From NCBI RefSeq assembly GCF_013409005.1, contig NZ_JACBZO010000001.1, positions 620,001 to 684,000 of the forward strand: a DNA stretch of 64,000 bases, given 5' to 3'. Shown one piece after another: positions 1 through 64,000 of this stretch. A model generated the notes under the pieces. The model searched no databases. It worked only from the letters and a program-made list of their open reading frames with translations, and was not told where the DNA came from. A program made the translations under genes and the position numbers. Within the stretch, counting starts at the first letter, position 1. Every line of letters begins with the position of its first letter. This DNA comes from Demequina lutea (GTDB taxonomy: Bacteria; Actinomycetota; Actinomycetes; Actinomycetales; Demequinaceae).

Positions 1-839
1 CACCCGCCCCCTGGACGGCGGCCCCTACACGTTTATCGCAGCCGACGCACTGGTGCTGAAGGTGCGTGAGGTCGGCCGCGTCGTGAACGTCCACGCACTC
101 CTGGCAACCGTGGTCAACGCAGACGGACATCGTGAAATCCTGGGTTTGCAGGTCACGAGCGCCGAAGACGGTGCAGGCTGGTTGGGTTTCTTCCGCGACC
201 TGACCGCACGCGGCCTGACCGGCGTGAAACTCGTCACGTCCGACGCGCACGCCGGTCTCGTGTCCGCGATCGGGGCTACCCTGCCCGGCGCGACCTGGCA
301 ACGGTGCCGCACCCATTACGACGCGAACCTGATGTCCGTGACCCCGAAGTCCGGTTGGCCATGGGTGAAGACCGTGCTCCACTCCGTCTACGACCAGCCC
401 GACGCCACATCCGTGCACGCCCAGTTCGACCGGGTCTTGCACGCTTTCGAAGACAAACTCCCCCCGTCGCCACCCACCTCGAAGGCGCCCGCACGGACGT
501 GCTCGCGTTCACCGACTTCCCGAAGGAACTGTGGCGACAATTCTGGTCCAACAACCCTCAAGAACGCCTCAACCGTGACATCCGCCGCCGCACCGACGTC
601 GTCGGCATCTTCCCCGACCGCGCCTCCCTGATCCGCCTCGTCGGCGCGGTTCTGGCCGAACAACACGACGAATGGATCGAAGGCCGCCGCTACCTCGGCC
701 TCGACGTCCTGGGCCGCTCCCGCCTCACCCTCGTCACCACCGAAAGAGAGGAACCGACCACCGAACTCGGCGCCCTCAGCGCCTAACAAATCCAAGAATC
801 ACACGGCAAACGCCCTACACCACGCAAATGGACTTGACC
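1..839 (+). mobile_element. IS256-family element, copy A, 5' part outside the window
   Basis: This is the 3' part of an IS256-type element whose beginning lies left of the window. The right end is the inverted repeat finishing ...CAAATGGACTTGACC at 839. The same end occurs at 25338 and, inverted, at 17557. An IS3-family element (841-2190) is inserted directly at this end, so the terminal CC is part of that element's CCG target duplication. Copies A, B (17557-20401) and C (24772-25338) are near-identical where they overlap, which indicates recent spread. Confidence 0.85.
2..786 (+). pseudogene. IS256-family transposase, 5'-truncated by the window edge, -1 frameshifted
   Basis: This encodes the DDE mutator-type transposase from before the first catalytic Asp (in ADALVLKV) through the second (TSDAHAGL) to the third acidic residue (NNPQERLNR). 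The first part is read in the frame beginning at position 2 and the last third in the frame ending with the stop at 784-786. The switch falls in a run of six C at 460-465. A seventh C would restore one frame and match the spacing of the related transposase at 5817-6535. The same six-C run is present in the copies at 17610 and 24827. It is either an inherited inactivating deletion or a programmed -1 slip. Confidence 0.85.
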
Positions 840-850
840 GTTGTCTCGCG

Positions 851-1801
851 TCAAGTGGTTGGCAGGGTTTCTTTGATTTCGAAGTTGGGGGTGGTGTGGT
901 CGGCGAGGCTGGCATGGACGTCGGCGGGCCGGTTCCAGGCGAGCGCTTCGTGGGGGCGGACGTGGTTGTAGTCGTGCCGGTAGGCATTGATCTGTTCAAC
1001 GAGTTCGAGTCCGTGGTCGATCTCTTCACGGAACAGCCACTCGTACTTCATCGTTCCGAAGCCGCGTTCGCGTGACCCGTTCTGGCGCGGCGTCCTCACC
1101 CGGGTCCTGACGTGACGCAGCCCGGGATGAGCTGTGATGAGCGCTTCGAAGGTGAACGAGCGGAACGGGCCGCCGTTGTCGGTCACGATCGTCACGACTG
1201 GTTCGATCTCACCCGTGTCCGGGTCCACGAGGGCCTCCTCGATGAGCGGATGACCGAGGAGGAGCTCAGCCTCGGCGAGGGCTTTCTCGACCGCTGTGAC
1301 GGCGTCGTGCATGTTCGCCGTCGGTGACACGTGAGCGTCGAACTCGTACTTGGACCAGTAGTCCCGGCACGACGCGATCCGCCACGTGCCACCACCGGTT
1401 GTTTCGTACTCGGAGAAATTCAGCTGCCAAACCTGGTTCGGCCCGGTCGGCTCTTTCGCGAACGCCGCCTTACGGCGTTGCGCGAGTTTGCGGCGCTCCC
1501 GCTGAAATTGAGCGGGCAGGATCAGCCTTTCATCACGCAGCAGCCGCAGCACGGTCGCCTGCGAGACACGGTGCCCGTCATAGCGGGTCATCGCCCACAC
1601 CTTCCGGTGACCCCACGCCGGATGCGCGGTCGCGTGCTTGAGCGCGAAATCCCTGGCGGCCCGCCGCGCAGGCTGCGGCCACGGCCCCTTCGGAGGGTGC
1701 AAGGCGCGCGCTTTTGCTTGCCAACGTCGCCAGGTCCGTTCGGGCATGTCGATCAGTTCACAAAACCTCGCGGTCGACATGCCCGTCTGGATGCGGATCA
1801 C
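851..1801 (-). CDS. IS3-type transposase OrfB (DDE integrase)
   Basis: This 316-residue protein carries an rve-type DDE integrase core: QLNFSEYE (first acidic position, with N where many relatives have D), VTDNGGPF (second Asp), then RQNGSRERGFGTMK with the terminal Glu. An N-terminal HTH-like segment (STARFCELIDMPERTWRRW) precedes it. The GTG start overlaps the orfA stop as GTGA, which suggests coupling or frameshift fusion with OrfA as in other IS3 elements. The stop codon lies inside the left inverted repeat. The frame is intact, so the element could be active. Confidence 0.88.
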   Translation of the reverse strand: MIRIQTGMSTARFCELIDMPERTWRRWQAKARALHPPKGPWPQPARRAARDFALKHATAHPAWGHRKVWAMTRYDGHRVSQATVLRLLRDERLILPAQFQRERRKLAQRRKAAFAKEPTGPNQVWQLNFSEYETTGGGTWRIASCRDYWSKYEFDAHVSPTANMHDAVTAVEKALAEAELLLGHPLIEEALVDPDTGEIEPVVTIVTDNGGPFRSFTFEALITAHPGLRHVRTRVRTPRQNGSRERGFGTMKYEWLFREEIDHGLELVEQINAYRHDYNHVRPHEALAWNRPADVHASLADHTTPNFEIKETLPTT

Positions 1802-2115
1802 CTCTTTGGTCTAGAAGGGCCCAAGCGACCCTCCGCGCTCTTCTTCCACACCCGGATCTCGACCGCAGCCTCACCGAGGGCTTGGGTCAACTCCGTGACC
1901 TCGTCCTCGAGTTGCTGCTCATGGGTCGAGGGCTTCGATTCGCCCGCCTCGATACCCGCCTTTCCTCCCTCAAGGAACTGGCGCTTCCAATTCCCAATCG
2001 CCTGCTCCGAGAACTTCTCGCGCCGGGCGGCCTCGGCGACCGTGACCTCGCCCTGCAACACGGACAACACGATACGGAGCTTCTTCTCCGCCGGGATCGT
2101 CGGGGGACGACTCAT
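1798..2115 (-). CDS. IS3-type OrfA, HTH DNA-binding protein
   Basis: This 105-residue protein has an N-terminal helix-turn-helix of the HTH_Tnp_1 type (LQGEVTVAEAARREKFSEQA followed by GNWKRQFLEGG). A C-terminal amphipathic helix (EQQLEDEVTELTQALGEA) could act as the leucine zipper used by IS3 OrfA proteins. It overlaps orfB by four bases and would recognise the terminal repeats of this element. Confidence 0.85.
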   Translation of the reverse strand: MSRPPTIPAEKKLRIVLSVLQGEVTVAEAARREKFSEQAIGNWKRQFLEGGKAGIEAGESKPSTHEQQLEDEVTELTQALGEAAVEIRVWKKSAEGRLGPSRPKR

Positions 2116-2192
2116 GATGATTCAGACCTTTCAGTTAGGGCGTTGCATCAGCAACTAACTACCCCTGCCACATAGTCTGACGCGCGACAACC

Positions 2193-2215
2193 GTCCACCA
2201 ACCGGGGTCCAGGCC
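2193..2215. repeat. Solo terminal repeat of an IS3-family element
   Basis: This is one of five copies in the window of a roughly 24-base motif (GTCCACCAACCGGGG followed by nCAAGGCCA or a variant). The others are at 3467-3491, 6736-6761, 15953-15976 and 24720-24745. In two of them (3467 and 24720) the motif immediately follows an IS3 OrfB C-terminus, so it is an IS end. Here no transposase remains beside it and it sits just upstream of a GntR gene. Confidence 0.65.
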
Positions 2216-2233
2216 AATCTGATAGTGTATTGG
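2214..2233. promoter_or_regulatory. Inverted repeat, candidate autoregulatory operator
   Basis: CCAAT at 2214-2218 and ATTGG at 2229-2233 are inverted and separated by ten bases. They lie immediately before the GTG start of the FadR-type regulator. Such spaced half-sites fit a GntR-family operator. The left half overlaps the IS-end relic, so the native promoter may have been replaced by insertion. Confidence 0.35.
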
Positions 2234-2234
2234 T

Positions 2235-3035
2235 GTGGCGGTTAACGAGGTAAACGAGGCTGACTCGGGCATTCCGCGGGCGTTGTCTTCACGCGGACTT
2301 CACGGTCAGGTGCTCGACCGCATAGGCCTCGCGATCTGTTCGGGCGAGGTCACGCCGGGTAGCGTGCTGAAGATTTTTGAACTCGAGCGGGACTACGGAG
2401 TTTCACGTTCGGTGATGCGTGAAGTGCTCAGAGTGCTTGAAGCGCTCGGTCTAGTTGCTTCGCGTCGGCGTGTGGGTGTCGTGGCGTTGTCGGCGACTGC
2501 GTGGAATCTGTACGACTCTCAGGTCATTCGCTGGCGACTTGCATCCCCTGCCCGTATTGCTCAATTGCGCTCGTTGACGGAGTTGCGTCTAGCCGTCGAA
2601 CCCGAGGCGGCACGGCTCGCCGCCGTTCGCGCTCCCCTCATCAACGCGGGCGGCCTCATGGGCCTGGCCGGCAAACTGTGGGTCGCGGGGGAAGCCGAAG
2701 ATCAGACCGACTTCGTACAGTTGGACATCCAATTTCACCGTCTGGTCCTTTCGAGTTCCGGCAACGAGATGTTCGAACGGTTGAGCGCGGTAGTAGCGGA
2801 GATGCTCGGCGGGAGATGGACCTATGGTCTGGCGCCCAGGCACACGCACCTCGAGGCGCTTCAACTCCACGTGGATGTCGCGAGCGCCATTCAACGCGGG
2901 GTGCCTGACGACGCGCACGACGCGATGAAGTCAATCATGCAGCGCACCATGCACGAGGTGAACTCGATCGAGGGGTCGTCGGCCGATGGTGCTGAACTGC
3001 ATGAGGTTCCGCAAGGCGTTCTGCTGTCCGAGTAG
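2235..3035 (+). CDS. FadR-subfamily GntR transcriptional regulator
   Basis: This 266-residue regulator has an N-terminal winged helix (residues about 20-90, with ELERDYGVSRSVMREVLRVLEALGL as the recognition segment; this run spans positions about 2370-2445). A C-terminal FCD effector domain follows (about 105-245), with acidic and His residues (LDIQFHRL and several His near 200-210) that could form the usual metal site. FCD members commonly sense sugar acids or other organic acids. It is an orphan between IS remnants, but its position suggests it belonged to the sugar island that resumes near 6760. The GTG start is chosen because the HTH follows at the normal distance. Confidence 0.8.
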   Translation: MAVNEVNEADSGIPRALSSRGLHGQVLDRIGLAICSGEVTPGSVLKIFELERDYGVSRSVMREVLRVLEALGLVASRRRVGVVALSATAWNLYDSQVIRWRLASPARIAQLRSLTELRLAVEPEAARLAAVRAPLINAGGLMGLAGKLWVAGEAEDQTDFVQLDIQFHRLVLSSSGNEMFERLSAVVAEMLGGRWTYGLAPRHTHLEALQLHVDVASAIQRGVPDDAHDAMKSIMQRTMHEVNSIEGSSADGAELHEVPQGVLLSE

Positions 3036-3065
3036 TTTTGTGGGGCGGCTGACCCACGACAACGC

Positions 3066-3466
3066 TCAGGCGATGCGGCCCAAGACCAGCCGCCCCCGCT
3101 GCTCGCTTCCGGTAGCGACGGATCCGGTCGGCGCAGTGTCGGAGCCGGTCGCCAGGTGCCCGTCCGACAGTTGCGAGGTGTCATCCGCAATGGAGATGAG
3201 TCCCTGATCGTGGGTGGAGATCAGCGCGGTCATTCCCCGCGTGGCGATGACGTCCCTCAACAGAGCCATGATGGCCGCCCCGGTGTCGGCATCCAGCTGG
3301 CCGGTAGGCTCGTCGGCGATCAGCAACTTGGGGTTGTTCGCCAGCGCACGGGCGATCGCGACGCGTTGTTACTGGCCCCCGGACACTTCCGCCGGTCGCT
3401 GATTGACGTGCTTGAACACGGCCACATTCTCGGCCGCCGGTAGCATCGGCACCAGACCCAAGGTCT
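3066..3466 (-). pseudogene. ABC transporter ATP-binding protein remnant (LolD/MacB-like)
   Basis: Reading the minus strand gives the C-terminal half of an ABC ATPase: the signature SGGQ, then QRVAIARAL, Walker B LLIADEPTGQLD, and the H-loop ISTHD. The Walker A half is missing because an IS3 end (3467-3491) abuts the 5' side. An in-frame TAA directly follows SGGQ, where family members have SGGQQQR, so a CAA-to-TAA nonsense change is likely. Two independent lesions make this a dead gene. The residual sequence most resembles ATPases of lipoprotein-release or MacB-type exporters. Confidence 0.8.
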
Positions 3467-3665
3467 GGCCTTGACCCTGGTTGGTGGACACGGGGTTATG
3501 CGGCTTGTTGAACGGCTGCGGTCTGGTTGCATTGTTGCATTTCGAACGTGACGGGGCTGATCTGGCCGAGGGTGGAGTGGCGTCGACGCCGGTTGTAGCG
3601 GTCCTCAATCCAGGCCCCGACGGCTAGTTTTGCACCCTTCTTCGTGGCCCAGTGGGCGGCCTAGG
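3467..3665 (-). pseudogene. IS3-family OrfB C-terminal relic with one IS end
   Basis: The minus strand encodes the tail of an integrase (KLAVGAWIEDRYN, then RRHSTLGQISPVTFEMQQ, stop at 3496-3498). It is followed by the terminal repeat at 3467-3491, which joins directly to the ABC ATPase remnant. The same tail occurs on the plus strand at 24512-24719. The catalytic core is absent. Confidence 0.75.
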
Positions 3666-3722
3666 TTTTTCGGACGGTGGGCCCTCTTAAAATGAGGGCG
3701 CTACTGAAAGAGAGATCGCAGG

Positions 3723-3935
3723 ATGAGTGCGTCACGACGACGGTTCACGCAGGAATTTAGGGATGAGTTGTGTCTCGAGGTGATCTCGACCTCGAGGCCG
3801 GTCAGGGAAGTCGCGGAGGGCTACGGCGTTGGCACGGAGACTCTTCGGAGTTGGTTGGTCAAGTATCGGCAAGCCCACGGTGGCACCGAGACGGAATTGA
3901 CCGCCCCGGAGCGGCCCCGGCCGGAATCTGTTAAG
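3723..3935 (+). pseudogene. IS3 OrfA fragment
   Basis: The ATG at 3723 follows a GAGAGATCGCAGG leader. It opens a helix-turn-helix OrfA (RRRFTQEFRDELCLEV, then VREVAEGYGVGTETLRSWLV) of the IS3 type. The similarity to OrfA ends near codon 70, where the sequence runs into the end of another IS relic (3955 onward). No OrfB follows in the correct orientation. Confidence 0.65.
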
Positions 3936-3954
3936 TCAACTGAGACGGTTGTGG

Positions 3955-4167
3955 TCAGTTCATTTGGGGTTCGACCTTGGGCTGGTTGATCCAGGACTGG
4001 GTGGGCATTACCGGCGGGTGCGGTCGGTGGCCGAACCGCTCGGGATGGGCGTGGTAGGCGGCGGTGAGGGTGTTCTGTTGGTCCTGGTCGATCGCGTCGG
4101 TGGTGCCGAAGTGGACCGAGGCCGGGGTGTGCCAGGCGATCGCGGAGTGGCGGTGGATGTAGTTGTA
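3955..4167 (-). pseudogene. IS3-family OrfB C-terminal relic, probably partner of the OrfA at 5500-5736
   Basis: The minus strand reads SYNYIHRHSAIAWHTPASVHFG and continues to HPERFGHRPHPPVMPTQSWINQP and a stop at 3955-3957. This is a typical transposase tail. It is cut at 4168 by the inserted IS3 element. On the far side of that element (5500) an OrfA of a compatible IS type begins, so both pieces probably come from one IS that lost its middle. Confidence 0.65.
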
Positions 4168-4182
4168 TGAATCGCCCCGGGT

Positions 4183-5121
4183 TTAGTGGAGGGTGAGTTC
4201 TCCCAGGAGCGGCTGCTCCTGGGTCGTGTTCTCACGGTAGTACAGGTCTTCCATCTCGATCGGGGTGAGGTATCCGATCGAGGAGTGCAGCCGGTTTTCA
4301 TTGAACCAGTGCACCCAGGACAGGGTTGCGTATTCAAGCTCGTCAGCGGTGCGGAACGGGCCGTCGATTGTCACGCACTCGGTTTTGTAGAGCCCGACGA
4401 CGGTCTCTGCGAGGGCGTTGTCGTAGGAGTCCCCGACGGTCCCGATCGACGCGATCGCTCCCACGTCTGCGAGCCGTTCCGAATAGCGCAGCGCGGTGTA
4501 TTGAGCTCCCGCGTCCGAATGCTGGATGACGCCGGCGACGTCCTGACCGGCTCGCTCTCGCACCCATAACGCCATCTCAAGCGCATCAAGGGGCAAGTCA
4601 GTGGGCATTCTCGACATCGTCCGCCACCCGACGATCCGGCGCGAGAACACGTCGGTGACGAACGCGGTGAACGCCATACCCGACCAGGTCGGAACATAGG
4701 TGAAGTCCACGACCCACAGTTCGTTGGGACGCTCGGCGCGGAAGTTGCGTTGAACGTGATCCGGCGGACGCGTCGCCGCAGCATCTGGTCTTGTGGTGAT
4801 GAACTGCTTGCCACGACGCGTTCCCCGCAGTCCCTGAACACGCATCAGGCGTTCCACGGTGCACCGAGCGACCTCGACCCCGTCGCGGTGCAGCAAGCGC
4901 CACACCTTACGGGGGCCGCTGATGCCTCGGCCGCGGTTGCGGTCCCAGAACACCGCCTCGATCAAGGAGGCAACTTCCCGGTCACGCACTGAACGCGCCG
5001 AGTCGGGACGGTTCCTGGCGGCGTAGTAACCCGACGGGGCAATCCGGCACCCGTGCTCGGTGAGCACCCGGCAGATTGGCTCGACCCCGAACCGTGAGCG
5101 ATGCTCATCGATAAAGGCCAC
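4183..5121 (-). CDS. IS3-family transposase OrfB (DDE)
   Basis: This 312-residue protein has an HTH_21 segment (IDEHRSRFGVEPICRVL) followed by an rve integrase core with VVDFTYVPTW (Asp), QHSDAGAQYTALRY (Asp) and DNALAETVVGLYKTE (Glu), the complete DDE triad. It starts at a GTG overlapping the orfA stop. IS3 elements usually make the active OrfAB fusion by -1 frameshifting upstream of that point. No internal lesion is visible. Confidence 0.9.
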   Translation of the reverse strand: MAFIDEHRSRFGVEPICRVLTEHGCRIAPSGYYAARNRPDSARSVRDREVASLIEAVFWDRNRGRGISGPRKVWRLLHRDGVEVARCTVERLMRVQGLRGTRRGKQFITTRPDAAATRPPDHVQRNFRAERPNELWVVDFTYVPTWSGMAFTAFVTDVFSRRIVGWRTMSRMPTDLPLDALEMALWVRERAGQDVAGVIQHSDAGAQYTALRYSERLADVGAIASIGTVGDSYDNALAETVVGLYKTECVTIDGPFRTADELEYATLSWVHWFNENRLHSSIGYLTPIEMEDLYYRENTTQEQPLLGELTLH

Positions 5122-5447
5122 TAGAACGGAAGTCGCGGGTCGAGCTCCCGCGCGAAGAAAGAAGACGCGGCAAGCAAGATCTCGTTCGCGCGTTTAAGTT
5201 CTCGCACTTCTCGCTCCAACGCCTTGATCGTGGCCGCGTCCGTCGTCGTGACACCGGCAACCTCTCCGGCATTGATCCGGGCCTGTTTCACCCAGCCACG
5301 CAGCGTGTCTGAGTTCACTCCGACCCGATGACCGACACGGACCACGGCCGCGTTCATCGACAGCGACGTCTCCTGCGACATCGCTTCTCTCACAAGCCGC
5401 ACGGAACGCTCCCTGAGCTCCTGCGGATACTTCCTCGGTGCTGGCAT
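5121..5447 (-). CDS. IS3-family transposase OrfA
   Basis: This protein of about 108 residues has an HTH_Tnp_1 fold (PQELRERSVRLVREAM, then RVGHRVGVNSDTLRGWVKQAR) and a C-terminal heptad-like helix (IKALEREVRELKRANEIL) for oligomerisation. The ATG at 5447 is preferred over the upstream ATG at 5456, because the GGAG of ATGGGAGTC lies just before 5447 while 5456 has its purines too close. Its final codons overlap orfB. Confidence 0.85.
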   Translation of the reverse strand: MPAPRKYPQELRERSVRLVREAMSQETSLSMNAAVVRVGHRVGVNSDTLRGWVKQARINAGEVAGVTTTDAATIKALEREVRELKRANEILLAASSFFARELDPRLPF

Positions 5448-5499
5448 GACTCCCATCCTTTCGGGGAATCAGACCCTCCACCAAACCCGGGGCGATTCA

Positions 5500-5736
5500 C
5501 ACCGCATCACGTCCGCGAGCCCACTCGCGGATCTGGGACTGGTACAAGCCCTCACGACGCAACACCGCAGCCTTGTTGCCGCGCGGTGCCGCCTCATACT
5601 CCGCGGCCACCCTCGCCCGGTAGGCCGCCATGAATGAGCGCCGGACCGGACGAGCCGCCGCATCTACGACTACTTCTCCTGGGCTGGCCAACGGATCATT
5701 TTCGGCACCGGGAAGAGCTGGACTGTTGCTACTCAC
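5500..5736 (-). pseudogene. IS3-type OrfA, 3'-truncated by an inserted IS
   Basis: The GTG at 5736, with GGAGAC upstream, opens an OrfA-like protein (SSNSPALPGAEN, then RRSFMAAYRARVAAEYEA and GLYQSQIREWARGRDA). The reading frame runs into the IS3 element ending at 5499. The probable OrfB tail lies on the other side at 3955-4167. Confidence 0.7.
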
Positions 5737-5816
5737 GAAGCTGTCTCCTGTCACCACCCCCAACGGTGAACCCGGGGGCTCCGGGGTGTCTCACTACAGC
5801 CTGACAGGGAGGGGCG

Positions 5817-6535
5817 TGGGCGCGGTCGTCATGGTCGCCACCGGTGTGAACGCCGACGGCAGGCGTGAAGTGCTGGGCATGTGGGCCGCGACCGCGGAGA
5901 CCGGGCCCGCATGGAACGAGCTGTTCGCCGATCTGGTCGCCCGCGGCCTCACCGGTGTGAAACTCATGACCTCGGACGCGCACGCGGGCCTGGAGGACGC
6001 GATCAAAGCGAACCTGCCCGGAGCCACATGGCAACGCTGCCGCACCCACTACGCTGTGAACCTGATGAGCGTGACCCCCAAGAGCATGTGGCCCGCCGTG
6101 AAGGCGATGCTGCACTCCGTTTACGACCAACCTGACGCGAAGGCTGTCCGCGCCCAGTTCGACCGCCTCCTCGACTACGTCGACGGACGCCTGCCCGACG
6201 CGTGCGACCACCTCGACGCCGCCCGCGCCGCCATCCTCGCGTTCACCGCCTTCCCCGAAGGCCTCTGGTCGCAGATCTGGTCCAACAACCTTGGGCGAAC
6301 GCCTGAACCGGGAAATCCGCCGCCGCACCGACTCCGTCGGAATCTTCCCCAACAGGGACGCCATCATCCGCCTTGTCGGCGCGGTCCTGGCCGAGCAAAC
6401 CGACGAATGGGCCGAAGGACGCCGCTACCTCGGACTCAACATCCTCGCCAAGAGCCGCCTGCACCTCGTCACCGGGGCCAGCCCCGACCCCGACAAGGAG
6501 GTGGAAACCACCCCGCAAAAGCGCTCAGCGCCTAA
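5817..6535 (+). pseudogene. IS256-family transposase, truncated and frameshifted
   Basis: The transposase is read from just after the first catalytic Asp (VVMVATGVNADGRREVLG) through TSDAHAGL to IWSNN. A one-base loss near 6291 then shifts the frame and the rest (GERLNREIRRRTDSVGIFPN to the end) is read in the next frame. The lesion is at a different place from the C-tract shift of copies A-C, so it is independent. It lacks the N-terminal third and cannot be functional. Confidence 0.8.
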
Positions 6536-6587
6536 CCCCAACACCTCGAGGAGAAACCAGCGCTACACCACTACCAGGGATTTGACC
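5817..6587 (+). mobile_element. IS256-family element, second type, 5'-truncated
   Basis: This is diverged from copies A-C but of the same general type. The right end (...CCAGGGATTTGACC at 6587) resembles the ...ATGGACTTGACC end of the other copies. The left end is missing: sequence before 5817 belongs to the neighbouring IS3 relic. It is followed immediately by an IS3 5' relic. Confidence 0.75.
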
Positions 6588-6735
6588 GACGGATACTCGG
6601 ACACGTGGTCACGGACCAGGCGCACCGCCCGGTCACGAACAACAGGATCAATTCTCTTCGGCATGACATACATCCTTCCATCTCACAAGGATGCGGCACC
6701 AAACCTGAGGCGCTTCAAACACCCTTCCTCAGAAG
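6588..6735 (-). mobile_element. IS3 5'-end relic
   Basis: The minus strand starts with an end like that of the element at 23143-24511 (CATACATCC then AAGGATGCGGCACCAAACCTGAGGCGCTTC on the plus strand, positions about 6666-6718). It then reads the first residues of its OrfA (MPKRI and RDRAVRLVRDH). The rest is missing. It is a leftover of an insertion of the same IS type. Confidence 0.6.
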
Positions 6736-6761
6736 GTGTCCACCAAACGGGGACAAGGCCA
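6736..6761. repeat. Solo IS3 terminal repeat at a gene-truncation point
   Basis: The motif GTGTCCACCAAACGGGGACA plus AGGCCA matches the IS ends at 2193, 3467, 15953 and 24720. The truncated dehydrogenase reading frame starts directly after it, so this end marks the insertion or deletion that removed the 5' part of that gene. Confidence 0.65.
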
Positions 6762-7085
6762 GTCTCGGGTTCGGCGCAGGGAGCCGCGACCGCGACCGGG
6801 CTTGCGGCGGTGCGAGGCCGTGTCGTCATCGTGGGCGTCCATGACGCTCCTCGAGAATTCGATCTGCGCCGCATTTTCTGGCGTGAACTGACGGTCATCG
6901 GCACGCGGGTGTACGAGCGCGAGGACGTCGAGACTGCCGCGGAGTTGCTGAAGTCACTAGACACGCTTGACCAGTTGGTGACCGGGACCTATCCGCTCGA
7001 GCAGATCAATGACGGCGTCAGCGCGATGCGCGCTGGGGTTGCGATGAAGGTGCTCATCATGTCCCCGGCGCGCACCGCGCATTGA
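6762..7085 (+). pseudogene. Zinc-type alcohol/polyol dehydrogenase, C-terminal fragment
   Basis: About 105 residues remain of a medium-chain (MDR) dehydrogenase: the end of the Rossmann fold (GAATATGLAAVRGRVVIVGVHD) and the C-terminal segment (WRELTVIGTRVYEREDVETA, then LVTGTYPLEQINDGVSAM and VAMKVLI). The N-terminal catalytic zinc domain is gone, replaced by an IS end. Family members in sugar operons oxidise polyols or sugar acids. It ends four bases before the convergent mtlD-like gene, so it was probably part of the same catabolic locus. Confidence 0.78.
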
Positions 7086-7088
7086 CGG

Positions 7089-8264
7089 CTAAGCCTTCGC
7101 GAGCGCGTCCACCTCGGGAAGTTTCGCGAGCGCAAGCACTACGAGGGGGTGATCTTCGGCGAGACCGGTAATCGACGCAAGTGCGCCGCCCTCACCTCGC
7201 TCGTCGATGAGTTCGGCAAGCCGCACCGCTGACGGGTCTGCCGGGTTGCGGTGGCGCAACGCTGCGGCGATTCCGACGGCGATGGCATCGGCCGACACAC
7301 CCTCGTCGAGCGCGGCTAGCCCCGCGCCGACGAGCCGGTCCTCACGGCCCAACTTTCTGATCGGATCGGCCGTCTGCCGGTAGAGCGGGTCGACGATGGT
7401 CTCGTCACGGAACTTGGCCAGAGAGCGCATCGCGTAATCGCGCTGGTCATCGCGGTCATAGCCATGGCGCTTGACCATCGTCTCGCAGGTCTCCTTGTAG
7501 ACCTCATCGATCAAGTCCGCAAGCACAGCGTCGTTCGCCGCCTGCGACAGCAACTCGTGTCCGCGCAACCAGCCGAGATACGAGATCAGCGCGTTGCCGC
7601 AGTTGTAGGTGTACATCTTCCGCTCGAGCGCCGTCGAGAATCCCGCGATCGGTGAGACCCCGGGGATCTCGGGCAGCCCTCCGACCAACGCATCGCCATC
7701 GACCGGCAGATCCCAGTAGTCCTGGGCCTGGACCGCGAGCGGGTCCGCCTCAAGCTGCTTCTTCGTCCCGGCGATTCCAGACCGAAGGATCGTCGACTCG
7801 GCGATGCCGATCACTTCGTCGAAGATCCGACGGTCGTCGTCCGCCAATTCAAGCGCAATGGCGTCACGGAGAGTGGCTGCTGCAGCCCGCCAGTTTTCGC
7901 ACACAACGATGTTCAGCGGCTCGCGCGTGGAGACGAAGCGGTTGCACAATGCTGGCGCGATCGTCTTCGCCACGCTGGCGAGGTTGGCTCCGCCCACGCT
8001 CACGAAGGCGACGGCCGCTTCGACAAGCAGCGTGCGGGTGGCCGCATCGTCGGCCGTAACGGCCGTCACGTTCGTCACCAGCGAATCCTTTTCGGGTGCT
8101 CCGAGGATGTGTATGTGGTATTGTTTACGGTCCGCGAGCAGGCCGACGATGCGAGCATCGACGTCCACGAACGTCATCGCGAAGCCCGCGTCCGCCAGGA
8201 GATTTCCTAGGAACCCTCGAGATATCTTTCCCGCTCCATATACAACTGCACGTTGTTCCGCCAT
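7089..8264 (-). CDS. mtlD: Mannitol-1-phosphate 5-dehydrogenase family protein
   Basis: This 391-residue protein has an N-terminal Rossmann motif (VVYGAGKISRGFLGNLLADAG) and the C-terminal mannitol dehydrogenase domain, including ERKMYTYNCGNALISYLG and the RKLGREDRLV segment typical of MtlD. Family members oxidise a polyol phosphate to a ketose phosphate with NAD+, for example mannitol-1-phosphate to fructose-6-phosphate. The gene starts two bases after the stop of an FGGY kinase, so kinase and dehydrogenase are co-translated. This suggests the kinase makes the polyol phosphate that this enzyme oxidises. No PTS gene is nearby. The exact polyol is not predictable from sequence. Confidence 0.85.
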   Translation of the reverse strand: MAEQRAVVYGAGKISRGFLGNLLADAGFAMTFVDVDARIVGLLADRKQYHIHILGAPEKDSLVTNVTAVTADDAATRTLLVEAAVAFVSVGGANLASVAKTIAPALCNRFVSTREPLNIVVCENWRAAAATLRDAIALELADDDRRIFDEVIGIAESTILRSGIAGTKKQLEADPLAVQAQDYWDLPVDGDALVGGLPEIPGVSPIAGFSTALERKMYTYNCGNALISYLGWLRGHELLSQAANDAVLADLIDEVYKETCETMVKRHGYDRDDQRDYAMRSLAKFRDETIVDPLYRQTADPIRKLGREDRLVGAGLAALDEGVSADAIAVGIAAALRHRNPADPSAVRLAELIDERGEGGALASITGLAEDHPLVVLALAKLPEVDALAKA

Positions 8265-8266
8265 GA

Positions 8267-9739
8267 TCAGCCTCTCGCTCGTAGTCGGTGCAGGGTCTCG
8301 ACCAGACTGGGATACAGCCCGGTGAAGTCGGCGGCGATGGCGTCGTAGCGCTCGCTGTCCTGGGGGCATGGTTCGAACACGTCGGCAGCGTGGACCATGG
8401 CGTCGGTCGCCTCATGCACATCCGCGAATATGTTGACACCGACGGCCGCAGTTATTGCGGCACCCAGTGACGAACTGTCCGGCTCAACTGTCGTGATGAT
8501 CGGAACACCAAGAACGCTCGCTTTGACACGGTTCCACCCGGCCGAGCCCGCGGTTCCGCCGGTCGACCGCACTGCCCGTATCGAGTCGGAAGGAATCATG
8601 CGTAAAATCGCGCGGAGATTCAACGCGATGCCTTCGACCATCGCACGGACGATGTGGTCGGCGCCGTGGGTCGCGCGTAGCCCTACAAGAGCTCCTGATG
8701 CGCTCGCGTCCCATATTGGGTTGCGCTCGCCGTAGAGATACGGCATGAAGAGCAGACCGTCCGCTCCGGTCGGGGTGGCAGACAGGGCGGCATCGATGTC
8801 AATATTGCGCCCAGCGGTCCGCGTCATCCAGTCGATTGTCGATCCGGCATTGGAGGTCACCCCGTATACCGTGTAAAGGTCCGTGTCGACACCGTGGAAC
8901 GGAACACTTATCACGTCGAAATCCCGCCGTGGCCCGCCCGTGACGACTCCGACGTGTTCGGAGGTTCCGCCCACGTCGAATGCGTTGCCGAGCGAGAGCG
9001 AGCCGATGCCCAGAAGGCTCGCGTTGAAGTCGTTCCAGCCGACGGCGACCGGAGTGCCGACCGGCAGACCTGTACGTTCCGCGACCGAGCGCAGGAGGCC
9101 TCCCGGGCTGACAGTGCCGTCGACGAGGTCCGGAATGAGGTTGGGGAGGTCGAGAGCGTCCAAAGCGCGCGTCGCAATCTGTCCATCGGGCTGTGCTACG
9201 CCACGCCAACTCGACGGGTCGCTCACCAAATTGCCGGTCAGAGCGTGAACGATGATGTCCTTGGGTTGCGCAAGATGCGCCGCTGTCGCGAACTCGCGCG
9301 GTAGTGCTTGCCGCAACCATTGCATACGGGCGAGAGGCCATGCCGGCCCATCAGGGAGCCACGTCCGCAGTTCTCGTGCCAACTCGGCGCGGTCGACTTT
9401 CTGCCAAACCTCGGCGGCGGCGGCCTCGGACCTGCCGTCCTGCCACGTCACTGCGGGATGAAGTTCCTTGTACTGGGAGTCGAGGAGTACTTGGGTGCCG
9501 ATCTGTGCGCTGAGCCCGATAGCCATAATGCGCCATGCGGCAAGCGAGCCCGCCAGCGTGGTGAGCGCGTCGAGTACCGCCTCACGCCAGTCGTGGGGCG
9601 ACTGAGACGCCGCGCCATTGGGACCGAGGTGCGTGGGATAGGCCACGCGAGCACGTGCAATGCACGCTCCGCGTAAGTCAAAGGCCGACGCCTTGCACGA
9701 TGACGTGCCGACGTCGATCCCGATCACTGCATCCTGCAT
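8267..9739 (-). CDS. FGGY-family carbohydrate kinase (xylulokinase/polyol kinase-like)
   Basis: This 490-residue kinase has both FGGY halves. The N-terminal phosphate-1 motif is GIDVGTSSCKASAFDL, the substrate-side acidic residue lies in TWQDGRS, and the C-terminal ATP-binding part has DVGGTSEHVGVVTGG and STGGTAGSAGWNRV, then DSSSLGAAITAAVG. The ATG at 9739 is chosen because AGGAGG lies six bases upstream. Substrates in the family include xylulose, gluconate, glycerol, erythritol and arabinitol. The coupling to an MtlD-like dehydrogenase favours a polyol. It is divergent from a GntR gene across a 70-bp control region. Confidence 0.85.
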   Translation of the reverse strand: MQDAVIGIDVGTSSCKASAFDLRGACIARARVAYPTHLGPNGAASQSPHDWREAVLDALTTLAGSLAAWRIMAIGLSAQIGTQVLLDSQYKELHPAVTWQDGRSEAAAAEVWQKVDRAELARELRTWLPDGPAWPLARMQWLRQALPREFATAAHLAQPKDIIVHALTGNLVSDPSSWRGVAQPDGQIATRALDALDLPNLIPDLVDGTVSPGGLLRSVAERTGLPVGTPVAVGWNDFNASLLGIGSLSLGNAFDVGGTSEHVGVVTGGPRRDFDVISVPFHGVDTDLYTVYGVTSNAGSTIDWMTRTAGRNIDIDAALSATPTGADGLLFMPYLYGERNPIWDASASGALVGLRATHGADHIVRAMVEGIALNLRAILRMIPSDSIRAVRSTGGTAGSAGWNRVKASVLGVPIITTVEPDSSSLGAAITAAVGVNIFADVHEATDAMVHAADVFEPCPQDSERYDAIAADFTGLYPSLVETLHRLRARG

Positions 9740-9764
9740 GTGGGCCTCCTGGACCAAATGTTAC

Positions 9765-9782
9765 ACCAACCATATGGGTGGT
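9765..9782. promoter_or_regulatory. Palindrome in the divergent kinase/regulator promoter region, likely GntR operator
   Basis: ACCAACCATATGGGTGGT is an almost perfect inverted repeat centred on CATATG. It lies midway between the FGGY kinase start (9739) and the GntR start (9810). A FadR-type dimer binding here could repress both directions. The assignment is by position and symmetry only. Confidence 0.5.
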
Positions 9783-9809
9783 CGTCTAGTGTCAGGACAG
9801 GGAGGAAAC

Positions 9810-10508
9810 ATGATCACGAGGAGCAAACTGCGGGATGCAGTGGTATCTGCGCTGCTTGAGCGCATCGACTCCGATGGACTCATGCCTGGGGATACGCTGC
9901 CGCCCGAGAGAGAGATTGCCGCCGAGTTGGGGGTGAGTCGCACCGTTGTCCGCGAGGGCCTCGCCGCGCTCGAGATACAGGGGGTACTCGAACTCGTGGC
10001 GGGACGCAGGCCGACCGTGGTCCACGATTTCGAGAGGGCGTTTGCGAGTACGCTCGGTCACGCGGTGGCATCCGACGCCGGTCGCCTGCGTGAACTGACG
10101 GAGATGCGAACGATTGTCGAACCCGCGGCTGCGGACCTGGCCGCGCAGCGTGCGACGCCGACGGATATCGACGCCATGCGCCGATCAATCGATGCCATGC
10201 GGAGCAACCTCGACAGGCCTGAAGGCTTCGTGGACGCGGACATCGCGTTCCACGAAGCGCTTCTCTCCGCTGCTGGGAATGGCCTCCTCGCGGACATGAT
10301 GAGGCCATCGGCGGCGTTGCTTGCGTTGAGCCGCCGTCGGAGTTCAGGCGTGCGCCGTCCGCCAGCGGATGCCCTCTCCGAACATGAGATGATTTTTGAT
10401 GCCATCGGTCGAGGCGACCGGCGAGCGGCGCGTGCGGCTTGCGCGCAGCACCTCGATGCGACGCTGCTGGATTTGGAGGCTTCCAACCACGAGACATGGC
10501 CGTCGTGA
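9810..10508 (+). CDS. FadR-subfamily GntR transcriptional regulator
   Basis: This 232-residue regulator has a wHTH at residues about 5-70 (LPPEREIAAELGVSRTVVRE) and an FCD domain at about 90-215. The FCD domain has EMRTIVEPAAADLAA, DADIAFHEALL and SEHEMIFDAI, which supply the Asp/His set usually binding metal or ligand. The ATG follows GGGAGGAAAC. It is transcribed away from the kinase-dehydrogenase pair, and the ABC importer operon starts about 190 bp downstream in the same direction. It is the probable local regulator of polyol uptake and catabolism. Confidence 0.85.
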   Translation: MITRSKLRDAVVSALLERIDSDGLMPGDTLPPEREIAAELGVSRTVVREGLAALEIQGVLELVAGRRPTVVHDFERAFASTLGHAVASDAGRLRELTEMRTIVEPAAADLAAQRATPTDIDAMRRSIDAMRSNLDRPEGFVDADIAFHEALLSAAGNGLLADMMRPSAALLALSRRRSSGVRRPPADALSEHEMIFDAIGRGDRRAARAACAQHLDATLLDLEASNHETWPS

Positions 10509-10590
10509 TCACTCGCGGCCCAGATCGACCCGACACGTGCATCTATGCGGGACACCATGCCCGTGTCATCTCAATAATCCGCGATTGGGA

Positions 10591-10618
10591 TTGACTAAGT
10601 CATACTTTATTGACTAAC
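10591..10618 (+). promoter_or_regulatory. Promoter/operator region of the sugar ABC operon
   Basis: An AT-richer stretch contains the palindrome TGACTAAGTCA at 10592-10602 and a second TTGACTAAC beginning at 10610. TTGACT at 10591 could serve as a -35 hexamer. The repeated TTGACTAA halves look like regulator sites controlling the importer operon. The transcription start cannot be fixed from sequence. Confidence 0.4.
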
Positions 10619-10695
10619 CTCGAACTGTGAGGTGATGCAAAGGTGCATCGGATGTGCTGTCGGGCGGTACATGATCACTCACTGGAGGAGACAAC

Positions 10696-12030
10696 GTGAA
10701 TATTAAGATGAAGCGCAGGTCCCGGTACGCCGCGGTTTCCCTAACGGCCGCACTGATCTTGAGTGCATGTAGCAGTGGCCCTAGCAGTAGCAGTGGCCCT
10801 AGCAGTAGCAGTGGCCCTAGCAGTAGCAGTAGTTTAAGCGGCCAAACCATCAACCTCAGTCTTTCGCATCACGCGTGGACGACATCACTTCAGACGTTCA
10901 TCGGAGACTTCACGACTGAGACCGGGATCAAGGTTGACGTAAATGTGTACGACGATGCGCAGCAAGCAACGCTCTATAACGTCAAGCTCAACGCTGGCAG
11001 TTCCGACATTGACGTACTCATGTTCCGACCCCTGCAAAATACGCAGCAGTTCACACAGAACGGCTGGTTTGCGGACCTCACGAAATACGTGAACGCGAGC
11101 ACCGACTGGAACTGGAACGATTTTTGGCAGTCCGCTCGAGACTCGGTGACGGTCAACAACAAGATTATCGGTGTTCCGTTGGTAAGCGAAACCGGGGTGC
11201 TCTATTACCGCAAGGATCTGCTCGCGGAGACCGGGATGCCCTACCCCAAGACTATGGATGACCTGAAGGCGGTCGTGGCGAAGATCCACGAGTTGCACCC
11301 GGATATCTTCGCCTTTGCCGGTCGCGGTGAGGTGAGTGCGGCGGTGACGCAGTTCTCCAGCTTCCTGTACAGCATGGGTGGCAACTGGACTGACGGCAAA
11401 GGCAACTCGACGATCAATAGCGATGCCGCGAAGGCTGCATACAAGCTGTATGGCGGACTCATCCATGACTACGGACCACCCGGAGAAACGGACATGAACT
11501 GGCCCCAGGTCATGGGTCTACTTCAGCAGGGTCTGGTCGCGTTCTATCCTGAAGCCAGTTCGAACTATGACAGCGCAGTCGACCCGACACAGTCGAAGGT
11601 TGCCGATCAGATTGGCGTCGGCCCGATTCCCGCCGGTCCTGCAGGTTCAAAGCCGTACAACATCACGGCAATGGCCTTGGGTATCAGCGCGTTCTCGAAG
11701 CACAAGGATGCGGCATGGGCGTTCATCAAGTGGGCGACCAACCAGGCCAACAGCCTGACGATTCAGGAGGCTGGCGTGCCGGGTGCACGCACTTCAGTCT
11801 GGAACGACCCTAAAGGAACCTCGACTCTCGCCCCCGATCTGCTGGCGACGATTCAGGGTAACTCCAAGATCGGTGTGGGGTACGACCGCCCACAGGTGGT
11901 GAATGTCGACCAGGCTCGCCAGATTGTCGGAGCCCCGATCGTGGCTGCGATCCAGGGCGGCGATTCTAATGCCGTAGCGGATCAAGCCAACTCCGACTTC
12001 CAGGCGCTTCTCGACGGCCAAGCCAAATAA
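10696..12030 (+). CDS. Sugar/polyol ABC transporter substrate-binding lipoprotein
   Basis: This 444-residue protein has a lipoprotein signal peptide: basic KMKRRSR, a hydrophobic core, and lipobox LSAC with the lipidated Cys at about residue 25. A Ser/Gly/Pro linker made of three 18-bp repeats follows, then an SBP_bac_1 fold (FTTETGIKVDVNVYD, FRPLQNTQQF, GVPLVSETGVLYYRKD, WAFIKWATNQ). It captures the substrate outside the cell and delivers it to the two permeases encoded next. The family handles mono- and disaccharides and polyols. A GGAGGAGAC ribosome site lies close upstream, so the ATG at 10696 or the next ATG at 10708 could be used. Confidence 0.85.
   Translation: MNIKMKRRSRYAAVSLTAALILSACSSGPSSSSGPSSSSGPSSSSSLSGQTINLSLSHHAWTTSLQTFIGDFTTETGIKVDVNVYDDAQQATLYNVKLNAGSSDIDVLMFRPLQNTQQFTQNGWFADLTKYVNASTDWNWNDFWQSARDSVTVNNKIIGVPLVSETGVLYYRKDLLAETGMPYPKTMDDLKAVVAKIHELHPDIFAFAGRGEVSAAVTQFSSFLYSMGGNWTDGKGNSTINSDAAKAAYKLYGGLIHDYGPPGETDMNWPQVMGLLQQGLVAFYPEASSNYDSAVDPTQSKVADQIGVGPIPAGPAGSKPYNITAMALGISAFSKHKDAAWAFIKWATNQANSLTIQEAGVPGARTSVWNDPKGTSTLAPDLLATIQGNSKIGVGYDRPQVVNVDQARQIVGAPIVAAIQGGDSNAVADQANSDFQALLDGQAK
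10774..10827 (+). repeat. Three perfect 18-bp tandem repeats in the lipoprotein linker
   Basis: The unit AGTGGCCCTAGCAGTAGC occurs three times without mismatch and encodes repeated SGPSSS. The unit is a multiple of three, so copy-number change would alter tether length without breaking the frame. Perfect identity at the DNA level suggests recent slippage. Confidence 0.9.
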
Positions 12031-12117
12031 AACACAGGGCCCATGTGCTGGCGGGTCGCGGCAGTAGCGCTGCGGCCCGCCAGCACATTCCGTCAAAGGA
12101 GAGACGAGATAGAGAAG

Positions 12118-13029
12118 ATGTCTTCACCAGTCATTGCGTGGCGCGCCGCCATCAGTCTGTGGGTGAACCGCAACCGCAAGTGGATTCTCAGTGGCCCCGC
12201 GATCGCGTTCATCGTGCTCCTGCTCGTCATACCTCTCGGCTATACGCTGTACCTGAGTTTCACCGATGCGGGTAGTTCGCTGAGGGCAAGTTTCCACTTC
12301 ACCGGGCTCGGCAACTACACCAACGTCCTCACCGATACCCGACGATTCTGGCCAGCGGTCTACCGTACTGTGTTGTTCACCGTCGGTGCCGTATCCGTAG
12401 AGATGCTGCTCGGAGCCGCGATCGCACTATTGTTGCGCCGCGAGTTCCGCGGCCAGGGCATCGTGCGCGTCATCATTCTCATGCCCTTGGTAGCGACCCC
12501 GGTAGCAGTGGCGATGCTGTGGCGGCTGATCTTTGAACCCACAATCGGATTCGCAAACGAGTTTCTGAGGTTCTTTGGACTCCCCGGGAGTGAGTGGTTG
12601 TCCAGTCCGAGCACGGCGCTTCCCACCTTGATGTTCATCGATGTGTGGCAGTGGACGCCGATGGTGGCGTTGCTCCTTCTCGCCGGTCTCACCACAGTTC
12701 CGGAAGAACCCGAGGAGGCTGCGCGCGTGGACGGGGCGAACGTCTTTCAGCGATTCTGGTTTGTCACGCTTCCGCTGATGCGCAGCGTGGTCTTCGCAGC
12801 GCTTATCTTGCGGTCGGTCGAGGCGTTCAAGACTTTCGACATTCTGTATGCGACGAAGGGCGCAGGCGGTGGCTCTATGCACGAGGCGGAGACCATCAAC
12901 ATCTATGCCTACGGCATCAACTTCAGCGACAACCGCTATGGACTCGCGTCCGCTGTTTTGGTGGTGTTCTTCATCATGGTGCTTGTCCTTGTAACGCTTC
13001 AGATCGTCGCGCGAAGGAGGGGGCAATGA
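12118..13029 (+). CDS. Sugar ABC transporter permease (MalF/UgpA-like)
   Basis: This roughly 303-residue membrane protein has six predicted segments, beginning with LSGPAIAFIVLLLVIPLGYTL. It carries the cytoplasmic EAA loop (EEPEEAARVDGANVFQRF) that contacts the ATPase. The ATG at 12118 is selected because AAAGGAG precedes it and the mature protein begins at the normal distance before TM1. It lies 87 bp after the binding-protein gene and overlaps the second permease by four bases. The operon has no ATPase gene. Confidence 0.88.
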   Translation: MSSPVIAWRAAISLWVNRNRKWILSGPAIAFIVLLLVIPLGYTLYLSFTDAGSSLRASFHFTGLGNYTNVLTDTRRFWPAVYRTVLFTVGAVSVEMLLGAAIALLLRREFRGQGIVRVIILMPLVATPVAVAMLWRLIFEPTIGFANEFLRFFGLPGSEWLSSPSTALPTLMFIDVWQWTPMVALLLLAGLTTVPEEPEEAARVDGANVFQRFWFVTLPLMRSVVFAALILRSVEAFKTFDILYATKGAGGGSMHEAETINIYAYGINFSDNRYGLASAVLVVFFIMVLVLVTLQIVARRRGQ

Positions 13030-13892
13030 CCCGGCGTGCTCGGGCAGCAACGCTCCGGGCCTCCCGGCGCAGGGGGATGCGTCCCTCGCGGGCGTACAAC
13101 GTGTTCCGCGTGATCGCGCTCGCGTCCGTCGTCGTCGTCTTCATCTTTCCCCTCGTTTGGCTTGTGCTCGCGTCGCTCAAGACCCAAATAGATATCTACG
13201 ACCCGAGCAAGACTTTCATCTTCAGCCCGACGCTCCATAACTTCAAGACGGTCTTCGGGGCCCAGGCCTTTCTGCCGTTCTTCCGTAACAGCCTAATCGT
13301 CGGTGTCGTGTCGACGGCACTGTCGCTGGTATTTGCGGTACCAGCGGCTTATGCGATGTCCCGTTTCAGCATGACCAAGTCATCCATAATGGTGCTGCTC
13401 GCTCGTGTGATTCCGAGCATCAGCCTCATCGTTCCCTGGTACTTCCTTTTTGCCAAGATAGGGATGGTTGGTGGATATGGCGCAATGATCATTTCGCACA
13501 TGTTTCTGTCGGTGCCTTTGATGGTGTGGATCTTGATTTCCTTCTTCGACACTTTGCCGATCGAACTCGAAGAGGCCGCACAGGTTGACGGACTGACTCC
13601 GATCGGCGCATTTGTGAGGGTTAGTTTGCCGTTGTCGATACCGGGCATCGCGACCGCCGGGATCCTGGCGTTTATTTTCTCGTGGAACAACTTTCTGTTC
13701 TCACTGATCTTGTCCGGATCGAACACGAAGACATTGCCCGTCGCCATCTTCAACTTCATTGGTTACGCGAGCATTGATTGGGGCGGCCTGATGGCGGCGA
13801 GTGTCTCGATAACGGTTCCGATCATTGCCATCGCAATGTTCTTCCAACGATATGTGGTGTCTGGCCTCACCGCCGGCGCGACCAAGGGCTGA
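13026..13892 (+). CDS. Sugar ABC transporter permease (MalG/UgpE-like)
   Basis: This 288-residue permease has six hydrophobic segments (VIALASVVVVFIFPLVWLVL first) and the EAA motif ELEEAAQVDGLTPIGAF. It starts at the ATG inside the ATGA overlap with the preceding permease stop, typical of translational coupling. It forms the heterodimeric channel with the upstream permease. Confidence 0.88.
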   Translation: MTRRARAATLRASRRRGMRPSRAYNVFRVIALASVVVVFIFPLVWLVLASLKTQIDIYDPSKTFIFSPTLHNFKTVFGAQAFLPFFRNSLIVGVVSTALSLVFAVPAAYAMSRFSMTKSSIMVLLARVIPSISLIVPWYFLFAKIGMVGGYGAMIISHMFLSVPLMVWILISFFDTLPIELEEAAQVDGLTPIGAFVRVSLPLSIPGIATAGILAFIFSWNNFLFSLILSGSNTKTLPVAIFNFIGYASIDWGGLMAASVSITVPIIAIAMFFQRYVVSGLTAGATKG

Positions 13893-13947
13893 CGCGCGTA
13901 CCGCGCCATGCCCCCTAAACATTCCAGAGAACAAGGACAAGCCTCAT

Positions 13948-14706
13948 ATGCACAATCGCGTTGACTTCACACTCGCTGAGCGGGTGGCACTCGTGACCGG
14001 AGGAGCAACCGGGATCGGCCTTGCGGCAGCGACTGCGCTACGCGAATTCGGCGCAACGGTGTACATCGGCGGGCGCCGCGAGGACATCGGCGAAGAGTCA
14101 GCTCGCCGCATCGGAGCCACGTATGTGCACCTAGATGTCACATCTAGCGACTCTGTCGATGCGGCGGTGCGCAGCGTGGTGCAAGAGCATGGTCGGCTGG
14201 ACGTTTCGGTGCACAGCGCGGGCGCGCGACTCAACAAACCCGCAGAGGACACCACAGACGAGGAGTGGCGCATGGTGTTCGACACGAACATCGATGGGGT
14301 GTTCCGCTGCTGTCGGGCCGCTGGCCGCGTGATGCTTGAGGCAGGTGGTGGGTCGATCATCAATGTCGCATCCATGTCTGCCCACGCCGTCAATCGTCCA
14401 CAACGCCAGGCCGCGTATAACGCGTCCAAATCCGCAGTCATTCAGTATACCAAGTCTCTAGCGGGCGAGTGGGGCGACCGTAACGTGCGTGTGAACTCCA
14501 TCTCACCCGGCTACACGGAGACGGCGATGACGGCACTGTCGCGGGCGAAGCCAGAGATGGTCGACGCGTGGTTGTCCAAGACGCCTCTAGCCAGGTTTGC
14601 GAAGCCCGAGGAGATCGCCGGTGCGGTGGTGTACCTTGCCTCGAAGGCGAGTTCGTTCGTGACGGGTTCGGACATCGTGGTCGACGGCGGATACACGGTG
14701 TGGTGA
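13948..14706 (+). CDS. Short-chain dehydrogenase/reductase (SDR)
   Basis: This 252-residue classical SDR has the cofactor motif TGGATGIGLAAA, the NAG-equivalent HSAGA, catalytic Ser in NVASMSA, and the YxxxK pair in AAYNASKSAVIQ. The C-terminal GSDIVVDGGYTVW end is typical of complete members. SDRs in sugar importer operons usually oxidise or reduce a sugar, polyol or sugar acid with NAD(P)H. It is followed one base later by the Gfo/Idh/MocA gene, so the two may carry out successive redox steps. Confidence 0.85.
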   Translation: MHNRVDFTLAERVALVTGGATGIGLAAATALREFGATVYIGGRREDIGEESARRIGATYVHLDVTSSDSVDAAVRSVVQEHGRLDVSVHSAGARLNKPAEDTTDEEWRMVFDTNIDGVFRCCRAAGRVMLEAGGGSIINVASMSAHAVNRPQRQAAYNASKSAVIQYTKSLAGEWGDRNVRVNSISPGYTETAMTALSRAKPEMVDAWLSKTPLARFAKPEEIAGAVVYLASKASSFVTGSDIVVDGGYTVW

Positions 14707-14707
14707 G

Positions 14708-15748
14708 ATGACGCAAATCCGTACGGCCATCGTGGGATTCGGCCTTTCGGGACAAATCTTCCACGAACCAGCACTCGCCGCCAACCCAGCATTCGAAATC
14801 CGGGCAGTGGTCACGTCCAGTCACAAGCGCTCAACAGTCGCGCGGGCTCGCGGCTACGACGTTGTCGCCAGCCTCGATGCCCTGCTCGACGGGTCGCGTG
14901 ACCTCGATCTTGTGGTCGTGGCAACACCGCCAGCTACGCACATTGACAGTGTGAGCGTAGCGCTGTCACATGGGTTGAACGTGGTCACCGACAAGCCGTT
15001 CGCCACGAGCGTGCGCGCGTGCGAGACGATGATCGACATGGCGAAGAGCGCTGGTCGTCGACTCTTTGTGTATCAGAATCGTCGGTGGGACGGTGACTTT
15101 CTCACTCTCCGGAAGGTGCTGGCCGACGGCGCCTTGGGGTCTATCTTTCGCTTCGAATCGAGCATGGAAAAGTTCAGTGGTGCCCGCCTCCGTGCGCCGT
15201 GGCAGGAGGGCGTGGGTCGAGCCGAGGGCGGTGGAGTGATATTCGATCTGGGTAGCCATCTTGTGGACCAGGCATTGCAGTTGTTTGGACCCGCGAGACT
15301 CATGAGTGCGCACGAGAGTCACGTATTTCCTGGACGCTCGAGCGAAGATGATGCGGCGTTGAGTCTGCTCCACGCGTCTGGAGTACGCACGCACCTTTCA
15401 ATGAGCCGCAGTGCGCGTGCCGCACCGGCCCGCTTTCGCGTGCTAGGCACTGAGGGTGCTTTCGTGGTCGCGGAGGCCGACGGCCAGGAGGACTACATTA
15501 AGGCCGGAGGGGCAGTGACGGACAGCGCCTACGGTGTCACATCCGAGCGTGACTGGGGCGTGCTCACGACCTCGGGAGGCACACGTCGCGTTCCCACGGA
15601 ACGCGGCGCCTACCCGGATTTCTACCGCGGCGTCGCCGAGGCAATCGTCAACGGCACGCCGGGTCCCACAGATCCAGTTGAGTCCTTGGAAGCGATCCGC
15701 ATCATAGATGCGGCGCACGGCCTATTTATATCTCAGGCTGCGAAATAG
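14708..15748 (+). CDS. Gfo/Idh/MocA-family oxidoreductase
   Basis: This 346-residue protein has an N-terminal Rossmann fold (RTAIVGFGLSGQIFHEPAL), the family motif TDKPFATSVRACETMI containing the conserved DKP, and a C-terminal domain with FDLGSHLVDQALQLFG, where the His is the usual catalytic residue. Members oxidise or epimerise sugars, inositols or glycosides using NAD(P). The gene starts one base after the SDR stop. It is the last intact gene of the importer operon; an IS graveyard follows. Confidence 0.85.
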   Translation: MTQIRTAIVGFGLSGQIFHEPALAANPAFEIRAVVTSSHKRSTVARARGYDVVASLDALLDGSRDLDLVVVATPPATHIDSVSVALSHGLNVVTDKPFATSVRACETMIDMAKSAGRRLFVYQNRRWDGDFLTLRKVLADGALGSIFRFESSMEKFSGARLRAPWQEGVGRAEGGGVIFDLGSHLVDQALQLFGPARLMSAHESHVFPGRSSEDDAALSLLHASGVRTHLSMSRSARAAPARFRVLGTEGAFVVAEADGQEDYIKAGGAVTDSAYGVTSERDWGVLTTSGGTRRVPTERGAYPDFYRGVAEAIVNGTPGPTDPVESLEAIRIIDAAHGLFISQAAK

Positions 15749-15792
15749 CTATTTGCCCACGTGCGGCACTTTTGAAGGGACGTGAAAGGGGC

Positions 15793-16190
15793 TCATCGCA
15801 ATCCAGGGTGTAGTTGGGGTCTGAAGCCTCCGGTTTCGAGGACGGATCGGGTGATGTAGTTGGTGAGGTTGCGGAAGAAGCCGAGTGCGGAGCCGCGGAG
15901 GTGTTCGAGGCGTCTGTTGAATCTCCTATGTTTGTCAAGTGGTGGCGATTCAGTCCACCAACCGGGGACAAAGCCAGACACCCCGCCTCCGTCACCCCCG
16001 TGTCGATGGTCACGGTCCGCCCACCCTCCTCATCCGCGACAACATCCCACACATGGAACTGGGGAAGATTGAACAAACGCGACACCGCCGCCGGGTCGCC
16101 AGTATTGTGAAACACGCTCGTGGTCCTGTTTCCTCGGGGTATGGACAACGCCCAGCCTGCCTCAGGGCGACGAGCCCTCACAACAGGCAC
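15793..16190 (-). pseudogene. Composite ISL3 transposase relics with an IS3 end between them
   Basis: Positions 15793-15925 on the minus strand encode an ISL3 C-terminus (RRLEHLRGSALGFFRNLTNYI, then VLETGGFRPQL). It parallels the tail of the intact ISL3 protein at 18616 but has a small insertion. Positions 15977-16190 encode an ISL3-type N-terminus (SRLFNLPQFHVWDVVADEEG). Between them sits a solo IS3 terminal repeat (15953-15976). The pieces need not derive from one element. No intact gene is present between 15749 and 16193. Confidence 0.65.
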
Positions 16191-16193
16191 CCA

Positions 16194-17462
16194 TCACGCG
16201 GAAGTTGAAGAGCCGTCATACGAGACCGGCGCATCGAGTTTGCCGAGCGCAAGTGCTGCCGCCAAGGAAGGACGTAAGGGCAGTCGCGGGACCAGAACCG
16301 CATGCATGATGTGGTAGATGTCCGGCTTGCCATCCCAGACCACGTTTGACGGCTCGCTGTCGACATCCAGTTCCTGCCACCATGACCCACTCTGAAAGTC
16401 CATCATGCGGCGCCGGGAGTAATCCCAGAACTTCTGATACCAGTTCTCGTAGTCATCGTTTCCGGTCGCTGCGAAGAGTGCGTATGCGCCGCCGATGGCC
16501 TCGGTGATCACCCAGCGGATGCGCTCCCGGACGATGGGCTGCCCCTCCCAGTCAACGGTATAGACGAACCCCTCCTTGCCATCCGGCTCCCACGCGTCAC
16601 GCAAGGCCGCTTGGAAGAGCCCCTCTGCATCAACTAGCAGCCACGTCGGAGGTGTCTCGCCGAGTTCCTGGAGTTCCGCACGCAAGTGCAGAAGCAGGCG
16701 TGCCCATTCCATCCAGTGGCCTGGTGTTGAGCCGAACGCACGGAATCGATGGATAGGGTTCTCTTTGTTGTAGTCAGGCAGGGGCGTCCAGTCCGTGGTG
16801 AAGTGCTCATACACACGATACGAGTTACCGCGCGCATGCTCATGGATGAGGCGCGTGGCGATCGACATTGCTTTGTCGAGCAACTCTCGCTTGCCAAGTA
16901 CGCCGAAAGCGGCGAGGTACGCCTCGACAGCGTGCATGTTGACGTTGCCCCCGCGATACGGCTCCGAGACCTCGAACCGACGGTCCCAAGACTCGCGGGC
17001 CATTCCTTCCTCTTCGGCCCAGAAGTACTTGTCAGTGACCTCAAGCGCCTCGGTCAGGAGTTCGAGGCCGCCCGGCCGGCCTGCCGCCACTGCGCCTGCC
17101 GCGCCGAGCACAACGAAAAATGTGGGGTACCCGGACTTCGTATCGTCGACCGCGCCCTCGGGCTTGGCAGACGTGTACCAGCCCCCATTCTCGTCGTCGT
17201 GGAAGTGCCCCTTAATTGCTGCGATCGCATGGTCGACGAGGTCAGACGCTCCAGGCCGACCCATCAGCGCGGCGAGGGAGTACACGTGTGCCATGCGGCC
17301 ATTGATCCAGAGGTACTGAGGTACCGAGTCATCGCGTACGCCGTAATTGTCGAGCCATCCGAACCCACCATTGGGGTTGACAGCTGCCCGGGCAAAGTTG
17401 AACACTCTGTCCGCCTCGTTCTCAAGCCATCGTTGGTGAGCCGAGGTGCCGATCCACTCCAT
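16194..17462 (-). CDS. AGE-family aldose-ketose isomerase, YihS-like
   Basis: This 422-residue (alpha/alpha)6-barrel protein of the N-acylglucosamine 2-epimerase family is, from memory, much closer to YihS (sulfoquinovose/mannose isomerase) than to true epimerases. Shared blocks are LWINGRMAHVYSLAALMGRP, ESWDRRFEVSEPYRGGNVNM, FRAFGSTPGHWMEWARLLLH and WDGKPDIYHIMH. The expected catalytic His pair is at residues 249 and 384, with Arg56 and Arg239. It interconverts an aldose (mannose, glucose, or 6-deoxy-6-sulfoglucose) with its ketose. It is convergent with the importer operon and flanked by IS sequences. Substrate identity is open. Confidence 0.82.
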   Translation of the reverse strand: MEWIGTSAHQRWLENEADRVFNFARAAVNPNGGFGWLDNYGVRDDSVPQYLWINGRMAHVYSLAALMGRPGASDLVDHAIAAIKGHFHDDENGGWYTSAKPEGAVDDTKSGYPTFFVVLGAAGAVAAGRPGGLELLTEALEVTDKYFWAEEEGMARESWDRRFEVSEPYRGGNVNMHAVEAYLAAFGVLGKRELLDKAMSIATRLIHEHARGNSYRVYEHFTTDWTPLPDYNKENPIHRFRAFGSTPGHWMEWARLLLHLRAELQELGETPPTWLLVDAEGLFQAALRDAWEPDGKEGFVYTVDWEGQPIVRERIRWVITEAIGGAYALFAATGNDDYENWYQKFWDYSRRRMMDFQSGSWWQELDVDSEPSNVVWDGKPDIYHIMHAVLVPRLPLRPSLAAALALGKLDAPVSYDGSSTSA

Positions 17463-18610
17463 AAGAGCATCCCTTCCATGTGATATAGGCCATCATGTCA
17501 GTCGTATGCCAGCCGACAAGGACTTTAGATATGACGTTAGTCGGGCTGTTCGACCTGGTCAAGTCCATTTGCGTGGTGTAGGGCGTTTGCCGTGTGATTC
17601 TTGGATTTGTTAGGCGCTGAGGGCGCCGAGTTCGGTGGTCGGTTCCTCTCTTTCGGTGGTGACGAGGGTGAGGCGGGAGCGGCCCAGGACGTCGAGGCCG
17701 AGGTAGCGGCGGCCTTCGATCCATTCGTCGTGTTGTTCGGCCAGAACCGCGCCGACGAGGCGGATCAGGGAGGCGCGGTCGGGGAAGATGCCGACGACGT
17801 CGGTGCGGCGGCGGATGTCACGGTTGAGGCGTTCTTGAGGGTTGTTGGACCAGAATTGTCGCCACAGTTCCTTCGGGAAGTCGGTGAACGCGAGCACGTC
17901 CGTGCGGGCGCCTTCGAGGTGGGTGGCGACGGGGGGAGTTTGTCTTCGAAAGCGTGCAAGACCCGGTCGAACTGGGCGTGCACGGATGTGGCGTCGGGCT
18001 GGTCGTAGACGGAGTGGAGCACGGTCTTCACCCATGGCCAACCGGACTTCGGGGTCACGGACATCAGGTTCGCGTCGTAATGGGTGCGGCACCGTTGCCA
18101 GGTCGCGCCGGGCAGGGTAGCCCCGATCGCGGACACGAGACCGGCGTGCGCGTCGGACGTGACGAGTTTCACGCCGGTCAGGCCGCGTGCGGTCAGGTCG
18201 CGGAAGAAACCCAACCAGCCTGCACCGTCTTCGGCGCTCGTGACCTGCAAACCCAGGATTTCACGATGTCCGTCTGCGTTGACCACGGTTGCCAGGAGTG
18301 CGTGGACGTTCACGACGCGGCCGACCTCACGCACCTTCAGCACCAGTGCGTCGGCTGCGATAAACGTGTAGGGGCCGCCGTCCAGGGGGCGGGTGCGGAA
18401 CTGCTCGACTTGTTCGTCAAGGTCACGGGCCATGATCGACACCTGCGACTTCGACAGGCGGGTCACGCCCAAAGACTCGACGAGTTTCTCCATCCGCCTG
18501 GTCGACACCCCAAGCAGGTAACACGTCGCCACGACGGAGGTCAGGGCAGCCTCAGCACGGCGGCGCCGCTCAAGGAGCCAGTCCGGGAAGTACGTGCCGG
18601 TGCGTAACTG

Positions 18611-20031
18611 GCTCTTCACAATTGAGCGTGTAGCAGGGGTCTGAAGCCGCCGGCCTCGAGCAGAGCGCGGGCAATGTAGTTGCTGAGGTTGCGGAAGCCG
18701 AGCGCTGAGCCGCGGAGGTGTTCGAGGCGTCCATTGATCGCTTCTGTGGGGCCATTGGAGGTGCCGGGGCGGTCGAAGTACGCCAGGATGTCGTGGGCGC
18801 GGGTGTTCAGGGTGCGGCCGAGCCTGCGTAGTTCGACCAGGGCAGTGGGCACGACGGTGCGCAAGGACTCGATCAGTGCGGCGAGGTCCTGTCGGGCGGC
18901 TGCACGGTCGGTGTCACGGTAGGCGGTGATCATGCGCTGGTAGATGGCCCAGGTTGCTTCAATCTCGACGTGCTCGTCGGTGTCGAACAGGCGCTCGATC
19001 CTGACCCATTGGTGGTCTGTGAGTAGCCCGGCCCCGGTATGGAGCGTCCTCCTCGAGGTGTAGAGCGGGTCGTCGGCTCGTCCGCGATGACCATGGAGTT
19101 GCTGTTGGGTGCGCCTGCGGCATTGGTCGAGTGCTTCGCCTGCGAGGCGGACCACATGGAAGGGGTCCATCACGGCGACGGCCTGCGGAAGTTCCTCGGT
19201 GGTGGCGGTCTTGAAGCCCGTGAAGCCATCCATCGCGACCACCTCGATTTCGTCGGCCCATGGCGGGGGTCGCTCAGCCAGCCAGGTCTTGAACACCTGT
19301 TTCGAGCGGCTAGGGACCATGTCGAGTAGCCGGGCCGGGCCGGTCTTGTCACGCACGGGGGTGAGGTCGATGATGACGGTGACGTACTTGTCACCGAACC
19401 TCGTGTGACGCCACACGTGCTCATCGACTCCCAAAACGGCGACACCGTCGAAGCGGGCTGGGTCGTTGATGAGCCGCCGGTGCCCTTCGGTAAGGACCGC
19501 GTCGTTCGCGGTGTTCCATGCCACTCCCAACCCCGCGGCGATACGCGCGACGGACAGGTGGTCGATGACGAGGGCGCGCAGCGCCCACGCCAGCCCACCA
19601 CGAGAGACCTTCGCGCGGGGCTCGGCGGCTGCGGACGTGTCTTGCGACCAGAAGCGCCCGCACAGGGTGCACCGGTAGCGGCGCACCCGCACCTGCAGCG
19701 TCGTGGGCCTGCCACCGAACGGTTCATGAGCGAGTGTGCGGGAGTCGGTGCCCAGTCGGCGACCCAGACCACCACAGGACCGACACTCGTCGTCGGCATC
19801 GGTGACGCGGCACTCGAGCACCGCCCGATCTGGTCGGAGGCGTTGGCTCACAGCCACGAGCCCGGGCTCGTCTAGGCGGCAGAACGTGGTCAGGTTGGGC
19901 ACGCCGAAGGTAACGTGGAACAAGTCGAGGTCCTTCAGATGGTGAGTGTCAGAACTTCCATCCTGGGGGACCTCGACCCCCACCCCCAACCACTCACACC
20001 CCGGTCAGCACACCCTCAATTGTGAAGAGCC
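18611..20031 (-). mobile_element. ISL3-family insertion sequence with 8-bp target duplication
   Basis: Perfect inverted ends of at least 17 bp, GGCTCTTCACAATTGAG at 18611 and its complement ending at 20031, are flanked by the 8-bp direct repeat GCGTAACT (18603-18610 and 20032-20039). This is the duplication size expected for ISL3. The insertion split the IS256 transposase codons for PKLR and TGTY, so it came after the IS256 copy. Confidence 0.95.
18616..19989 (-). CDS. ISL3-family transposase
   Basis: This protein of up to 457 residues has an N-terminal zinc-ribbon-like segment (DADDECRSCG, then RYRCTLCGRFW) with two CxxC pairs, an HTH region, and the DDE_Tnp_ISL3 core (GVAVLGVDEHVWRHTRFGDK, then EVVAMDGFTGFK). 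The C-terminal EAINGRLEHLRGSALGFRN carries the final Glu region. The first in-frame start is a TTG at 19989; a GTG at 19983 would be equally plausible. The frame is intact, so the element may be active. Relics of related transposases are at 15793-16190. Confidence 0.88.
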   Translation of the reverse strand: MGVGVEVPQDGSSDTHHLKDLDLFHVTFGVPNLTTFCRLDEPGLVAVSQRLRPDRAVLECRVTDADDECRSCGGLGRRLGTDSRTLAHEPFGGRPTTLQVRVRRYRCTLCGRFWSQDTSAAAEPRAKVSRGGLAWALRALVIDHLSVARIAAGLGVAWNTANDAVLTEGHRRLINDPARFDGVAVLGVDEHVWRHTRFGDKYVTVIIDLTPVRDKTGPARLLDMVPSRSKQVFKTWLAERPPPWADEIEVVAMDGFTGFKTATTEELPQAVAVMDPFHVVRLAGEALDQCRRRTQQQLHGHRGRADDPLYTSRRTLHTGAGLLTDHQWVRIERLFDTDEHVEIEATWAIYQRMITAYRDTDRAAARQDLAALIESLRTVVPTALVELRRLGRTLNTRAHDILAYFDRPGTSNGPTEAINGRLEHLRGSALGFRNLSNYIARALLEAGGFRPLLHAQL

Positions 20032-20401
20032 GCGTAACTTCGGGATCGCGACATCGAGGGTGCCGGTGCGGGTGCCGAAATCGCGGTGACGGTAGCCGTT
20101 GCGGGAATTGACCCGGCCGGGCGACAACTGGCCGTATACGGCGCCGCAAACAGCTTCCGCTTCAGCCGACATCCACGTGTTGATAAACGTCGTGAGCATC
20201 TGCCGCATCAGATCCGGTGAGGCCTGCTCGAGTTGTTCGGACAGGAAACGGGAAGGGTCGATAAAGGGGGGCGCGGTCATCGCGTGTACTCCTTCGAAGA
20301 GACTTTGAATCGGTCTTTCCAAGAATCACGCGGTGGCCGCCTCACACTCGTGCAACACGCCCATCAACACCGGGCCTTACACCACGCTATTGGACGCAAC
20401 C

Positions 20402-20586
20402 GAGCCGCTTTGTTACCACGCCGATACTCCAACGCCAACTTCTTCGTTACCGCCTTGCGTTCACTCAACGTCAGCCACATGGACAAGACCTACCGACGCT
20501 GACTCACCGACACCGCCAGGCGCGCATTATCAAATGATTCTTCGATACCTACTACGCGCGCACTTTCCATGAGTCAACGCGCCAGG
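20402..20586. other. No recognisable gene; possible IS debris
   Basis: Between the IS256 end and the promoter of the aldolase gene no reading frame with recognisable similarity is seen. A short plus-strand run (SNANFFVTALRSLNVSHMDK) looks like a decayed protein tail, but its family could not be identified. Confidence 0.4.
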
Positions 20587-20615
20587 TTGACAAACAGGGG
20601 CCACCTGTGCAATCT
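20587..20615 (+). promoter_or_regulatory. Candidate sigma70-type promoter of the deoC-like gene
   Basis: TTGACA at 20587-20592 is a consensus -35. CAATCT at 20610-20615 lies 17 bases downstream as a weak -10. About 50 bases of leader and an AGAGGAG ribosome site follow before the GTG at 20668. Confidence 0.45.
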
Positions 20616-20667
20616 TCTATTTGTCTATTCTCGTCCGCTCAATTCGACGACATCACAGAGGAGCATC

Positions 20668-21372
20668 GTGACAAACACCACGACCATCCCGACGTACCGG
20701 GGCCGCACGTACGAGGACATCGCAGGCGCGATTGATCACTCCCTGTTGCGCCCCGAGTTGACCCTGGCCGAGGTGGAGGCCGGGTGCGCCATCGCCGCGA
20801 GATACCGAACTGTGAGCGTCTGCTGCCGGCCCGTCGATGTGACGTTCGCGCACGGACTACTTACCGGTACGGACGTCGCCATAGGCACCGTCGTGTCGTT
20901 TCCGCACGGAAACTCCACGACCGCCGTTAAGGTTGCCGAGACTGCGGAAGCCGTCGCGAATGGCGCCACCGAGATCGACGTGGTCCTCAGTATCGGCTTG
21001 CTGCGCTCTGGTGAGTTCCAGCGGGTGCAAGATGACATCGCAGCCGTCGTCGCGGCCGCCGACGGGCATTTGGTGAAGGTGATCCTGGAAAATGCCTATC
21101 TCTCCGACGCCGAGAAGGTGTCTGCCTGCCATCTGGTCGAGTCCGCTGGCGCCGACTACGTCAAGACGTCCACCGGTTTCGCCCCCTCAGGCGCCACCTT
21201 GGACGACCTCCGGCTCATGCGTGCGAGCGTCGGACCACAAATGAAAGTCAAGGCTGCGGGCGGGGTACGGACCCTCGACGCGATGATTGACGTGCTTGAC
21301 GTTGGCTGCAGTCGCAATGGTACCATCGCGACCGCGGTGATCCTCGACGACTTCGTCGCGCGCGCGCGCTGA
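20668..21372 (+). CDS. deoC: DeoC/deoxyribose-phosphate aldolase family protein
   Basis: This 234-residue TIM-barrel class I aldolase has NGATEIDVVLSIG (catalytic Asp), HLVKVILENAYL (Schiff-base Lys), and YVKTSTGF (second Lys), then KVKAAGGVRT for phosphate binding. DERA cleaves 2-deoxyribose-5-phosphate to glyceraldehyde-3-phosphate and acetaldehyde; paralogues in sugar loci can act on other phosphoketoses. The GTG at 20668 is preferred for its AGAGGAG site six bases upstream. A ROK kinase remnant follows six bases later, which indicates a former catabolic operon with a kinase. Confidence 0.82.
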   Translation: MTNTTTIPTYRGRTYEDIAGAIDHSLLRPELTLAEVEAGCAIAARYRTVSVCCRPVDVTFAHGLLTGTDVAIGTVVSFPHGNSTTAVKVAETAEAVANGATEIDVVLSIGLLRSGEFQRVQDDIAAVVAAADGHLVKVILENAYLSDAEKVSACHLVESAGADYVKTSTGFAPSGATLDDLRLMRASVGPQMKVKAAGGVRTLDAMIDVLDVGCSRNGTIATAVILDDFVARAR

Positions 21373-21378
21373 TCACTG

Positions 21379-21655
21379 ATGGCCCGCTACCTCGGACTGG
21401 GCATCGGCGGCACCAACGTCAAGACGGCGGTCGTCGAAGACGGCCCTGGTGGCTCGCTTCAAGTGATCGACACGACCAGCGAGTCCACGCTCGCCGACCG
21501 CGGGCCGCAGTCAGTGGTGGAGCGCGTGGAACGGGGCGCATCGCGGCGCTCGGCCCGATAGAGGCGGCTGGGGTGATGCTGCCCGGAACGTTTGACGCGC
21601 TGCGCGGGACTGCCACGTTGATCCCGAACCTGCCCGGTCTGTGGGTGGGGACCCC
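21379..21655 (+). pseudogene. ROK-family sugar kinase, frameshifted and truncated by IS110
   Basis: The ATG start six bases after the aldolase opens a ROK phosphate-binding motif (GLGIGGTNVKTAVVED). Near 21535 the frame changes and the next conserved block (IAALGPIEAAGVMLPGTFD, then TATLIPNLPGLW) continues in another frame. The coding similarity ends at the IS110 element. It would have phosphorylated a hexose or ketose in the same operon as the aldolase, and is now inactive. Confidence 0.8.
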
Positions 21656-21679
21656 GGAATCTGAATCGCCTGTAAGTCT

Positions 21680-21955
21680 TTCCTTGGCTGGCCTGGGGCT
21701 GGCTGGCAGGGTTGGTGTTGGCGCTCCTGCTCGATCGTGACTCGTGAATCGCCTGGCCTCCGCGTTGCGGAGTGCTCTGCCCGGGATCTGTCCGTTCGAG
21801 CAGGGGGCCGACGCCGACCCGGCCCACTGCGGGCCTGATAAGAAGCCTGCCCGACCGTTCCCGGTTGTGGCCCGTTACAGGACTGCCTCGGAGTGACCTT
21901 CACCCGGGTCGACGCCGACCTTCGGCGACGTCACCCAAAGGAAAGGATCACCGTC
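21680..21955 (+). ncRNA. Candidate IS110 bridge RNA in the left end
   Basis: The leader before the recombinase gene has no protein-coding signal but several strong hairpins. Examples are CTCCGC-GTT-GCGGAG (21758-21772), GGCCC-ACTGC-GGGCC (21822-21836) and a GCCGA/TCGGC stem inside GTCGAC...GACGTC (21908-21932). An 11-base sequence at the left edge of the element (TGAATCGCCTG, 21662-21672) is repeated at 21745-21755, as would be expected if one loop carried a donor guide copied from the element end. IS110-group elements are known to express such an RNA from this position. The exact RNA ends are unknown. Confidence 0.5.
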
Positions 21956-21958
21956 ACC

Positions 21959-23020
21959 ATGACCATCGTCGCAAACACCTACACCTATGTCGTTGGTGCG
22001 GACACCCACTCGCGCACGCATACCGTCGCGGTCGTCAACGCCGCGAACGGCGCGTTGGAGACCGCGACCACATTCCCCACGACCGCGGCTGGACTGAAAC
22101 GTGCGGTCTCGTGGATCGCCAAACGCACCGGCGGGCTCGCCGATGTGCTGGTCGTAATCGAGGGCATTGGGTCCTACGGCGCCGGCCTGGCTCGCTGCTG
22201 CGCGCAGGCCAGCTACCGTGTTGTGGAACCCTTCCCGACCGCCCGTCGCCTTCGCTGCGGTCGGGGCAAGAGCGACGAGTTGGACGCGGAACTGATCGCC
22301 TGCTCCGTGCTGTCGGCCGACACCACCCAACTGCGGGAACCGCGCGAGGACTCCGGGATCCGTGCGGCATTGCGCGTGCTCGTCACAGCTCGCGATCTGG
22401 TGAACGCGGAGCGCACGCGCGAGATCAACGCGCTAACCGCACTCCTTCGCACCGTCGATCTCGGCATCGACGCACGCCGCCCACTATCCAAGGCCCAAAT
22501 AGTTCAGATCGCTGCCTGGCGGTCGCGAAGCGAAAACATTGCGACCGCGACCGCGCGCAAGGAAGCGATTCGCCTGGCGCGCCGTGTTCGCGACAGTGAC
22601 GATGAGCTTGCCGCCAATCGCGACGAAATGACCTCGCTGGTTCAGGCCAGCGACGGGGTGCACCTACTCGATGAGCCCGGAATCGGGCCGGTCAATGCCG
22701 CCGTCATCATCGCGGCATGGTCACACGCTGGGCGAGTGCGGTCAGAAGCCGCTTTCGCCGCTCTCAGCGGATCGAGTCCCGTTCCCGCGTCATCCGGGAA
22801 CACCACCCGGCATCGACTCAACCGCGGTGGCGACCGCCGCTTGAACCGTGCACTCTCATCGATCGCGCTCACCCGCATGGCGCACCACCCAGCGACTCGC
22901 GCTTACGTCGACCGCCGTCGCGCCGAGGGCCGCACCACGAAAGAAATCCGCCGCAGCCTCAAGCGCTACATCGCCCGCCAAATCTATCGACTGCTCGCCC
23001 AGACTGCCACAACTGCTTGA
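21959..23020 (+). CDS. IS110-family recombinase (DEDD transposase)
   Basis: This 353-residue protein has an N-terminal RuvC-like DEDD domain: VVGADTHSRTHTVAV (D), VVIEGIGSYG (E), and GKSDELDAELIA (D, D). Its C-terminal Transposase_20 domain has LDEPGIGPVNAAVIIA and FAALSGSSPVPASSGN, where the serine cluster contains the nucleophile expected for this family. The ATG at 21959 follows AAAGGAAAGG. The protein recombines DNA under guidance of the structured RNA encoded upstream. The frame is intact. Confidence 0.9.
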   Translation: MTIVANTYTYVVGADTHSRTHTVAVVNAANGALETATTFPTTAAGLKRAVSWIAKRTGGLADVLVVIEGIGSYGAGLARCCAQASYRVVEPFPTARRLRCGRGKSDELDAELIACSVLSADTTQLREPREDSGIRAALRVLVTARDLVNAERTREINALTALLRTVDLGIDARRPLSKAQIVQIAAWRSRSENIATATARKEAIRLARRVRDSDDELAANRDEMTSLVQASDGVHLLDEPGIGPVNAAVIIAAWSHAGRVRSEAAFAALSGSSPVPASSGNTTRHRLNRGGDRRLNRALSSIALTRMAHHPATRAYVDRRRAEGRTTKEIRRSLKRYIARQIYRLLAQTATTA

Positions 23021-23036
23021 CAAGACATAGAAGCAT

Positions 23037-23142
23037 CCCGGGTTTAGTGGAGGGTCTGCTTCCCCGAAAGGATGGGGGCCTTGCCGCTACCTAAGGAAGT
23101 ATCCGCAGGAGCTCAGGGAGCGTTCCGTGCGGCTTGTGAGAG
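23037..23142 (+). mobile_element. IS3 5' relic of the 4168-5499 type
   Basis: It begins CCCGGGTTTAGTGGAGGGTC and continues through the leader into the first codons of the same OrfA (PRKYPQELRERSVRLVR) at about 23092-23140. It is then interrupted by the IS3 element at 23143. It shows that a second copy of that IS was once here. Confidence 0.75.
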
Positions 23143-23169
23143 TGAAGCGCCCCAGGTTCTCTGCCGCTC

Positions 23170-24150
23170 CTATGCGGGTTGCGGCTCTCGGTTGAGGGTC
23201 GCGTAGTGAGCTTGCTCGAACTCGGCCGGTGGAACGTAGCCGAGGCTTGAGTGAAGCCTACGAGTGTTGTACCAATCGACCCAGCCGGCGGTCGCGAACT
23301 CGACGTCCGCGATCGTCCGATACGGGCCCTCGTGGAACACGGTCGTGCGGATGCACTCGGCCTTGTAGAGCCCGTTGATCGTCTCCATCAGCGCGTTATC
23401 GTACGCGTCGCCGACGGACCCGATCGAGGGCGCGATGCCGTCGAGGGCGAGCTTGTCGGTGTAGGCCAACGAGACATATTGAGACCCGGCGTCCGAATGT
23501 GCTCGGAGCTGCTGCGGGAGGATCGGGTGGCCTTGGCGGCCGCGTTCCCAGAGGCCCATCCGCAGGGGGATCATCACCAGGTCGACGTGCTTGGTGGTCT
23601 GCGCATGCCACGCGACGATGCGCTGAGAGAACACGTCCACGATGAACGCGACGTAAACCCACCCGGCCCAGGTGCGGCAGTAGGTGAAGTCCATCACCCA
23701 GGTGTGATCCGGCTGCGGCGCGGTGAAATCCCGATTCAGCAGATCCCCGGCACGGACCCCGTCCTTCGCGGGGATCGTGGTGCGCACGCCCTTATCGCGG
23801 CGCACGCCCGACAGTCCGAGGACACGCATGGCCCGGTCGACCGCGCCTGTGGATGCACCAGGGATCGTGGTGCGGCGGATCAACGCGGTCATCTTCCGCC
23901 GCCCGTACAACCCCTCGGGAGTCATCTTGCGGCGCAGGGAACCATCGGGTGTGGGCACGTGCGTCCACGCGGTGTCACGGACCGCGTCGACGACATGCGC
24001 GTCTGTGACCGTGCGGACCGCGACGTGGCCTCCTCTCCACGCACGATAGGTGCGCGCGGCGACCTGGCAGCCCTGCTCACGCAGAACCCTGCAAGTCGAC
24101 TCGACCGCGTGCCCCTCGGCTCTCATCGTGTCGATGAAACCCATGATCAT
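23170..24150 (-). CDS. IS3-family transposase OrfB (DDE)
   Basis: This 326-residue integrase has VMDFTYCRTWAGWVYVAF (Asp), AHSDAGSQYVSLAY (Asp), and DNALMETINGLYKAE (Glu), plus the tail WYNTRRLHSSLGYVPPAEFE. The ATG overlaps the orfA stop as ATGA. No lesion is visible, so with OrfA it could still transpose. Confidence 0.9.
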   Translation of the reverse strand: MIMGFIDTMRAEGHAVESTCRVLREQGCQVAARTYRAWRGGHVAVRTVTDAHVVDAVRDTAWTHVPTPDGSLRRKMTPEGLYGRRKMTALIRRTTIPGASTGAVDRAMRVLGLSGVRRDKGVRTTIPAKDGVRAGDLLNRDFTAPQPDHTWVMDFTYCRTWAGWVYVAFIVDVFSQRIVAWHAQTTKHVDLVMIPLRMGLWERGRQGHPILPQQLRAHSDAGSQYVSLAYTDKLALDGIAPSIGSVGDAYDNALMETINGLYKAECIRTTVFHEGPYRTIADVEFATAGWVDWYNTRRLHSSLGYVPPAEFEQAHYATLNREPQPA

Positions 24151-24458
24151 CGATTGCGGGGGTCGAGCTCCCCCGCGAAGAAAGTTGTCGCCGCCCGTAG
24201 AATCGCAACGTCTTCGCGCAGCCGGCTGTTCTCCGACTTCAGACGCTTGATCTCCGCGTGCTCAGCGGACGTAACCCCCTCCCGAGAGCCGTCATCAATA
24301 TCGGCTTGCAGCACCCACCGCCGCACGGACTCGTGGCCCACCCCAACCTGGCGGGCCACTGCCGCCGACGCGGCCGTCAACGAGGGATACTCCGAGCGGT
24401 GCTCACGCACCAGCCGCACCGCACGGTCACGGAGGGCAGGATCGATCTTCTTTGGCAT
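24147..24458 (-). CDS. IS3-family transposase OrfA
   Basis: This 103-residue HTH protein has PALRDRAVRLVREHRSEY, then AVARQVGVGHESVRRWVLQA, and a C-terminal coiled segment KRLKSENSRLREDVAILRA. The ATG at 24458 is preferred because AAAGGATG lies upstream at a better distance than for the ATG at 24467. It overlaps orfB by four bases. Confidence 0.85.
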   Translation of the reverse strand: MPKKIDPALRDRAVRLVREHRSEYPSLTAASAAVARQVGVGHESVRRWVLQADIDDGSREGVTSAEHAEIKRLKSENSRLREDVAILRAATTFFAGELDPRNR

Positions 24459-24511
24459 GACATACATCCTTTCAACTCAAAAGGATGCGGCATCAAACCT
24501 AGGACGCTTCA

Positions 24512-24745
24512 GAGTCGTTCTTCGCAACCCTGAAGACCGAGTTCTACTACCGCAGGGTCTGGCTCACGAAGAAGAGCGCGAAACTCGCCGTCGGGGCCTG
24601 GATTGAGGACCGCTACAACCGGCGTCGGGGCCACTCCACCCTCGGCCAGATCAGCCCCGTCACGTTCGAAATGCAACAATGCAACCAGACCGCGGCCGTT
24701 CAACAAGCAGCATCACCCCGTGTCCACCAACCGGGATCAAGGCCA
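24512..24745 (+). pseudogene. IS3-family OrfB C-terminal relic with its terminal repeat
   Basis: The plus strand encodes ESFFATLKTEFYYRRVWLTK, then KLAVGAWIEDRYNRRRGHST and SPVTFEMQQCNQ. This is the same tail as at 3496-3665, but here the stop codon is lost (TCA in place of TAA). The terminal repeat at 24720-24745 follows. The catalytic domain is absent. Confidence 0.75.
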
Positions 24746-24771
24746 TCCCAGGCATCACGCGGAAAGTCGAA

Positions 24772-25338
24772 GGTTGCGTCCAATAGCGTGGTGTAAGGCC
24801 CGGTGTTGGACGCAACCCGACGCGAACCTGATGTCCGTGACCCCGAAGTCCGGTTGGCCATGGGTGAAGACCCTGCTCCACTCCGTCTACGACCAGCCCG
24901 ACGCCACATCCGTGCACGCCCAGTTCGACCGGGTCTTGCACGCTTTCGAAGACAAACTCCCCCCGTCGCCACCCACCTCGAAGGCGCCCGCACGGACGTG
25001 CTCGCGTTCACCGACTTCCCGAAGGAACTGTGGCGACAATTCTGGTCCAACAACCCTCAAGAACGCCTCAACCGTGACATCCGCCGCCGCACCGACGTCG
25101 TCGGCATCTTCCCCGACCGCGCCTCCCTGATCCGCCTCGTCGGCGCGGTTCTGGCCGAACAACACGACGAATGGATCGAAGGCCGCCGCTACCTCGGCCT
25201 CGACGTCCTGGGCCGCTCCCGCCTCACCCTCGTCACCACCGAAAGAGAGGAACCGACCACCGAACTCGGCGCCCTCAGCGCCTAACAAATCCAAGAATCA
25301 CACGGCAAACGCCCTACACCACGCAAATGGACTTGACC
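24772..25338 (+). mobile_element. IS256-family element, copy C, internally deleted mini-element
   Basis: It keeps the left end GGTTGCGTCCAATAGCGTGG plus about 20 more bases, and the right end ...ATGGACTTGACC at 25338, but lacks the promoter and 5' half of the transposase. The junction near 24808-24820 contains GGACGCAACC, an inverted copy of the left terminus. At 567 bp with both ends it could be mobilised in trans. Confidence 0.8.
24827..25285 (+). pseudogene. IS256 transposase, 3' half only, frameshifted
   Basis: The sequence resumes at [17 protein letters not shown] and runs to the normal C-terminus LGALSA. It carries the same six-C frameshift (24959-24964) as copies A and B and a V-to-L change (VKTLLHS in place of VKTVLHS). 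It has no start region. Confidence 0.8.
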
Positions 25339-25488
25339 GTGAACAATCGGTGGCCTCCGTGCACAGTCGGCGAAGGCCACTCCGCCCGGCGGCTTGCGCT
25401 TCCGCGGCGCGTCCTCGCGGGTTACCACCGTGGCGGTTCACGCCTTGCCCTGACCTGTCGGTCTGGCAGGCCCCGCGCGTTGCCACGC

Positions 25489-26628
25489 CTACGCGCTCAC
25501 CGCTGGCACCGTCGGAAGCTGGGCATGGGCGCCGCCACAGCATCCCGCCGCGCAGAACTCCGCCCAGCGCGTGCCGGCGGCCAGGTCACGGCCCGCGGCC
25601 AGATGCGCCTGCACGAGGTCGGCAAGTCCGGCGACGAACGTCGGGTGGGTCCCCACGGTCGGCACCCGAACCAGGTTGATGCCCAGCTCGCTCGCGGTGC
25701 GGGCGGCATCGGTGTCCAGGTCCCAGAGCACCTCGATGTGGTCCGAGACGAACCCGATGGGCACCACCACCGCGGTCAGGGTCCCGTCCAGTGCTTCCTC
25801 GCGCAGGGCGTCGTTGATGTCCGGCTCGAGCCACCGCACACGCGGCGAGCCGGAGCGGGACTGGTAGACCAGGCGCCACGGCAACGGCTCCTCGCCGGTA
25901 ACAGCGGCAACCCCGGCGATGACGGCGTTCGCCACCTCACGGTGCTGCGCCGAGTAGAGGTCCACCTCGCCCGGCTCCGCGGCTGGTCCGGAGGCAGTCG
26001 CGTCGGCCAAGGGGATGGAGTGTGTAGTGAACAGCACCCGCAGGCCCTCGCGTTCGCTGCCGGACACCGCTGCGGCGAGCAGCGAGACCGTCGTCTGGAC
26101 GAATTCGGCCCGGTCGAAGGCGGGTCGCACCTTGGCCACCTGCATCCGGTCCCCGATCCCCGTGCTGCTTAGCGCCTCGGCGAGGTCCTCGCGGTACTGC
26201 CGGCAGGAGGAGTAGGAGGAGTACTGGCTGGTGGCGAACGCCAGCACACGCCGGCAGCCGGCCGTGTCGAGTTCGCGCAACGCCTCATCGATGAACGGCG
26301 GCGAGTTGCGGTTGCCCAACACGAGGGGAATCGTCACGCCGCGTCGGTTGAGCTCGGCGCGCAGGGCGGCAAGCAGGTTTCGGTTCTGATCGTTGATCGG
26401 GCTGCGGCCACCCATGCGCAGGTAGTGCTGATGAACCGCCTCGAGCCGGTCGTGCGGGATGCCCCTCCCGGCGGTCACCCGCTCCAGGAACGGCATGATC
26501 TCGTCCGGTCCCTCCGGTCCACCGAAGGAGGCGAGAAGTAGGGCGTCATACCCGCCGCTCACTGCAGCACCTCGAGCACCGGAATCGCGGGTCTCGCCTG
26601 CGGTCATCGGACGTTGGCTAGCGGACAT
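25489..26628 (-). CDS. hemH: Ferrochelatase (coproporphyrin type)
   Basis: This 379-residue enzyme inserts Fe2+ into a porphyrin. Conserved blocks are ALLLASFGGPEGPDEIMPFL, FATSQYSSYSSCRQYREDL, the catalytic His in FTTHSIP, and PIGFVSDHIEVLWDLD. The C-terminal FCAAGCCGG together with the Cys of SSCRQ fits the [2Fe-2S] cluster of actinobacterial enzymes. In Actinobacteria the substrate is coproporphyrin III rather than protoporphyrin IX. It lies 12 bp downstream of the oxidase gene, third in the operon. An ATG at 26607 is an alternative start. Confidence 0.93.
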   Translation of the reverse strand: MSASQRPMTAGETRDSGARGAAVSGGYDALLLASFGGPEGPDEIMPFLERVTAGRGIPHDRLEAVHQHYLRMGGRSPINDQNRNLLAALRAELNRRGVTIPLVLGNRNSPPFIDEALRELDTAGCRRVLAFATSQYSSYSSCRQYREDLAEALSSTGIGDRMQVAKVRPAFDRAEFVQTTVSLLAAAVSGSEREGLRVLFTTHSIPLADATASGPAAEPGEVDLYSAQHREVANAVIAGVAAVTGEEPLPWRLVYQSRSGSPRVRWLEPDINDALREEALDGTLTAVVVPIGFVSDHIEVLWDLDTDAARTASELGINLVRVPTVGTHPTFVAGLADLVQAHLAAGRDLAAGTRWAEFCAAGCCGGAHAQLPTVPAVSA

Positions 26629-26640
26629 GAGATGAGCTCC

Positions 26641-28044
26641 TCAGGGGGTTGCGGTTCGGGCAATAAGGAGAGCGGCTAGCTCGCCGCCGACCTTTCTGCC
26701 GTCGGCCAGACAGTCGGGTACGCCCACCCCGTGCAGCGCCGAACCGGCGACGCGCAACTGAGGTGTGCCGGCAAGCGCCTCCGCGACGGCGCGCACCCGG
26801 TCCAGATGGCCAACGGTGTAGGTGGGCATCGCATCTTGCCAGCGGACCAGGTGCCGCAGGAACGGCGCGGAGTGTGCCCCGAGCACTTTCGAGACGTAAG
26901 CGCTCACGGTGTCGAGCAGCGCATCGTCGGGAAGAAGCGACGCGGCGCCAACCCTGCCAGGGACGAACGCACGGATGAGGACCGTCCCCTCGGGCGCACG
27001 TCCCTGCCACTTGTTGGAAGAGATGGTGATGCCGGTGATCGGCGCAGGCTCGGGACCTGCCTCGAGGTAGCCATGGCCGACAGGTGGCGTGTCGAAGTCA
27101 TCGGCGTTAAAGCCGAGGTGGACGGTCGCCGTCGAACCGTGCGGGATGGCGCGCAGGGCCGCCGCCGCCGCGGGCGCGACGCCGTCGAGCAGCGCCGCGG
27201 AGCATCCGCCCCCGCCAGCGAGCACCACCGCAGCGGCTTCGTGGCGGGTGCCGTCGGCGAGAGTGACGACAGCAGCGGTCCCGGCCACCTCCAGCCCCAC
27301 GACGCGCGCGCCCGTTCGCAGGTCGACGTTCCGCTCCCGGAGGCCCTTGACGAGGCCATCCACCAGCGAGCCCATGCCCGCCGCCATCGACCGAAAGGGT
27401 GAGGCGTCGGGGGAGGCGGGCCGCGGGGCTGACCTGCCCTGCGCCAAGGATGCGACGATCAGACTGCGCCGCTGTGCCTCATGGGTTCGCAGCACTGGTA
27501 GGACGGCGTCGACGCTCAGTTCGTCGACCGTCGCCCCATAGATCCCACCGACGAGCGGGTCGGCGAAGCGAGCGACCACTCCGTTTCCGAGCCTGCGCCG
27601 CAGCAAGGCCCCGATCGACATGTCCTCAGGACCGAGCACTCGCGGCAGGACGAGGTCCAAGGTCGCGCGCAGTTTTTGCGGCCAACTGAGGACTCGAGTC
27701 CTGGCGAACGGGATGAGCCGGGTGGGCAAGACCATTCCCATTCCGGCGGGGATGGGTTCCATGCGGCCGTGCACGCGCAGGTGCACGAGGCGAGGAGGCA
27801 CAGCGGGGACGACGTCGTCCGCCATGCCCAGGTCCGCCGCCATCTGCACCGCAGCGGGCCGGTAGTTGACGAACGAGTCAGGGCCGTGCTCGACGAGGAA
27901 CCCGTCGACCATCTCCGAGTGCACCTTCCCCCCAAAACGATCGGAGGCCTCGACGAGGAGCACGCGGTGCCCAGCATTCGTCAACTCCCATGCTGCGCCG
28001 AGCCCGGTGACGCCGCCGCCAACGACGACGACCGGTGCCGCCAT
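26641..28044 (-). CDS. hemY: Coproporphyrinogen III oxidase (HemY/CgoX, FAD)
   Basis: This 467-residue flavoprotein of the HemY family has an N-terminal FAD dinucleotide motif (VVVGGGVTGLGAAWEL), DRFGGKVHSE, the substrate-domain block DPLVGGIYGATVDELSVDA, and the C-terminal FAD motif GSALHGVGVPDCLADGRKVG. It oxidises coproporphyrinogen III to coproporphyrin III. The ATG at 28044 overlaps the stop of the radical SAM gene (TAATG), so translation is coupled. Confidence 0.9.
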   Translation of the reverse strand: MAAPVVVVGGGVTGLGAAWELTNAGHRVLLVEASDRFGGKVHSEMVDGFLVEHGPDSFVNYRPAAVQMAADLGMADDVVPAVPPRLVHLRVHGRMEPIPAGMGMVLPTRLIPFARTRVLSWPQKLRATLDLVLPRVLGPEDMSIGALLRRRLGNGVVARFADPLVGGIYGATVDELSVDAVLPVLRTHEAQRRSLIVASLAQGRSAPRPASPDASPFRSMAAGMGSLVDGLVKGLRERNVDLRTGARVVGLEVAGTAAVVTLADGTRHEAAAVVLAGGGGCSAALLDGVAPAAAAALRAIPHGSTATVHLGFNADDFDTPPVGHGYLEAGPEPAPITGITISSNKWQGRAPEGTVLIRAFVPGRVGAASLLPDDALLDTVSAYVSKVLGAHSAPFLRHLVRWQDAMPTYTVGHLDRVRAVAEALAGTPQLRVAGSALHGVGVPDCLADGRKVGGELAALLIARTATP

Positions 28045-29183
28045 TACGCGCCGCTCGCCACGGACATCGCGTCGGTACGGTCTTCGTCGCGTGGCACATA
28101 CGGACACAGGGGGTCGGACTCGAGGGGGTCACCCGTCCAGGCAAGGGCGCGCGCCCGTGAACCGCCGCACCAACGTGCGTAGGAGCAGCGGCCGCATCGG
28201 TCCTTGAACTGGGTGACGTCTCGCAGGGCGACCAAGTCGGGGTGGTGACGGTAGATCTCCACGATGTTGTCCGCCGGAACGGTGCCGAGGGGAAGCGGCA
28301 TGAAGCCAGAGGGCTGCACGACGCCGTCGTGCGCGATGAAGACGATCCCGTTGCCGTCGCGGATGCCGAAGCCGCGGCCGATCGGGCTGGCCTCGATCTG
28401 CTCCTCGCTCAGGCCCTCACGCCTCATTTGTTGCACTGCGACGCGGCGGTGCTGCATCGCTTCGACGGTCTTGACCTGGAAGGGCGAGTCGACGTTCAGC
28501 TTCTGCAGCCAGTGCATGACGCGTTCGGCCGCTCCCGCGCTGAGCTCCTCGAGCTGTGTGCCCCGGCCCACCGAAATGAGGAAGAACAAGCTCCAGCGAT
28601 TCAGCGTGTGATGGCGCAGCAGCTCGTAGACGGCGGGCAGGTCGTCGACGGTCTGGGCGGCGACGAGGGTGTTGACCTGGACCGGGATGCCGAGCTCCGC
28701 CGCATCCTCCAGTGCCTGGATGGTCGCATCGAAAGTGCCCGAGACCCCGCGGACGCCGTCGTGGTGCACGGCGTCGGAGCCGTCGAGGCTCAGTGAGATC
28801 GCCTGCACCCCGGCGTCACGAACCTCGGCAAGACGCGCGCGGGTGAGGAGTGGGGTCACGGCTGGCGCGAGCGACACCCCGATCCCTCGATTGCCGGCCT
28901 CGGCTATGAGCACGTCTAGGTCGCCGCGGCGAAGCGGGTCGCCGCCGGTGAAGACGATGTGCGGCAACGGCGAGCCGAATCCGGCGATCGAGTCCAGGAC
29001 TGTCAACGCTTGCGCAGTGCTGAGTTCGCCGGGCCCTGGGTCCGGCATGGCTGTCGCCCTGCAGTGCTGGCAGGCTAGCCCGCAGGCGGTGGTGACCTCC
29101 CAGTAGATGATCATGGGCGCGCGGGCGTAGACCCACCCCTCGGGTCGAACTGCACCGATGCCGTGATGGGGGTGGGAAGTCAT
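28044..29183 (-). CDS. Radical SAM/SPASM protein of a haem operon (AhbD-like candidate)
   Basis: This roughly 379-residue protein has the radical SAM cluster motif CGLACQHC (Cys34, 38, 41), the SAM-binding FTGGDPL, and a C-terminal SPASM-type cysteine cluster (CGRCSYARWCGG and a later C). The start at 29183 has GGAG upstream. It is the first gene of an operon with cgoX and hemH. In the coproporphyrin-dependent pathway the last step, decarboxylation of coprohaem, is done by ChdC, which is not encoded nearby; a radical SAM enzyme (AhbD) does this reaction in other prokaryotes. That role here is an inference. Confidence 0.75.
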   Translation of the reverse strand: MTSHPHHGIGAVRPEGWVYARAPMIIYWEVTTACGLACQHCRATAMPDPGPGELSTAQALTVLDSIAGFGSPLPHIVFTGGDPLRRGDLDVLIAEAGNRGIGVSLAPAVTPLLTRARLAEVRDAGVQAISLSLDGSDAVHHDGVRGVSGTFDATIQALEDAAELGIPVQVNTLVAAQTVDDLPAVYELLRHHTLNRWSLFFLISVGRGTQLEELSAGAAERVMHWLQKLNVDSPFQVKTVEAMQHRRVAVQQMRREGLSEEQIEASPIGRGFGIRDGNGIVFIAHDGVVQPSGFMPLPLGTVPADNIVEIYRHHPDLVALRDVTQFKDRCGRCSYARWCGGSRARALAWTGDPLESDPLCPYVPRDEDRTDAMSVASGA

Positions 29184-29216
29184 CGCCTGCTCCTGTCGCC
29201 CCCTGCCTTGTGACAT

Positions 29217-29435
29217 TCGGAATTGACGTTAACACCCGAAATCGGCGTCATTCAGGACCCTCGGGGCTTCGACCGGGACTCCGACGGCATATCATCGCGA
29301 AGAAATGGAGGCGCTCTGCGAGCTCGGACGATTCGCAGGTCGTCCAGGAGTCGATGGGTGTCCGAGCGCCGAGACGGCACTCCAGCAAAGCCTGACGCGG
29401 CTCGAGAGCCTTGAGGAACGCTCCGGAGCTGGCGA
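29217..29435. other. Intergenic region between the haem operon and senX3
   Basis: It should contain the promoter of the leftward haem operon and part of the rightward senX3 control region. No convincing gene is seen. One small plus-strand frame (29305-29466) has no ribosome site and runs through the PHO-box repeats, so it is not called. Confidence 0.5.
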
Positions 29436-29468
29436 ACAATCGGTGACCTCGGTGAACATTCGGTAAAG
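29436..29468 (-). promoter_or_regulatory. PHO-box-like repeats before senX3-regX3
   Basis: On the minus strand two contiguous 11-bp units read CTTTACCGAAT (29458-29468) and GTTCACCGAGG (29447-29457). A third TCACCGATT-like half is slightly out of register. They match the GTTCACC-type units upstream of pstS, so RegX3 probably controls its own operon. Confidence 0.65.
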
Positions 29469-29495
29469 CCGCCACAACGTCGCTATGGTGGCGCC

Positions 29496-30608
29496 ATGAC
29501 ACCGCTGGCGTGGCTCGTTGCGTCTCTCGCGTTCGGCCTAGGCGTGATCGTGGGGGCGCTCGCACTCAGGCGCCGCGCCAAGAAGGAAGTCGTCGCAAGG
29601 ATGCTGGTGCCTCACCGCACCCGGCAGATCGTCGCCGCGCTTCAGTCCGGCGCGATCGTGGTGCGGCGCGACAGGCGAGCCGGATATTCCAACCACACGG
29701 CCGCGGCCCTCGGCCTGGCCCGCCCCGATGGGGCGCTGCACGAGGCGGTCGCCGACCTTGCCGAGAAGGCATGGGCGACCGGCGAGGTAGTCGAGGAGGA
29801 CGTGGAGGTGCGGCGCGGGGTTCTCGGCTCGGTGTCGATCGTCCATGTGCGACTCACGCCGATCGACGACGAGCTCGTGTTCGCTGTCGCCAACGACAAC
29901 ACCGAGCAGCGGGCCGCCGAGGCGACCAGGCGCGAGTTCGCGGTGAACGTATCCCACGAACTGAAGACGCCCATCGGCGCCCTATCGCTGCTGGCCGAGA
30001 CGATTGAGAGCGCCTCGGATGACCCCGTGATGGTGCGCGAATTCGCCGTCAAAATGCGCAGGGAAGCGCGACGCCTGACCAAACTGATTCAGGAGATCAT
30101 TCAGATTTCACGTCTTCAGGGTGGTGAATCGGTGCTCGACCACGACCAGGTCGATGTCGCCGGGGTGGTCCACGAGGCGTTCGAGGGTGCGGCTTTGGCC
30201 GCGGAGGCCAAGCGCATTTCGCTCGTGGCCGATTTGCGGGAAAGGCCCCACGTGCTAGGCGACCGAGACCTCTTGGTGATGGCCGTGCGCAACCTCGTCG
30301 ACAACGCGGTCTCGTATTCTGACCCCGGCGCCCGCGTGACGGCGTCGGTCACGTGCAAGGACGACATCGTGTCGATTGCTGTGCTCGACCAGGGAATCGG
30401 CATCGACGCGCAGGACCAAGAGCGCATTTTCGAGCGCTTTTACCGCGCGGACCCCGCGCGGGCGCGTGACACCGGCGGCACGGGTCTAGGTCTGAGTATC
30501 GTCAAGCACGTCGCCCTCCAGCACGGCGGCGCCGTGACCGTTTGGTCGCAACCCTCCGTCGGATCAACGTTCACTTTGTCCTTGCAACGTTTCGAGGAGT
30601 CCGAATGA
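29496..30608 (+). CDS. senX3: SenX3-type phosphate-sensing histidine kinase
   Basis: This 370-residue membrane-bound kinase has one N-terminal hydrophobic segment (residues 2-24), a PAS-like region (about 40-135), the phospho-acceptor motif NVSHELKTP with His154, and an ATPase domain with NLVDNAVSYS (N box), DQGIGID (G1) and GGTGLGLSIVKHV (G2). It phosphorylates RegX3 under phosphate limitation. Its stop overlaps the regX3 start (ATGA). The location directly before regX3 and pstSCAB supports the assignment. Confidence 0.9.
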   Translation: MTPLAWLVASLAFGLGVIVGALALRRRAKKEVVARMLVPHRTRQIVAALQSGAIVVRRDRRAGYSNHTAAALGLARPDGALHEAVADLAEKAWATGEVVEEDVEVRRGVLGSVSIVHVRLTPIDDELVFAVANDNTEQRAAEATRREFAVNVSHELKTPIGALSLLAETIESASDDPVMVREFAVKMRREARRLTKLIQEIIQISRLQGGESVLDHDQVDVAGVVHEAFEGAALAAEAKRISLVADLRERPHVLGDRDLLVMAVRNLVDNAVSYSDPGARVTASVTCKDDIVSIAVLDQGIGIDAQDQERIFERFYRADPARARDTGGTGLGLSIVKHVALQHGGAVTVWSQPSVGSTFTLSLQRFEESE

Positions 30609-31297
30609 ATGACCACGTTCTTATCGTCGAAGACGAGGAGAGCTACCGCGATTCGTTGCGGTTCATCTTCGAACGCGAGGGCTTTCGCGTCACGCTTGCT
30701 GCCACCGGCAAGCAAGGGATCGAGGCGTTCGAGCGCGACGGCGCCGATGTGATCCTGCTCGATCTGATGCTCCCCGAGGTTTCGGGCACCGATGTCTTCC
30801 GCGTGATCCGCGGGCGGTCGAAGGTGCCGATCATCATGGTCACCGCGCGCGACGATCAGATCGACAAGATCATCGGACTGGAGTTGGGCGCCGACGACTA
30901 CGTCACCAAGCCGTTTAGCGGCAGGGAACTCGTCGCGCGCGTTCGCAACGTCTTGCGCAGAGCCGCGGCTGGGCTGAGCGACATTCCCGACGAGCCCATC
31001 CGCCTCAGCGTCTCGGGCTTCACTCTCGATCCCGAGCGCCTCACCGTCACGCGCGAGGGAGTGGCTCAGCCCTTCCCGCCCAAGGAGTTCGCGCTCCTGC
31101 ATCTCCTCGCGTCCAATGCCGGACGCGTGCTGACCCGCCAAATCATCATCGACAGGGTCTGGGGCGCCGACTACTACGGGGACACGAAGACGCTCGACGT
31201 GCACATCAAACGGCTCAGGAGCAGAATCGAAGAGGAGCCGGGAAACCCGCGATTCGTGCAAACCGTGCGAGGCGTCGGCTACACGTTTGAACCGTGA
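30605..31297 (+). CDS. regX3: RegX3-type phosphate response regulator
   Basis: This 230-residue OmpR-family regulator has a receiver domain with VEDEE and the phospho-acceptor Asp53 (LLDLMLP), conserved Thr and Lys (MVTAR, TKPF), and a C-terminal winged helix (KEFALLHLLASNAGRVLTRQ, then VDVHIKRLR-type HIKRLRSRIEEEP and GVGYTFEP). It activates the pst operon and its own operon through 11-bp PHO-box repeats, which are present before both. Confidence 0.92.
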   Translation: MNDHVLIVEDEESYRDSLRFIFEREGFRVTLAATGKQGIEAFERDGADVILLDLMLPEVSGTDVFRVIRGRSKVPIIMVTARDDQIDKIIGLELGADDYVTKPFSGRELVARVRNVLRRAAAGLSDIPDEPIRLSVSGFTLDPERLTVTREGVAQPFPPKEFALLHLLASNAGRVLTRQIIIDRVWGADYYGDTKTLDVHIKRLRSRIEEEPGNPRFVQTVRGVGYTFEP

Positions 31298-31326
31298 CCG
31301 TCTGGCGTTGCGCAACCGTGATGTGC

Positions 31327-31359
31327 GTTCACCGAACGTTTACCACTCGTTCACTCCAC
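31327..31359 (+). promoter_or_regulatory. PHO box (three 11-bp direct repeats) upstream of pstS
   Basis: The three consecutive units are GTTCACCGAAC, GTTTACCACTC and GTTCACTCCAC at 31327, 31338 and 31349. This is the direct-repeat architecture bound by PhoP/RegX3-type regulators in Actinobacteria. It lies about 85 bp before the pstS start. Confidence 0.85.
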
Positions 31360-31441
31360 GCCGTCAGCCTCGTTACCTTGCGTCCTTAACGTGAGACTCG
31401 ACCGGCAAACGTCGGGATGTGTCAACACGTAAGGACATTCT

Positions 31442-32578
31442 GTGAACATCGCACTTCGCTCGGGTGCCGTCGCTTCCGCGGCCGCGCTCACGCTGCTGCT
31501 CTCCGCCTGTTCGGCCTCGAACGAGGCCACCAAGACCTCGACGGCCTCATCGGCCGCGTCCGCCCCCGCAACCTCCGCCGCGACGATGACGCTGTCAGGC
31601 ACGCTTAGCGGCGCCGGCGCCTCGACCCAGCAGGTAGCCATGGAGACCTGGCGCGCCAAGTTCCAGGCCGCCAACCCCGGCCTCACCATCAACTACGACC
31701 CGGTCGGTTCCGGCGGCGGTCGCACCCAGTTCCTCGATGGTTCCATCGCCTGGGCCGGGTCCGATGCCGCGCTGTCCGCAGACGAGTACAAGACCGCTCA
31801 GACCACTTGCGGTCCTGACGGCGCCATCAACCTGCCCGTCTACGTCTCGCCCATCGCTGTGACGTTCAACCTCGACGGCGTGACCTCGCTCAACATGGAC
31901 GCCGCCACGATCGCCAACATCTTCGACGGCAAGATCACCAAGTGGAACGACCCCGCGATCGCGGCCACGAACTCCGGTGTGACGCTTCCGGATTCCGCCA
32001 TCACGATCGTTCACCGCTCTGACGAGTCGGGCACCACGAAGAACTTCACCGACTACCTCGAGAAGGCCTCGGCCGGCGCTTGGCCCTACAAGGCCTCGGG
32101 TACCTGGGCGAACAACCTCGGCGAGTCCGGACAGGGCACGTCGGGCGTGATCCAGATCATCACGAGCACCAAGGGCACGATCGGCTACGCCGACGAGTCG
32201 CAGGTGGGCTCGCTTGGCAAGGTCTCGGTCAAGGTTGGCGACACGTTCAACGCTCCGTCGGCAAAGGGCGCCGCAATCGCGCTGTCCTCGTCCAAGCCAG
32301 CCGGTCAGAACGGTCCCAACGACCTCGCTTACAACCTCGACCGCACCACGACGGCCGCGGGTGCCTACCCGGTCATGCTCTCGTCGTACGTCATCGTCTG
32401 CCAGAAGTACTCGGACAAGACGGTTGCCGCGAACGTGACGGGCTTCCTCGAGTACGTCGCATCCGCTGACGGTCAGGCCGCCGCTGCGGCCACCGCTGGC
32501 TCGGCGCCGATCTCCGCTGACCTGTCGGCGAAGATCGAGACGATCCTCAAGGGAATCGCCACGGCGAGCGGCGTTTAG
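31442..32578 (+). CDS. pstS: Phosphate ABC transporter substrate-binding lipoprotein PstS
   Basis: This 378-residue lipoprotein has lipobox LSAC, a Ser/Thr/Ala linker, and a PstS fold with GAGASTQQVAMETW, the phosphate-binding DPVGSGGGRTQFLDG, and HRSDESGTTKNFTDYL. It binds inorganic phosphate outside the membrane. It has a GTG start at 31442. A strong hairpin after the gene separates it from pstC and would allow higher expression of the binding protein than of the channel. Confidence 0.95.
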   Translation: MNIALRSGAVASAAALTLLLSACSASNEATKTSTASSAASAPATSAATMTLSGTLSGAGASTQQVAMETWRAKFQAANPGLTINYDPVGSGGGRTQFLDGSIAWAGSDAALSADEYKTAQTTCGPDGAINLPVYVSPIAVTFNLDGVTSLNMDAATIANIFDGKITKWNDPAIAATNSGVTLPDSAITIVHRSDESGTTKNFTDYLEKASAGAWPYKASGTWANNLGESGQGTSGVIQIITSTKGTIGYADESQVGSLGKVSVKVGDTFNAPSAKGAAIALSSSKPAGQNGPNDLAYNLDRTTTAAGAYPVMLSSYVIVCQKYSDKTVAANVTGFLEYVASADGQAAAAATAGSAPISADLSAKIETILKGIATASGV

Positions 32579-32589
32579 TCAAGCCGATT

Positions 32590-32633
32590 GGACGGTGGTG
32601 GGCTCGTCCGCAAGGATGAGTCCACCACCGTCC
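32590..32633 (+). terminator. Long hairpin between pstS and pstC
   Basis: Two 20-base arms (starting GGACGGTGGTGG and ending CCACCACCGTCC) pair around a GCAA loop with only G-U type imperfections. They are followed by TTCCTTT. The hairpin probably causes partial termination or protects the pstS message. Confidence 0.7.
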
Positions 32634-32660
32634 TTCCTTTGAGCCCGACGGAGACCAAGC

Positions 32661-33659
32661 GTGACGATTACAGACAAGCGGGAGACTCAAGAGGCCCCGC
32701 TGACGACGCACGGCAGTTCCTTCGCAAATACGGCTTTCACGGGGCTTACGGGCTTCGCAGCCTCACTGATCCTGATCTTGCTCGCCGCAGTCGCTACCTT
32801 CCTCATCACGGAAGCCTGGCCAGCGTTGACCGAGGGCGGCACCTTTCTGGCCAGCAAGGTCGACTGGATCCGGCCGGAGCAGGGCGAGAGCCTTGTGCAG
32901 ATCATCGGCTACTTGGTCTTCGGCACAGTCCTGATTTCCGCCATCGCGCTCCTCATTGCGACGCCGCTGTCGGTCGGAATCGCCCTCTTCATTTCCCACT
33001 ACGCTCCGCGCAGGCTTGCCGCCGGACTGGGATACCTCATCGACTTGTTGGCGGCGATCCCCTCGGTGGTTTACGGGCTCTGGGGTGCGATCGTGTTGAT
33101 CCCCGTGTTGCAGCCCTTCTACCAGTGGCTTGGGCACTACTTCGGCTGGATCCCGCTCTTCACACCGGACCCGCTGACCGGCGTCGTATCGCCGACGGGT
33201 CGCGTCGCGCTTTCCGCCGCGATCGTCTTGGCCATCATGATTGTTCCCATCATCACGGCCATCACTCGCGAGGTGTTCCTGCAGACGCCGAAGCTGCACG
33301 AGGAGGCCGCGCTCGCGATGGGTGCCACGCGCTGGGAAATGATCCGCATGGCGGTCTTCCCGTTCGGCCGCTCGGGAATCATCGGTGCCACGATGCTGGG
33401 CCTGGGGCGAGCACTCGGCGAGACGATGGCGGTGTACATGATCCTTTCTGTCGGATTGTCATACTCCTTCAACATCCTGCAGTCGGGTGAGCACAACACC
33501 ATTGCTTCGTACATTGCCGGGCAATTCCCCGAGTCGAACAGTTATGGAGTCAGCGCCCTCATCGCGATGGGGCTCGCGCTGTTCATCATTACCTTGCTCG
33601 TCAACATCCTCGCCCGCTGGATTGTCTCGCGGCGTTCAGAGTTCTCGGGAGCCAACTGA
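32661..33659 (+). CDS. pstC: Phosphate ABC transporter permease PstC
   Basis: This 332-residue inner-membrane protein has about six hydrophobic segments (FAASLILILLAAVATFLITEA first). The EAA-type cytoplasmic loop is LHEEAALAMGATRWEM. It starts at a GTG and its TGA stop overlaps the pstA start. It forms the phosphate channel with PstA. Confidence 0.93.
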   Translation: MTITDKRETQEAPLTTHGSSFANTAFTGLTGFAASLILILLAAVATFLITEAWPALTEGGTFLASKVDWIRPEQGESLVQIIGYLVFGTVLISAIALLIATPLSVGIALFISHYAPRRLAAGLGYLIDLLAAIPSVVYGLWGAIVLIPVLQPFYQWLGHYFGWIPLFTPDPLTGVVSPTGRVALSAAIVLAIMIVPIITAITREVFLQTPKLHEEAALAMGATRWEMIRMAVFPFGRSGIIGATMLGLGRALGETMAVYMILSVGLSYSFNILQSGEHNTIASYIAGQFPESNSYGVSALIAMGLALFIITLLVNILARWIVSRRSEFSGAN

Positions 33660-34627
33660 TGACTGATACGACCCTCGCGCGCGGCTCCGTTCTCGGCGAA
33701 CTCTCTCGCCGCCGCAAATTCGTCAACACGGGCATGTCGGTCCTGGTGTACATCGCCTTTGCTTTGGCGCTGATACCCCTGGTGTGGCTGTCCTACACGG
33801 TGGTGACCAAGGGCGCGGATCGCTTCATGGTCAATTCCGCGGGCCAGCACGTCTTCAATATCGAGTTCCTGCAGCAGTCGATGCGCGGGGTATTCGGCGG
33901 AGCGCCGACGGGAGGCATCCTCCACGCCATCTGGGGCACGGTCATCATTACGGGTATCGCGGCGCTCATCTCGGTTCCCATCGGCCTGCTTACCTCGATC
34001 TACCTGGTCGAATACGGGAAGGGTCGACTCAAGCAGGCGGTGACCTTCTTTGTCGACGTCATGACGGGCATCCCCTCGATCGTCGCGGGCCTGTTCGCCT
34101 ACGCGCTCTTCTCGATCCTCATCGGGCCGGGTACTAAGACGGCTTTCACGGGCGCGGTCGCGCTGTCGGTGCTGATGATTCCCGTCGTGGTTCGCTCGTC
34201 GGAGGAGATGCTCCGCCTGGTTCCCAACGAGCTCCGAGAGGCGTCATACGCGCTCGGCGTCCCCAAGTACCTGACCGTGCTGAAGGTCGTCGTCCCCACG
34301 GCATTCGCGGGTATCACGACCGGCGTCACTCTCGCGATCGCGCGCGTCATTGGTGAGACGGCCCCGCTGCTCATCGCAGTGGGCGTGGCCGACTCCCTGA
34401 ACTTTGACCCGTTCAACGGGCGCATGATGACGCTGCCTGTCTATATCGTGACCGAGTGGCACAAGGGCACGGCCGTCTGCAGCAAGTCCGCCGGTCTGAC
34501 GTGTTTGCCGCAGATCACGGAGTACCGCGCCTGGGGTGCGGCGTTGGTGCTCATCCTGATCGTCATGGCACTCAATCTCATCGCGCGCCTCGTCTCCAAG
34601 TACTTCTCCCCCAAGACCGGCCGTTAA
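33659..34627 (+). CDS. pstA: Phosphate ABC transporter permease PstA
   Basis: This 322-residue permease has about six membrane segments ([19 protein letters not shown] first) and the coupling loop [19 protein letters not shown]. It starts in the TGATG overlap with pstC and ends 17 bp before pstB. Confidence 0.93.
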
Positions 34628-34644
34628 GGACAAGGACCTCCACA

Positions 34645-35424
34645 GTGAGCAAGCGCATCGACGTTAACAACCTCAACGTGTTCTACGGGAGCTTCATGGC
34701 CGTAGAGGACGTGTCGCTCGCGATCGAGCCCAATTCCGTCACTGCGTTTATTGGCCCGTCCGGTTGCGGCAAGTCCACCTTCCTCCGCACCATCAACCGC
34801 ATGCACGAGGTCATCCCCGGCGCGCGCGTCGAGGGCGAAGTGCTCATGGACGGCACCAATCTCTATGACTCGAACATCGATCCCGTGGCCGTACGCCGTC
34901 ACATCGGCATGGTGTTCCAACGCCCCAACCCCTTCCCGACGATGTCGATCGCCGAGAACGTCGTGGCGGGCGTCAAGCTCAACTCGAAGCGCATGTCCAA
35001 GGGCGACGCCGAGGACCTGGTCGAATCGTCCCTCAGGGGCGCGAACCTGTGGGATGAGGTGAAGGATCGCCTGCACAAGCCGGGATCGTCACTGTCTGGC
35101 GGCCAGCAGCAGCGCCTGTGCATCGCGCGGGCAATCGCGATCAAGCCCGACGTGCTTCTGATGGACGAGCCGTGCTCGGCCCTGGACCCCATCTCGACCC
35201 TCGCGATTGAGGACCTCATCCAGGAACTCAAGGCGAACTACACGATCGTGATCGTCACGCACAACATGCAGCAGGCGGCTCGCGTCTCGGAGAAGACCGC
35301 GTTCTTCAACATCGCGGGAACCGGGAAGCCCGGCAAGCTCATCGAGATGAACGACACGACGACGATCTTCTCGGTGCCCTCGGAGAAGGCCACCGAGGAC
35401 TACATTTCGGGCCGCTTCGGGTAG
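34645..35424 (+). CDS. pstB: Phosphate ABC transporter ATP-binding protein PstB
   Basis: This 259-residue ATPase has Walker [10 protein letters not shown] (residues 37-45), Q-loop VFQRPNPFP, signature [14 protein letters not shown], Walker [13 protein letters not shown] and H-loop VTHNMQQA. It energises PstCA. The GTG at 34645 is chosen because the conserved N-terminus ([13 protein letters not shown]) follows directly. No phoU gene follows; the next sequence is a terminator and a decayed gene. Confidence 0.94.
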
Positions 35425-35481
35425 GTCGGAGGACCTTCAGGGCCGGAGCCCGCCGCCGGAGCGCGATGGGCGCAGGTTTGG

Positions 35482-35506
35482 GAAGCGTCCGCGAAGCGGA
35501 CGCTTC
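35482..35506 (+). terminator. Terminator after the pst operon
   Basis: A perfect 11-bp stem, GAAGCGTCCGC/GCGGACGCTTC, with a GAA loop lies 58 bp after the pstB stop. There is no T-run. Confidence 0.6.
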
Positions 35507-35560
35507 GGCTGATCGCCACGTTCGGCTGATCGGCAGTGGGTGAGCGCGGTGAGGCGCCCG

Positions 35561-35790
35561 CTACGCACGGCCTGCCGCGAGTTCGCCGAAAATTCTCTCG
35601 TATTCGGTGAAGGCGCCGTCGATCCCTGGCAGGCACGGTGAACGACGCCGTCACCTGATCGGCCGTCAGCCGAACCATGGCTGCGGACTCCGAGTCGTTG
35701 TACAGCGCGCCCACGAGCGCGGCAGGCGCGCCCTCTTCGGCCAGAACGGGCCTTGCGCCACGGTCCCCCCATTCCGTTTCGCCAAACGAT
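35561..35790 (-). pseudogene. Decayed copy of the lipoprotein gene at 38865-39347
   Basis: The minus strand reads PAALVGALYNDSESAAMVRLTADQVTASFTVP, matching AALVGSFYNETAAPVSVDVT...ASFTIP of the intact lipoprotein. A deletion and frameshift follow, then LPGIDGAFTEYERIFGELAAG, matching its C-terminus LPVLDGTLPEYKGILAELQATG. The signal peptide and about 40 central residues are gone. Both loci also share a CCGCCGCCGGAGCGCG stretch just downstream of the gene end (at about 35448 and 38849), which supports duplication. Confidence 0.75.
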
Positions 35791-35819
35791 CACTCGCCGA
35801 GCCATCGGCTTGGTGTTAT

Positions 35820-35854
35820 AGTTCAAGCATGATTGATTCAAATGGTATTGAACT
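35820..35854. promoter_or_regulatory. Inverted repeat overlapping the arsR start, likely ArsR operator
   Basis: AGTTCAA at 35820-35826 and TTGAACT at 35848-35854 form an inverted repeat spanning the ATG at 35829. A third TTCAAAT element lies between. ArsR-family repressors often bind AT-rich dyads over their own start, so this would autoregulate the four-gene operon. Confidence 0.5.
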
Positions 35855-36167
35855 CACGTCTCCTCGATCGGTGGAGTCTTTGGCGGTATTGGCGGCGGTG
35901 GCGGACCCCATTCGCTGGACCGTGCTGGCGGTCTTGGCCGAGGCGCCACGGTGCGTCTGCAGTTTGCAGGAGCAGGTGCCCGTTGCCGGAAACTTGCTGA
36001 GTTACCACCTGAAGGTCCTGCGCGAGGCTGGGTTGATCACCTCTTCCCGGCGTGGCCGCTGGATCGACTACGCGCTGGCGCCCGACGCCGATGAGCGGAT
36101 GGCGGCGGCGTTGCCCGGGGCGATCGCCAGCTACAGCGTGATGCGGACCCCCGCCCTGGTCGTCTGA
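35829..36167 (+). CDS. arsR: ArsR/SmtB-family metalloregulator
   Basis: This 112-residue winged-helix repressor has a CVC pair at residues 42-44 in RCVCSLQEQV, at the alpha-3 position used for As(III) in ArsR proteins, and a recognition helix NLLSYHLKVLREAGLI. It would release DNA when arsenite or antimonite binds. It overlaps the efflux gene (stop TGA with ATG in TGATG). Confidence 0.88.
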   Translation: MIDSNGIELTSPRSVESLAVLAAVADPIRWTVLAVLAEAPRCVCSLQEQVPVAGNLLSYHLKVLREAGLITSSRRGRWIDYALAPDADERMAAALPGAIASYSVMRTPALVV

Positions 36168-37267
36168 TGGACGTGGTCGCTCCCTCGGGAGCGCAGGCCT
36201 CCGGGCCCGCGCGCCCAACCCGGCCTGTGCGCGTCCAGCAGCACCTGAGCCGGTGGCTGATGGTCTACGCGATGGGAGCGATCACCGCTGGCCTGGCGGC
36301 GGGGTATCCGGCGCGGGCCTGGGCGGGGCACCACTCGGGCGACCTCTCGACCCTGACCACGATCGCGGTGTTCTTGGTCATCTACCCGATGATGGTCAAC
36401 CTGCGCGTGGAAGCAATGGTCAAGGCCGGGCGCAACGTGCGGGGCCTGGGGTTGGCGCTGGTCTACAACTTCGTGTGGGCTCCGCTGGTGGGGCTCGTGC
36501 TGGTCCGGGTGTTCCTGCACGACCCGCTGCTCGCGTTGGGGTTCCTGCTGGTGATGGTGGTGCCGTGCTCATCCATGTCCATCGCCTACACCGGCCTGGC
36601 CAAGGGCGACGTCGAGCTCGCCACCGTCATCGTCGCCTTCAGCTTCGTCGTGGCACTGCTCGCGGTCCCGCTGTGGATGATGCTCTTCGCGGCCGGTTAT
36701 GACATTCCGTTGCCTCTCGGCTCGATGATGGTCTCGATCTTGACGGTCCTGCTGGCGCCGATGCTTGCCGGATGGCTGACGCGCAAGGGCATCGTGGCCT
36801 GGCGCGGGCCCGGCCTCCTATCCCGACTACAACCGGTCTTCTCCGCCGCCTCGATGCTGGCGATGTTCGCGATCATCTTCCTCATCTTCTTCGCGAAATC
36901 CCAAATGATTGTGGACCGCTGGCAGACGGTCCTGCTCCTGCTGATCCCGAACGCGCTGTTCATGGCCGTGACACTGGGCCTCGCGACCTGGCTCAACCGG
37001 CGCATCGGACTGTCTTACTCAGAGCACATGGCCGTGGTGTTTGCCTCGGCCGGGAAGAACAACGCCACCGCGATCGCGATCGCTGCCACCGCCTTCTCGC
37101 CCCTGGTAGCCGTGCCTGCCGCCACGATGCCGATCTTCCAGATCCTGTTGATGATCGGCTACGTCAAGATGGCCCCCCGAGTGCGCGACTACTACGCCCG
37201 CACCCCCCACACCCGCACCCCCCACACCCGCACCCCCTACGTCCGGTTAGAGGCGTCCCACCCGTGA
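36167..37267 (+). CDS. Arsenite efflux permease, ACR3/BASS family
   Basis: This 366-residue protein has about ten membrane segments. The motif VVPCSSMSIAYTGLAKGD carries the conserved Cys and Met of ACR3-type transporters, and SEHMAVVFASAGKNNATAIA is the second signature. It would export arsenite, using the proton gradient. The C-terminus carries a short repeat (TPHTR, twice, then TPYVR) encoded by a 15-bp tandem repeat. It is coupled to arsR and overlaps the following cation transporter by GTGA. Confidence 0.82.
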   Translation: MDVVAPSGAQASGPARPTRPVRVQQHLSRWLMVYAMGAITAGLAAGYPARAWAGHHSGDLSTLTTIAVFLVIYPMMVNLRVEAMVKAGRNVRGLGLALVYNFVWAPLVGLVLVRVFLHDPLLALGFLLVMVVPCSSMSIAYTGLAKGDVELATVIVAFSFVVALLAVPLWMMLFAAGYDIPLPLGSMMVSILTVLLAPMLAGWLTRKGIVAWRGPGLLSRLQPVFSAASMLAMFAIIFLIFFAKSQMIVDRWQTVLLLLIPNALFMAVTLGLATWLNRRIGLSYSEHMAVVFASAGKNNATAIAIAATAFSPLVAVPAATMPIFQILLMIGYVKMAPRVRDYYARTPHTRTPHTRTPYVRLEASHP

Positions 37268-38265
37268 TCGACCCCGACTCGAAGGACACCTCCGACGCGG
37301 CCTCCGACATGGCCTCCGCCGCAACACCACCGGCCGCGCCGACGGTCCACGCGTTCGAGCACGCGGGCGACATAGCCCGCCCAGGGCAACGCCGGGCGCT
37401 GGGCTGGGCGCTCGGAGTCAACATCGCCCTTCTCGTCGCCGAGGTGATCGGCGGGATCATCTTCGGATCTTTGGCGCTACTCGCCGACGCCGCGCACCTG
37501 GTCTCCGACGTCGCAGGCCTGGGTATCGCCCTGGGCGCGCTCATCCTGACGGCCCGCCCGGTCTCGACCAGCCACAGTTTCGGGTTCGCGCGTGCCGAGG
37601 TGATGGCCGCCCAGGTCAGCGCCCTGCTGCTGCTCGCCGCAGGGGTGTGGATTCTGATCGAGGGCGTGTCCCGCCTCGGTGCCCCAGTGCCGGTCCAGGG
37701 CGCCGGGCTGGCCCTGGTGGCGGCCCTGGGCCTGGTGGTCAACGCAGGCAGCGCTTTCGTGGTCCACCGCGCCCAGGGCGAGAGTCTGAACATGCGGGCC
37801 TCGTTCGTGCACCTGGCGACCGACGCCGCCGGGTCCCTCGCGGCCATCATCGCGGGACTGGTCATCCTGGGCTGGGGCTGGGACCGCGCGGACTCCGTGG
37901 CCTCGATCGCCACCGCCGCCCTGGTCCTGTGGACCGGATGGGGACTCCTTCGCGATTCCACCCACGTCCTGATGGAGGGCACTCCTCGCGGACTGGACCC
38001 CGACCAGGTCACCGCCGCGATCGGCGACGTCGACGGGGTGGTCGGCGTCCACCATGTTCACCTATGGAACCTGGCCTCCGACGTCCCCGCCGCCTCGGCC
38101 CACGTCGTGCTGTCCGGCAAACCCACCCTGCACCAGGCGCATGACACAGCCGACGCCGTCAGGGCCACCCTCGCCGACCAGTTCAGCCTGACCAACATCA
38201 CTCTCGAGCTCGAGGAGGGTCCGACAGCCGGAATTCTTGCCGTCCCGCGGCCACCGCCGGACTGA
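37264..38265 (+). CDS. Cation diffusion facilitator (CzcD/ZitB-like)
   Basis: This 333-residue protein has six membrane helices: LGVNIALLVAEVIGGIIFGS with LLADAAHLVSDVAG (HxxxD in TM2) and MRASFVHLATDAAGS (HxxxD in TM5), the two halves of the metal site. A C-terminal cytoplasmic domain (VHHVHLWNLASDVPAASAHV) follows. It exports Zn2+ or a similar divalent cation. It starts at the GTG in the GTGA overlap with the arsenite permease gene. An arsR-acr3-cdf operon suggests combined metalloid and metal resistance. Confidence 0.87.
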   Translation: MIDPDSKDTSDAASDMASAATPPAAPTVHAFEHAGDIARPGQRRALGWALGVNIALLVAEVIGGIIFGSLALLADAAHLVSDVAGLGIALGALILTARPVSTSHSFGFARAEVMAAQVSALLLLAAGVWILIEGVSRLGAPVPVQGAGLALVAALGLVVNAGSAFVVHRAQGESLNMRASFVHLATDAAGSLAAIIAGLVILGWGWDRADSVASIATAALVLWTGWGLLRDSTHVLMEGTPRGLDPDQVTAAIGDVDGVVGVHHVHLWNLASDVPAASAHVVLSGKPTLHQAHDTADAVRATLADQFSLTNITLELEEGPTAGILAVPRPPPD

Positions 38266-38376
38266 TCTTGCGCCGGGGCCCCGTACGCGAGGTTCTCCCG
38301 CGCACCACCCGGTGCAGCCAAGTGCCGGCACGACTGGGCCTCCACGAAGGGGCCCACGAAACGAAGGAGTCACCTC

Positions 38377-38763
38377 ATGACCACCACAAGCTCTACCTCC
38401 CAGCCGACCGTCGACCAGATCGTGGCAGGCATGTCCGCGGGGCTGGGCGGCAAAGCCGTTCCGCCCATGATTCAGCTCGCCGCCACCGTCATGCCCGACA
38501 TGGTGCTCAGGCAGGCCCAGGACAGCGGTTTCGCGATGCCGAAGGAGGGCGGGGCGCTCGCGGAGGAGACCCGTACGATCCTGCTCCTCGGCATCGCTCT
38601 GGCTACCGGGAGCGACTGCGTCGAGAACCTGGTGAACAAGGCCAAGGCACAGGGCATCGATGACGCCACGCTGCTCGAGACCTTCAAGATCGCCCGGTTC
38701 GCCGAGGCCACCCGTGTGTTCAACAACGCCGTGCCTCTCCTCGCACGGCTCGCAGGGGAGTAG
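38377..38763 (+). CDS. Carboxymuconolactone decarboxylase-like (AhpD-fold) protein
   Basis: This 128-residue helical protein has an AhpD-like core (EETRTILLLGIALATGSDCVENLVNKAK), with a single Cys where AhpD has CxxC and without the family's usual nearby His. The classical peroxidase thiol pair is therefore missing. It has a GGAGTC-type leader and an ATG. It is the last gene downstream of the ars/CDF operon (110 bp away), so a link to metal or thiol stress is possible but unproven. Confidence 0.72.
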   Translation: MTTTSSTSQPTVDQIVAGMSAGLGGKAVPPMIQLAATVMPDMVLRQAQDSGFAMPKEGGALAEETRTILLLGIALATGSDCVENLVNKAKAQGIDDATLLETFKIARFAEATRVFNNAVPLLARLAGE

Positions 38764-38864
38764 TGAGAACGGTCGGGACCACAGATCGCAGCGGCCGCCA
38801 TCTGGGCCTGTGCCACCTTGCGTCCCGGCCAGCGGGCAGGCCGTTCCCGCCGCCGGAGCGCGCC

Positions 38865-39347
38865 CTAGGAGCCCGTCGCCTGGAGTTCGGCCAGTATTCC
38901 CTTGTATTCGGGCAACGTGCCATCCAGCACGGGAAGCGGCTTGGAGCTTGACGCGCTCTTGTCGACGCTGATGGTGATCTGCGACGTGAGCCCCGGGGCG
39001 ACGGTCGATGTCGCGATGAGTTCCTGCTCTCCAGCGGCCACACCGACGCTGACCGTCGACTTCGAGGGGATGGTGAACGAAGCCTTGCCGTCTTCCACCG
39101 TCACGTCGACGCTGACCGGCGCGGCGGTCTCGTTGTAGAACGAACCGACCAGCGCGGCCTTGTCGCCTACCCCAGCGGTGATGAGCAACAGGTTCTGGGC
39201 CACGACACCGTCGACGGTGCCCCCGGTGCCATCTGACGCGGCGTAGGGCTTTCCGGTGGTGATCTGGGCGGTCAAGGCGCACCCAGAGAGGGACAGCGCC
39301 ACGAGGGCGCCCAGGGCGCCGACGGCGGAAAGTGAACGAGTGGCCAC
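38865..39347 (-). CDS. Small lipoprotein of unknown function
   Basis: This 160-residue protein has a signal peptide ending in lipobox LSGC (Cys about residue 22) and one beta-rich exported domain (VGSFYNETAAPVSVDV, VAAGEQELIA, ITISVDKS). The GTG at 39347 has AAAGGA upstream. It is divergent from carD. A decayed second copy lies downstream of pstB. Lipoproteins of this kind next to carD are known in Micrococcales without assigned function. Confidence 0.75.
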   Translation of the reverse strand: MATRSLSAVGALGALVALSLSGCALTAQITTGKPYAASDGTGGTVDGVVAQNLLLITAGVGDKAALVGSFYNETAAPVSVDVTVEDGKASFTIPSKSTVSVGVAAGEQELIATSTVAPGLTSQITISVDKSASSSKPLPVLDGTLPEYKGILAELQATGS

Positions 39348-39506
39348 GACAGGTCCTTTCGCGGGGGGGACTTCGGTCCTAGAGTACCGGCTGGTAGACG
39401 TGCGGCTCCACCGCGTGTCGCTCCCGAGGGTCCCGCGGGAGGGCCTATATGGGCCCAACGTCTCGGTGGTAGACTGGGCCCTCGGATCTAAGGGGAAATA
39501 ACACTT

Positions 39507-39989
39507 ATGAACTTCGTCGTCGGCGAGACGGTCGTGTACCCGCACCACGGTGCGGCCCTGATCGAAGACATCAAGAAGCGCACCATCAGGGGCGAAGAGA
39601 AGATCTATCTCAAGCTCAAGGTGGCGCAGGGAGACCTCACGATTGAGGTTCCTGCGGAAAACGTCGACTTGGTGGGTGTTCGCGACGTGGTCGACGAGGC
39701 CGGCCTCGAGAAGGTGTTCGCAGTGTTGCGCGAGCCCTACATCGAGGAGCCGACCAACTGGTCAAGGCGCTACAAGGCCAACGTGGAGAAGCTCGCTTCG
39801 GGCGACGTGATTCGCGTCTCCGAGGTCGTTCGCGACCTGAGCCGTCGCGACACCGACAAGGGACTCAGCGCGGGCGAGAAGCGCATGCTCTCCAAGGCGC
39901 GCCAGATCCTCGTGAGCGAACTCGCTCTCGCAGAGAAGTGCGAAGAGAGCGTCGCCGAGTCCCGTCTGGACAAGGTTCTCGCCTCGTGA
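39507..39989 (+). CDS. carD: RNA polymerase-binding transcription factor CarD
   Basis: This 160-residue protein has the N-terminal RNAP-interacting Tudor-like domain ([17 protein letters not shown], with [14 protein letters not shown]) and the C-terminal helical DNA-binding domain ([16 protein letters not shown], then [14 protein letters not shown]) carrying the conserved Trp that wedges the promoter. It stabilises open complexes at rRNA and other promoters. Its stop overlaps the ispD GTG start. Confidence 0.95.
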
Positions 39990-40657
39990 ACCTGGCGGCC
40001 GTCATTACGGCCGCAGGAAGCGGCTCACGGTTGGGTCGCGATCTTCCCAAGGCGCTCGTGCCCATCGACGGGGTTTCCCTCGTGCGGTGGGCAGCGTCGT
40101 ATCTAGCCTCGGTGACGGATCGAATCGTCGTCACCGCGCCCGCCGATGCTATCGATGACTTTGTCGCCGCGCTCGACGGAGTTGCGGCTCGGGTGAGCGT
40201 GGTCCCTGGCGGCTCGAGCAGGCAAGATTCGGTCGCAGTAGGCCTCGCCGAGCTCGCCGACCTGAGCGACGACGACGCCGTCCTTGTCCACGACGCCGCA
40301 CGGCCCTTCATGCCGGTCGCGGTCTTTGGGCGCCTCCTCGAAGCCATCGAGCACCACGACGCCGCCATTCCCGTCCTCGCCGTGGTCGACACCATTGTGA
40401 GCGGCGTCGGGGGCGAAGTGGAATACCTCGACAGGGACCGCCTCGGGGCCGTCCAGACGCCCCAGGCCTTCCGCATCGGCGCAGTGCGTGACGCGCACAA
40501 GAGGGCGGCTGCCGATGGCATCGTTGCGACCGACGATGCCTCGCTTGTGCTCCACTATGGCTACAGGCTCGCGACGGTCGAGGGCGACCCCCTGGGTCGC
40601 AAGATCACCTACCCCGAGGATCTCGAGGCGTTTGAGCGGAGGTTCAGTTCGCGATGA
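39986..40657 (+). CDS. ispD: 2-C-methyl-D-erythritol 4-phosphate cytidylyltransferase
   Basis: This 223-residue enzyme of the MEP isoprenoid pathway joins CTP to methylerythritol phosphate. Visible motifs are the CTP-binding [29 protein letters not shown], and [10 protein letters not shown]. The GTG start at 39986 overlaps the carD stop, and the stop overlaps the ispF start. Confidence 0.93.
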
Positions 40658-41130
40658 TGAGGACAGGCATCGGCACCGACAGCCACGCGTACGGCGACGG
40701 CACCGGTTTGCACCTAGCGGGCCTGGAATGGCCCGACGAGCGCGCCCTCTCGGGGCACTCCGACGGCGATGTGGCGGCACACGCGCTGTGCGACGCGCTG
40801 TTCTCCGCCGCGGGGCTCGGCGACCTTGGCTCGAACTTTGGCACCGACCGACCCGAGTGGGCAGGGGCGTCGGGAGCCGCGCTTCTCGCCGAGACCGCCT
40901 TGAGGGTGCGCTCCGCTGGCTTCGCAATCGGAAACGCCGCCGTTCAGGTCGTCGGCAACGCACCCAAGGTGGGCAAGCGTCGGGCCGAGGCCGAGGCCGC
41001 GCTGTCCGCGGCAATCGGAGCCCCGGTAAGTGTCTCCGCGACCACCACCGACGGCCTGGGATTCACGGGGCGCGGCGAGGGCATCGCGGCGATCGCCACG
41101 GCGCTGCTGACGTCCCCAGGGTTGAACTAG
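40654..41130 (+). CDS. ispF: 2-C-methyl-D-erythritol 2,4-cyclodiphosphate synthase
   Basis: This 158-residue trimeric enzyme has the metal-binding DxH in GTDSHAYG, the [20 protein letters not shown] motif with the third metal ligand His, and [19 protein letters not shown] at the C-terminus. It acts two steps after IspD. The ATGATG start overlaps the ispD stop; either ATG could be used. Confidence 0.94.
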
Positions 41131-41144
41131 CGCGTTCCGCCCGA

Positions 41145-41235
41145 CGCTACGAACCAACACGGCGCACGACACGCCGCTCGCGGGCGCTTGGAGCGCAACG
41201 AAACTCGCGCGTCGGCGCCAGATTGGTTCGTAGCG
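41145..41235. repeat. 91-bp intergenic element with 13-bp terminal inverted repeats (copy 1)
   Basis: The sequence starts CGCTACGAACCAA and ends TTGGTTCGTAGCG, perfect inverted 13-mers. A related 92-bp sequence is found in opposite orientation at 61254-61345, after groEL. It has no coding capacity. It resembles a MITE or REP-type element of this genome and lies between ispF and cysS. Confidence 0.7.
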
Positions 41236-41312
41236 CGAGGGAGCGAGGGCCGGGGGCTCTCGCCAGCACCGCGCGCAGACGCCCTGCGCCCCCGACCGGT
41301 AGCCTTAGCCCC

Positions 41313-42734
41313 GTGACCCTCCACCTTTTCGATACCGCCACCAGGCAAGAGCGCGCCTTTGCGCCGCTTGTTCCTGGCAAGGTTGGCATCTATCTGTGTG
41401 GGCCGACGGTTCAGGGCTCCCCGCACGTGGGGCACCTCCGCAGCGCGGTGGCCTTCGATGTGTTGCAGCGTTGGCTTGAGCGCTCCGGCTACGCGGTCAC
41501 GATGGTGCGCAACGTCACCGATATCGACGACAAGACGCTCGCCAAGGCGGCCGAGGCGGGGGCCGAGTGGTGGGCCTGGGCGCTGAGGTTCGAGCGGGAG
41601 TTCCAGGCCGCTTATGCGGCCGTGGGCGTGCTTCCTCCGGCGGCAGAGCCTCGCGCGACCGGCCACCTCCCCGAAATTGTCGAGCTCATTGAGAAGCTCA
41701 TCGAACGCGGTCACGCCTACGTGAGTGAGGGCTCCGTCTACTTCGACGTGCGCTCGTACCCGGCATACGGTGCGCTCACGAACCAGGGTCTCGATGACCT
41801 CAGCCCTGCCGCAGATGCGCCCTCAGAGGTCAAGCGCGATCCGCGCGACTTTGCACTGTGGAAGGCGCGCAAGGACGGCGAACCGGCGACGGCATCGTGG
41901 GATTCCCCGTGGGGCCCCGGCCGGCCCGGTTGGCACATCGAGTGCTCGGCCATGTGCCGGCGCTACCTTGGCGACGCGTTCGACATCCATGGCGGCGGGC
42001 TCGACCTGCGCTTTCCTCACCACGAGAACGAACAGGCGCAGTCGCGCGCGGCGGGCTACGACTTCGCTCAACTGTGGATGCACTCGGCGTGGGTGACCCA
42101 GTCGGGCGCCAAGATGTCGAAGTCGCTCGGCAATGGCCTCTTGGTTTCCGAGGTGCTCACGCACCACCCCGCGCCCGCGCTAAGGCTCGCGCTCGCGCAA
42201 GTTCACTATCGATCGATGCTCGAGTACTCCGATGCCACGATGGACGATGCGGCGGCCACGTGGGCGCGCCTGGCAGGCTTCGTCTCGCGCGCGTCCGAGC
42301 GGGTGGGTTCGCCGACGCTCGAAGACGTGGCGCGCGCGGTGCTTCCCGAGGCTTTTGTCGAGGCCATGGACGACGACCTTGCGGTGCCACGCGCCGTGGC
42401 CGTGGTTCACGACGCGGTCCGCACCGGGCACGCGGCGCTGACGGCGGGTGACGCAACCGCGCTCGCGGCGTCACTTCTTGAGGTGCGCGCGATGCTGAGC
42501 GTCCTGGGGCTCGACCCCGGGTCGCCCGAATGGGCGGGGACGGACTCATCTGCATCGGGCGCGATGGGGGCGCTCGACACCCTCGTGCAGGCAGACATTG
42601 AGGCGCGGGCACAAGCCCGGGCTTCCAAGGATTGGGCGGCGGCCGACGCGATCCGCGACCGGCTGGCCGCGGCGGGCATTGTGCTCGAGGACTCGAGTGA
42701 AGGCGCGCGCTGGTCGCTCGCAGGAGAGGCTTAA
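41313..42734 (+). CDS. cysS: Cysteinyl-tRNA synthetase
   Basis: This 473-residue class I synthetase has [18 protein letters not shown] with the HIGH-like PHVGH and the zinc Cys, [12 protein letters not shown] with further zinc ligands, HHENEQAQS, and [10 protein letters not shown] (KMSKS). It charges tRNA-Cys. A full anticodon-binding and DALR-type C-terminus distinguishes it from the mycothiol enzyme MshC. The GTG start is at 41313. It is followed one base later by rlmB. Confidence 0.93.
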
Positions 42735-43685
42735 ATGGCAGGCAATCAGAAGCGTCCGGGCGCAACGCGCCGGATCAAGAAGGGCCCCTCGATTGGCACG
42801 GGGGGCAAGGGTCGCAGGGCTCTCGAGGGCAAGGGCCCAACGCCCAAGGCCACGGACAGGCCGTACCACAAGGCGTATAAGCCCAAGCCGACCGAGGCCG
42901 AGCTCGCCAAGAAGGTCGCCAACCGCTCCACGGGGCCTCGTGACGTGACCTCGAAGGTCGAGGACCTCGTCATCGGCCGTAACAGCGTGCTCGAGGCGCT
43001 CCGGTCTGGAATGGACGCCAAGGTGCTGCTCGTGTTCCAGCGGGTCGACGCCGACGAACGCATCACCGAGATCGTGTCGCGTGCCGTCGAGCAAGAGATC
43101 GAGGTGCGGGAGGTCCCCAAGTCGACTCTCGACCGCCTGGCAGACGGCAGCCCCCACCAGGGTGTCGCTCTCGAGATCCTGCCGTACAAGTATCTCGAGC
43201 CCGTCGACCTGCTTGAGGCGGCCAGCCCCATTCGGATCATCGCGCTGGATGGCATCCAGGACCCTCGCAACTTGGGCGCGATTCTGCGCTCGGCCGCCGC
43301 CTTTGGTGCATCGGGAGCGGTCATCCCCGAGCGTCGTGCGGCGGGCGTGACCGTCGCCGCGTGGAAGGTGTCGGCAGGAGCCGCCGCCCGCATCCCCGTG
43401 GCTCGCGCGACCAACCTTGTGAGGGCCCTTCAGGACTACAAGAAGGCGGGCCTGTTCGTTTTGGGTCTCGATGGAGACGCCGATGTGGCGCTCGCGGACT
43501 CGAACCTGCTCGACGGCCCTCTCGTGATCGTCGTTGGCGCCGAGGGTGCGGGCCTGTCGCGGCTCGTGCGAGAGACGTGCGACCAGATCGCCTCGATCCC
43601 CATCTCGGCCACCACGGAGAGTCTGAATGCCTCCGTGGCCGCTTCTATCGCCCTCTACGAGGCGAGCAAGGCCCTGAAGCGCTAG
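42735..43685 (+). CDS. rlmB: 23S rRNA (guanosine-2'-O-)-methyltransferase RlmB (SpoU family)
   Basis: This 316-residue protein has a basic N-terminal extension (KRPGATRRIKKGPSIGTGGK), a substrate-binding domain (VIGRNSVLEALRSGMDA), and the SPOUT catalytic domain with motifs DGIQDPRNLGAILRSAAAFG, VGAEGAGLSRLV and IPISATTESLNASVAASIAL. It methylates G2251-equivalent ribose in 23S rRNA. The cysS-rlmB order is standard in Actinobacteria. Confidence 0.93.
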   Translation: MAGNQKRPGATRRIKKGPSIGTGGKGRRALEGKGPTPKATDRPYHKAYKPKPTEAELAKKVANRSTGPRDVTSKVEDLVIGRNSVLEALRSGMDAKVLLVFQRVDADERITEIVSRAVEQEIEVREVPKSTLDRLADGSPHQGVALEILPYKYLEPVDLLEAASPIRIIALDGIQDPRNLGAILRSAAAFGASGAVIPERRAAGVTVAAWKVSAGAAARIPVARATNLVRALQDYKKAGLFVLGLDGDADVALADSNLLDGPLVIVVGAEGAGLSRLVRETCDQIASIPISATTESLNASVAASIALYEASKALKR

Positions 43686-43710
43686 CGCGCTAGGAGCTCG
43701 TCGGCGCGCG

Positions 43711-44598
43711 TCACGGCGTCGCGGTATGTGACGCCGCGACGGGGCCCGCGTCGATGAGCCCCAACTCGGCGAACGCGGTGGCGATGCCGTTCTCGTCCGG
43801 GCCAGGGGCGACCAGGTCGGCGGCCGCGATGACCTCGGGCATTCCGGTGGCCATCGCGACGCCGACGCCCGCGAACTCGATCATCTCGAGGTCGTTGAGG
43901 TTGTCCCCGAAGGCGACGGTGTCCTCGCGCGCGATGCCGAGCCGCTCAATGGCGGCCTTCATGCCCTCGGCCTTGTTCACGTGGGCCAGATACAGTTCGC
44001 CAGCACCGACGCCGAGGTCGGCGATCGACGAGGGAAACATTGCCACCTCGTCCCCAAGCTGGGCGGCGATGATTTCCATCGACACGGGGCCGTCGAAAGC
44101 GGTGATCTTGCCGATGCCGACGCCGCTCAGGTCCTCGAGGGGCGTCAGCGCCGCGACGATGTCGACCAGCCCGGCCAGGTGAGGAAAGGCCGGGTCGCTG
44201 CTGAGCGCCGCGCGCGCAGCGAGCACATCGATCGCGCTCTGGCGCGCGAAGGTGCCTTCCGGCGTCTCGAGTAGGTAGTGCGTTCCCGCGGCGTCCAGGA
44301 GGCTCATCGCGCGAGCGGCCAGGGGCGCAGGGAAGCGGATATCGAGCACCACGTCGTCGCCCACCGTGACGTGCGCTCCGGCGCCGGCGACGACGCCGTC
44401 GAATCCGGCCGCGGTCAGGTGAGGCGACAGGAGGGAGACGGGGCGCCCGGTGCAGAGGAAGACGACGTGGCCCGCGGCGCGTGCCTCCCGCACGGCGGCT
44501 TCGTGAGCGGGCGGCACGACGCCGTGATGCGCGTACGTGCCGTCGACGTCGAGAAAGACTGCGCGCCTGACGCTCGCCGCGCGATTCCCGTCCGTCAC
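43711..44598 (-). CDS. HAD-superfamily Cof-type phosphatase
   Basis: This 295-residue protein has motif I FLDVDGTYAHHG, motif II FLCTGRP, motif III with Lys in HVNKAEGM, and motif IV AFGDNLNDLEMIEFAG. The C2-type cap lies between. Members dephosphorylate sugar phosphates or nucleotides. Substrate cannot be predicted. It is 3 bp downstream of the DUF4032 gene's stop, in the same direction. Confidence 0.85.
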   Translation of the reverse strand: MTDGNRAASVRRAVFLDVDGTYAHHGVVPPAHEAAVREARAAGHVVFLCTGRPVSLLSPHLTAAGFDGVVAGAGAHVTVGDDVVLDIRFPAPLAARAMSLLDAAGTHYLLETPEGTFARQSAIDVLAARAALSSDPAFPHLAGLVDIVAALTPLEDLSGVGIGKITAFDGPVSMEIIAAQLGDEVAMFPSSIADLGVGAGELYLAHVNKAEGMKAAIERLGIAREDTVAFGDNLNDLEMIEFAGVGVAMATGMPEVIAAADLVAPGPDENGIATAFAELGLIDAGPVAASHTATP

Positions 44599-44601
44599 CC
44601 G

Positions 44602-46044
44602 CTAGGCCTCGCCGTCGGCGACGTCGGTCTTTGGCTCGATTGTCGTCTTGCGCGCGCGAGGCTTGGTCGTGACAGGTTTGCGCGTGGTCTCCCTGCGCAC
44701 CACGGGAGGCTCAGCCGCCTCGGGCTCCGGGATGATTCCCCAACCGTACGTATTGTCGTTTTCGTAGGGGTCGCGTACCTCGTAAATCGAGCCCACTTCG
44801 GCGGTCAGCGCCGGGAGCTCCGCGGTCATCTCGGCGAGCGAGCGGCCAAGCACGGCCTCCTCGTCGTCCTTTTCCGGAAGGACGTGCTTGACGTAAGACG
44901 CCGTCGCGACTGGCATCGGCACGTCGTGTCCCGCCGACTCGGCGAGATACCAGCGGTGGTCGAGAACCTCGTGGAAGAGCTGGGCCGGCTCAAGCTTGCC
45001 GCGCAGGTATTTGGGGACCGCGCGTACGGTCGGTTCGAAGATATGCCTGAGCCATTGGTGAGCCCCGTAGTTCTCGTCATCGCCCGATTCGGGGTGGATG
45101 GAGCGATACTCGTCGACGTCGTTGAGCAGCCGTCGCGCCTGGTTCTCCTGGACGTCGAGCCCCGTGAGTCGCATGAGCCTGCGTGAGTGGTGGCCCGCGT
45201 CGACCACCTTGGGCTTGATCGTGAGTGCAGTGCCGTCGCCAACCTGCTGCATGTCGATCTCGCCGACGTCGAAGCCCATCTCGTTGAGTTCCTGCACGCG
45301 TGCCGCGACGTGCATCGGGATGTTTGAGGTGAGGGTTTCAGTTTCCGTCAAGGCGCGCCACAACTGCTCGTAACGGGTGGAGATGCGTTCGGCAATCTCC
45401 CCGGGTTCGACGCTCTCGTCGAGGTCCTCGCTCGCTTGAAGGTCGTACAGCTCGCCCGCTATGTTCGTGACGGCGATTTCGATGTCGTAGCCGCGCTGTC
45501 CGTCGGTGAGGGCGCGCTGCAGGTCGCCCGTCTCGGCATCGACCAGATACGCCGAGAATTCGGAGGCGTCGCGTCGGAACAGGGCGTTCGACAGCGACAC
45601 ATCCCCCCAATAAAAGCCCGTCAGGTGCAGCCTGACGAGGAGGACCGAAAGCGCGTCGATGAGGCGCTTGAGGGTTCCCTTGCGCAGATCTTGGCTGAAG
45701 AGCGCGCGGTACGGGAGGGAGAACGCGAGGTGCTCGGTGACGAGCGCCGCCGCGAGTTCTTCACCTGCGGCGTCGATGCGCCCTGTGACCACGGCAACGG
45801 GGTGGACGCAGGGGGCCCCCATGCGCTCGAGCTCGCGGAGCATCATGAACTCCTTGTGCGCGATCTCCGGATTGGTCTCCTTGACGGCCAACACCGAGTC
45901 GCCGTGACGCACAAATCGCACGACGTGCCGCGACAGTCCTCGGGGTAGCGCGGCGATGCGCTCCTCCGGCCACGCGCCCAGCGGGATGGACCATGGCAGG
46001 TCGATGAGCGCGGCGTCGGCCGCTCCGGTGATGTGCAGGGGCAT
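44602..46044 (-). CDS. DUF4032-containing protein (kinase-like fold)
   Basis: This 480-residue actinobacterial protein has an N-terminal kinase-like region (VRFVRHGDSVLAVKETNPEIAHKEF, then GFYWGDVSLSNALFRRDASEF with an HGD-like WGD and N) and a C-terminal DUF4032 domain (LDHRWYLAESAGHDVPM), followed by a basic tail (TRKPVTTKPRARKTTIEPK). It may phosphorylate a small molecule or lipid; no reaction has been assigned that can be named from sequence. Confidence 0.8.
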   Translation of the reverse strand: MPLHITGAADAALIDLPWSIPLGAWPEERIAALPRGLSRHVVRFVRHGDSVLAVKETNPEIAHKEFMMLRELERMGAPCVHPVAVVTGRIDAAGEELAAALVTEHLAFSLPYRALFSQDLRKGTLKRLIDALSVLLVRLHLTGFYWGDVSLSNALFRRDASEFSAYLVDAETGDLQRALTDGQRGYDIEIAVTNIAGELYDLQASEDLDESVEPGEIAERISTRYEQLWRALTETETLTSNIPMHVAARVQELNEMGFDVGEIDMQQVGDGTALTIKPKVVDAGHHSRRLMRLTGLDVQENQARRLLNDVDEYRSIHPESGDDENYGAHQWLRHIFEPTVRAVPKYLRGKLEPAQLFHEVLDHRWYLAESAGHDVPMPVATASYVKHVLPEKDDEEAVLGRSLAEMTAELPALTAEVGSIYEVRDPYENDNTYGWGIIPEPEAAEPPVVRRETTRKPVTTKPRARKTTIEPKTDVADGEA

Positions 46045-46128
46045 GTGCCAACACTACGGTGCTCGCCAACGACGACGGAAGACGGCGTCTTCGGCCAGCT
46101 CAGGGCCGCGACGCCGTGATGTGAGCCA

Positions 46129-48003
46129 CTAGCGCTGGTGTGCCGCGGCCGCCGACCGGTGTGCAGCGAGGCGCTCGAGCGAGGTCGTGAGCGCGCTGAG
46201 CTGCTCGCGCAGCGCCGCGGGCACCCGTCCATCGAATCGGTCGAAGTAGGCCGCAGCATCTGCCGCCTCGGCGAGTTGCGACGCGGGGTCAATGTGAAAC
46301 AACTCCTGCCACTGCGAGTCGGTGAGGTTGAGTCCATCGAGGTTCATCGAGCCCGCGACGGGTAGCAGTCCCAGCGGGGTGTCCGCGGCGGCGGCGGAGC
46401 CGTCGAGGCGACCGAGAATCCAAGCAAGGACCCGAACGTTGTCACCAAATCCTGGCCAGATGAAGCGTCCGTCGGCGTCCTTGCGGAACCAATTGACCTG
46501 GAAGACGGCGGGGGGCTGCGCGCCAGCTTCGCGCACTGCGTCGCCCACCTCGATCCAGTGGCGCCAGTAGTCGGCCATGTGGTAACCACAGAAGGGAAGC
46601 ATCGCGAACGGGTCGCGCCGCAATTCTCCCACCGTGCCCTCCGCCGCCGCGGTGCGCTCCGACGAAACGGTCGCGCCCATGAATACCCCGTGCTCCCAAT
46701 CGCGGGCCTGCGCGACGAGGGGCACATTGGTGGCACGGCGACCGCCGAACAGGATCACGTCAAGGACGACCCCTTCCGGGTCGTCCCAGGTGTCCGCGAT
46801 CGTGGGGCAGCTGTCCGCCCGCGCCGTGAATCGGGAATTGGGATGCGCCGCTGGAGTGCCCGCGTCTGGGGTCCAGTCGGCGCCCTTCCAGTCGACCAGG
46901 TGGGCCGGAGGCAGGTCTGTGAGGCCCTCCCACCACACATCCCCGTCGTCCGTCAGTGCCACGTTCGTGAAGACCGTGTCCGTTCGGACAGTGTCAATCG
47001 CGGTGCGGTTGGTCAGCGGGCCGGTTCCGGGTGCCACCCCGAAGAAGCCGGCCTCGGGGTTGATCGCGCGCAGACGCCCGTCCGGCCCCGGCGCGATCCA
47101 TGCGATGTCGTCGCCAATGGTCTCGGCCTTCCAGCCGGGCAGCGTGGGCGCCAGCATGGCGAAGTTGGTCTTTCCGCATGCGGACGGGAACGCCGCGGCG
47201 ACGTGAAAGACACGGTTTTCGGGCGTGGTGACCTTGAGCAGCAACATATGTTCGGCAAGCCAGCCCTCTTCGCGCGCGATCACCGATGCGATCCTCAGCG
47301 CGAAGCTCTTCTTCGCGAGGATCGCATTGCCGCCGTAGGCGGATCCGTACGACCAAATTTCACGGGATTCCGGGAAGTGGCAGATGTACTTGGTGTCGTT
47401 GCACGGCCAGGGAACGTCCTCGTCCCCGGGTCCCAGGGGGGCGCCGACGCTATGCACGCAGGGCACCCATGCGGTGTCTGGAGTGATCTGAGCGAGCGAC
47501 TCCGAACCCATGCGCGTCATGGTCCGCATGCTTGCGACGACGTACGGCGAGTCGGTGACTTGCACCCCTAGCCGGGCGAGAGGGCTTCCCACCGGCCCCA
47601 TGGAGAACGGCACCACATACATTGTCCGGCCATGCATGGTCCCGCTGAAGAGGCTTCGCAACTCGCGGAGCATCGCGACCGGCTCCTGCCACTGATTGGT
47701 GGGTCCGGCGTCGGCCTCGGCTTCCGAACAGATGAAGGTACGGGCTTCTACCCGCGCGACGTCAGAGGGATCCGAACGCGCGAGATAGCTGCGGGGCCGC
47801 AACTGAGCGTTGAGCCTCAGGAGCGTGCCTTGCTTGACCAAGAGGTCGAGCAGGGACTCATACTCCTCATCGGAGCCAGTGCACCACACCACAGCGTCGG
47901 GTTGCGTGAGCGCCGCAATCTCCTCGACCCACGCGGTCACGCGTCTGTCCGCATTCGTCGGCGCCGCGGGTCCAGGTGGCAACACGTAGTGAGCGACGGT
48001 CAT
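46129..48003 (-). CDS. pckG: Phosphoenolpyruvate carboxykinase (GTP)
   Basis: This 624-residue GTP-type enzyme has the hyper-reactive Cys276 in [14 protein letters not shown] (P-loop), [18 protein letters not shown] (metal site) and [12 protein letters not shown]. It converts oxaloacetate to PEP at the start of gluconeogenesis. The ATG at 48003 gives the usual family length. It is divergent from an XRE/RamB-type regulator across an 83-bp gap, a location expected for carbon-source control of pckG. Confidence 0.95.
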
Positions 48004-48086
48004 GGCGACTCCGATGTCGAAGGATAGGAACAACTTTCACCATACGGATATGAGCGGAGGTCAAATGCTAGATTGAGGCATAAATT

Positions 48087-49559
48087 GTGCGAGAAATGTT
48101 CAAGGCGGAAAATATGGCGGATCTTGCTACTTTGGGGCGACGGGTGCGTCACTTTCGCGCCGTCGCCGGTCTCACGCTCGATCAACTCGGCGCCGACGTC
48201 GGTGTCGGTGCGAGCCAGTTGTCCCTCATCGAAAACGGTCACAGGGAACCGCGCCTGTCTCTGTTGTCGGCCATTGCGGAACGGCTCGGCGTGCCGCTCG
48301 CCGAGCTTCTCGATACCGCGCCGCCGGATGAGCGTGCCGCGTTGGAGATCGAACTCGAGAGGTTCCAATCGAGTTCGGGCTACCGCAAACTCGGGCTGCC
48401 TATCCTCAAGCCCACGAAGGGTGTCGCCGATAGCACCCTGCGCACGGTCGTGGGCCTGCACCGTGAACTGGACCGTCGCGCCCGGCTCGCCATCGCAACG
48501 CCCGAAGAGGCGCGGCGCGCCAACACGAGTCAGCGTCGCGAGATGCGGGAGAGCAACAACTACCTGCCAGCCATCGAGGCGGTCGCGGAGGAGTCGATTG
48601 CAGCGGTAGGACACCGCGGCGGTGCGCTCACTCACCACACGGTCAACGAGATGGCCAAGCGGTTGGGCCTTCAGATCGTCCATGTCGACGATCTTCCCCA
48701 TTCGGCGCGGTCCGTCCTCGACATAGGGAGCGGCCGCATCTACATCCCGCCGGCCTCGATTCCGGGAGGCCACGGGCTGCGTTCCCTGGCGCTACAAGCG
48801 ATGGCCCACATCCTGCTGGAGCACGGCGCCCCTGTCGACTATGCAGACTTCTTGCGCCAGCGCGTCGAGGTGAGCTACTACGCGGCGGCCTGCCTCCTGC
48901 CCTTGGCCGCGTCGCTGGAGTTTCTGACGAGGGCCAAGGACGACCGGTCGATTGCCATCGAGGACTATCGCGATGCGTTCGGTGTGACTCACGAGGCGGC
49001 GGCGCTCCGCTTCACCAACCTCGCAACAGAGCACCTGGGCATCACCTTGCACTTCTTGCGTGTCACGGGCGAGGGTGCGGTGGTTCGCGCGTACGAAAAC
49101 GACGGGCTCCCCCTCCCCGTCGACGCGACGGGAAGCACGGAGGGCGAATTTGTGTGCAGGAACTGGAGCGCCCGCCAAGCATTCGCGCGCACGACGCGCA
49201 CCACGGAGTATCAGCAGTACACGGACACTCCCGCGGGAACGTACTTCGAGTCGACGCAGACGGGCACCGGCCAAGGGGAGGACTTCTCGATCACCGTGGG
49301 CGTGCCATACGCGGAGTCCAAGTGGTTCTGCGGTCGGCAGTCGACCGTTCGCCGCAGTTCACGGTGCCCCGACCTCGACTGTTGCCGCAGGCCGGACGAG
49401 CGCCTCGCCGCCCGCTGGGACGGCGACGCGTGGGCCAGTTCTCGCGTCCATGCGCATATCTTCGCGCCGCTTCCGCATGGCACCTATCCGGGTGTCGATG
49501 ACCGCGAACTCTATGAGTTCCTCGAGGCGCACATCGAGACAGACTCGGCAAGCGACTGA
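48087..49559 (+). CDS. RamB-like XRE-family regulator (short-chain fatty acid type)
   Basis: This protein of up to 490 residues has an N-terminal XRE helix-turn-helix (GLTLDQLGADVGVGASQLSLIENG), a middle IrrE/ImmA-like domain (GHGLRSLALQAMAHILLEHGAP, with a His-containing HILLEH in place of the full HExxH), and a Cys-rich C-terminal domain (WFCGRQSTVRRSSRCPDLDC). This is the layout of RamB/PrpR regulators of acetate, propionate and glyoxylate metabolism. Starts at 48087 (GTG), 48096 and 48114 are possible; 48114 has AAGGCGG upstream. It probably regulates the divergent pckG. Confidence 0.83.
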   Translation: MREMFKAENMADLATLGRRVRHFRAVAGLTLDQLGADVGVGASQLSLIENGHREPRLSLLSAIAERLGVPLAELLDTAPPDERAALEIELERFQSSSGYRKLGLPILKPTKGVADSTLRTVVGLHRELDRRARLAIATPEEARRANTSQRREMRESNNYLPAIEAVAEESIAAVGHRGGALTHHTVNEMAKRLGLQIVHVDDLPHSARSVLDIGSGRIYIPPASIPGGHGLRSLALQAMAHILLEHGAPVDYADFLRQRVEVSYYAAACLLPLAASLEFLTRAKDDRSIAIEDYRDAFGVTHEAAALRFTNLATEHLGITLHFLRVTGEGAVVRAYENDGLPLPVDATGSTEGEFVCRNWSARQAFARTTRTTEYQQYTDTPAGTYFESTQTGTGQGEDFSITVGVPYAESKWFCGRQSTVRRSSRCPDLDCCRRPDERLAARWDGDAWASSRVHAHIFAPLPHGTYPGVDDRELYEFLEAHIETDSASD

Positions 49560-49588
49560 AGCGGTGCGGCCGTCGACCGTGCTGGGAC

Positions 49589-49627
49589 GACGAAGGGCGG
49601 CCCGGCGAACCGGACCGCCCTTCGTCG
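49589..49627. terminator. Bidirectional terminator between convergent genes
   Basis: A long perfect hairpin, CGAAGGGCGGCCCGG with its complement around a CGAA loop, lies between the stops of the RamB-like gene and the ABC ATPase gene. Similar GAAGGGC...GCCCTTC stems follow groEL (61170), so this is a recurrent terminator form in this genome. Confidence 0.85.
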
Positions 49628-49644
49628 TGAAGAAAGGTGAAGCG

Positions 49645-50796
49645 CTACTTCTTGTGGGAGATCACAGGCTCCGACGTGAGGCGAAGGCCCGAGGCGGACG
49701 AGAAGACGTGCTGCTCGCCGGTGCGGATCGTGACCCAGATGGTCTCGCCCTTCTTAGGAACCTCGCGGGGGTCAAGACGCACGACAACCTGCGAGTCTCC
49801 CGCCGAGAAGTTGATGCCCTTGGCCTCGCCGTACTCGGTGGGAACCGAGCCGTAGACGAAGGCGTCGGAGCCGAGCTCCTCCACCACGTCCACCTCGACG
49901 GGGATGGCGCCATCGGCGTTCGGGGCCGCACGGTCGAGCGCCTCGGGACGGAAGCCGAGAACAACCTGGCTCTTGTCTTCCGTTTTGAGGGCCGCGATCG
50001 TTTCGCGAGAGAGGGCCACCTTGCCGCGGCCCACCTGTGCGAAGCCGTCGAACACCTGATACGTACCGATGTTCATGGCGGGGGAGCCAATGAACCCGGC
50101 GACGAACACGTTCGCGGGGGTGTCGTACATGTCGCGCGGGGTGCCTACCTGCTGGAGCACGCCGTCCTTCATGACGGCGATGCGGTCACCCATGGTGAGC
50201 GCCTCGACCTGGTCGTGTGTCACATAGACGGTCGTGACGCCGAGACGACGCTGGAGGGCGGCGATCTGCGTGCGGGTCTGGACACGGAGCTTGGCGTCAA
50301 GGTTTGACAGCGGCTCGTCCATGAGGAACACCTGGGGCTGACGCACGATGGCACGGCCCATGGCGACGCGCTGACGCTGTCCACCGGAGAGGGCCTTCGG
50401 CTTGCGGTCCAGGTACTCAACGAGGTCGAGGATCTTGGCTGCAGCCTCGACACGCTCACGGATCTCCGACTTGTCCTTCTTGGCGATCTTGAGCGCGAAG
50501 CCCATGTTCTCCGCAACGGTCATGTGGGGATACAGCGCGTAGGACTGGAACACCATGGCGATGTCGCGGTCCTTGGGCTGCACGTTGGTGACGTCGCGGT
50601 CGCCCACCCAGATGGCGCCTTCGTCGATGTCCTCGAGGCCTGCGAGCATTCGCAGCGAGGTCGACTTTCCGCAACCAGAGGGTCCGACGAGAACGAGAAA
50701 TTCTCCATCGGCGATGTCGATATCAAGCTTGTCGACCGCGGGGCGGTCGGTGCCTGGGTAAATCCTGGTGGCCTTGTCATAGGTCACGGTTGCCAT
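49645..50796 (-). CDS. msiK: Sugar ABC transporter ATP-binding protein (MsiK/UgpC type)
   Basis: This 383-residue CUT1-family ATPase has Walker [11 protein letters not shown]-loop FQSYALYPH, signature LSGGQRQRVAMGRA, Walker B FLMDEPLSNLD, H-loop THDQVEA, and a C-terminal OB-fold regulatory domain (QVVLGFRPEALDRA, then DVVEELGSDAFVYG). It is encoded alone, as is MsiK of Streptomyces, which serves several sugar importers. The importer operon at 10696-13892 lacks an ATPase, so this protein is a candidate partner. The ATG at 50796 follows AAGGGACC. Confidence 0.88.
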   Translation of the reverse strand: MATVTYDKATRIYPGTDRPAVDKLDIDIADGEFLVLVGPSGCGKSTSLRMLAGLEDIDEGAIWVGDRDVTNVQPKDRDIAMVFQSYALYPHMTVAENMGFALKIAKKDKSEIRERVEAAAKILDLVEYLDRKPKALSGGQRQRVAMGRAIVRQPQVFLMDEPLSNLDAKLRVQTRTQIAALQRRLGVTTVYVTHDQVEALTMGDRIAVMKDGVLQQVGTPRDMYDTPANVFVAGFIGSPAMNIGTYQVFDGFAQVGRGKVALSRETIAALKTEDKSQVVLGFRPEALDRAAPNADGAIPVEVDVVEELGSDAFVYGSVPTEYGEAKGINFSAGDSQVVVRLDPREVPKKGETIWVTIRTGEQHVFSSASGLRLTSEPVISHKK

Positions 50797-50978
50797 AACT
50801 GGTCCCTTCACCGGCAGGTACGTGCCGGACGATCCGAGTGAAGAGCGCCTGTGTGGTGTCCACACTGACACTTGCCCGTCGCAACGTCGCGAGAGGCAAC
50901 CCCCATCTTGCCATAGGAATCTTGGGACGTCGGCCCGAGCCGGGGCTCCCGTGCGCGCGGGGACGGTACGGTGGCTCC

Positions 50979-52574
50979 ATGGCAGGCCGAGCGCTTCACC
51001 GTGGCGACGAGGTGGGTGGCTACATCGTCGAACGCCCTCTCGGGTCGGGCGGCTCGGGACAGGTGTACCTCGTGCGCAATGCGGAGGGCGCCGCCGTCGC
51101 GCTCAAGCGCGTTGACGCCCAACACGACGAGGTGGCGGCGGAGCGGTTGCGGCGCGAAGTGAGGGCCCTCATGGCGGTGCGCCACCCGGCCGTGCCCCGC
51201 GTCCTTGACGCCGAGCTTGAGGACGATGACACGTTCGTCGTCTTCGAATTCATCGAAGGCGAATGCCTCGCCGACGAGGTCGCCGCTCGGGGTCCCCTTG
51301 AGGGTGAGGACCTTGCCTACTGCGCCGAGCGAATCGCAGGCGCGCTCGAGGCCGCGCACGCGGCGGGCCTTGTGCACCGAGACGTCACCCCTTCGAACGT
51401 CATGATGTCGCCAGCGGGCGCGGTCCTCATCGACTTTGGGCTCTCGCATCGCGCAGATGACTCGCGTTTGACCAGGGAGGGCCTCGTCAGCGGCACCGCC
51501 GGTTACGTCGCCCCCGAAGTAATCGACGGCGCGGAGCCGGGGGCCGACGCCGACAGGTGGGCGTGGGCCGCGACGATGGCGTTCGCCATGACGGGCAAGG
51601 CGCCATACGGCACGGGGAACAGCGCGATCCGCAAGACTTTGCAGGGCAAATGGTCGGTGCCCGATCTTCCTGGAGCCGAGGTGCTGGCGGCGGCTCTCGA
51701 CCGCAAGGTTGAGGAACGGCCGGGAATGCGGGACATCGTGGCGGCGATGCGCGGCGCGACAGCGATCCTGCCGGTCGAGGCTTTGGCCGCCACCGCCGTG
51801 ATGGAAACCTCCTCCGACGGCACGGAGGTGCTCGCTGTCAATGACCCCGAGCTCAATGACGGCGAGTTCTCGGACGGCGACGACTTCGAAGACGGCTGGC
51901 GAACCGTCGACTTTGACGGCCACGTTCTCAACGACATGGTGTTACCTGGGCGCGAGACCCTCGAGGGCGATCTGGAACTCGCGATGAGGCGGCCCGTCCT
52001 CGTGGCGGCGTGGGCCACTGCGGTCGCCGCGAGTGCCGCGGTGGCACCGTTTGCGGGCGCCGCAGTCGTCATCATCGCCGCGCTCGTCGCGCGCACCGTT
52101 TTTCGCCGCGGCGAGGCCCTGCGCATTGCTCGTGCCAGGCGCGGTGAGCGCCGGCGCGATTCCGTCCTCCACACTCTTGGCGTCCCCTGGCATCTGATCA
52201 GGGCGGCCGCGGAACTGTTGCCCTCGCTGATCGTCGCCGCGCTCATCGGGACGGCGGTGGGAGCGCTCGGTTGGTATTTGGTGTCGATCGGGGCCGTCGC
52301 GACGAGTACCCCCGACGGTCAGGGGTGGGGTCATGCGATCGCCATCGCGGTGGGGCTTCTCGCCTTCGAGGGCGCCTTGTGGTGGGGACTGTGGTCGTGG
52401 ACGACCAGGGAGGGTTCGTACCGAGTCGCGGAGTCGCTTGCTCCCACCAACGGCGTGAGCGGCGCGTGGATCGTCGTGGCGCTCATCATCTTTGGTAGCG
52501 CTTCCCTTGCCGTCTATGTGGGAGCAGATCCGTGGTGGTGGCCGCTTCCCGCGATGCCGCAAAGCGGGGGCTAG
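50979..52574 (+). CDS. Membrane Ser/Thr protein kinase
   Basis: This 531-residue protein has an N-terminal Hanks-type kinase domain (residues about 14-265): glycine loop LGSGGSGQVY, Lys43 in VALKR, HRDVTPSN catalytic loop, DFG in LIDFGLSH, and the activation-segment GTAGYVAPE. An acidic spacer (PELNDGEFSDGDDFEDGW) and about five hydrophobic segments (from VLVAAWATAVAASAAVAPFAG) follow. There is no PASTA region, which distinguishes it from PknB. The target is unknown. The ATG at 50979 is chosen for its position at the kinase domain. Confidence 0.87.
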   Translation: MAGRALHRGDEVGGYIVERPLGSGGSGQVYLVRNAEGAAVALKRVDAQHDEVAAERLRREVRALMAVRHPAVPRVLDAELEDDDTFVVFEFIEGECLADEVAARGPLEGEDLAYCAERIAGALEAAHAAGLVHRDVTPSNVMMSPAGAVLIDFGLSHRADDSRLTREGLVSGTAGYVAPEVIDGAEPGADADRWAWAATMAFAMTGKAPYGTGNSAIRKTLQGKWSVPDLPGAEVLAAALDRKVEERPGMRDIVAAMRGATAILPVEALAATAVMETSSDGTEVLAVNDPELNDGEFSDGDDFEDGWRTVDFDGHVLNDMVLPGRETLEGDLELAMRRPVLVAAWATAVAASAAVAPFAGAAVVIIAALVARTVFRRGEALRIARARRGERRRDSVLHTLGVPWHLIRAAAELLPSLIVAALIGTAVGALGWYLVSIGAVATSTPDGQGWGHAIAIAVGLLAFEGALWWGLWSWTTREGSYRVAESLAPTNGVSGAWIVVALIIFGSASLAVYVGADPWWWPLPAMPQSGG

Positions 52575-52648
52575 CAGGGGCTCGGTCCCCGCTGCGTGGA
52601 ACCGTCCGCGCCTACAATGCGTTGAGTCCACGAGCGAGGGAGACGGCG

Positions 52649-53185
52649 ATGTCAAGCACTGACGCCACTGACGGGGTGGCAACCTCACGAGGCTTTGGCG
52701 CGCGGTGGCAAATCCTCCAGCCGTGGTTGAGTCTGGCGGTGCGGCTCGCGATGGGAATCATCATGATTGCGGCCGCGATCCCCAAGATGATCAACATCGA
52801 CCAGTCGGTGCGCGCTGTCCGCGCCTATCGGCTGCTACCCGAGGCCGTCGTTCCCCTCGTTGGCACAGCCCTTCCGTACCTTGAACTCGTCTTCGGACTC
52901 ATCCTCCTTGTGGGAGTATTCGTCCGTTGGTCAGCGATTGTTTGGCTGGTCCTCATGGCGGCGTTCGTGTTCGGAGTCGCGTGGGCCTGGGCGAAGGGTT
53001 ACAGCATCGACTGCGGCTGTTTTGGCGGCGGCGGTGATGTGGCTGTGGGCACAACCAACTATCCGGAGCATATGCTCGAGCGTGCAGGATTTGTGGCCTT
53101 GGGTGTCTTCCTGCTTGTCTTTCCCCGTACGCACGCGTCTCTCGACGCGTGGATGAAGGGTGAACCCCTCTTTTCCCGTCCCTGA
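52649..53185 (+). CDS. MauE/DoxX-family membrane protein
   Basis: This 178-residue protein has four membrane helices (LSLAVRLAMGIIMIAAAIPK first) and a conserved CxC in YSIDCGCFGGG, as in MauE proteins, which support disulfide formation in exported enzymes. Two DsbA-like genes follow 21 bp and then 50 bp later, so the three form a probable envelope thiol-oxidation operon. MauE may re-oxidise the DsbA-like proteins, an inference from gene order. Confidence 0.82.
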   Translation: MSSTDATDGVATSRGFGARWQILQPWLSLAVRLAMGIIMIAAAIPKMINIDQSVRAVRAYRLLPEAVVPLVGTALPYLELVFGLILLVGVFVRWSAIVWLVLMAAFVFGVAWAWAKGYSIDCGCFGGGGDVAVGTTNYPEHMLERAGFVALGVFLLVFPRTHASLDAWMKGEPLFSRP

Positions 53186-53206
53186 TGAGCGCCAAGGAGT
53201 CGTCAC

Positions 53207-54034
53207 ATGGCTAGCAAGACCCCGCAGTCCGGCAACACACCGCAGTCCGACAAGGTGGCCGTGGCCAAGAAGAAGGCCCAGTCCCAGGTCCACGCCCAAC
53301 AGCGTCGCGCGCTCGTCGTGTGGATCGTCATCGGCGTGGTCGTGGTGGGTCTGTTTGCCGCCCTGATCGCATACATCGTGCGTCAAGGCAACGTGTCCAG
53401 CGTCGCCACGACTCCTGGTCAATTGAATCCCGCGATCGCGACCACCAATGGCGGCTTTGGCGTGGGTGCGTCGGGCGTTGTAGGTGGCAAGGACCTCAGC
53501 ACCTCGCACGTGCGACTCGACATCTACTTCGACTACATGTGCCCCATTTGTGGCGAGTTTGAGCAGTACCGTGGCGCCGAGGTCGACGCGCTCCGTAAGG
53601 CTGGCACGGCAGACGTGTACTACCACCCGATTTCGATCCTCGACGGCTCGTCCTCAGGCACCCAGTACTCGACCCGTGCGGCATCCGCAGGCGCGTTAAT
53701 CGCTCAGGACGCGCCCGACAAGTTCTTGGCATTCACCACGGCGATGTTTGTCAACCAGCCCAAGGAGAACTCCACGGGACTCACCGAGGCGCAGATTCAG
53801 GCGATCGCCACCGCCGCGGGCGTGCCCGCTGACGTGGTCGCCAAGATCCCCGCTCTCGCGTACACCTCATGGGTCCGCAGCGCGACGGAGAAGGCAAGCG
53901 TCGACGGTGTGGCGGGAACCCCGACCCTGGCGCTCAACGGCGTCATTCAGGACCCAAGCAAGAACAAGGACGACATCAACTGGAGCGTCGCCGGCTCAAT
54001 CACGACGGCCATCAACAAGGCGGCGGGCAAGTAG
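53207..54034 (+). CDS. DsbA-like membrane-anchored thioredoxin-fold protein (1)
   Basis: This 275-residue protein has a Lys-rich cytoplasmic N-terminus, one anchor (WIVIGVVVVGLFAALIAYIV, about 39-58) and an exported DSBA domain with active site CPIC (Cys112, Cys115) in DYMCPICGEF and the cis-Pro loop GTPTLALNG. It probably oxidises or isomerises disulfides in exported proteins. It is paralogous to the next gene. Confidence 0.88.
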   Translation: MASKTPQSGNTPQSDKVAVAKKKAQSQVHAQQRRALVVWIVIGVVVVGLFAALIAYIVRQGNVSSVATTPGQLNPAIATTNGGFGVGASGVVGGKDLSTSHVRLDIYFDYMCPICGEFEQYRGAEVDALRKAGTADVYYHPISILDGSSSGTQYSTRAASAGALIAQDAPDKFLAFTTAMFVNQPKENSTGLTEAQIQAIATAAGVPADVVAKIPALAYTSWVRSATEKASVDGVAGTPTLALNGVIQDPSKNKDDINWSVAGSITTAINKAAGK

Positions 54035-54084
54035 TGGCGCGCAGCGACTAGCTGGCCCCAAAGGGCCTGGCGAGGGGGGAGACC

Positions 54085-54885
54085 ATGAACGACAAGACGG
54101 CCGCGAACGCCGCGGCAACTCTGGCCAAGAGGCAGGCCCAAGCCCAGGTCGACGCCCAAAAGCGACGGGCCGCCGTCATCTGGATCGTCGTTGGCGTGAT
54201 CGTGGTGGGGCTCATCGGCACGCTCGTGGCGTTCATCGTGCGTCAGGGCGCGGTCGCCGACGTCTCAGTTGCGGGACCCTCCGGCGCGCCCGTCGTGAGC
54301 AATACTGACGGCTTTGGCGTGGGAAGCAGCGGGGTCGTGGGCAAGGACCTCGATCCGAGCCGTGTGAGGCTCGATGTCTACTTCGACTTCATTTGCCCGT
54401 ACTGCGCGCTCTTCGAAAAGACTCAAGCGGCGACCCTCGACGACCTCCGGTCCCAGGGCATCGTCGATGTGTACTACCACCCGCTCGCGTACCTCGACGA
54501 TGCATCGTCTGGCACCAAGTATTCGACGCGAGCGGCATCGGCCGCGGCGCTCGTCGCCCAGGAATCCCCGGAGTCGTTCGTTGCCTTCCTGCAGCAACTC
54601 ATGGAGCATCAGCCCGCGGAGGGCTCGACGGGTCTTCCCGACCAGCAAATCCAGTCGTTGGCATCCGCCGCGGGGGTGCCCGATGCGATCGTGGCCAAGA
54701 TTCCTGACCAGGGCTACGCCGCGTGGGTGCGCAGTTCGACCGAGGCGGCAAACAAGGATGGCGTGATGTACACGCCTTCCTTGGGATTCAGCGGCGTCAT
54801 CCAAGACCCGACGGACCCCGCGAGCGTTCAGTGGAGCCAAGAGGGGGCGCTCCGCCAAGCCATCATGGAGCGCGCCGCTGGCTAA
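54085..54885 (+). CDS. DsbA-like membrane-anchored thioredoxin-fold protein (2)
   Basis: This 266-residue paralogue has an anchor at about 31-52 and active site CPYC (Cys104, Cys107) in DFICPYCALF. The cis-Pro loop is YTPSLGFSG. It is about as long as the preceding protein, with the same N-terminal Lys/Ala/Gln helix, so the pair arose by tandem duplication. The differing active-site dipeptide (PY versus PI) implies different redox potentials. Confidence 0.88.
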   Translation: MNDKTAANAAATLAKRQAQAQVDAQKRRAAVIWIVVGVIVVGLIGTLVAFIVRQGAVADVSVAGPSGAPVVSNTDGFGVGSSGVVGKDLDPSRVRLDVYFDFICPYCALFEKTQAATLDDLRSQGIVDVYYHPLAYLDDASSGTKYSTRAASAAALVAQESPESFVAFLQQLMEHQPAEGSTGLPDQQIQSLASAAGVPDAIVAKIPDQGYAAWVRSSTEAANKDGVMYTPSLGFSGVIQDPTDPASVQWSQEGALRQAIMERAAG

Positions 54886-55261
54886 CTGCCAGCAGGCCCG
54901 ACATCGGCGCTCCACATGACTGGGTGGACACCATGACCGTCCGCAGGCGCATCGCCGGAATAGCGCAAACGGTCAAGGAGTACGACATGCAGTTGTCCGC
55001 TCAACTGCCACTGTCCGCCTGGGAGCCCGAGCCCGGCTACGAGGCGATCTCGGAACTGATCGACAGCGGCGTTGCCGTACGAGACGATGGGGCGATTGGT
55101 GGCAAAGTTGATCCTGACGGGAGCAACGGAACCCCAGGAACACCTGATCGCGATGCCGATCATGTACCGCGGATCAGTCCGCTAGTCCGCCGAGTGCCGT
55201 GGCTCACAGTCACGTGTGACATCCCGTACACGGGTATCCTTGTGCGGGCCCTCAGGGCTCT

Positions 55262-55334
55262 GCTGGCATGGCGCAATTGGTAGCGCACCCGACTTGTAAT
55301 CGGGCGGTTGCGGGTTCAAGTCCCGCTGCCAGCT
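55262..55334 (+). tRNA. tRNA-Thr (UGU anticodon)
   Basis: The 73-nt cloverleaf has acceptor GCTGGCA/TGCCAGC and discriminator T. The D arm contains AATTGGTAG, the anticodon stem CCCGA/TCGGG has loop CTTGTAA (anticodon TGT), and the T arm is GCGGGTTCAAGTCCCGC. CCA is not encoded. Confidence 0.95.
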
Positions 55335-55518
55335 CTCTCACACGCGGGAGTGATGTTTGTCACAGGGACGTGCTTGCGCGTCATTGTTGGGGCATTTGTC
55401 ACTCTCAAGCATCGGAATAGTTCTGTCGATCACTTCGCCAAGGCTGTTCAGACCCCAGTTGTGGTGCCACCCGGAAGGGGGTGGTGCTTGAACTCATACC
55501 GAAGGGAAAGCCAAGATC

Positions 55519-55947
55519 ATGGCTAAGAAGAAGAATTCGCGCAAGGTGCTCGCTGTTGCGCTCGGCATCATGGGCATTGCCGGACTCAGCGTCGCGTCCG
55601 CATCGTCGTTGCCCGTAACTGCCGGTAACGAGGTTGCAATCGGTGTTGACACGTTCGCACCGTGTGACAGCGATGGCGTCAAGGTCGACTACACATATGC
55701 CAAGGACACCGCGACCATCCCAGTCACCTCGGGCTACATAATTTCGAAGGTGACGGTGTCCGGCATCAGCACGAATTGCGATGGGAAGGACATCAGGCTG
55801 ACTCTCGCCGACAGCACAGATGCCCCAATCTTCACCACGGGCCCCACGCAGATCGGCGCCAGCGCCACCACGTTCGTCTACGACGCGACGTCCGACCTAA
55901 TTGACATCTCGAAGGACCTCGGCAAGGTGACCGTCATCATCGGCTAA
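55519..55947 (+). CDS. Small exported protein, probable substrate of the adjacent SipW-like peptidase
   Basis: This 142-residue protein has the signal KKKNSRKVLAVALGIMG continuing to SVASAS, the K/R-rich plus GIAGL form seen in SipW-dependent (TasA/camelysin) precursors. One beta-rich domain with two Cys (FAPCDSDG, STNCDGKD) follows. The mature N-terminus (SLPVTAGNEVAIGVDTFAPC) resembles the segment following the third membrane helix of the next protein. The ATG is preceded by GAAGGGAAAG. It probably forms a surface or fibre subunit; that is inferred from the family resemblance. Confidence 0.7.
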   Translation: MAKKKNSRKVLAVALGIMGIAGLSVASASSLPVTAGNEVAIGVDTFAPCDSDGVKVDYTYAKDTATIPVTSGYIISKVTVSGISTNCDGKDIRLTLADSTDAPIFTTGPTQIGASATTFVYDATSDLIDISKDLGKVTVIIG

Positions 55948-55983
55948 GTGCCGCTGAGCGACGAAGCATACTGACCGGATCAC

Positions 55984-57588
55984 GTGGAGATTCGACGATT
56001 CATAGATACCGGCGAGTGGACCACTCGCCGGTATCTGTCGTTGCTTGGAAGCGTCCTGATCTGGGCCATCGTTGCGATTGACGGGTGGTACATGTGGCCC
56101 ACGCAGTTGGGCGGAGACACCTCCTTCGTCGTGGTCTCAGGGCATTCGATGGAACCCACCTATTTCACCGGCGACCTTGTGATCGCCCGCAAGATGACGC
56201 CGAGCGTCGGTGACGTGATCGTCTACGCGCCGGCAAGCCTCGGCGGTTCGCAAATTGTTCACCGCATCATCGGAGGCAATGCCACCGACGGCTGGAAGAT
56301 GCAGGGCGACAACAACAACTTTGTTGACCCGTTCACCCCCAAGGGGAGCGAGGTCAAGGGCGTGGTGCTGGTGCACTACGCCAAATTCGGGCGGGTCACC
56401 ATCCTCCTGCTAAACCCCATGGTGTGGGCGTTTGTTCTGCTTGCGGCCATGGTCCTGTTGCTCTGGTTCACGGGTGACGACTGTGAAGAGCGACATGACG
56501 ACGACGAGAACAAAGGCAATGGCAAGGGCGAGGGCGAAGGCGACCCGGAACGGGAAGCCGAAGAAGAGCTTGACCTGATAGACCGCGTGGTCGAAGGCAC
56601 CGAGGCCGCCGTCGCGCGCATGGTCGCCTCCGGCGTCGAAGCGGGGGCCGCGGCGCTCTCCGTGCTGACGCGTCCCTCTCCCGCCCCCCGCCACGCCGCG
56701 ACGGCGCCGCGCCACAGAGCGCCCGCGTTGCTCCGCGGTTCCGCGATTGTCGCCTTGTTGGGCCTGCTGACGATTTATGGGTCGTCGACCGCATCCGCGT
56801 CACAACTGATCGTGAAAACCGGCGACCAGGTCTCGGTCATGACTGTCGAGAAGTGCGTGACTCACACCCTCACCGCAACCACGGCGACGCAAACCACCGG
56901 AAACCACTATGCCGCTGTTGAGATCGGCAACATCGATCCGGCATGCCAGGACCTGTCGATTACCGTGAACTTGTATCAGGCCAACGGCACGCCCATAACA
57001 ACCGGATCCGGCACCGTCACGGGCACGTCAACCAAGGTGCCGGTCGTGGGCACCTATCAGCGGCAAAAGGTTGGCACAGTGATTGTCAAGATCAATGGCT
57101 GGCTGTTCGTGGCCGCGTGGGGCGAAGCCTCGACGACGCCGCCCTTCCCGTCCGTGGGCAACTGTGATGGCGTGCTTATCTCTACTGGCCAGTTGCTGAC
57201 GGGCAACAAGTGCGCCCTGACTTGGAACAGCAGTGTGGGTACGGCGGGGACGAGTTCGGGACGGATCAACGCGATCGGTGTCTTCGTGAAAACGGAGTTC
57301 GCTGACTATGACTACACGACCCAGGGCGCTACCACGTGGCGGTTCACCCTGGATCTGACCGGACTCCCCAACTTGAACTGGATTGGGGGCCTCAGTAGTG
57401 GCTACTACATCTACTCCCACACGTCCGGCAACGACAACATCGTCCTAGCTCCGGGGGAGACGTGTCTCAACCCCGCCTCTGTGACGTTCCAAGAAGCCAA
57501 TCCAAGTAGCGATGGAACCTCCTCGTTCGTCCTGTCCACCACATACCTACCCGGTTGGGATCAGTGGCTCATCTGTCCCACGTCGTAG
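55984..57588 (+). CDS. SipW-type signal peptidase fused to an exported substrate-like domain
   Basis: This 534-residue protein has an S26 signal peptidase at residues 1-165, with TM1 about 20-38, catalytic Ser55 in SGHSMEP, and His93 in QIVHRII in place of the Lys of classical LepB, the ER/SipW type. TM2 is about 138-162. A charged linker (about 165-200) and Pro/Ala region follow. A second signal-like hydrophobic stretch (ALLRGSAIVALLGLLTIYG, about 249-266, ending SSTASAS) leads into a roughly 265-residue exported beta domain starting QLIVKTGDQVSVMTVEKC, which mirrors the neighbouring small exported protein. The GTG start is 36 bp after that gene. Normal SipW proteins end near residue 190. 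Confidence 0.82.
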   Translation: MEIRRFIDTGEWTTRRYLSLLGSVLIWAIVAIDGWYMWPTQLGGDTSFVVVSGHSMEPTYFTGDLVIARKMTPSVGDVIVYAPASLGGSQIVHRIIGGNATDGWKMQGDNNNFVDPFTPKGSEVKGVVLVHYAKFGRVTILLLNPMVWAFVLLAAMVLLLWFTGDDCEERHDDDENKGNGKGEGEGDPEREAEEELDLIDRVVEGTEAAVARMVASGVEAGAAALSVLTRPSPAPRHAATAPRHRAPALLRGSAIVALLGLLTIYGSSTASASQLIVKTGDQVSVMTVEKCVTHTLTATTATQTTGNHYAAVEIGNIDPACQDLSITVNLYQANGTPITTGSGTVTGTSTKVPVVGTYQRQKVGTVIVKINGWLFVAAWGEASTTPPFPSVGNCDGVLISTGQLLTGNKCALTWNSSVGTAGTSSGRINAIGVFVKTEFADYDYTTQGATTWRFTLDLTGLPNLNWIGGLSSGYYIYSHTSGNDNIVLAPGETCLNPASVTFQEANPSSDGTSSFVLSTTYLPGWDQWLICPTS

Positions 57589-57634
57589 AGAACCGCGAGC
57601 CGTCACGAGCCGGGTGCGGGCGGCGGAGGCTGGG

Positions 57635-58303
57635 TTAGGCGTTTGCCCACCGGATGGCGGCGACACCCTGCTGTTCGAGCAACGCGTTCGCACGTGAAAA
57701 CGGCCTGGACCCAAAGAACCCCCGCGAGGCGCTGAGCGGGCTCGGATGGGCCGACTCGATACGAGGCACGTCGCCGAGCATCGGCGCCAGATTCTGCGCG
57801 TCGCGGCCCCACAGGATCGCGACGAGCGGCCCTCCGCGTGCCACCAACGTGCGGATCGCGTGCTCGGTGAACTCCTCCCATCCCTTGCCCCGATGGGAAC
57901 CTGGCGCGCCAGGAGCGACGGTGAGGCACCTGTTGAGCAGCATCACACCTTGATCGGCCCACGGCGTGAGGTCCCCGGTGATCAGCCGCTCGCCCGTGTC
58001 GGACTCGAGCTCGCGCGCGATGTTGGAAAGCGAGCGCGGCATCGGGCGGCCGGGAGAGACCGAAAACGAGAGTCCCATGGCGTCGCCAGGCGTGGGGTAG
58101 GGGTCCTGGCCGACGATCAGCACCCGTACGTCGGCCAGCGGGCGGGTGAACGAGTTGAGGATCGCGCGGGACTCGGGAAGGTACGTGCGCCCCTCCGCGA
58201 GCTCGGCTCTGAGAAAGCTCCCGAGCTCCGCCAGCGTCGGCGCCATCGGCTCGAGGGCCACGGCCCAGTCGGGGGCGACCTGTGATTTCCATGCCTCGGA
58301 CAT
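57635..58303 (-). CDS. ung: Uracil-DNA glycosylase, family 1
   Basis: This 222-residue enzyme has the catalytic water-activating Asp67 in VGQDPYP, the uracil-binding [10 protein letters not shown] and LLNRCLTV, and the C-terminal DNA-intercalation loop [14 protein letters not shown]. It removes uracil from DNA to start base-excision repair. All active-site motifs are intact. Confidence 0.94.
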
Positions 58304-58388
58304 GCCTCCAGACTAACGACGCCGCCGCACGCGAACAGGGGGCGCATTCGCAAATGACAACCATGTGATTCGCGGGTACCCTGGAGCC

Positions 58389-58685
58389 ATGTCAGCAGTC
58401 TCCGCACCCCTTGCCTCGACCGAGGCGACGCCCCTCAGCGAGCGCGACGCGAGGATTCTCGACTTCGAGCGTCAGTGGTGGAAGTTCGCCGGCGCCAAGG
58501 AAGACAGCGTTCGCGACCTCTTCCAGATGTCCGCAACGGAGTATTACCAGGTGCTGAACTCGTTGATCGACTCGCACTCGGCACTCGCGCACGACCCGAT
58601 GCTGGTCAAGAGGCTACGCAGAATGCGTGCGTCCAGGCAGCGCGGCCGTGCGAGCCGTTCGCTGCATTCCTCGACCCTGGGGTAA
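58389..58685 (+). CDS. DUF3263-family protein
   Basis: This 98-residue actinobacterial protein has the core LSERDARILDFERQWWKFAGAKEDSV followed by YYQVLNSLIDSHSALAHDPMLVKRLRR (positions about 58434-58625). It is a small HTH-like fold of unknown role. It is divergent from ung and 9 bp upstream of the LytR_C gene, an arrangement common in Actinobacteria. Confidence 0.85.
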   Translation: MSAVSAPLASTEATPLSERDARILDFERQWWKFAGAKEDSVRDLFQMSATEYYQVLNSLIDSHSALAHDPMLVKRLRRMRASRQRGRASRSLHSSTLG

Positions 58686-58694
58686 CCTTTCCCC

Positions 58695-59297
58695 GTGCCG
58701 TCTTATCCAGTCGACGAGTTCGACAACTCGCTGTCCGAACGCAGTCCCATGGGCGTGCACCGCAAAGGCAAGAGCATCGTCATGGCGATCGTTGCCCCGC
58801 TCCTCGTGTTCATCGGAGCAGGAGCCGTCGCGTATGGCGTCGTCGTGTACCTGTGGGCGCAAAATGGGGGTTCGGGATTGCCGCCACTCGGCAACATCGC
58901 GGTGCCCACCATTACGCAGACCGCCGTCGTTGGACCGACCGACGGCCTCGTGACGGTTTCGCCGTCACCTTCGCCGTCTCCCTCGCCGTCGCCGACGCCG
59001 ACGCCGACCGCGGAGCCCGTCCATCATGACGCGAAGGTCGTCGTCCTCAACGGGGCCCGGATCGCGGGCCTTGCGGGTAAAAGTGCGGACACGATCAAGG
59101 CCGGTGGCTTCACGGCCGTCACGACGGGAAACATGTCGAGCAATCTCCCGAAGGCGAACACCGTGAGGTACTCCGATCCGATCTACGCCACCACGGCGCA
59201 GCAGGTCGCGACCTTGCTGGGGATCACCGCGGTCGAACAGGGAACGACGCCCGAGGGCAACATCTCTGTCATTCTCGTCACGGACCCGGCCAAGTAG
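58695..59297 (+). CDS. Membrane protein with LytR_C domain
   Basis: This 200-residue protein has a cytoplasmic N-terminus, one membrane anchor (IVMAIVAPLLVFIGAGAVAYGVV, about 29-51), an exported Ser/Pro-Thr/Pro repeat stalk (SPSPSPSPSPTPTPT), and a C-terminal LytR_C domain (KVVVLNGARIAGLAGKSAD, then VRYSDPIYATTAQQVATLL). Such proteins act at the cell wall, but the molecular function is not known. The GTG start is 58695. Confidence 0.85.
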   Translation: MPSYPVDEFDNSLSERSPMGVHRKGKSIVMAIVAPLLVFIGAGAVAYGVVVYLWAQNGGSGLPPLGNIAVPTITQTAVVGPTDGLVTVSPSPSPSPSPSPTPTPTAEPVHHDAKVVVLNGARIAGLAGKSADTIKAGGFTAVTTGNMSSNLPKANTVRYSDPIYATTAQQVATLLGITAVEQGTTPEGNISVILVTDPAK

Positions 59298-59351
59298 CGA
59301 GAATTCCTCGTTCGCGCTGCGCTTCGCCGCGCGCGAAAAACGCCGCCACTA

Positions 59352-59378
59352 TTTGCACTCTCACCCGGAGAGTGCCAA
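59352..59378. promoter_or_regulatory. CIRCE-like element (HrcA operator) 1
   Basis: TTTGCACTC and GAGTGCCAA are separated by nine bases. This is one mismatch per arm from the CIRCE consensus. Confidence 0.85.
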
Positions 59379-59385
59379 GATCGGA

Positions 59386-59412
59386 TTAGCACTCTGCTAC
59401 CTAGAGTGCTAA
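59386..59412. promoter_or_regulatory. CIRCE element (HrcA operator) 2, perfect
   Basis: TTAGCACTC-N9-GAGTGCTAA is an exact CIRCE match, eight bases after the first copy and about 115 bp before the groEL start. The pair implies tight HrcA repression and heat-shock induction. Confidence 0.95.
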
Positions 59413-61152
<1,740 letters not shown>

Positions 61153-61169
61153 TCCACAGCTGACATACG

Positions 61170-61206
61170 CGAAGGGCCCCGAGGAGCGATCCTCGGGGCC
61201 CTTCGT
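61170..61206 (+). terminator. Terminator after groEL
   Basis: A perfect stem, CGAAGGGCCCCGAGG and its complement with an AGCGAT loop, lies 18 bp after the stop. Confidence 0.88.
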
Positions 61207-61253
61207 CGTCGATCGGGGTCGTTGCGGAAAGCCCCTCAACCCTGCACCCGCGA

Positions 61254-61345
61254 CGCTGCGAACCAAATTGGCGCCCGACAGGCCGTGGAGCGGGCTCCGG
61301 TCCCGCATCGGTCAGCGTGTCGCTGTCGAGACTGGTTCGTAGTTG
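61254..61345. repeat. 92-bp intergenic inverted-repeat element (copy 2)
   Basis: The left end CGCTGCGAACCAA and right end CTGGTTCGTAGTTG correspond to the ends of the 91-bp element at 41145-41235, in opposite orientation. Internal similarity includes CAAATTGGCGCC against CAATCTGGCGCC and a shared CGTGTCG. The rest up to 61411 is GC-rich with no gene. Confidence 0.6.
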
Positions 61346-61411
61346 CGCGCCCCGCGCGAGGGCGAGGGGCGAGGGGCGTTGCGAGCGGTGCAAGGCGCTC
61401 GGCCCCGGGCC

Positions 61412-61636
61412 TTAGGGAATGTCCGTGAGCGTCTTTTCGATCGTGGCGAGGCGAGTGTCGATGGCGTCGAGGCGTTCGGCCATCTTGGTGTTCGCGTCGG
61501 CGCTGGCGCGTAGCGCGTCGGTCAGGTTGGTTTGTGCCCTTGCCCGCGGCGACGTCAAGACTCTCAGGGAGCCCATGACCGCCCAGCCCGCGGTTCCGAC
61601 AATGGCGATCCAACCAAACCAGGGGATTGAATCCAT
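61412..61636 (-). CDS. Small membrane protein with coiled-coil tail
   Basis: This 74-residue protein has one N-terminal hydrophobic helix (WFGWIAIVGTAGWAVMGSLRVL) and a heptad-like C-terminus (NTKMAERLDAIDTRLATIEKTL). It lies 2 bp downstream of the HTH regulator gene and is probably co-transcribed. It has no recognised family. The regulator pairing suggests it is the regulated membrane component. Confidence 0.65.
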   Translation of the reverse strand: MDSIPWFGWIAIVGTAGWAVMGSLRVLTSPRARAQTNLTDALRASADANTKMAERLDAIDTRLATIEKTLTDIP

Positions 61637-61638
61637 GG

Positions 61639-61959
61639 TTAGTCCTTCCGTGTATTCGGTGAGTTGACCGCGGCGGCGATCGCATCGGGGTTGATGGAGA
61701 TCGAGAACGGGACGGACTCGAAGATGTTGACGGCCTTGCCGTCGTCCCCAAGTTCGAGGTGGCTGGCGACGAAGCCCGCCTCTTCGAGCTTGCGTAGGTG
61801 CATGTAGAGCAGCGCCCGGGACATTTCGACCCGGCGAGCCAGCTCGCTGACGTAACGCGGTTGCTCGTGTAGTTCGGCGAGGATGCGCATCCGTTGCGGG
61901 CTGGCGATCGCAGCGAGGCGTGCGGCAAGCCGCTCGGACCCCGCTTCGTCGATGCCCAC
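61639..61959 (-). CDS. ArsR-like winged-helix transcriptional regulator
   Basis: This 106-residue protein has a wHTH fold (IASPQRMRILAELHEQPRYVSELARRVEMS, positions about 61905-61816, recognition helix LYMHLRKLEEAGFV). No metal-binding Cys/His cluster is visible, unlike classical ArsR. The GTG start at 61959 has GGGAGG upstream. A perfect TGTAAT/ATTACA dyad lies 22 bp upstream and is a likely operator. Confidence 0.8.
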   Translation of the reverse strand: MGIDEAGSERLAARLAAIASPQRMRILAELHEQPRYVSELARRVEMSRALLYMHLRKLEEAGFVASHLELGDDGKAVNIFESVPFSISINPDAIAAAVNSPNTRKD

Positions 61960-61980
61960 GTGTTACCTCCCTTGTGCATC

Positions 61981-61998
61981 TGTAATAAAAACATTACA
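61981..61998. promoter_or_regulatory. TGTAAT-N6-ATTACA dyad, candidate operator
   Basis: This perfect 6-bp inverted repeat in an unusually AT-rich patch (CTGTAATAAAAACATTACAC) lies immediately upstream of the HTH/membrane-protein pair. The sequence also offers -10-like hexamers, so it likely overlaps the promoter. Confidence 0.6.
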
Positions 61999-62047
61999 CA
62001 TAAGGGCATCATGAGGCAAGGCGGGATTTCTACACCGTGGCGGGGCT

Positions 62048-62317
62048 TTAGCGGCGTCGCTGGGCGGCCGTCACGCGCAGGCCCGATGCGCGCAGGCGCC
62101 GCACCAGCTCGCGCCCGTCGATCAGCTGCGCTCCGGCGGCGATCAGCCGCTCGTGCATGTCCGCAGGGACGTCGTAGTGGTCCAGGTCAAAGCCGCGTTC
62201 GGGAATGCCCACCGTGCGCGCGAAGAAGTGAAGTTCATCCAGAGAGGCGTCGGAGACTAGATGCCCCCAGATGCGTCCATGGCGAGGCCACAGCGGGGGA
62301 TCGATGAGCAGCGCCAT
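62048..62317 (-). CDS. DUF4031-family protein
   Basis: This 89-residue actinobacterial protein begins MALLIDPPLWPRHGRIWGHL and contains ELHFFARTVGIPERGFDLDHYDVP, the conserved core of DUF4031. The function is unknown. It is complete. Confidence 0.85.
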   Translation of the reverse strand: MALLIDPPLWPRHGRIWGHLVSDASLDELHFFARTVGIPERGFDLDHYDVPADMHERLIAAGAQLIDGRELVRRLRASGLRVTAAQRRR

Positions 62318-62358
62318 GGAACGCGACCCTACGCCACGGGCCGCCCGTCGAGCCCAAA

Positions 62359-63768
62359 CTACGCAGGCGACGCGGGGAGAGTGACGGTCACGATCGCACC
62401 CTCGGGCGCGTCGGCGGGGCCGATGTCGGAGGCGACGGCCGAGCCCCCATGGGCGGAGGCTATCGCCGCGACGATCGCGAGCCCGAGGCCCGATCCGCCG
62501 GACGCTCTGGTGCGCGACTCGTCGGCGCGATAGAAGCGTTCAAACGCGCGAGCCGCGTGAGCCGCGCCAAAACCGGGTCCGTGGTCGCGGACGGTCGCGA
62601 CCACTCGGTCGCCCTCGACACGAGCCGTCAGCTCGATGGGCGTGCCCTCCGGGGTGTGGCGCAAGGCGTTCGCGGCCACGTTGGAGAACAGCTGGGTGAG
62701 GTGGCGCGTGGAGCCGCGGACGACGGTGCCTTGCTCCGCGGCAACGGTCACCATGCGCGAGGAATCTTGTGCCCTGACGTCGGCAGCGACGTCGTCGAGG
62801 ACGTGGGCAATATCGACGTCCTCGTTACCCCCGAGAACCGCGGCGGCCTCGTCGGAGCGTGCAAGGAGGAGCAGGTCATCCACGAGTTTGGCCATGCGGT
62901 CGGCGTTTGCCTCGATGCGGGCGATGGCCTGTCCCGTTTCGTCCGCGCCCATGCGGTGGAGCTCGGCATAGCCGCGAATCGCCGCAAGGGGGGTGCGCAG
63001 CTCGTGGGACGCATCGGACACGAAGAGCCTGAGCTTGGCTTCCGAGGCGTCGCGCTGGGTCATCGTCGCGGACAGCCGGTCGAGCATCGCATTGAGCGAC
63101 GCCGCAAGGGAGCCCGCCTCGGTGGTGCGTGGATACGAGGGCACACGTCGAGTGAGATCGCCTGCGGCAATGGAAGCCGCGGTGCGCTCCGCCTCCGCAA
63201 GAGGCCGCAGCGAGCGACGGGTGGCCCAGGCAGCGAGCGCCGCGGCGAGCAAGGCGACCGCAAGGCCAAGCACGATGATTCCGCGGCCCAAGATCGTCGC
63301 GGCCGACCCGATGTCGCGCAGAGGGGCCATCACTGCGATCGTCGTGCCAGCGCCGGGACCGGTTGCCTCAAGGTGCCGAGTCACCACCCGCCACGACTCT
63401 CCCGGGGCGCGGGCCGTGTACGTCGCGGTGGCATTGGGCCTCAGGGTGATCGGGGGAAGTGGACGGCCGTTGTTGAGCCACTGCGTGGCGGCGGTTGCCT
63501 CGCTGCCGTCCGCACGGAAGACGACGACCACCACGTCGTTTGGCGGCTGGAGGGGCATCCCCGCGGCGGTGCCGCTATTCCCGATCGCGACAATGGCGGC
63601 GGGATGGGATGCGAGTGCCGACACCGCGTCGTCGAGCTTGCGATCGACCTGAGAGGTGAGGGTCCTGTGCAGCAGCAAGAGCACGGACGCGCCGATCACG
63701 AACTCCGTGAGCAGCACGAGCACCAGAGCGATCGCCGGAATGGTCCACTTGAGCGGCCACGACCTCAT
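62359..63768 (-). CDS. Two-component sensor histidine kinase
   Basis: This 469-residue kinase has two membrane segments (IPAIALVLVLLTEFVIGASVLLLL near the N-terminus, and GRGIIVLGLAVALLAAALAAW), an extracytoplasmic sensor domain between them, HAMP (RRSLRPLAEAERTAASIAAG), the phospho-acceptor DASHELRTPLAAIRG, and an ATPase domain with NVAANALRHTP, DHGPGFG and GGSGLGLAIVAAI. The start overlaps the response regulator stop (ATGA). It is similar in layout to the MtrB/TcrY-type OmpR-partner kinases. The signal is unknown. Confidence 0.88.
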   Translation of the reverse strand: MRSWPLKWTIPAIALVLVLLTEFVIGASVLLLLHRTLTSQVDRKLDDAVSALASHPAAIVAIGNSGTAAGMPLQPPNDVVVVVFRADGSEATAATQWLNNGRPLPPITLRPNATATYTARAPGESWRVVTRHLEATGPGAGTTIAVMAPLRDIGSAATILGRGIIVLGLAVALLAAALAAWATRRSLRPLAEAERTAASIAAGDLTRRVPSYPRTTEAGSLAASLNAMLDRLSATMTQRDASEAKLRLFVSDASHELRTPLAAIRGYAELHRMGADETGQAIARIEANADRMAKLVDDLLLLARSDEAAAVLGGNEDVDIAHVLDDVAADVRAQDSSRMVTVAAEQGTVVRGSTRHLTQLFSNVAANALRHTPEGTPIELTARVEGDRVVATVRDHGPGFGAAHAARAFERFYRADESRTRASGGSGLGLAIVAAIASAHGGSAVASDIGPADAPEGAIVTVTLPASPA

Positions 63769-64000
63769 CGTGGTTCCTTGACGACGTAGCCGATGCCGCG
63801 CTTGGTGTGAATCAGCGGCGCATCAAACGGCGCATCGATCTTGCGGCGCAAATACGAGACGTACGTCTCGACGAGGTTTCCGTCCCCGACGTCGTAGCCC
63901 CACACCGCCGCAAGTAGCTGGGTCTTCGACAGCACTCTGCCAGCGTTGGTGGCCAGATAGCGCAGCAACGCGAACTCGGTGGGGGTCAGGTCAAGGATGT
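63765..64000 (-). CDS. OmpR-family response regulator, C-terminal part (continues beyond the window)
   Basis: Only the C-terminal winged-helix domain is inside the window (LTPTEFALLRYLATNAGRVLSKTQLLAAVWGYD, positions about 63983-63885, then VETYVSYLRRKID and RGIGYVVKEPR). The receiver domain lies to the right of 64000. It forms a coupled pair with the kinase gene downstream. Confidence 0.9.
   Translation of the reverse strand, partial: ILDLTPTEFALLRYLATNAGRVLSKTQLLAAVWGYDVGDGNLVETYVSYLRRKIDAPFDAPLIHTKRGIGYVVKEPR

Follow-up and report, generated by a model that had tools for sequence, protein, structure and literature searches.

Does a signal peptidase that carries a secreted protein in the same chain cut itself free of it, and what might such a cut serve? 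The question is raised by two adjacent genes in a 64,000-nucleotide stretch of Demequina lutea (contig NZ_JACBZO010000001.1, positions 620,001 to 684,000; the whole stretch is called the window, and coordinates are counted from its first letter). One encodes a small secreted protein, and the other joins a peptidase to a larger exported part in a single open frame without stops. We suggest, with a probability of roughly one half, that the locus is a two-substrate surface-filament cassette in which a dedicated ER-type peptidase is fused to one of its substrates and cuts the junction itself. By analogy, we favour a filament system that is TapA/TasA-like and not homologous to TapA/TasA. To our knowledge, there are few systems in which it is understood how Gram-positive surface fibres begin at the membrane, and no paper on a signal peptidase fused to its substrate was found among literature titles. 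The features of the locus are:

55262..55335, + strand: tRNA-Thr (TGT), upstream border of the cassette (ARAGORN)
55519..55947, + strand: small secreted protein, 142 aa, ATG start; signal peptide at about residues 1-29, then a predicted mature Ig-like domain
55606..55641, + strand: predicted docking strand, the first 12 mature residues (+1..+12) of the small protein (SLPVTAGNEVAI; pLDDT 56-59; co-variation)
55984..57588, + strand: fused protein, 534 aa, GTG start
55984..56478, + strand: ER/archaeal-type signal peptidase domain, residues 1-165 (TIGR02228, SEC11A/C profile, hydropathy)
56005..56035, + strand: perfect 15+1+15 inverted repeat, RNA hairpin in peptidase codons 8-18 (z -5.6)
56146..56148, + strand: Ser55 codon, invariant in 10 aligned sequences, aligned with SEC11 SMEP
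56260..56262, + strand: His93 codon, invariant in the same 10, aligned with SEC11 VHR
56326..56328, + strand: Asp115 codon, third catalytic residue by alignment, invariant in the same 10
56470..56724, + strand: acidic linker, predicted cytoplasmic, residues 163-247 (21 D/E and 10 K/R in 85)
56725..56802, + strand: third hydrophobic helix, residues 248-273, resembling an internal signal peptide with STASAS at its end
56803..57123, + strand: residues 274-380, exported domain A, which is homologous to the small protein and is predicted to have a complete Ig-like fold
57124..57585, + strand: residues 381-534, exported domain B, a variable sequence with four conserved Cys and a weak likeness to CBM2
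57635..58303, - strand: downstream border of the cassette, presumably uracil-DNA glycosylase, recurring next to it (BLASTP)

Judged by score and by its residues, the N-terminal part of the fused protein is a member of the ER-type family: it reaches 57.1 bits with NCBIfam TIGR02228 (sigpep_I_arch; curated cut-off 51.85) and pairs serine with a histidine, not a lysine, as base, plus an aspartate. In alignment with human SEC11A/C, Ser55 falls on the SMEP motif, His93 on the VHR motif, and Asp115 on the residue that we take to be the third of the SEC11A triad. Ser/His/Asp and the flanking TM-like helices (residues 18-34 and 146-162 by hydropathy) are shared with ER/archaeal signal peptidase I (TIGR02228; SEC11), but unlike plain peptidases of this kind the fused protein adds a linker, a third helix and two exported domains. 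An earlier note, made from the letters of the window, had placed both reading frames (55519-55947 and 55984-57588) and the Ser55/His93 signal peptidase correctly. Of its label "ER/SipW-type", the first half holds and the second is loose: the SipW model NF046067 scores 17 bits against a cut-off of 190. Membership of the TasA/camelysin or SipW families is not supported: the HMM matches of both window proteins include no TasA, camelysin or SipW-cognate model, and none is listed for the relatives (sets A1, A4, A5 and A8).

The acidic linker turns basic in its last 20 residues, just before the third helix (4 K/R, 0 D/E), and the junction that follows in the 534-aa protein is ASA-S/Q. The same architecture is found in all seven fusions known from the genus, each with three TM-like helices, the third preceded by mostly basic residues. 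ASA-S/A-x-L is kept in 7/7 of them, spanning two separate fused groups whose linkers have diverged in both length and sequence, and in the split loci the large protein's own signal peptide ends at a similar AxA motif (4 loci aligned). The second signal-like helix of the earlier note is supported. The likeness of the junction to the small protein is real (BLASTP on this one pair: 13/27 identities, E 7e-4). Its exported beta domain resolves into two: domain A is, by sequence, homologous over its own length to the 142-aa neighbour, and the claimed resemblance does not extend to domain B. A profile of 10 small proteins picks out the fused protein at residues 256-352 (E 5.3e-11), and hhalign of the mature small protein with the first 99 exported residues gives 97.2% (E 4.5e-11, a single pair). 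The small protein has no match in Pfam/NCBIfam, and neither it nor the large protein has a convincing family there. Domain B has apparently been exchanged between lineages.

Peptidase and large gene are fused in 7 Demequina genomes, this one included, and separate in 9. The recurrence of the single-frame fusion in seven genomes dismisses an assembly or frameshift artefact; the earlier note had named an assembly error as a possible refutation. Beyond the genus, every genome in the order sample with the larger protein (12/12) has the two as separate genes. In six split loci (L039, L040, L097, L098, L100 and L102) the two genes overlap by 4 bases. The set of small protein, peptidase and larger secreted protein is an old cassette that Cellulomonadaceae have too, and the dedicated peptidase adjoins these substrates in the loci of the order and in 9/10 loci from outside it (a sample of 10 of the 11 non-own genomes with a match, G427 being left out). 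At least two small proteins lie near one peptidase in the Cellulomonadaceae-group loci L108-L112 and, in other Actinomycetes, in L207, L208, L210, L213 and L214. Similar small proteins occur near related peptidases in several of the Actinomycetes groups sampled.

On the peptidase tree the fused and split states require at least 2 changes by parsimony, and an AU test against a single fused clade gives p 0.039. The C-domain tree pairs fused G007 with split G020 (98/98), contrary to the peptidase tree, and because of this pairing fusion, fission and recombination are not fully told apart. A further fusion outside the order (L211) has a different C-terminal part, and its junction, GTAA-TLGGLRPDSL, resembles SSAA-TLGGLGGPDL, the mature start of its own neighbour. 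Other Demequina lack the cassette at the same place; a recent mobile insertion was rejected as the cause, since the same flanks recur and loss fits better. The small-protein family is present in 18/44 genomes of the genus, the downstream-border glycosylase gene in 42/44, and the tRNA-Thr once per locus in 16/16 Demequina loci scanned, its distance from the small gene being about 6 kb in L037 and L103. A profile scan of the genome contigs returned 38 loci, and a single-protein scan 106 pattern matches with no relative among them. Left out were L104 (G401, broken frames) from the architecture, tree and hairpin counts, and G403, whose contig ends within the peptidase, from the fused/split counts. 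The pair table lacks L044, L111, L112, L115, L118 and L119, and the large-protein set lacks L106; large proteins whose second part is long and different were kept out of sets A5 (L110, L111, L112, L117) and A7 (L130, L137, L138, L140).

Within genomes, the small and the large protein co-vary in their mature residues +1..+12: 12.29 against 6.14 expected over 28 loci, a value reached in 0/5000 shuffles, which ignore kinship and deal with few residues. The fused genomes show this on their own (n=7, p 0.007), although there +1..+5 by itself falls short of significance (p 0.14) and +6..+12 just reaches it (p 0.046). Co-variation is absent from the signal at -20..-9 (p 0.53) and from +13..+24 (p 0.88), and a weaker signal appears at -12..-1 when all loci are taken together (p 0.008), with p >=0.11 in every subset. 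Along the homologous domain the strong signal sits at the N-terminus, with weak ones at alignment columns 60-64 (z 2.4 and 2.1). The position beside the presumed cut, which is S or A, is matched as well (9 SS, 4 SA, 1 AS, 14 AA; Fisher p 0.001). In the loci with several small proteins (L108-L112), those not adjoining the peptidase were left out of these tests. Gene conversion of the whole gene start was rejected on the strength of -20..-9, which does not co-vary, though -12..-1 does so weakly. Also rejected was an internal start that would yield the C-terminal half by itself, the candidates being not conserved in place and having at best 4/6 Shine-Dalgarno matches. Because +1..+12 co-varies with the small protein, in the seven fused genomes too, the mature N-terminus seems to be needed free, and the co-variation suggests that the two proteins share a docking strand, which has to be set free.

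The AF2 model of the small protein (24 sequences) has a pLDDT of 85.8 and a disordered N-terminus. The likeness of the models to Ig/FN3-like sandwiches is weak (best Z 6.4 and 5.8), with no match at E <= 0.001 in fold searches and no Z >=8 in second looks; as FN3, glycosidase and antibody chains fill the fold lists, we claim only an Ig-like arrangement. TasA does not appear among the fold matches listed, which speaks neither for nor against a jellyroll. FN3 matches of the small protein such as 4lpu, 4lpv, 3b83 and 5e95 stop at residue 74-75 of 92-99-residue chains, so its last strand looks missing. In the model of the large protein, poor outside domain A (mean pLDDT 68.7), the N-terminal strands of that domain are in place and a further strand is added at its end, at 100-106 (GWxFxxxW motif). 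The models suggest that the small protein is an incomplete Ig-like fold with a free N-terminal strand. A subunit one strand short with a free N-terminal extension is what chaperone-usher and TasA donor-strand fibres have, but no usher or chaperone was seen at the locus and the likeness here comes from models with weak fold matches. The two proteins might instead form a secreted adhesin or signalling pair, whose N-termini bind each other or the same partner without polymerising. We consider this rather unlikely: it would suit a domain B that is variable, apparently swapped between lineages and weakly CBM2-like, but several small proteins per peptidase in multiple loci and the apparently missing last strand fit a polymer better.

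Peptidase-DUF5305 fusions in Chloroflexi and some Actinobacteria also place a related peptidase in one frame with another domain (DUF5305 above cut-off in L142, L143, L145 and L150). They have a further helix and a tail, an AxA junction was not noticed in them by eye, and PF17231 (DUF5305) has no match in the Demequina fusion up to E 5. Their partners look like non-secreted membrane ones (topology by eye) and the Demequina fusion alone makes a three-helix membrane protein, both of which accord with a fusion that stays uncut, its third helix an anchor and its exported domains displaying the peptidase or holding a filament base at the membrane. Such a permanent tether is unlikely in our judgement, as ASA-S/A-x-L is retained throughout two fused groups though the linkers differ, and an uncut strand would hardly need the co-variation of +1..+12 still seen in fused genomes. 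Equally improbable is that the housekeeping LepB cuts the junction and the fusion merely fixes the ratio and place of peptidase and partner. A canonical S26 signal peptidase of housekeeping type, for which an AxA junction would be suitable, is encoded elsewhere in the genome (134.6 bits), and the site is a plain AxA, unlike TasA with its aromatic P2', which LepB handles badly according to the available part of PMC10269814. Against LepB stand the dedicated peptidase beside the substrates, inside and outside the order, and the match of the cut-adjacent residue between both substrates.

The preferred reading, a filament cassette with its own peptidase, draws on Bacillus for comparison. An ER-type peptidase gene lies between or beside its substrates in tapA-sipW-tasA (Bacillus subtilis) and sipW-calY (B. 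cereus), as it does here, and the former has in common with this cassette a major and a minor secreted partner with similar mature N-termini. In the available parts of PMC10151520 and PMC9674648, TapA and TasA share N-terminal residues and the Ig fold of TapA is already complete, whereas TasA is completed by a donor strand (the same sources and the available part of PMC13082335). The Bacillus peptidases and substrates are separate proteins, whereas here the peptidase is fused with the partner gene; the mature start is Q/T/S-L-x-V here and AF-DI in TasA/camelysin, cysteines are paired here, and neither secreted protein was found to be related in sequence to TasA/camelysin.

The small protein would be the abundant polymer subunit, an Ig-like domain whose free mature N-terminal ~12 residues dock into the next subunit by strand exchange, and the large protein the initiator or tip, with a self-complete Ig domain and a variable, perhaps sugar-binding, domain B. 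The third helix of the fusion would insert as a signal peptide, and the peptidase, acting in cis or on a neighbouring copy, would cut behind ASA/S, so that the large protein leaves with its docking strand free; a three-helix membrane peptidase would remain and then trim the small protein. More tentatively, the fusion may be a self-arming filament starter, one chain in which a single cut by the attached enzyme matures that enzyme and exposes the docking strand, in an arrangement that would have arisen repeatedly. Nucleation would thereby be tied to the spot of subunit trimming, and one lineage would have carbohydrate-binding-like cargo behind the same docking strand. Parts fused in some Demequina and separate in relatives offer a natural comparison for a test of self-cutting: with one chain, two chains or no cassette within one genus, self-processing, its action in cis or in trans and its effect on assembly can be compared.

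The RNA hairpin in the peptidase start would, on the self-arming reading, set the surplus of subunits over starters, and it gives a second and independent clue to the way operons of this kind adjust their subunit ratios. An intrinsic terminator was rejected as its identity, none of the three terminator-like sites in 55200-57800 lying at the hairpin, and the 5 Rfam matches in 55300-56300 up to E 1 are all far below gathering scores. By a synonymous-shuffle test, a long covarying hairpin is present in the first peptidase codons of 26/31 loci, its sequence almost wholly turned over between loci and its structure preserved.

The cassette in the window consists of two coding sequences separated by 36 bases:

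55519-55947, forward strand, small secreted protein of 142 aa
55984-57588, forward strand, fused protein of 534 aa with a GTG start

The second frame has no internal stop. Its residues 1-165 form a signal peptidase of the ER/archaeal type (TIGR02228 at 57.1 bits against a cut-off of 51.85; Peptidase_S24, 25.9 bits, cut-off 23.3). The earlier note had called it SipW-type, and that label is a loose one, as the Bacillus SipW model scores the fused protein at only 17 bits against a cut-off of 190. A profile built from ten relatives finds the human proteins SEC11C and SEC11A (E from 5.5e-8 to 7.9e-7), and in the profile alignment S55, H93 and D115 line up with SEC11 motifs, at residues that we take to be the SEC11 triad. 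A second hydrophobic helix (146-162) is followed by an acidic linker of 85 residues, a third helix, the sequence STASAS and 261 exported residues. Hydropathy gives three helix peaks in all seven fusions found in the genus, together with a few weaker peaks within folded domains. The final 20 linker residues preceding the third helix contain 3-5 K/R in these fusions, and 0 or 1 D/E in six of the seven (3 in G023), which is the pattern expected of a signal peptide inserting with its N-side inside.

A direct BLASTP comparison of the small and fused proteins detects the junction alone (13/27, E 7e-4), the resemblance that the earlier note had pointed out. A small-protein HMM matches residues 256-352 of the fused protein (E 5.3e-11), and a profile-profile comparison by hhalign (24 small proteins, 17 large ones) pairs the mature part of the small protein with exported residues 1-99 (97.2%, E 4.5e-11). 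Two cysteines are invariant in the aligned small proteins and two in domain A of the large proteins (residues 274-380 of the fused protein); domain B (381-534 there, positions 57124-57585) follows, with four cysteines conserved or nearly so. We conclude, with a probability of about 0.97, that the fusion partner and the small protein next to it are homologous. What is new here is that the peptidase's partner is homologous to the substrate encoded beside it, and that a conserved signal-peptide junction joins the two; a literature search, with most subscription journals outside its reach, listed no title on a signal peptidase fused to such a substrate homologue.

The small protein is present in 18 of 44 Demequina genomes. 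Peptidase and large protein share one frame in seven (G000, G013, G003, G007, G023, G204, G015) and are separate genes in nine (G020, G014, G009, G010, G067, G083, G286, G296, G347); in the remaining two, the G403 contig stops inside the peptidase and the G401 assembly has broken frames. The large-protein profile matches 27 of 396 genomes in the order sample, and all 14 matching genomes outside the genus were fetched. Their loci carry the small protein and peptidase without exception (14/14) and a separate large protein in 12, and none has the fusion. The large protein was not found by profile in L118 and L119, loci from members of the Cellulomonas-holding family, where small protein and peptidase are present. 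The peptidase and large-protein genes have 4 bases in common in six split loci (L039, L040, L097, L098, L100, L102), so that a slight frame change at the stop could join them.

In the tree of the peptidase, fused rows fall into two groups (G015, G023, G204 and G007, G000, G013, G003) adjoined by the split G009 and G020, and the minimum is two changes. Forcing the seven fused rows and G403 into one clade is 24.7 log units worse, at a modest p-AU of 0.039. The C-domain tree is noisier and groups fused G007 with split G020 (98/98). Lineages seem to have exchanged domain B: G023 and G204 are 62% alike in domain A but 19% in domain B, and for G013 and split G083 the figures are 21% and 46%, respectively. 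Among close Demequina relatives domain B is unlike and domain A is kept, and domain B resembles that of distant relatives, as expected of a variable tip. Another fusion lies outside the order, in G708:

L211:4328-5956, reverse strand, peptidase fusion, start codon inferred

Here the peptidase continues into a linker rich in Arg, then a helix, then GTAA-TLGGLRPDSL and a region resembling CBM2 (Pfam CBM_2 at 23.2 bits, E 9e-5, slightly short of the cut-off of 24), and the adjoining small protein begins SSAA-TLGGLGGPDL, like the start of the fusion's secreted part. From its kinship and different C-terminal part we infer that this fusion arose independently.

The mature small protein is modelled as a beta sandwich (pLDDT 85.8, 24 sequences), with residues 1-20 at pLDDT 56-59 and without a strand. 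FN3 chains of length 92-99 (4lpu, 4lpv, 3b83, 5e95) align with it from near the first residue to 74-75, and on these alignments the last strand of the fold may be missing. The large-protein model places N-terminal strands at 2-6 and 9-13 and has an extra strand, 100-106 (conserved GWxFxxxW), after the last one common to the small protein; VH domains align with it over residues ~20-107. Since no fold match to either model reaches Z 7, we regard the fold as a common arrangement and the absence of the last strand as a hypothesis. Domain B is poorly modelled; its profile has four PDB matches, three to xylanase D xylan-binding modules (E 0.018, 0.12, 0.36) and one to an antibody chain (0.035), and in Pfam no CBM family was matched by any of the 24 domain B members.

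Mature residues +1..+12 were compared in the 28 loci with both proteins. Same-genome pairs have a mean score of 12.29 vs 6.14 for shuffled pairings, and the observed 12.29 was reached by 0 of 10,000 shuffles and by 0 of 5000 in a second run; the shuffles ignore kinship, and within-protein kinship alone should not pair small with large proteins of the same genome. The co-variation holds in split Demequina (n=9, p 0.0006), in other genera (n=12, p 0.011) and in the seven fused genomes (p 0.007, with p 0.14 for +1..+5 by themselves and p 0.046 for +6..+12). There is none at -20..-9 (p 0.53) or +13..+24 (p 0.88), and at -12..-1 it is weaker (all loci p 0.008, no subset below p 0.11). In a sliding window along the domain, where row L116 (in register in the 5000-shuffle run) was shifted by one residue, the first two steps have z 4.4 and 3.2 and the others -2.0 to 2.4, highest at columns 60-64. 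The residue preceding the presumed cut is matched between small and large partners (SS 9, SA 4, AS 1, AA 14; Fisher p 0.001, kin counted apart). We read these sequence patterns as pointing to one docking site that would fit both N-termini and one peptidase that would cut both.

According to two reports (PMC10151520, PMC9674648), TapA, the minor partner of TasA, has a complete Ig fold and first residues nearly equal to those of TasA, and starts the filament. Likening TapA to the large protein and the major partner, TasA, to the small one, we suggest that the small protein would polymerise through its N-terminal strand, that the large protein would start or tip the filament, and that the fused starter would remain tethered to the peptidase until cut. 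Such a strand-exchange filament is a tentative proposal; a rival is a secreted pair that would not form a polymer. That the fused protein is cut at the junction is probable. Its own peptidase is the slightly favoured enzyme; LepB, the housekeeping-type signal peptidase, could act there instead, and the matched pre-cut residues speak for a common enzyme. Cleavage in cis, as the earlier note envisaged, is less likely than not. A permanent tether fits poorly with the co-variation in fused genomes, which suggests that the docking strand is freed there too.

The large-protein profile matches 12 of 394 class-sample genomes, that of the window included, mostly over domain A alone. Ten loci were fetched from the other 11; nine have a profile-matching peptidase in the same stretch, and L212 matches none of the three profiles. 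One peptidase is fused to a cyclic-di-GMP-type EAL domain (E 9.3e-26):

L207:7306-8700, reverse strand, peptidase-EAL fusion

Several proteins of the cassette's small-protein family lie beside it. Peptidase-DUF5305 fusions exceed the Pfam cut-off in L142, L143, L145 and L150 (Chloroflexi and one actinobacterial record), with weaker DUF5305 matches in L148, L151, L153 and L154 and none found in L147. Peptidases of this type have thus been joined to partners repeatedly.

The first peptidase codons also hold a hairpin:

56005-56035, perfect 15-base inverted repeat, z -5.6 against dinucleotide shuffles

In 26 of the 31 loci tested, nearly every synonymous-codon shuffle leaves the region less stably folded than the real sequence does (z -2.6 to -7.1; no more than 2 of 300 shuffles per locus come as low). 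These loci comprise 17/17 in Demequina and 9/14 elsewhere; the hairpin was not found in L111, L112, L115, L118 and L119. Control places in the same genes reach z -2.6 in 8 of 155 cases. In 16 of 31 loci no other 50-base window in the 3.3 kb around it (shorter in L103) is as stable as the one at this place, and the best strict stem centres its loop 36 bases past the model start in 16/31. Stem sequences diverge, with a median arm identity of 36%, and over 25 loci every one of 14 stem pairs takes 3-6 standard pair types, a measure less biased than percent paired, since the arms were chosen for pairing. The hairpin is kept in structure, without sequence conservation, in Demequina and other genera alike, and it fits no Rfam family. 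Our guess is that its role is to protect or trim the transcript of the small protein, or to hold down synthesis of the peptidase.

The window cassette sits between tRNA-Thr(TGT) and a gene presumed to encode uracil-DNA glycosylase (UDG). Its further neighbours, likewise with presumed products, are DsbA-like genes to one side and, to the other, genes for DUF3263, LytR_C and GroEL proteins; their recurrence was traced by BLASTP. The tRNA is present in 16/16 Demequina loci scanned, at a distance of ~6 kb from the small-protein gene in L037 and L103, and in G009 (L043) UDG lies ~5 kb further off. In 17 of the 18 cassette-less congeners checked, out of 26, tRNA-Thr stands ~24 to 670 bases from UDG, an empty site. 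UDG and DUF3263 homologues occur at 1 to 4 kb in the fetched stretches of 11/11 Cellulomonas-family loci and were not found in those of L107 and L115, from other families. The recurring flanks and empty sites point to an old locus that has been lost in places. Genes whose names we likewise assume lie immediately upstream of the tRNA:

52532-54885, a DoxX/MauE-like gene and two tandem DsbA-like genes

DsbA-like genes occur in 16 of 17 other Demequina stretches, some 6 kb off in L037 and L103. They lie near secreted proteins with paired cysteines, and possibly supply their disulfides.
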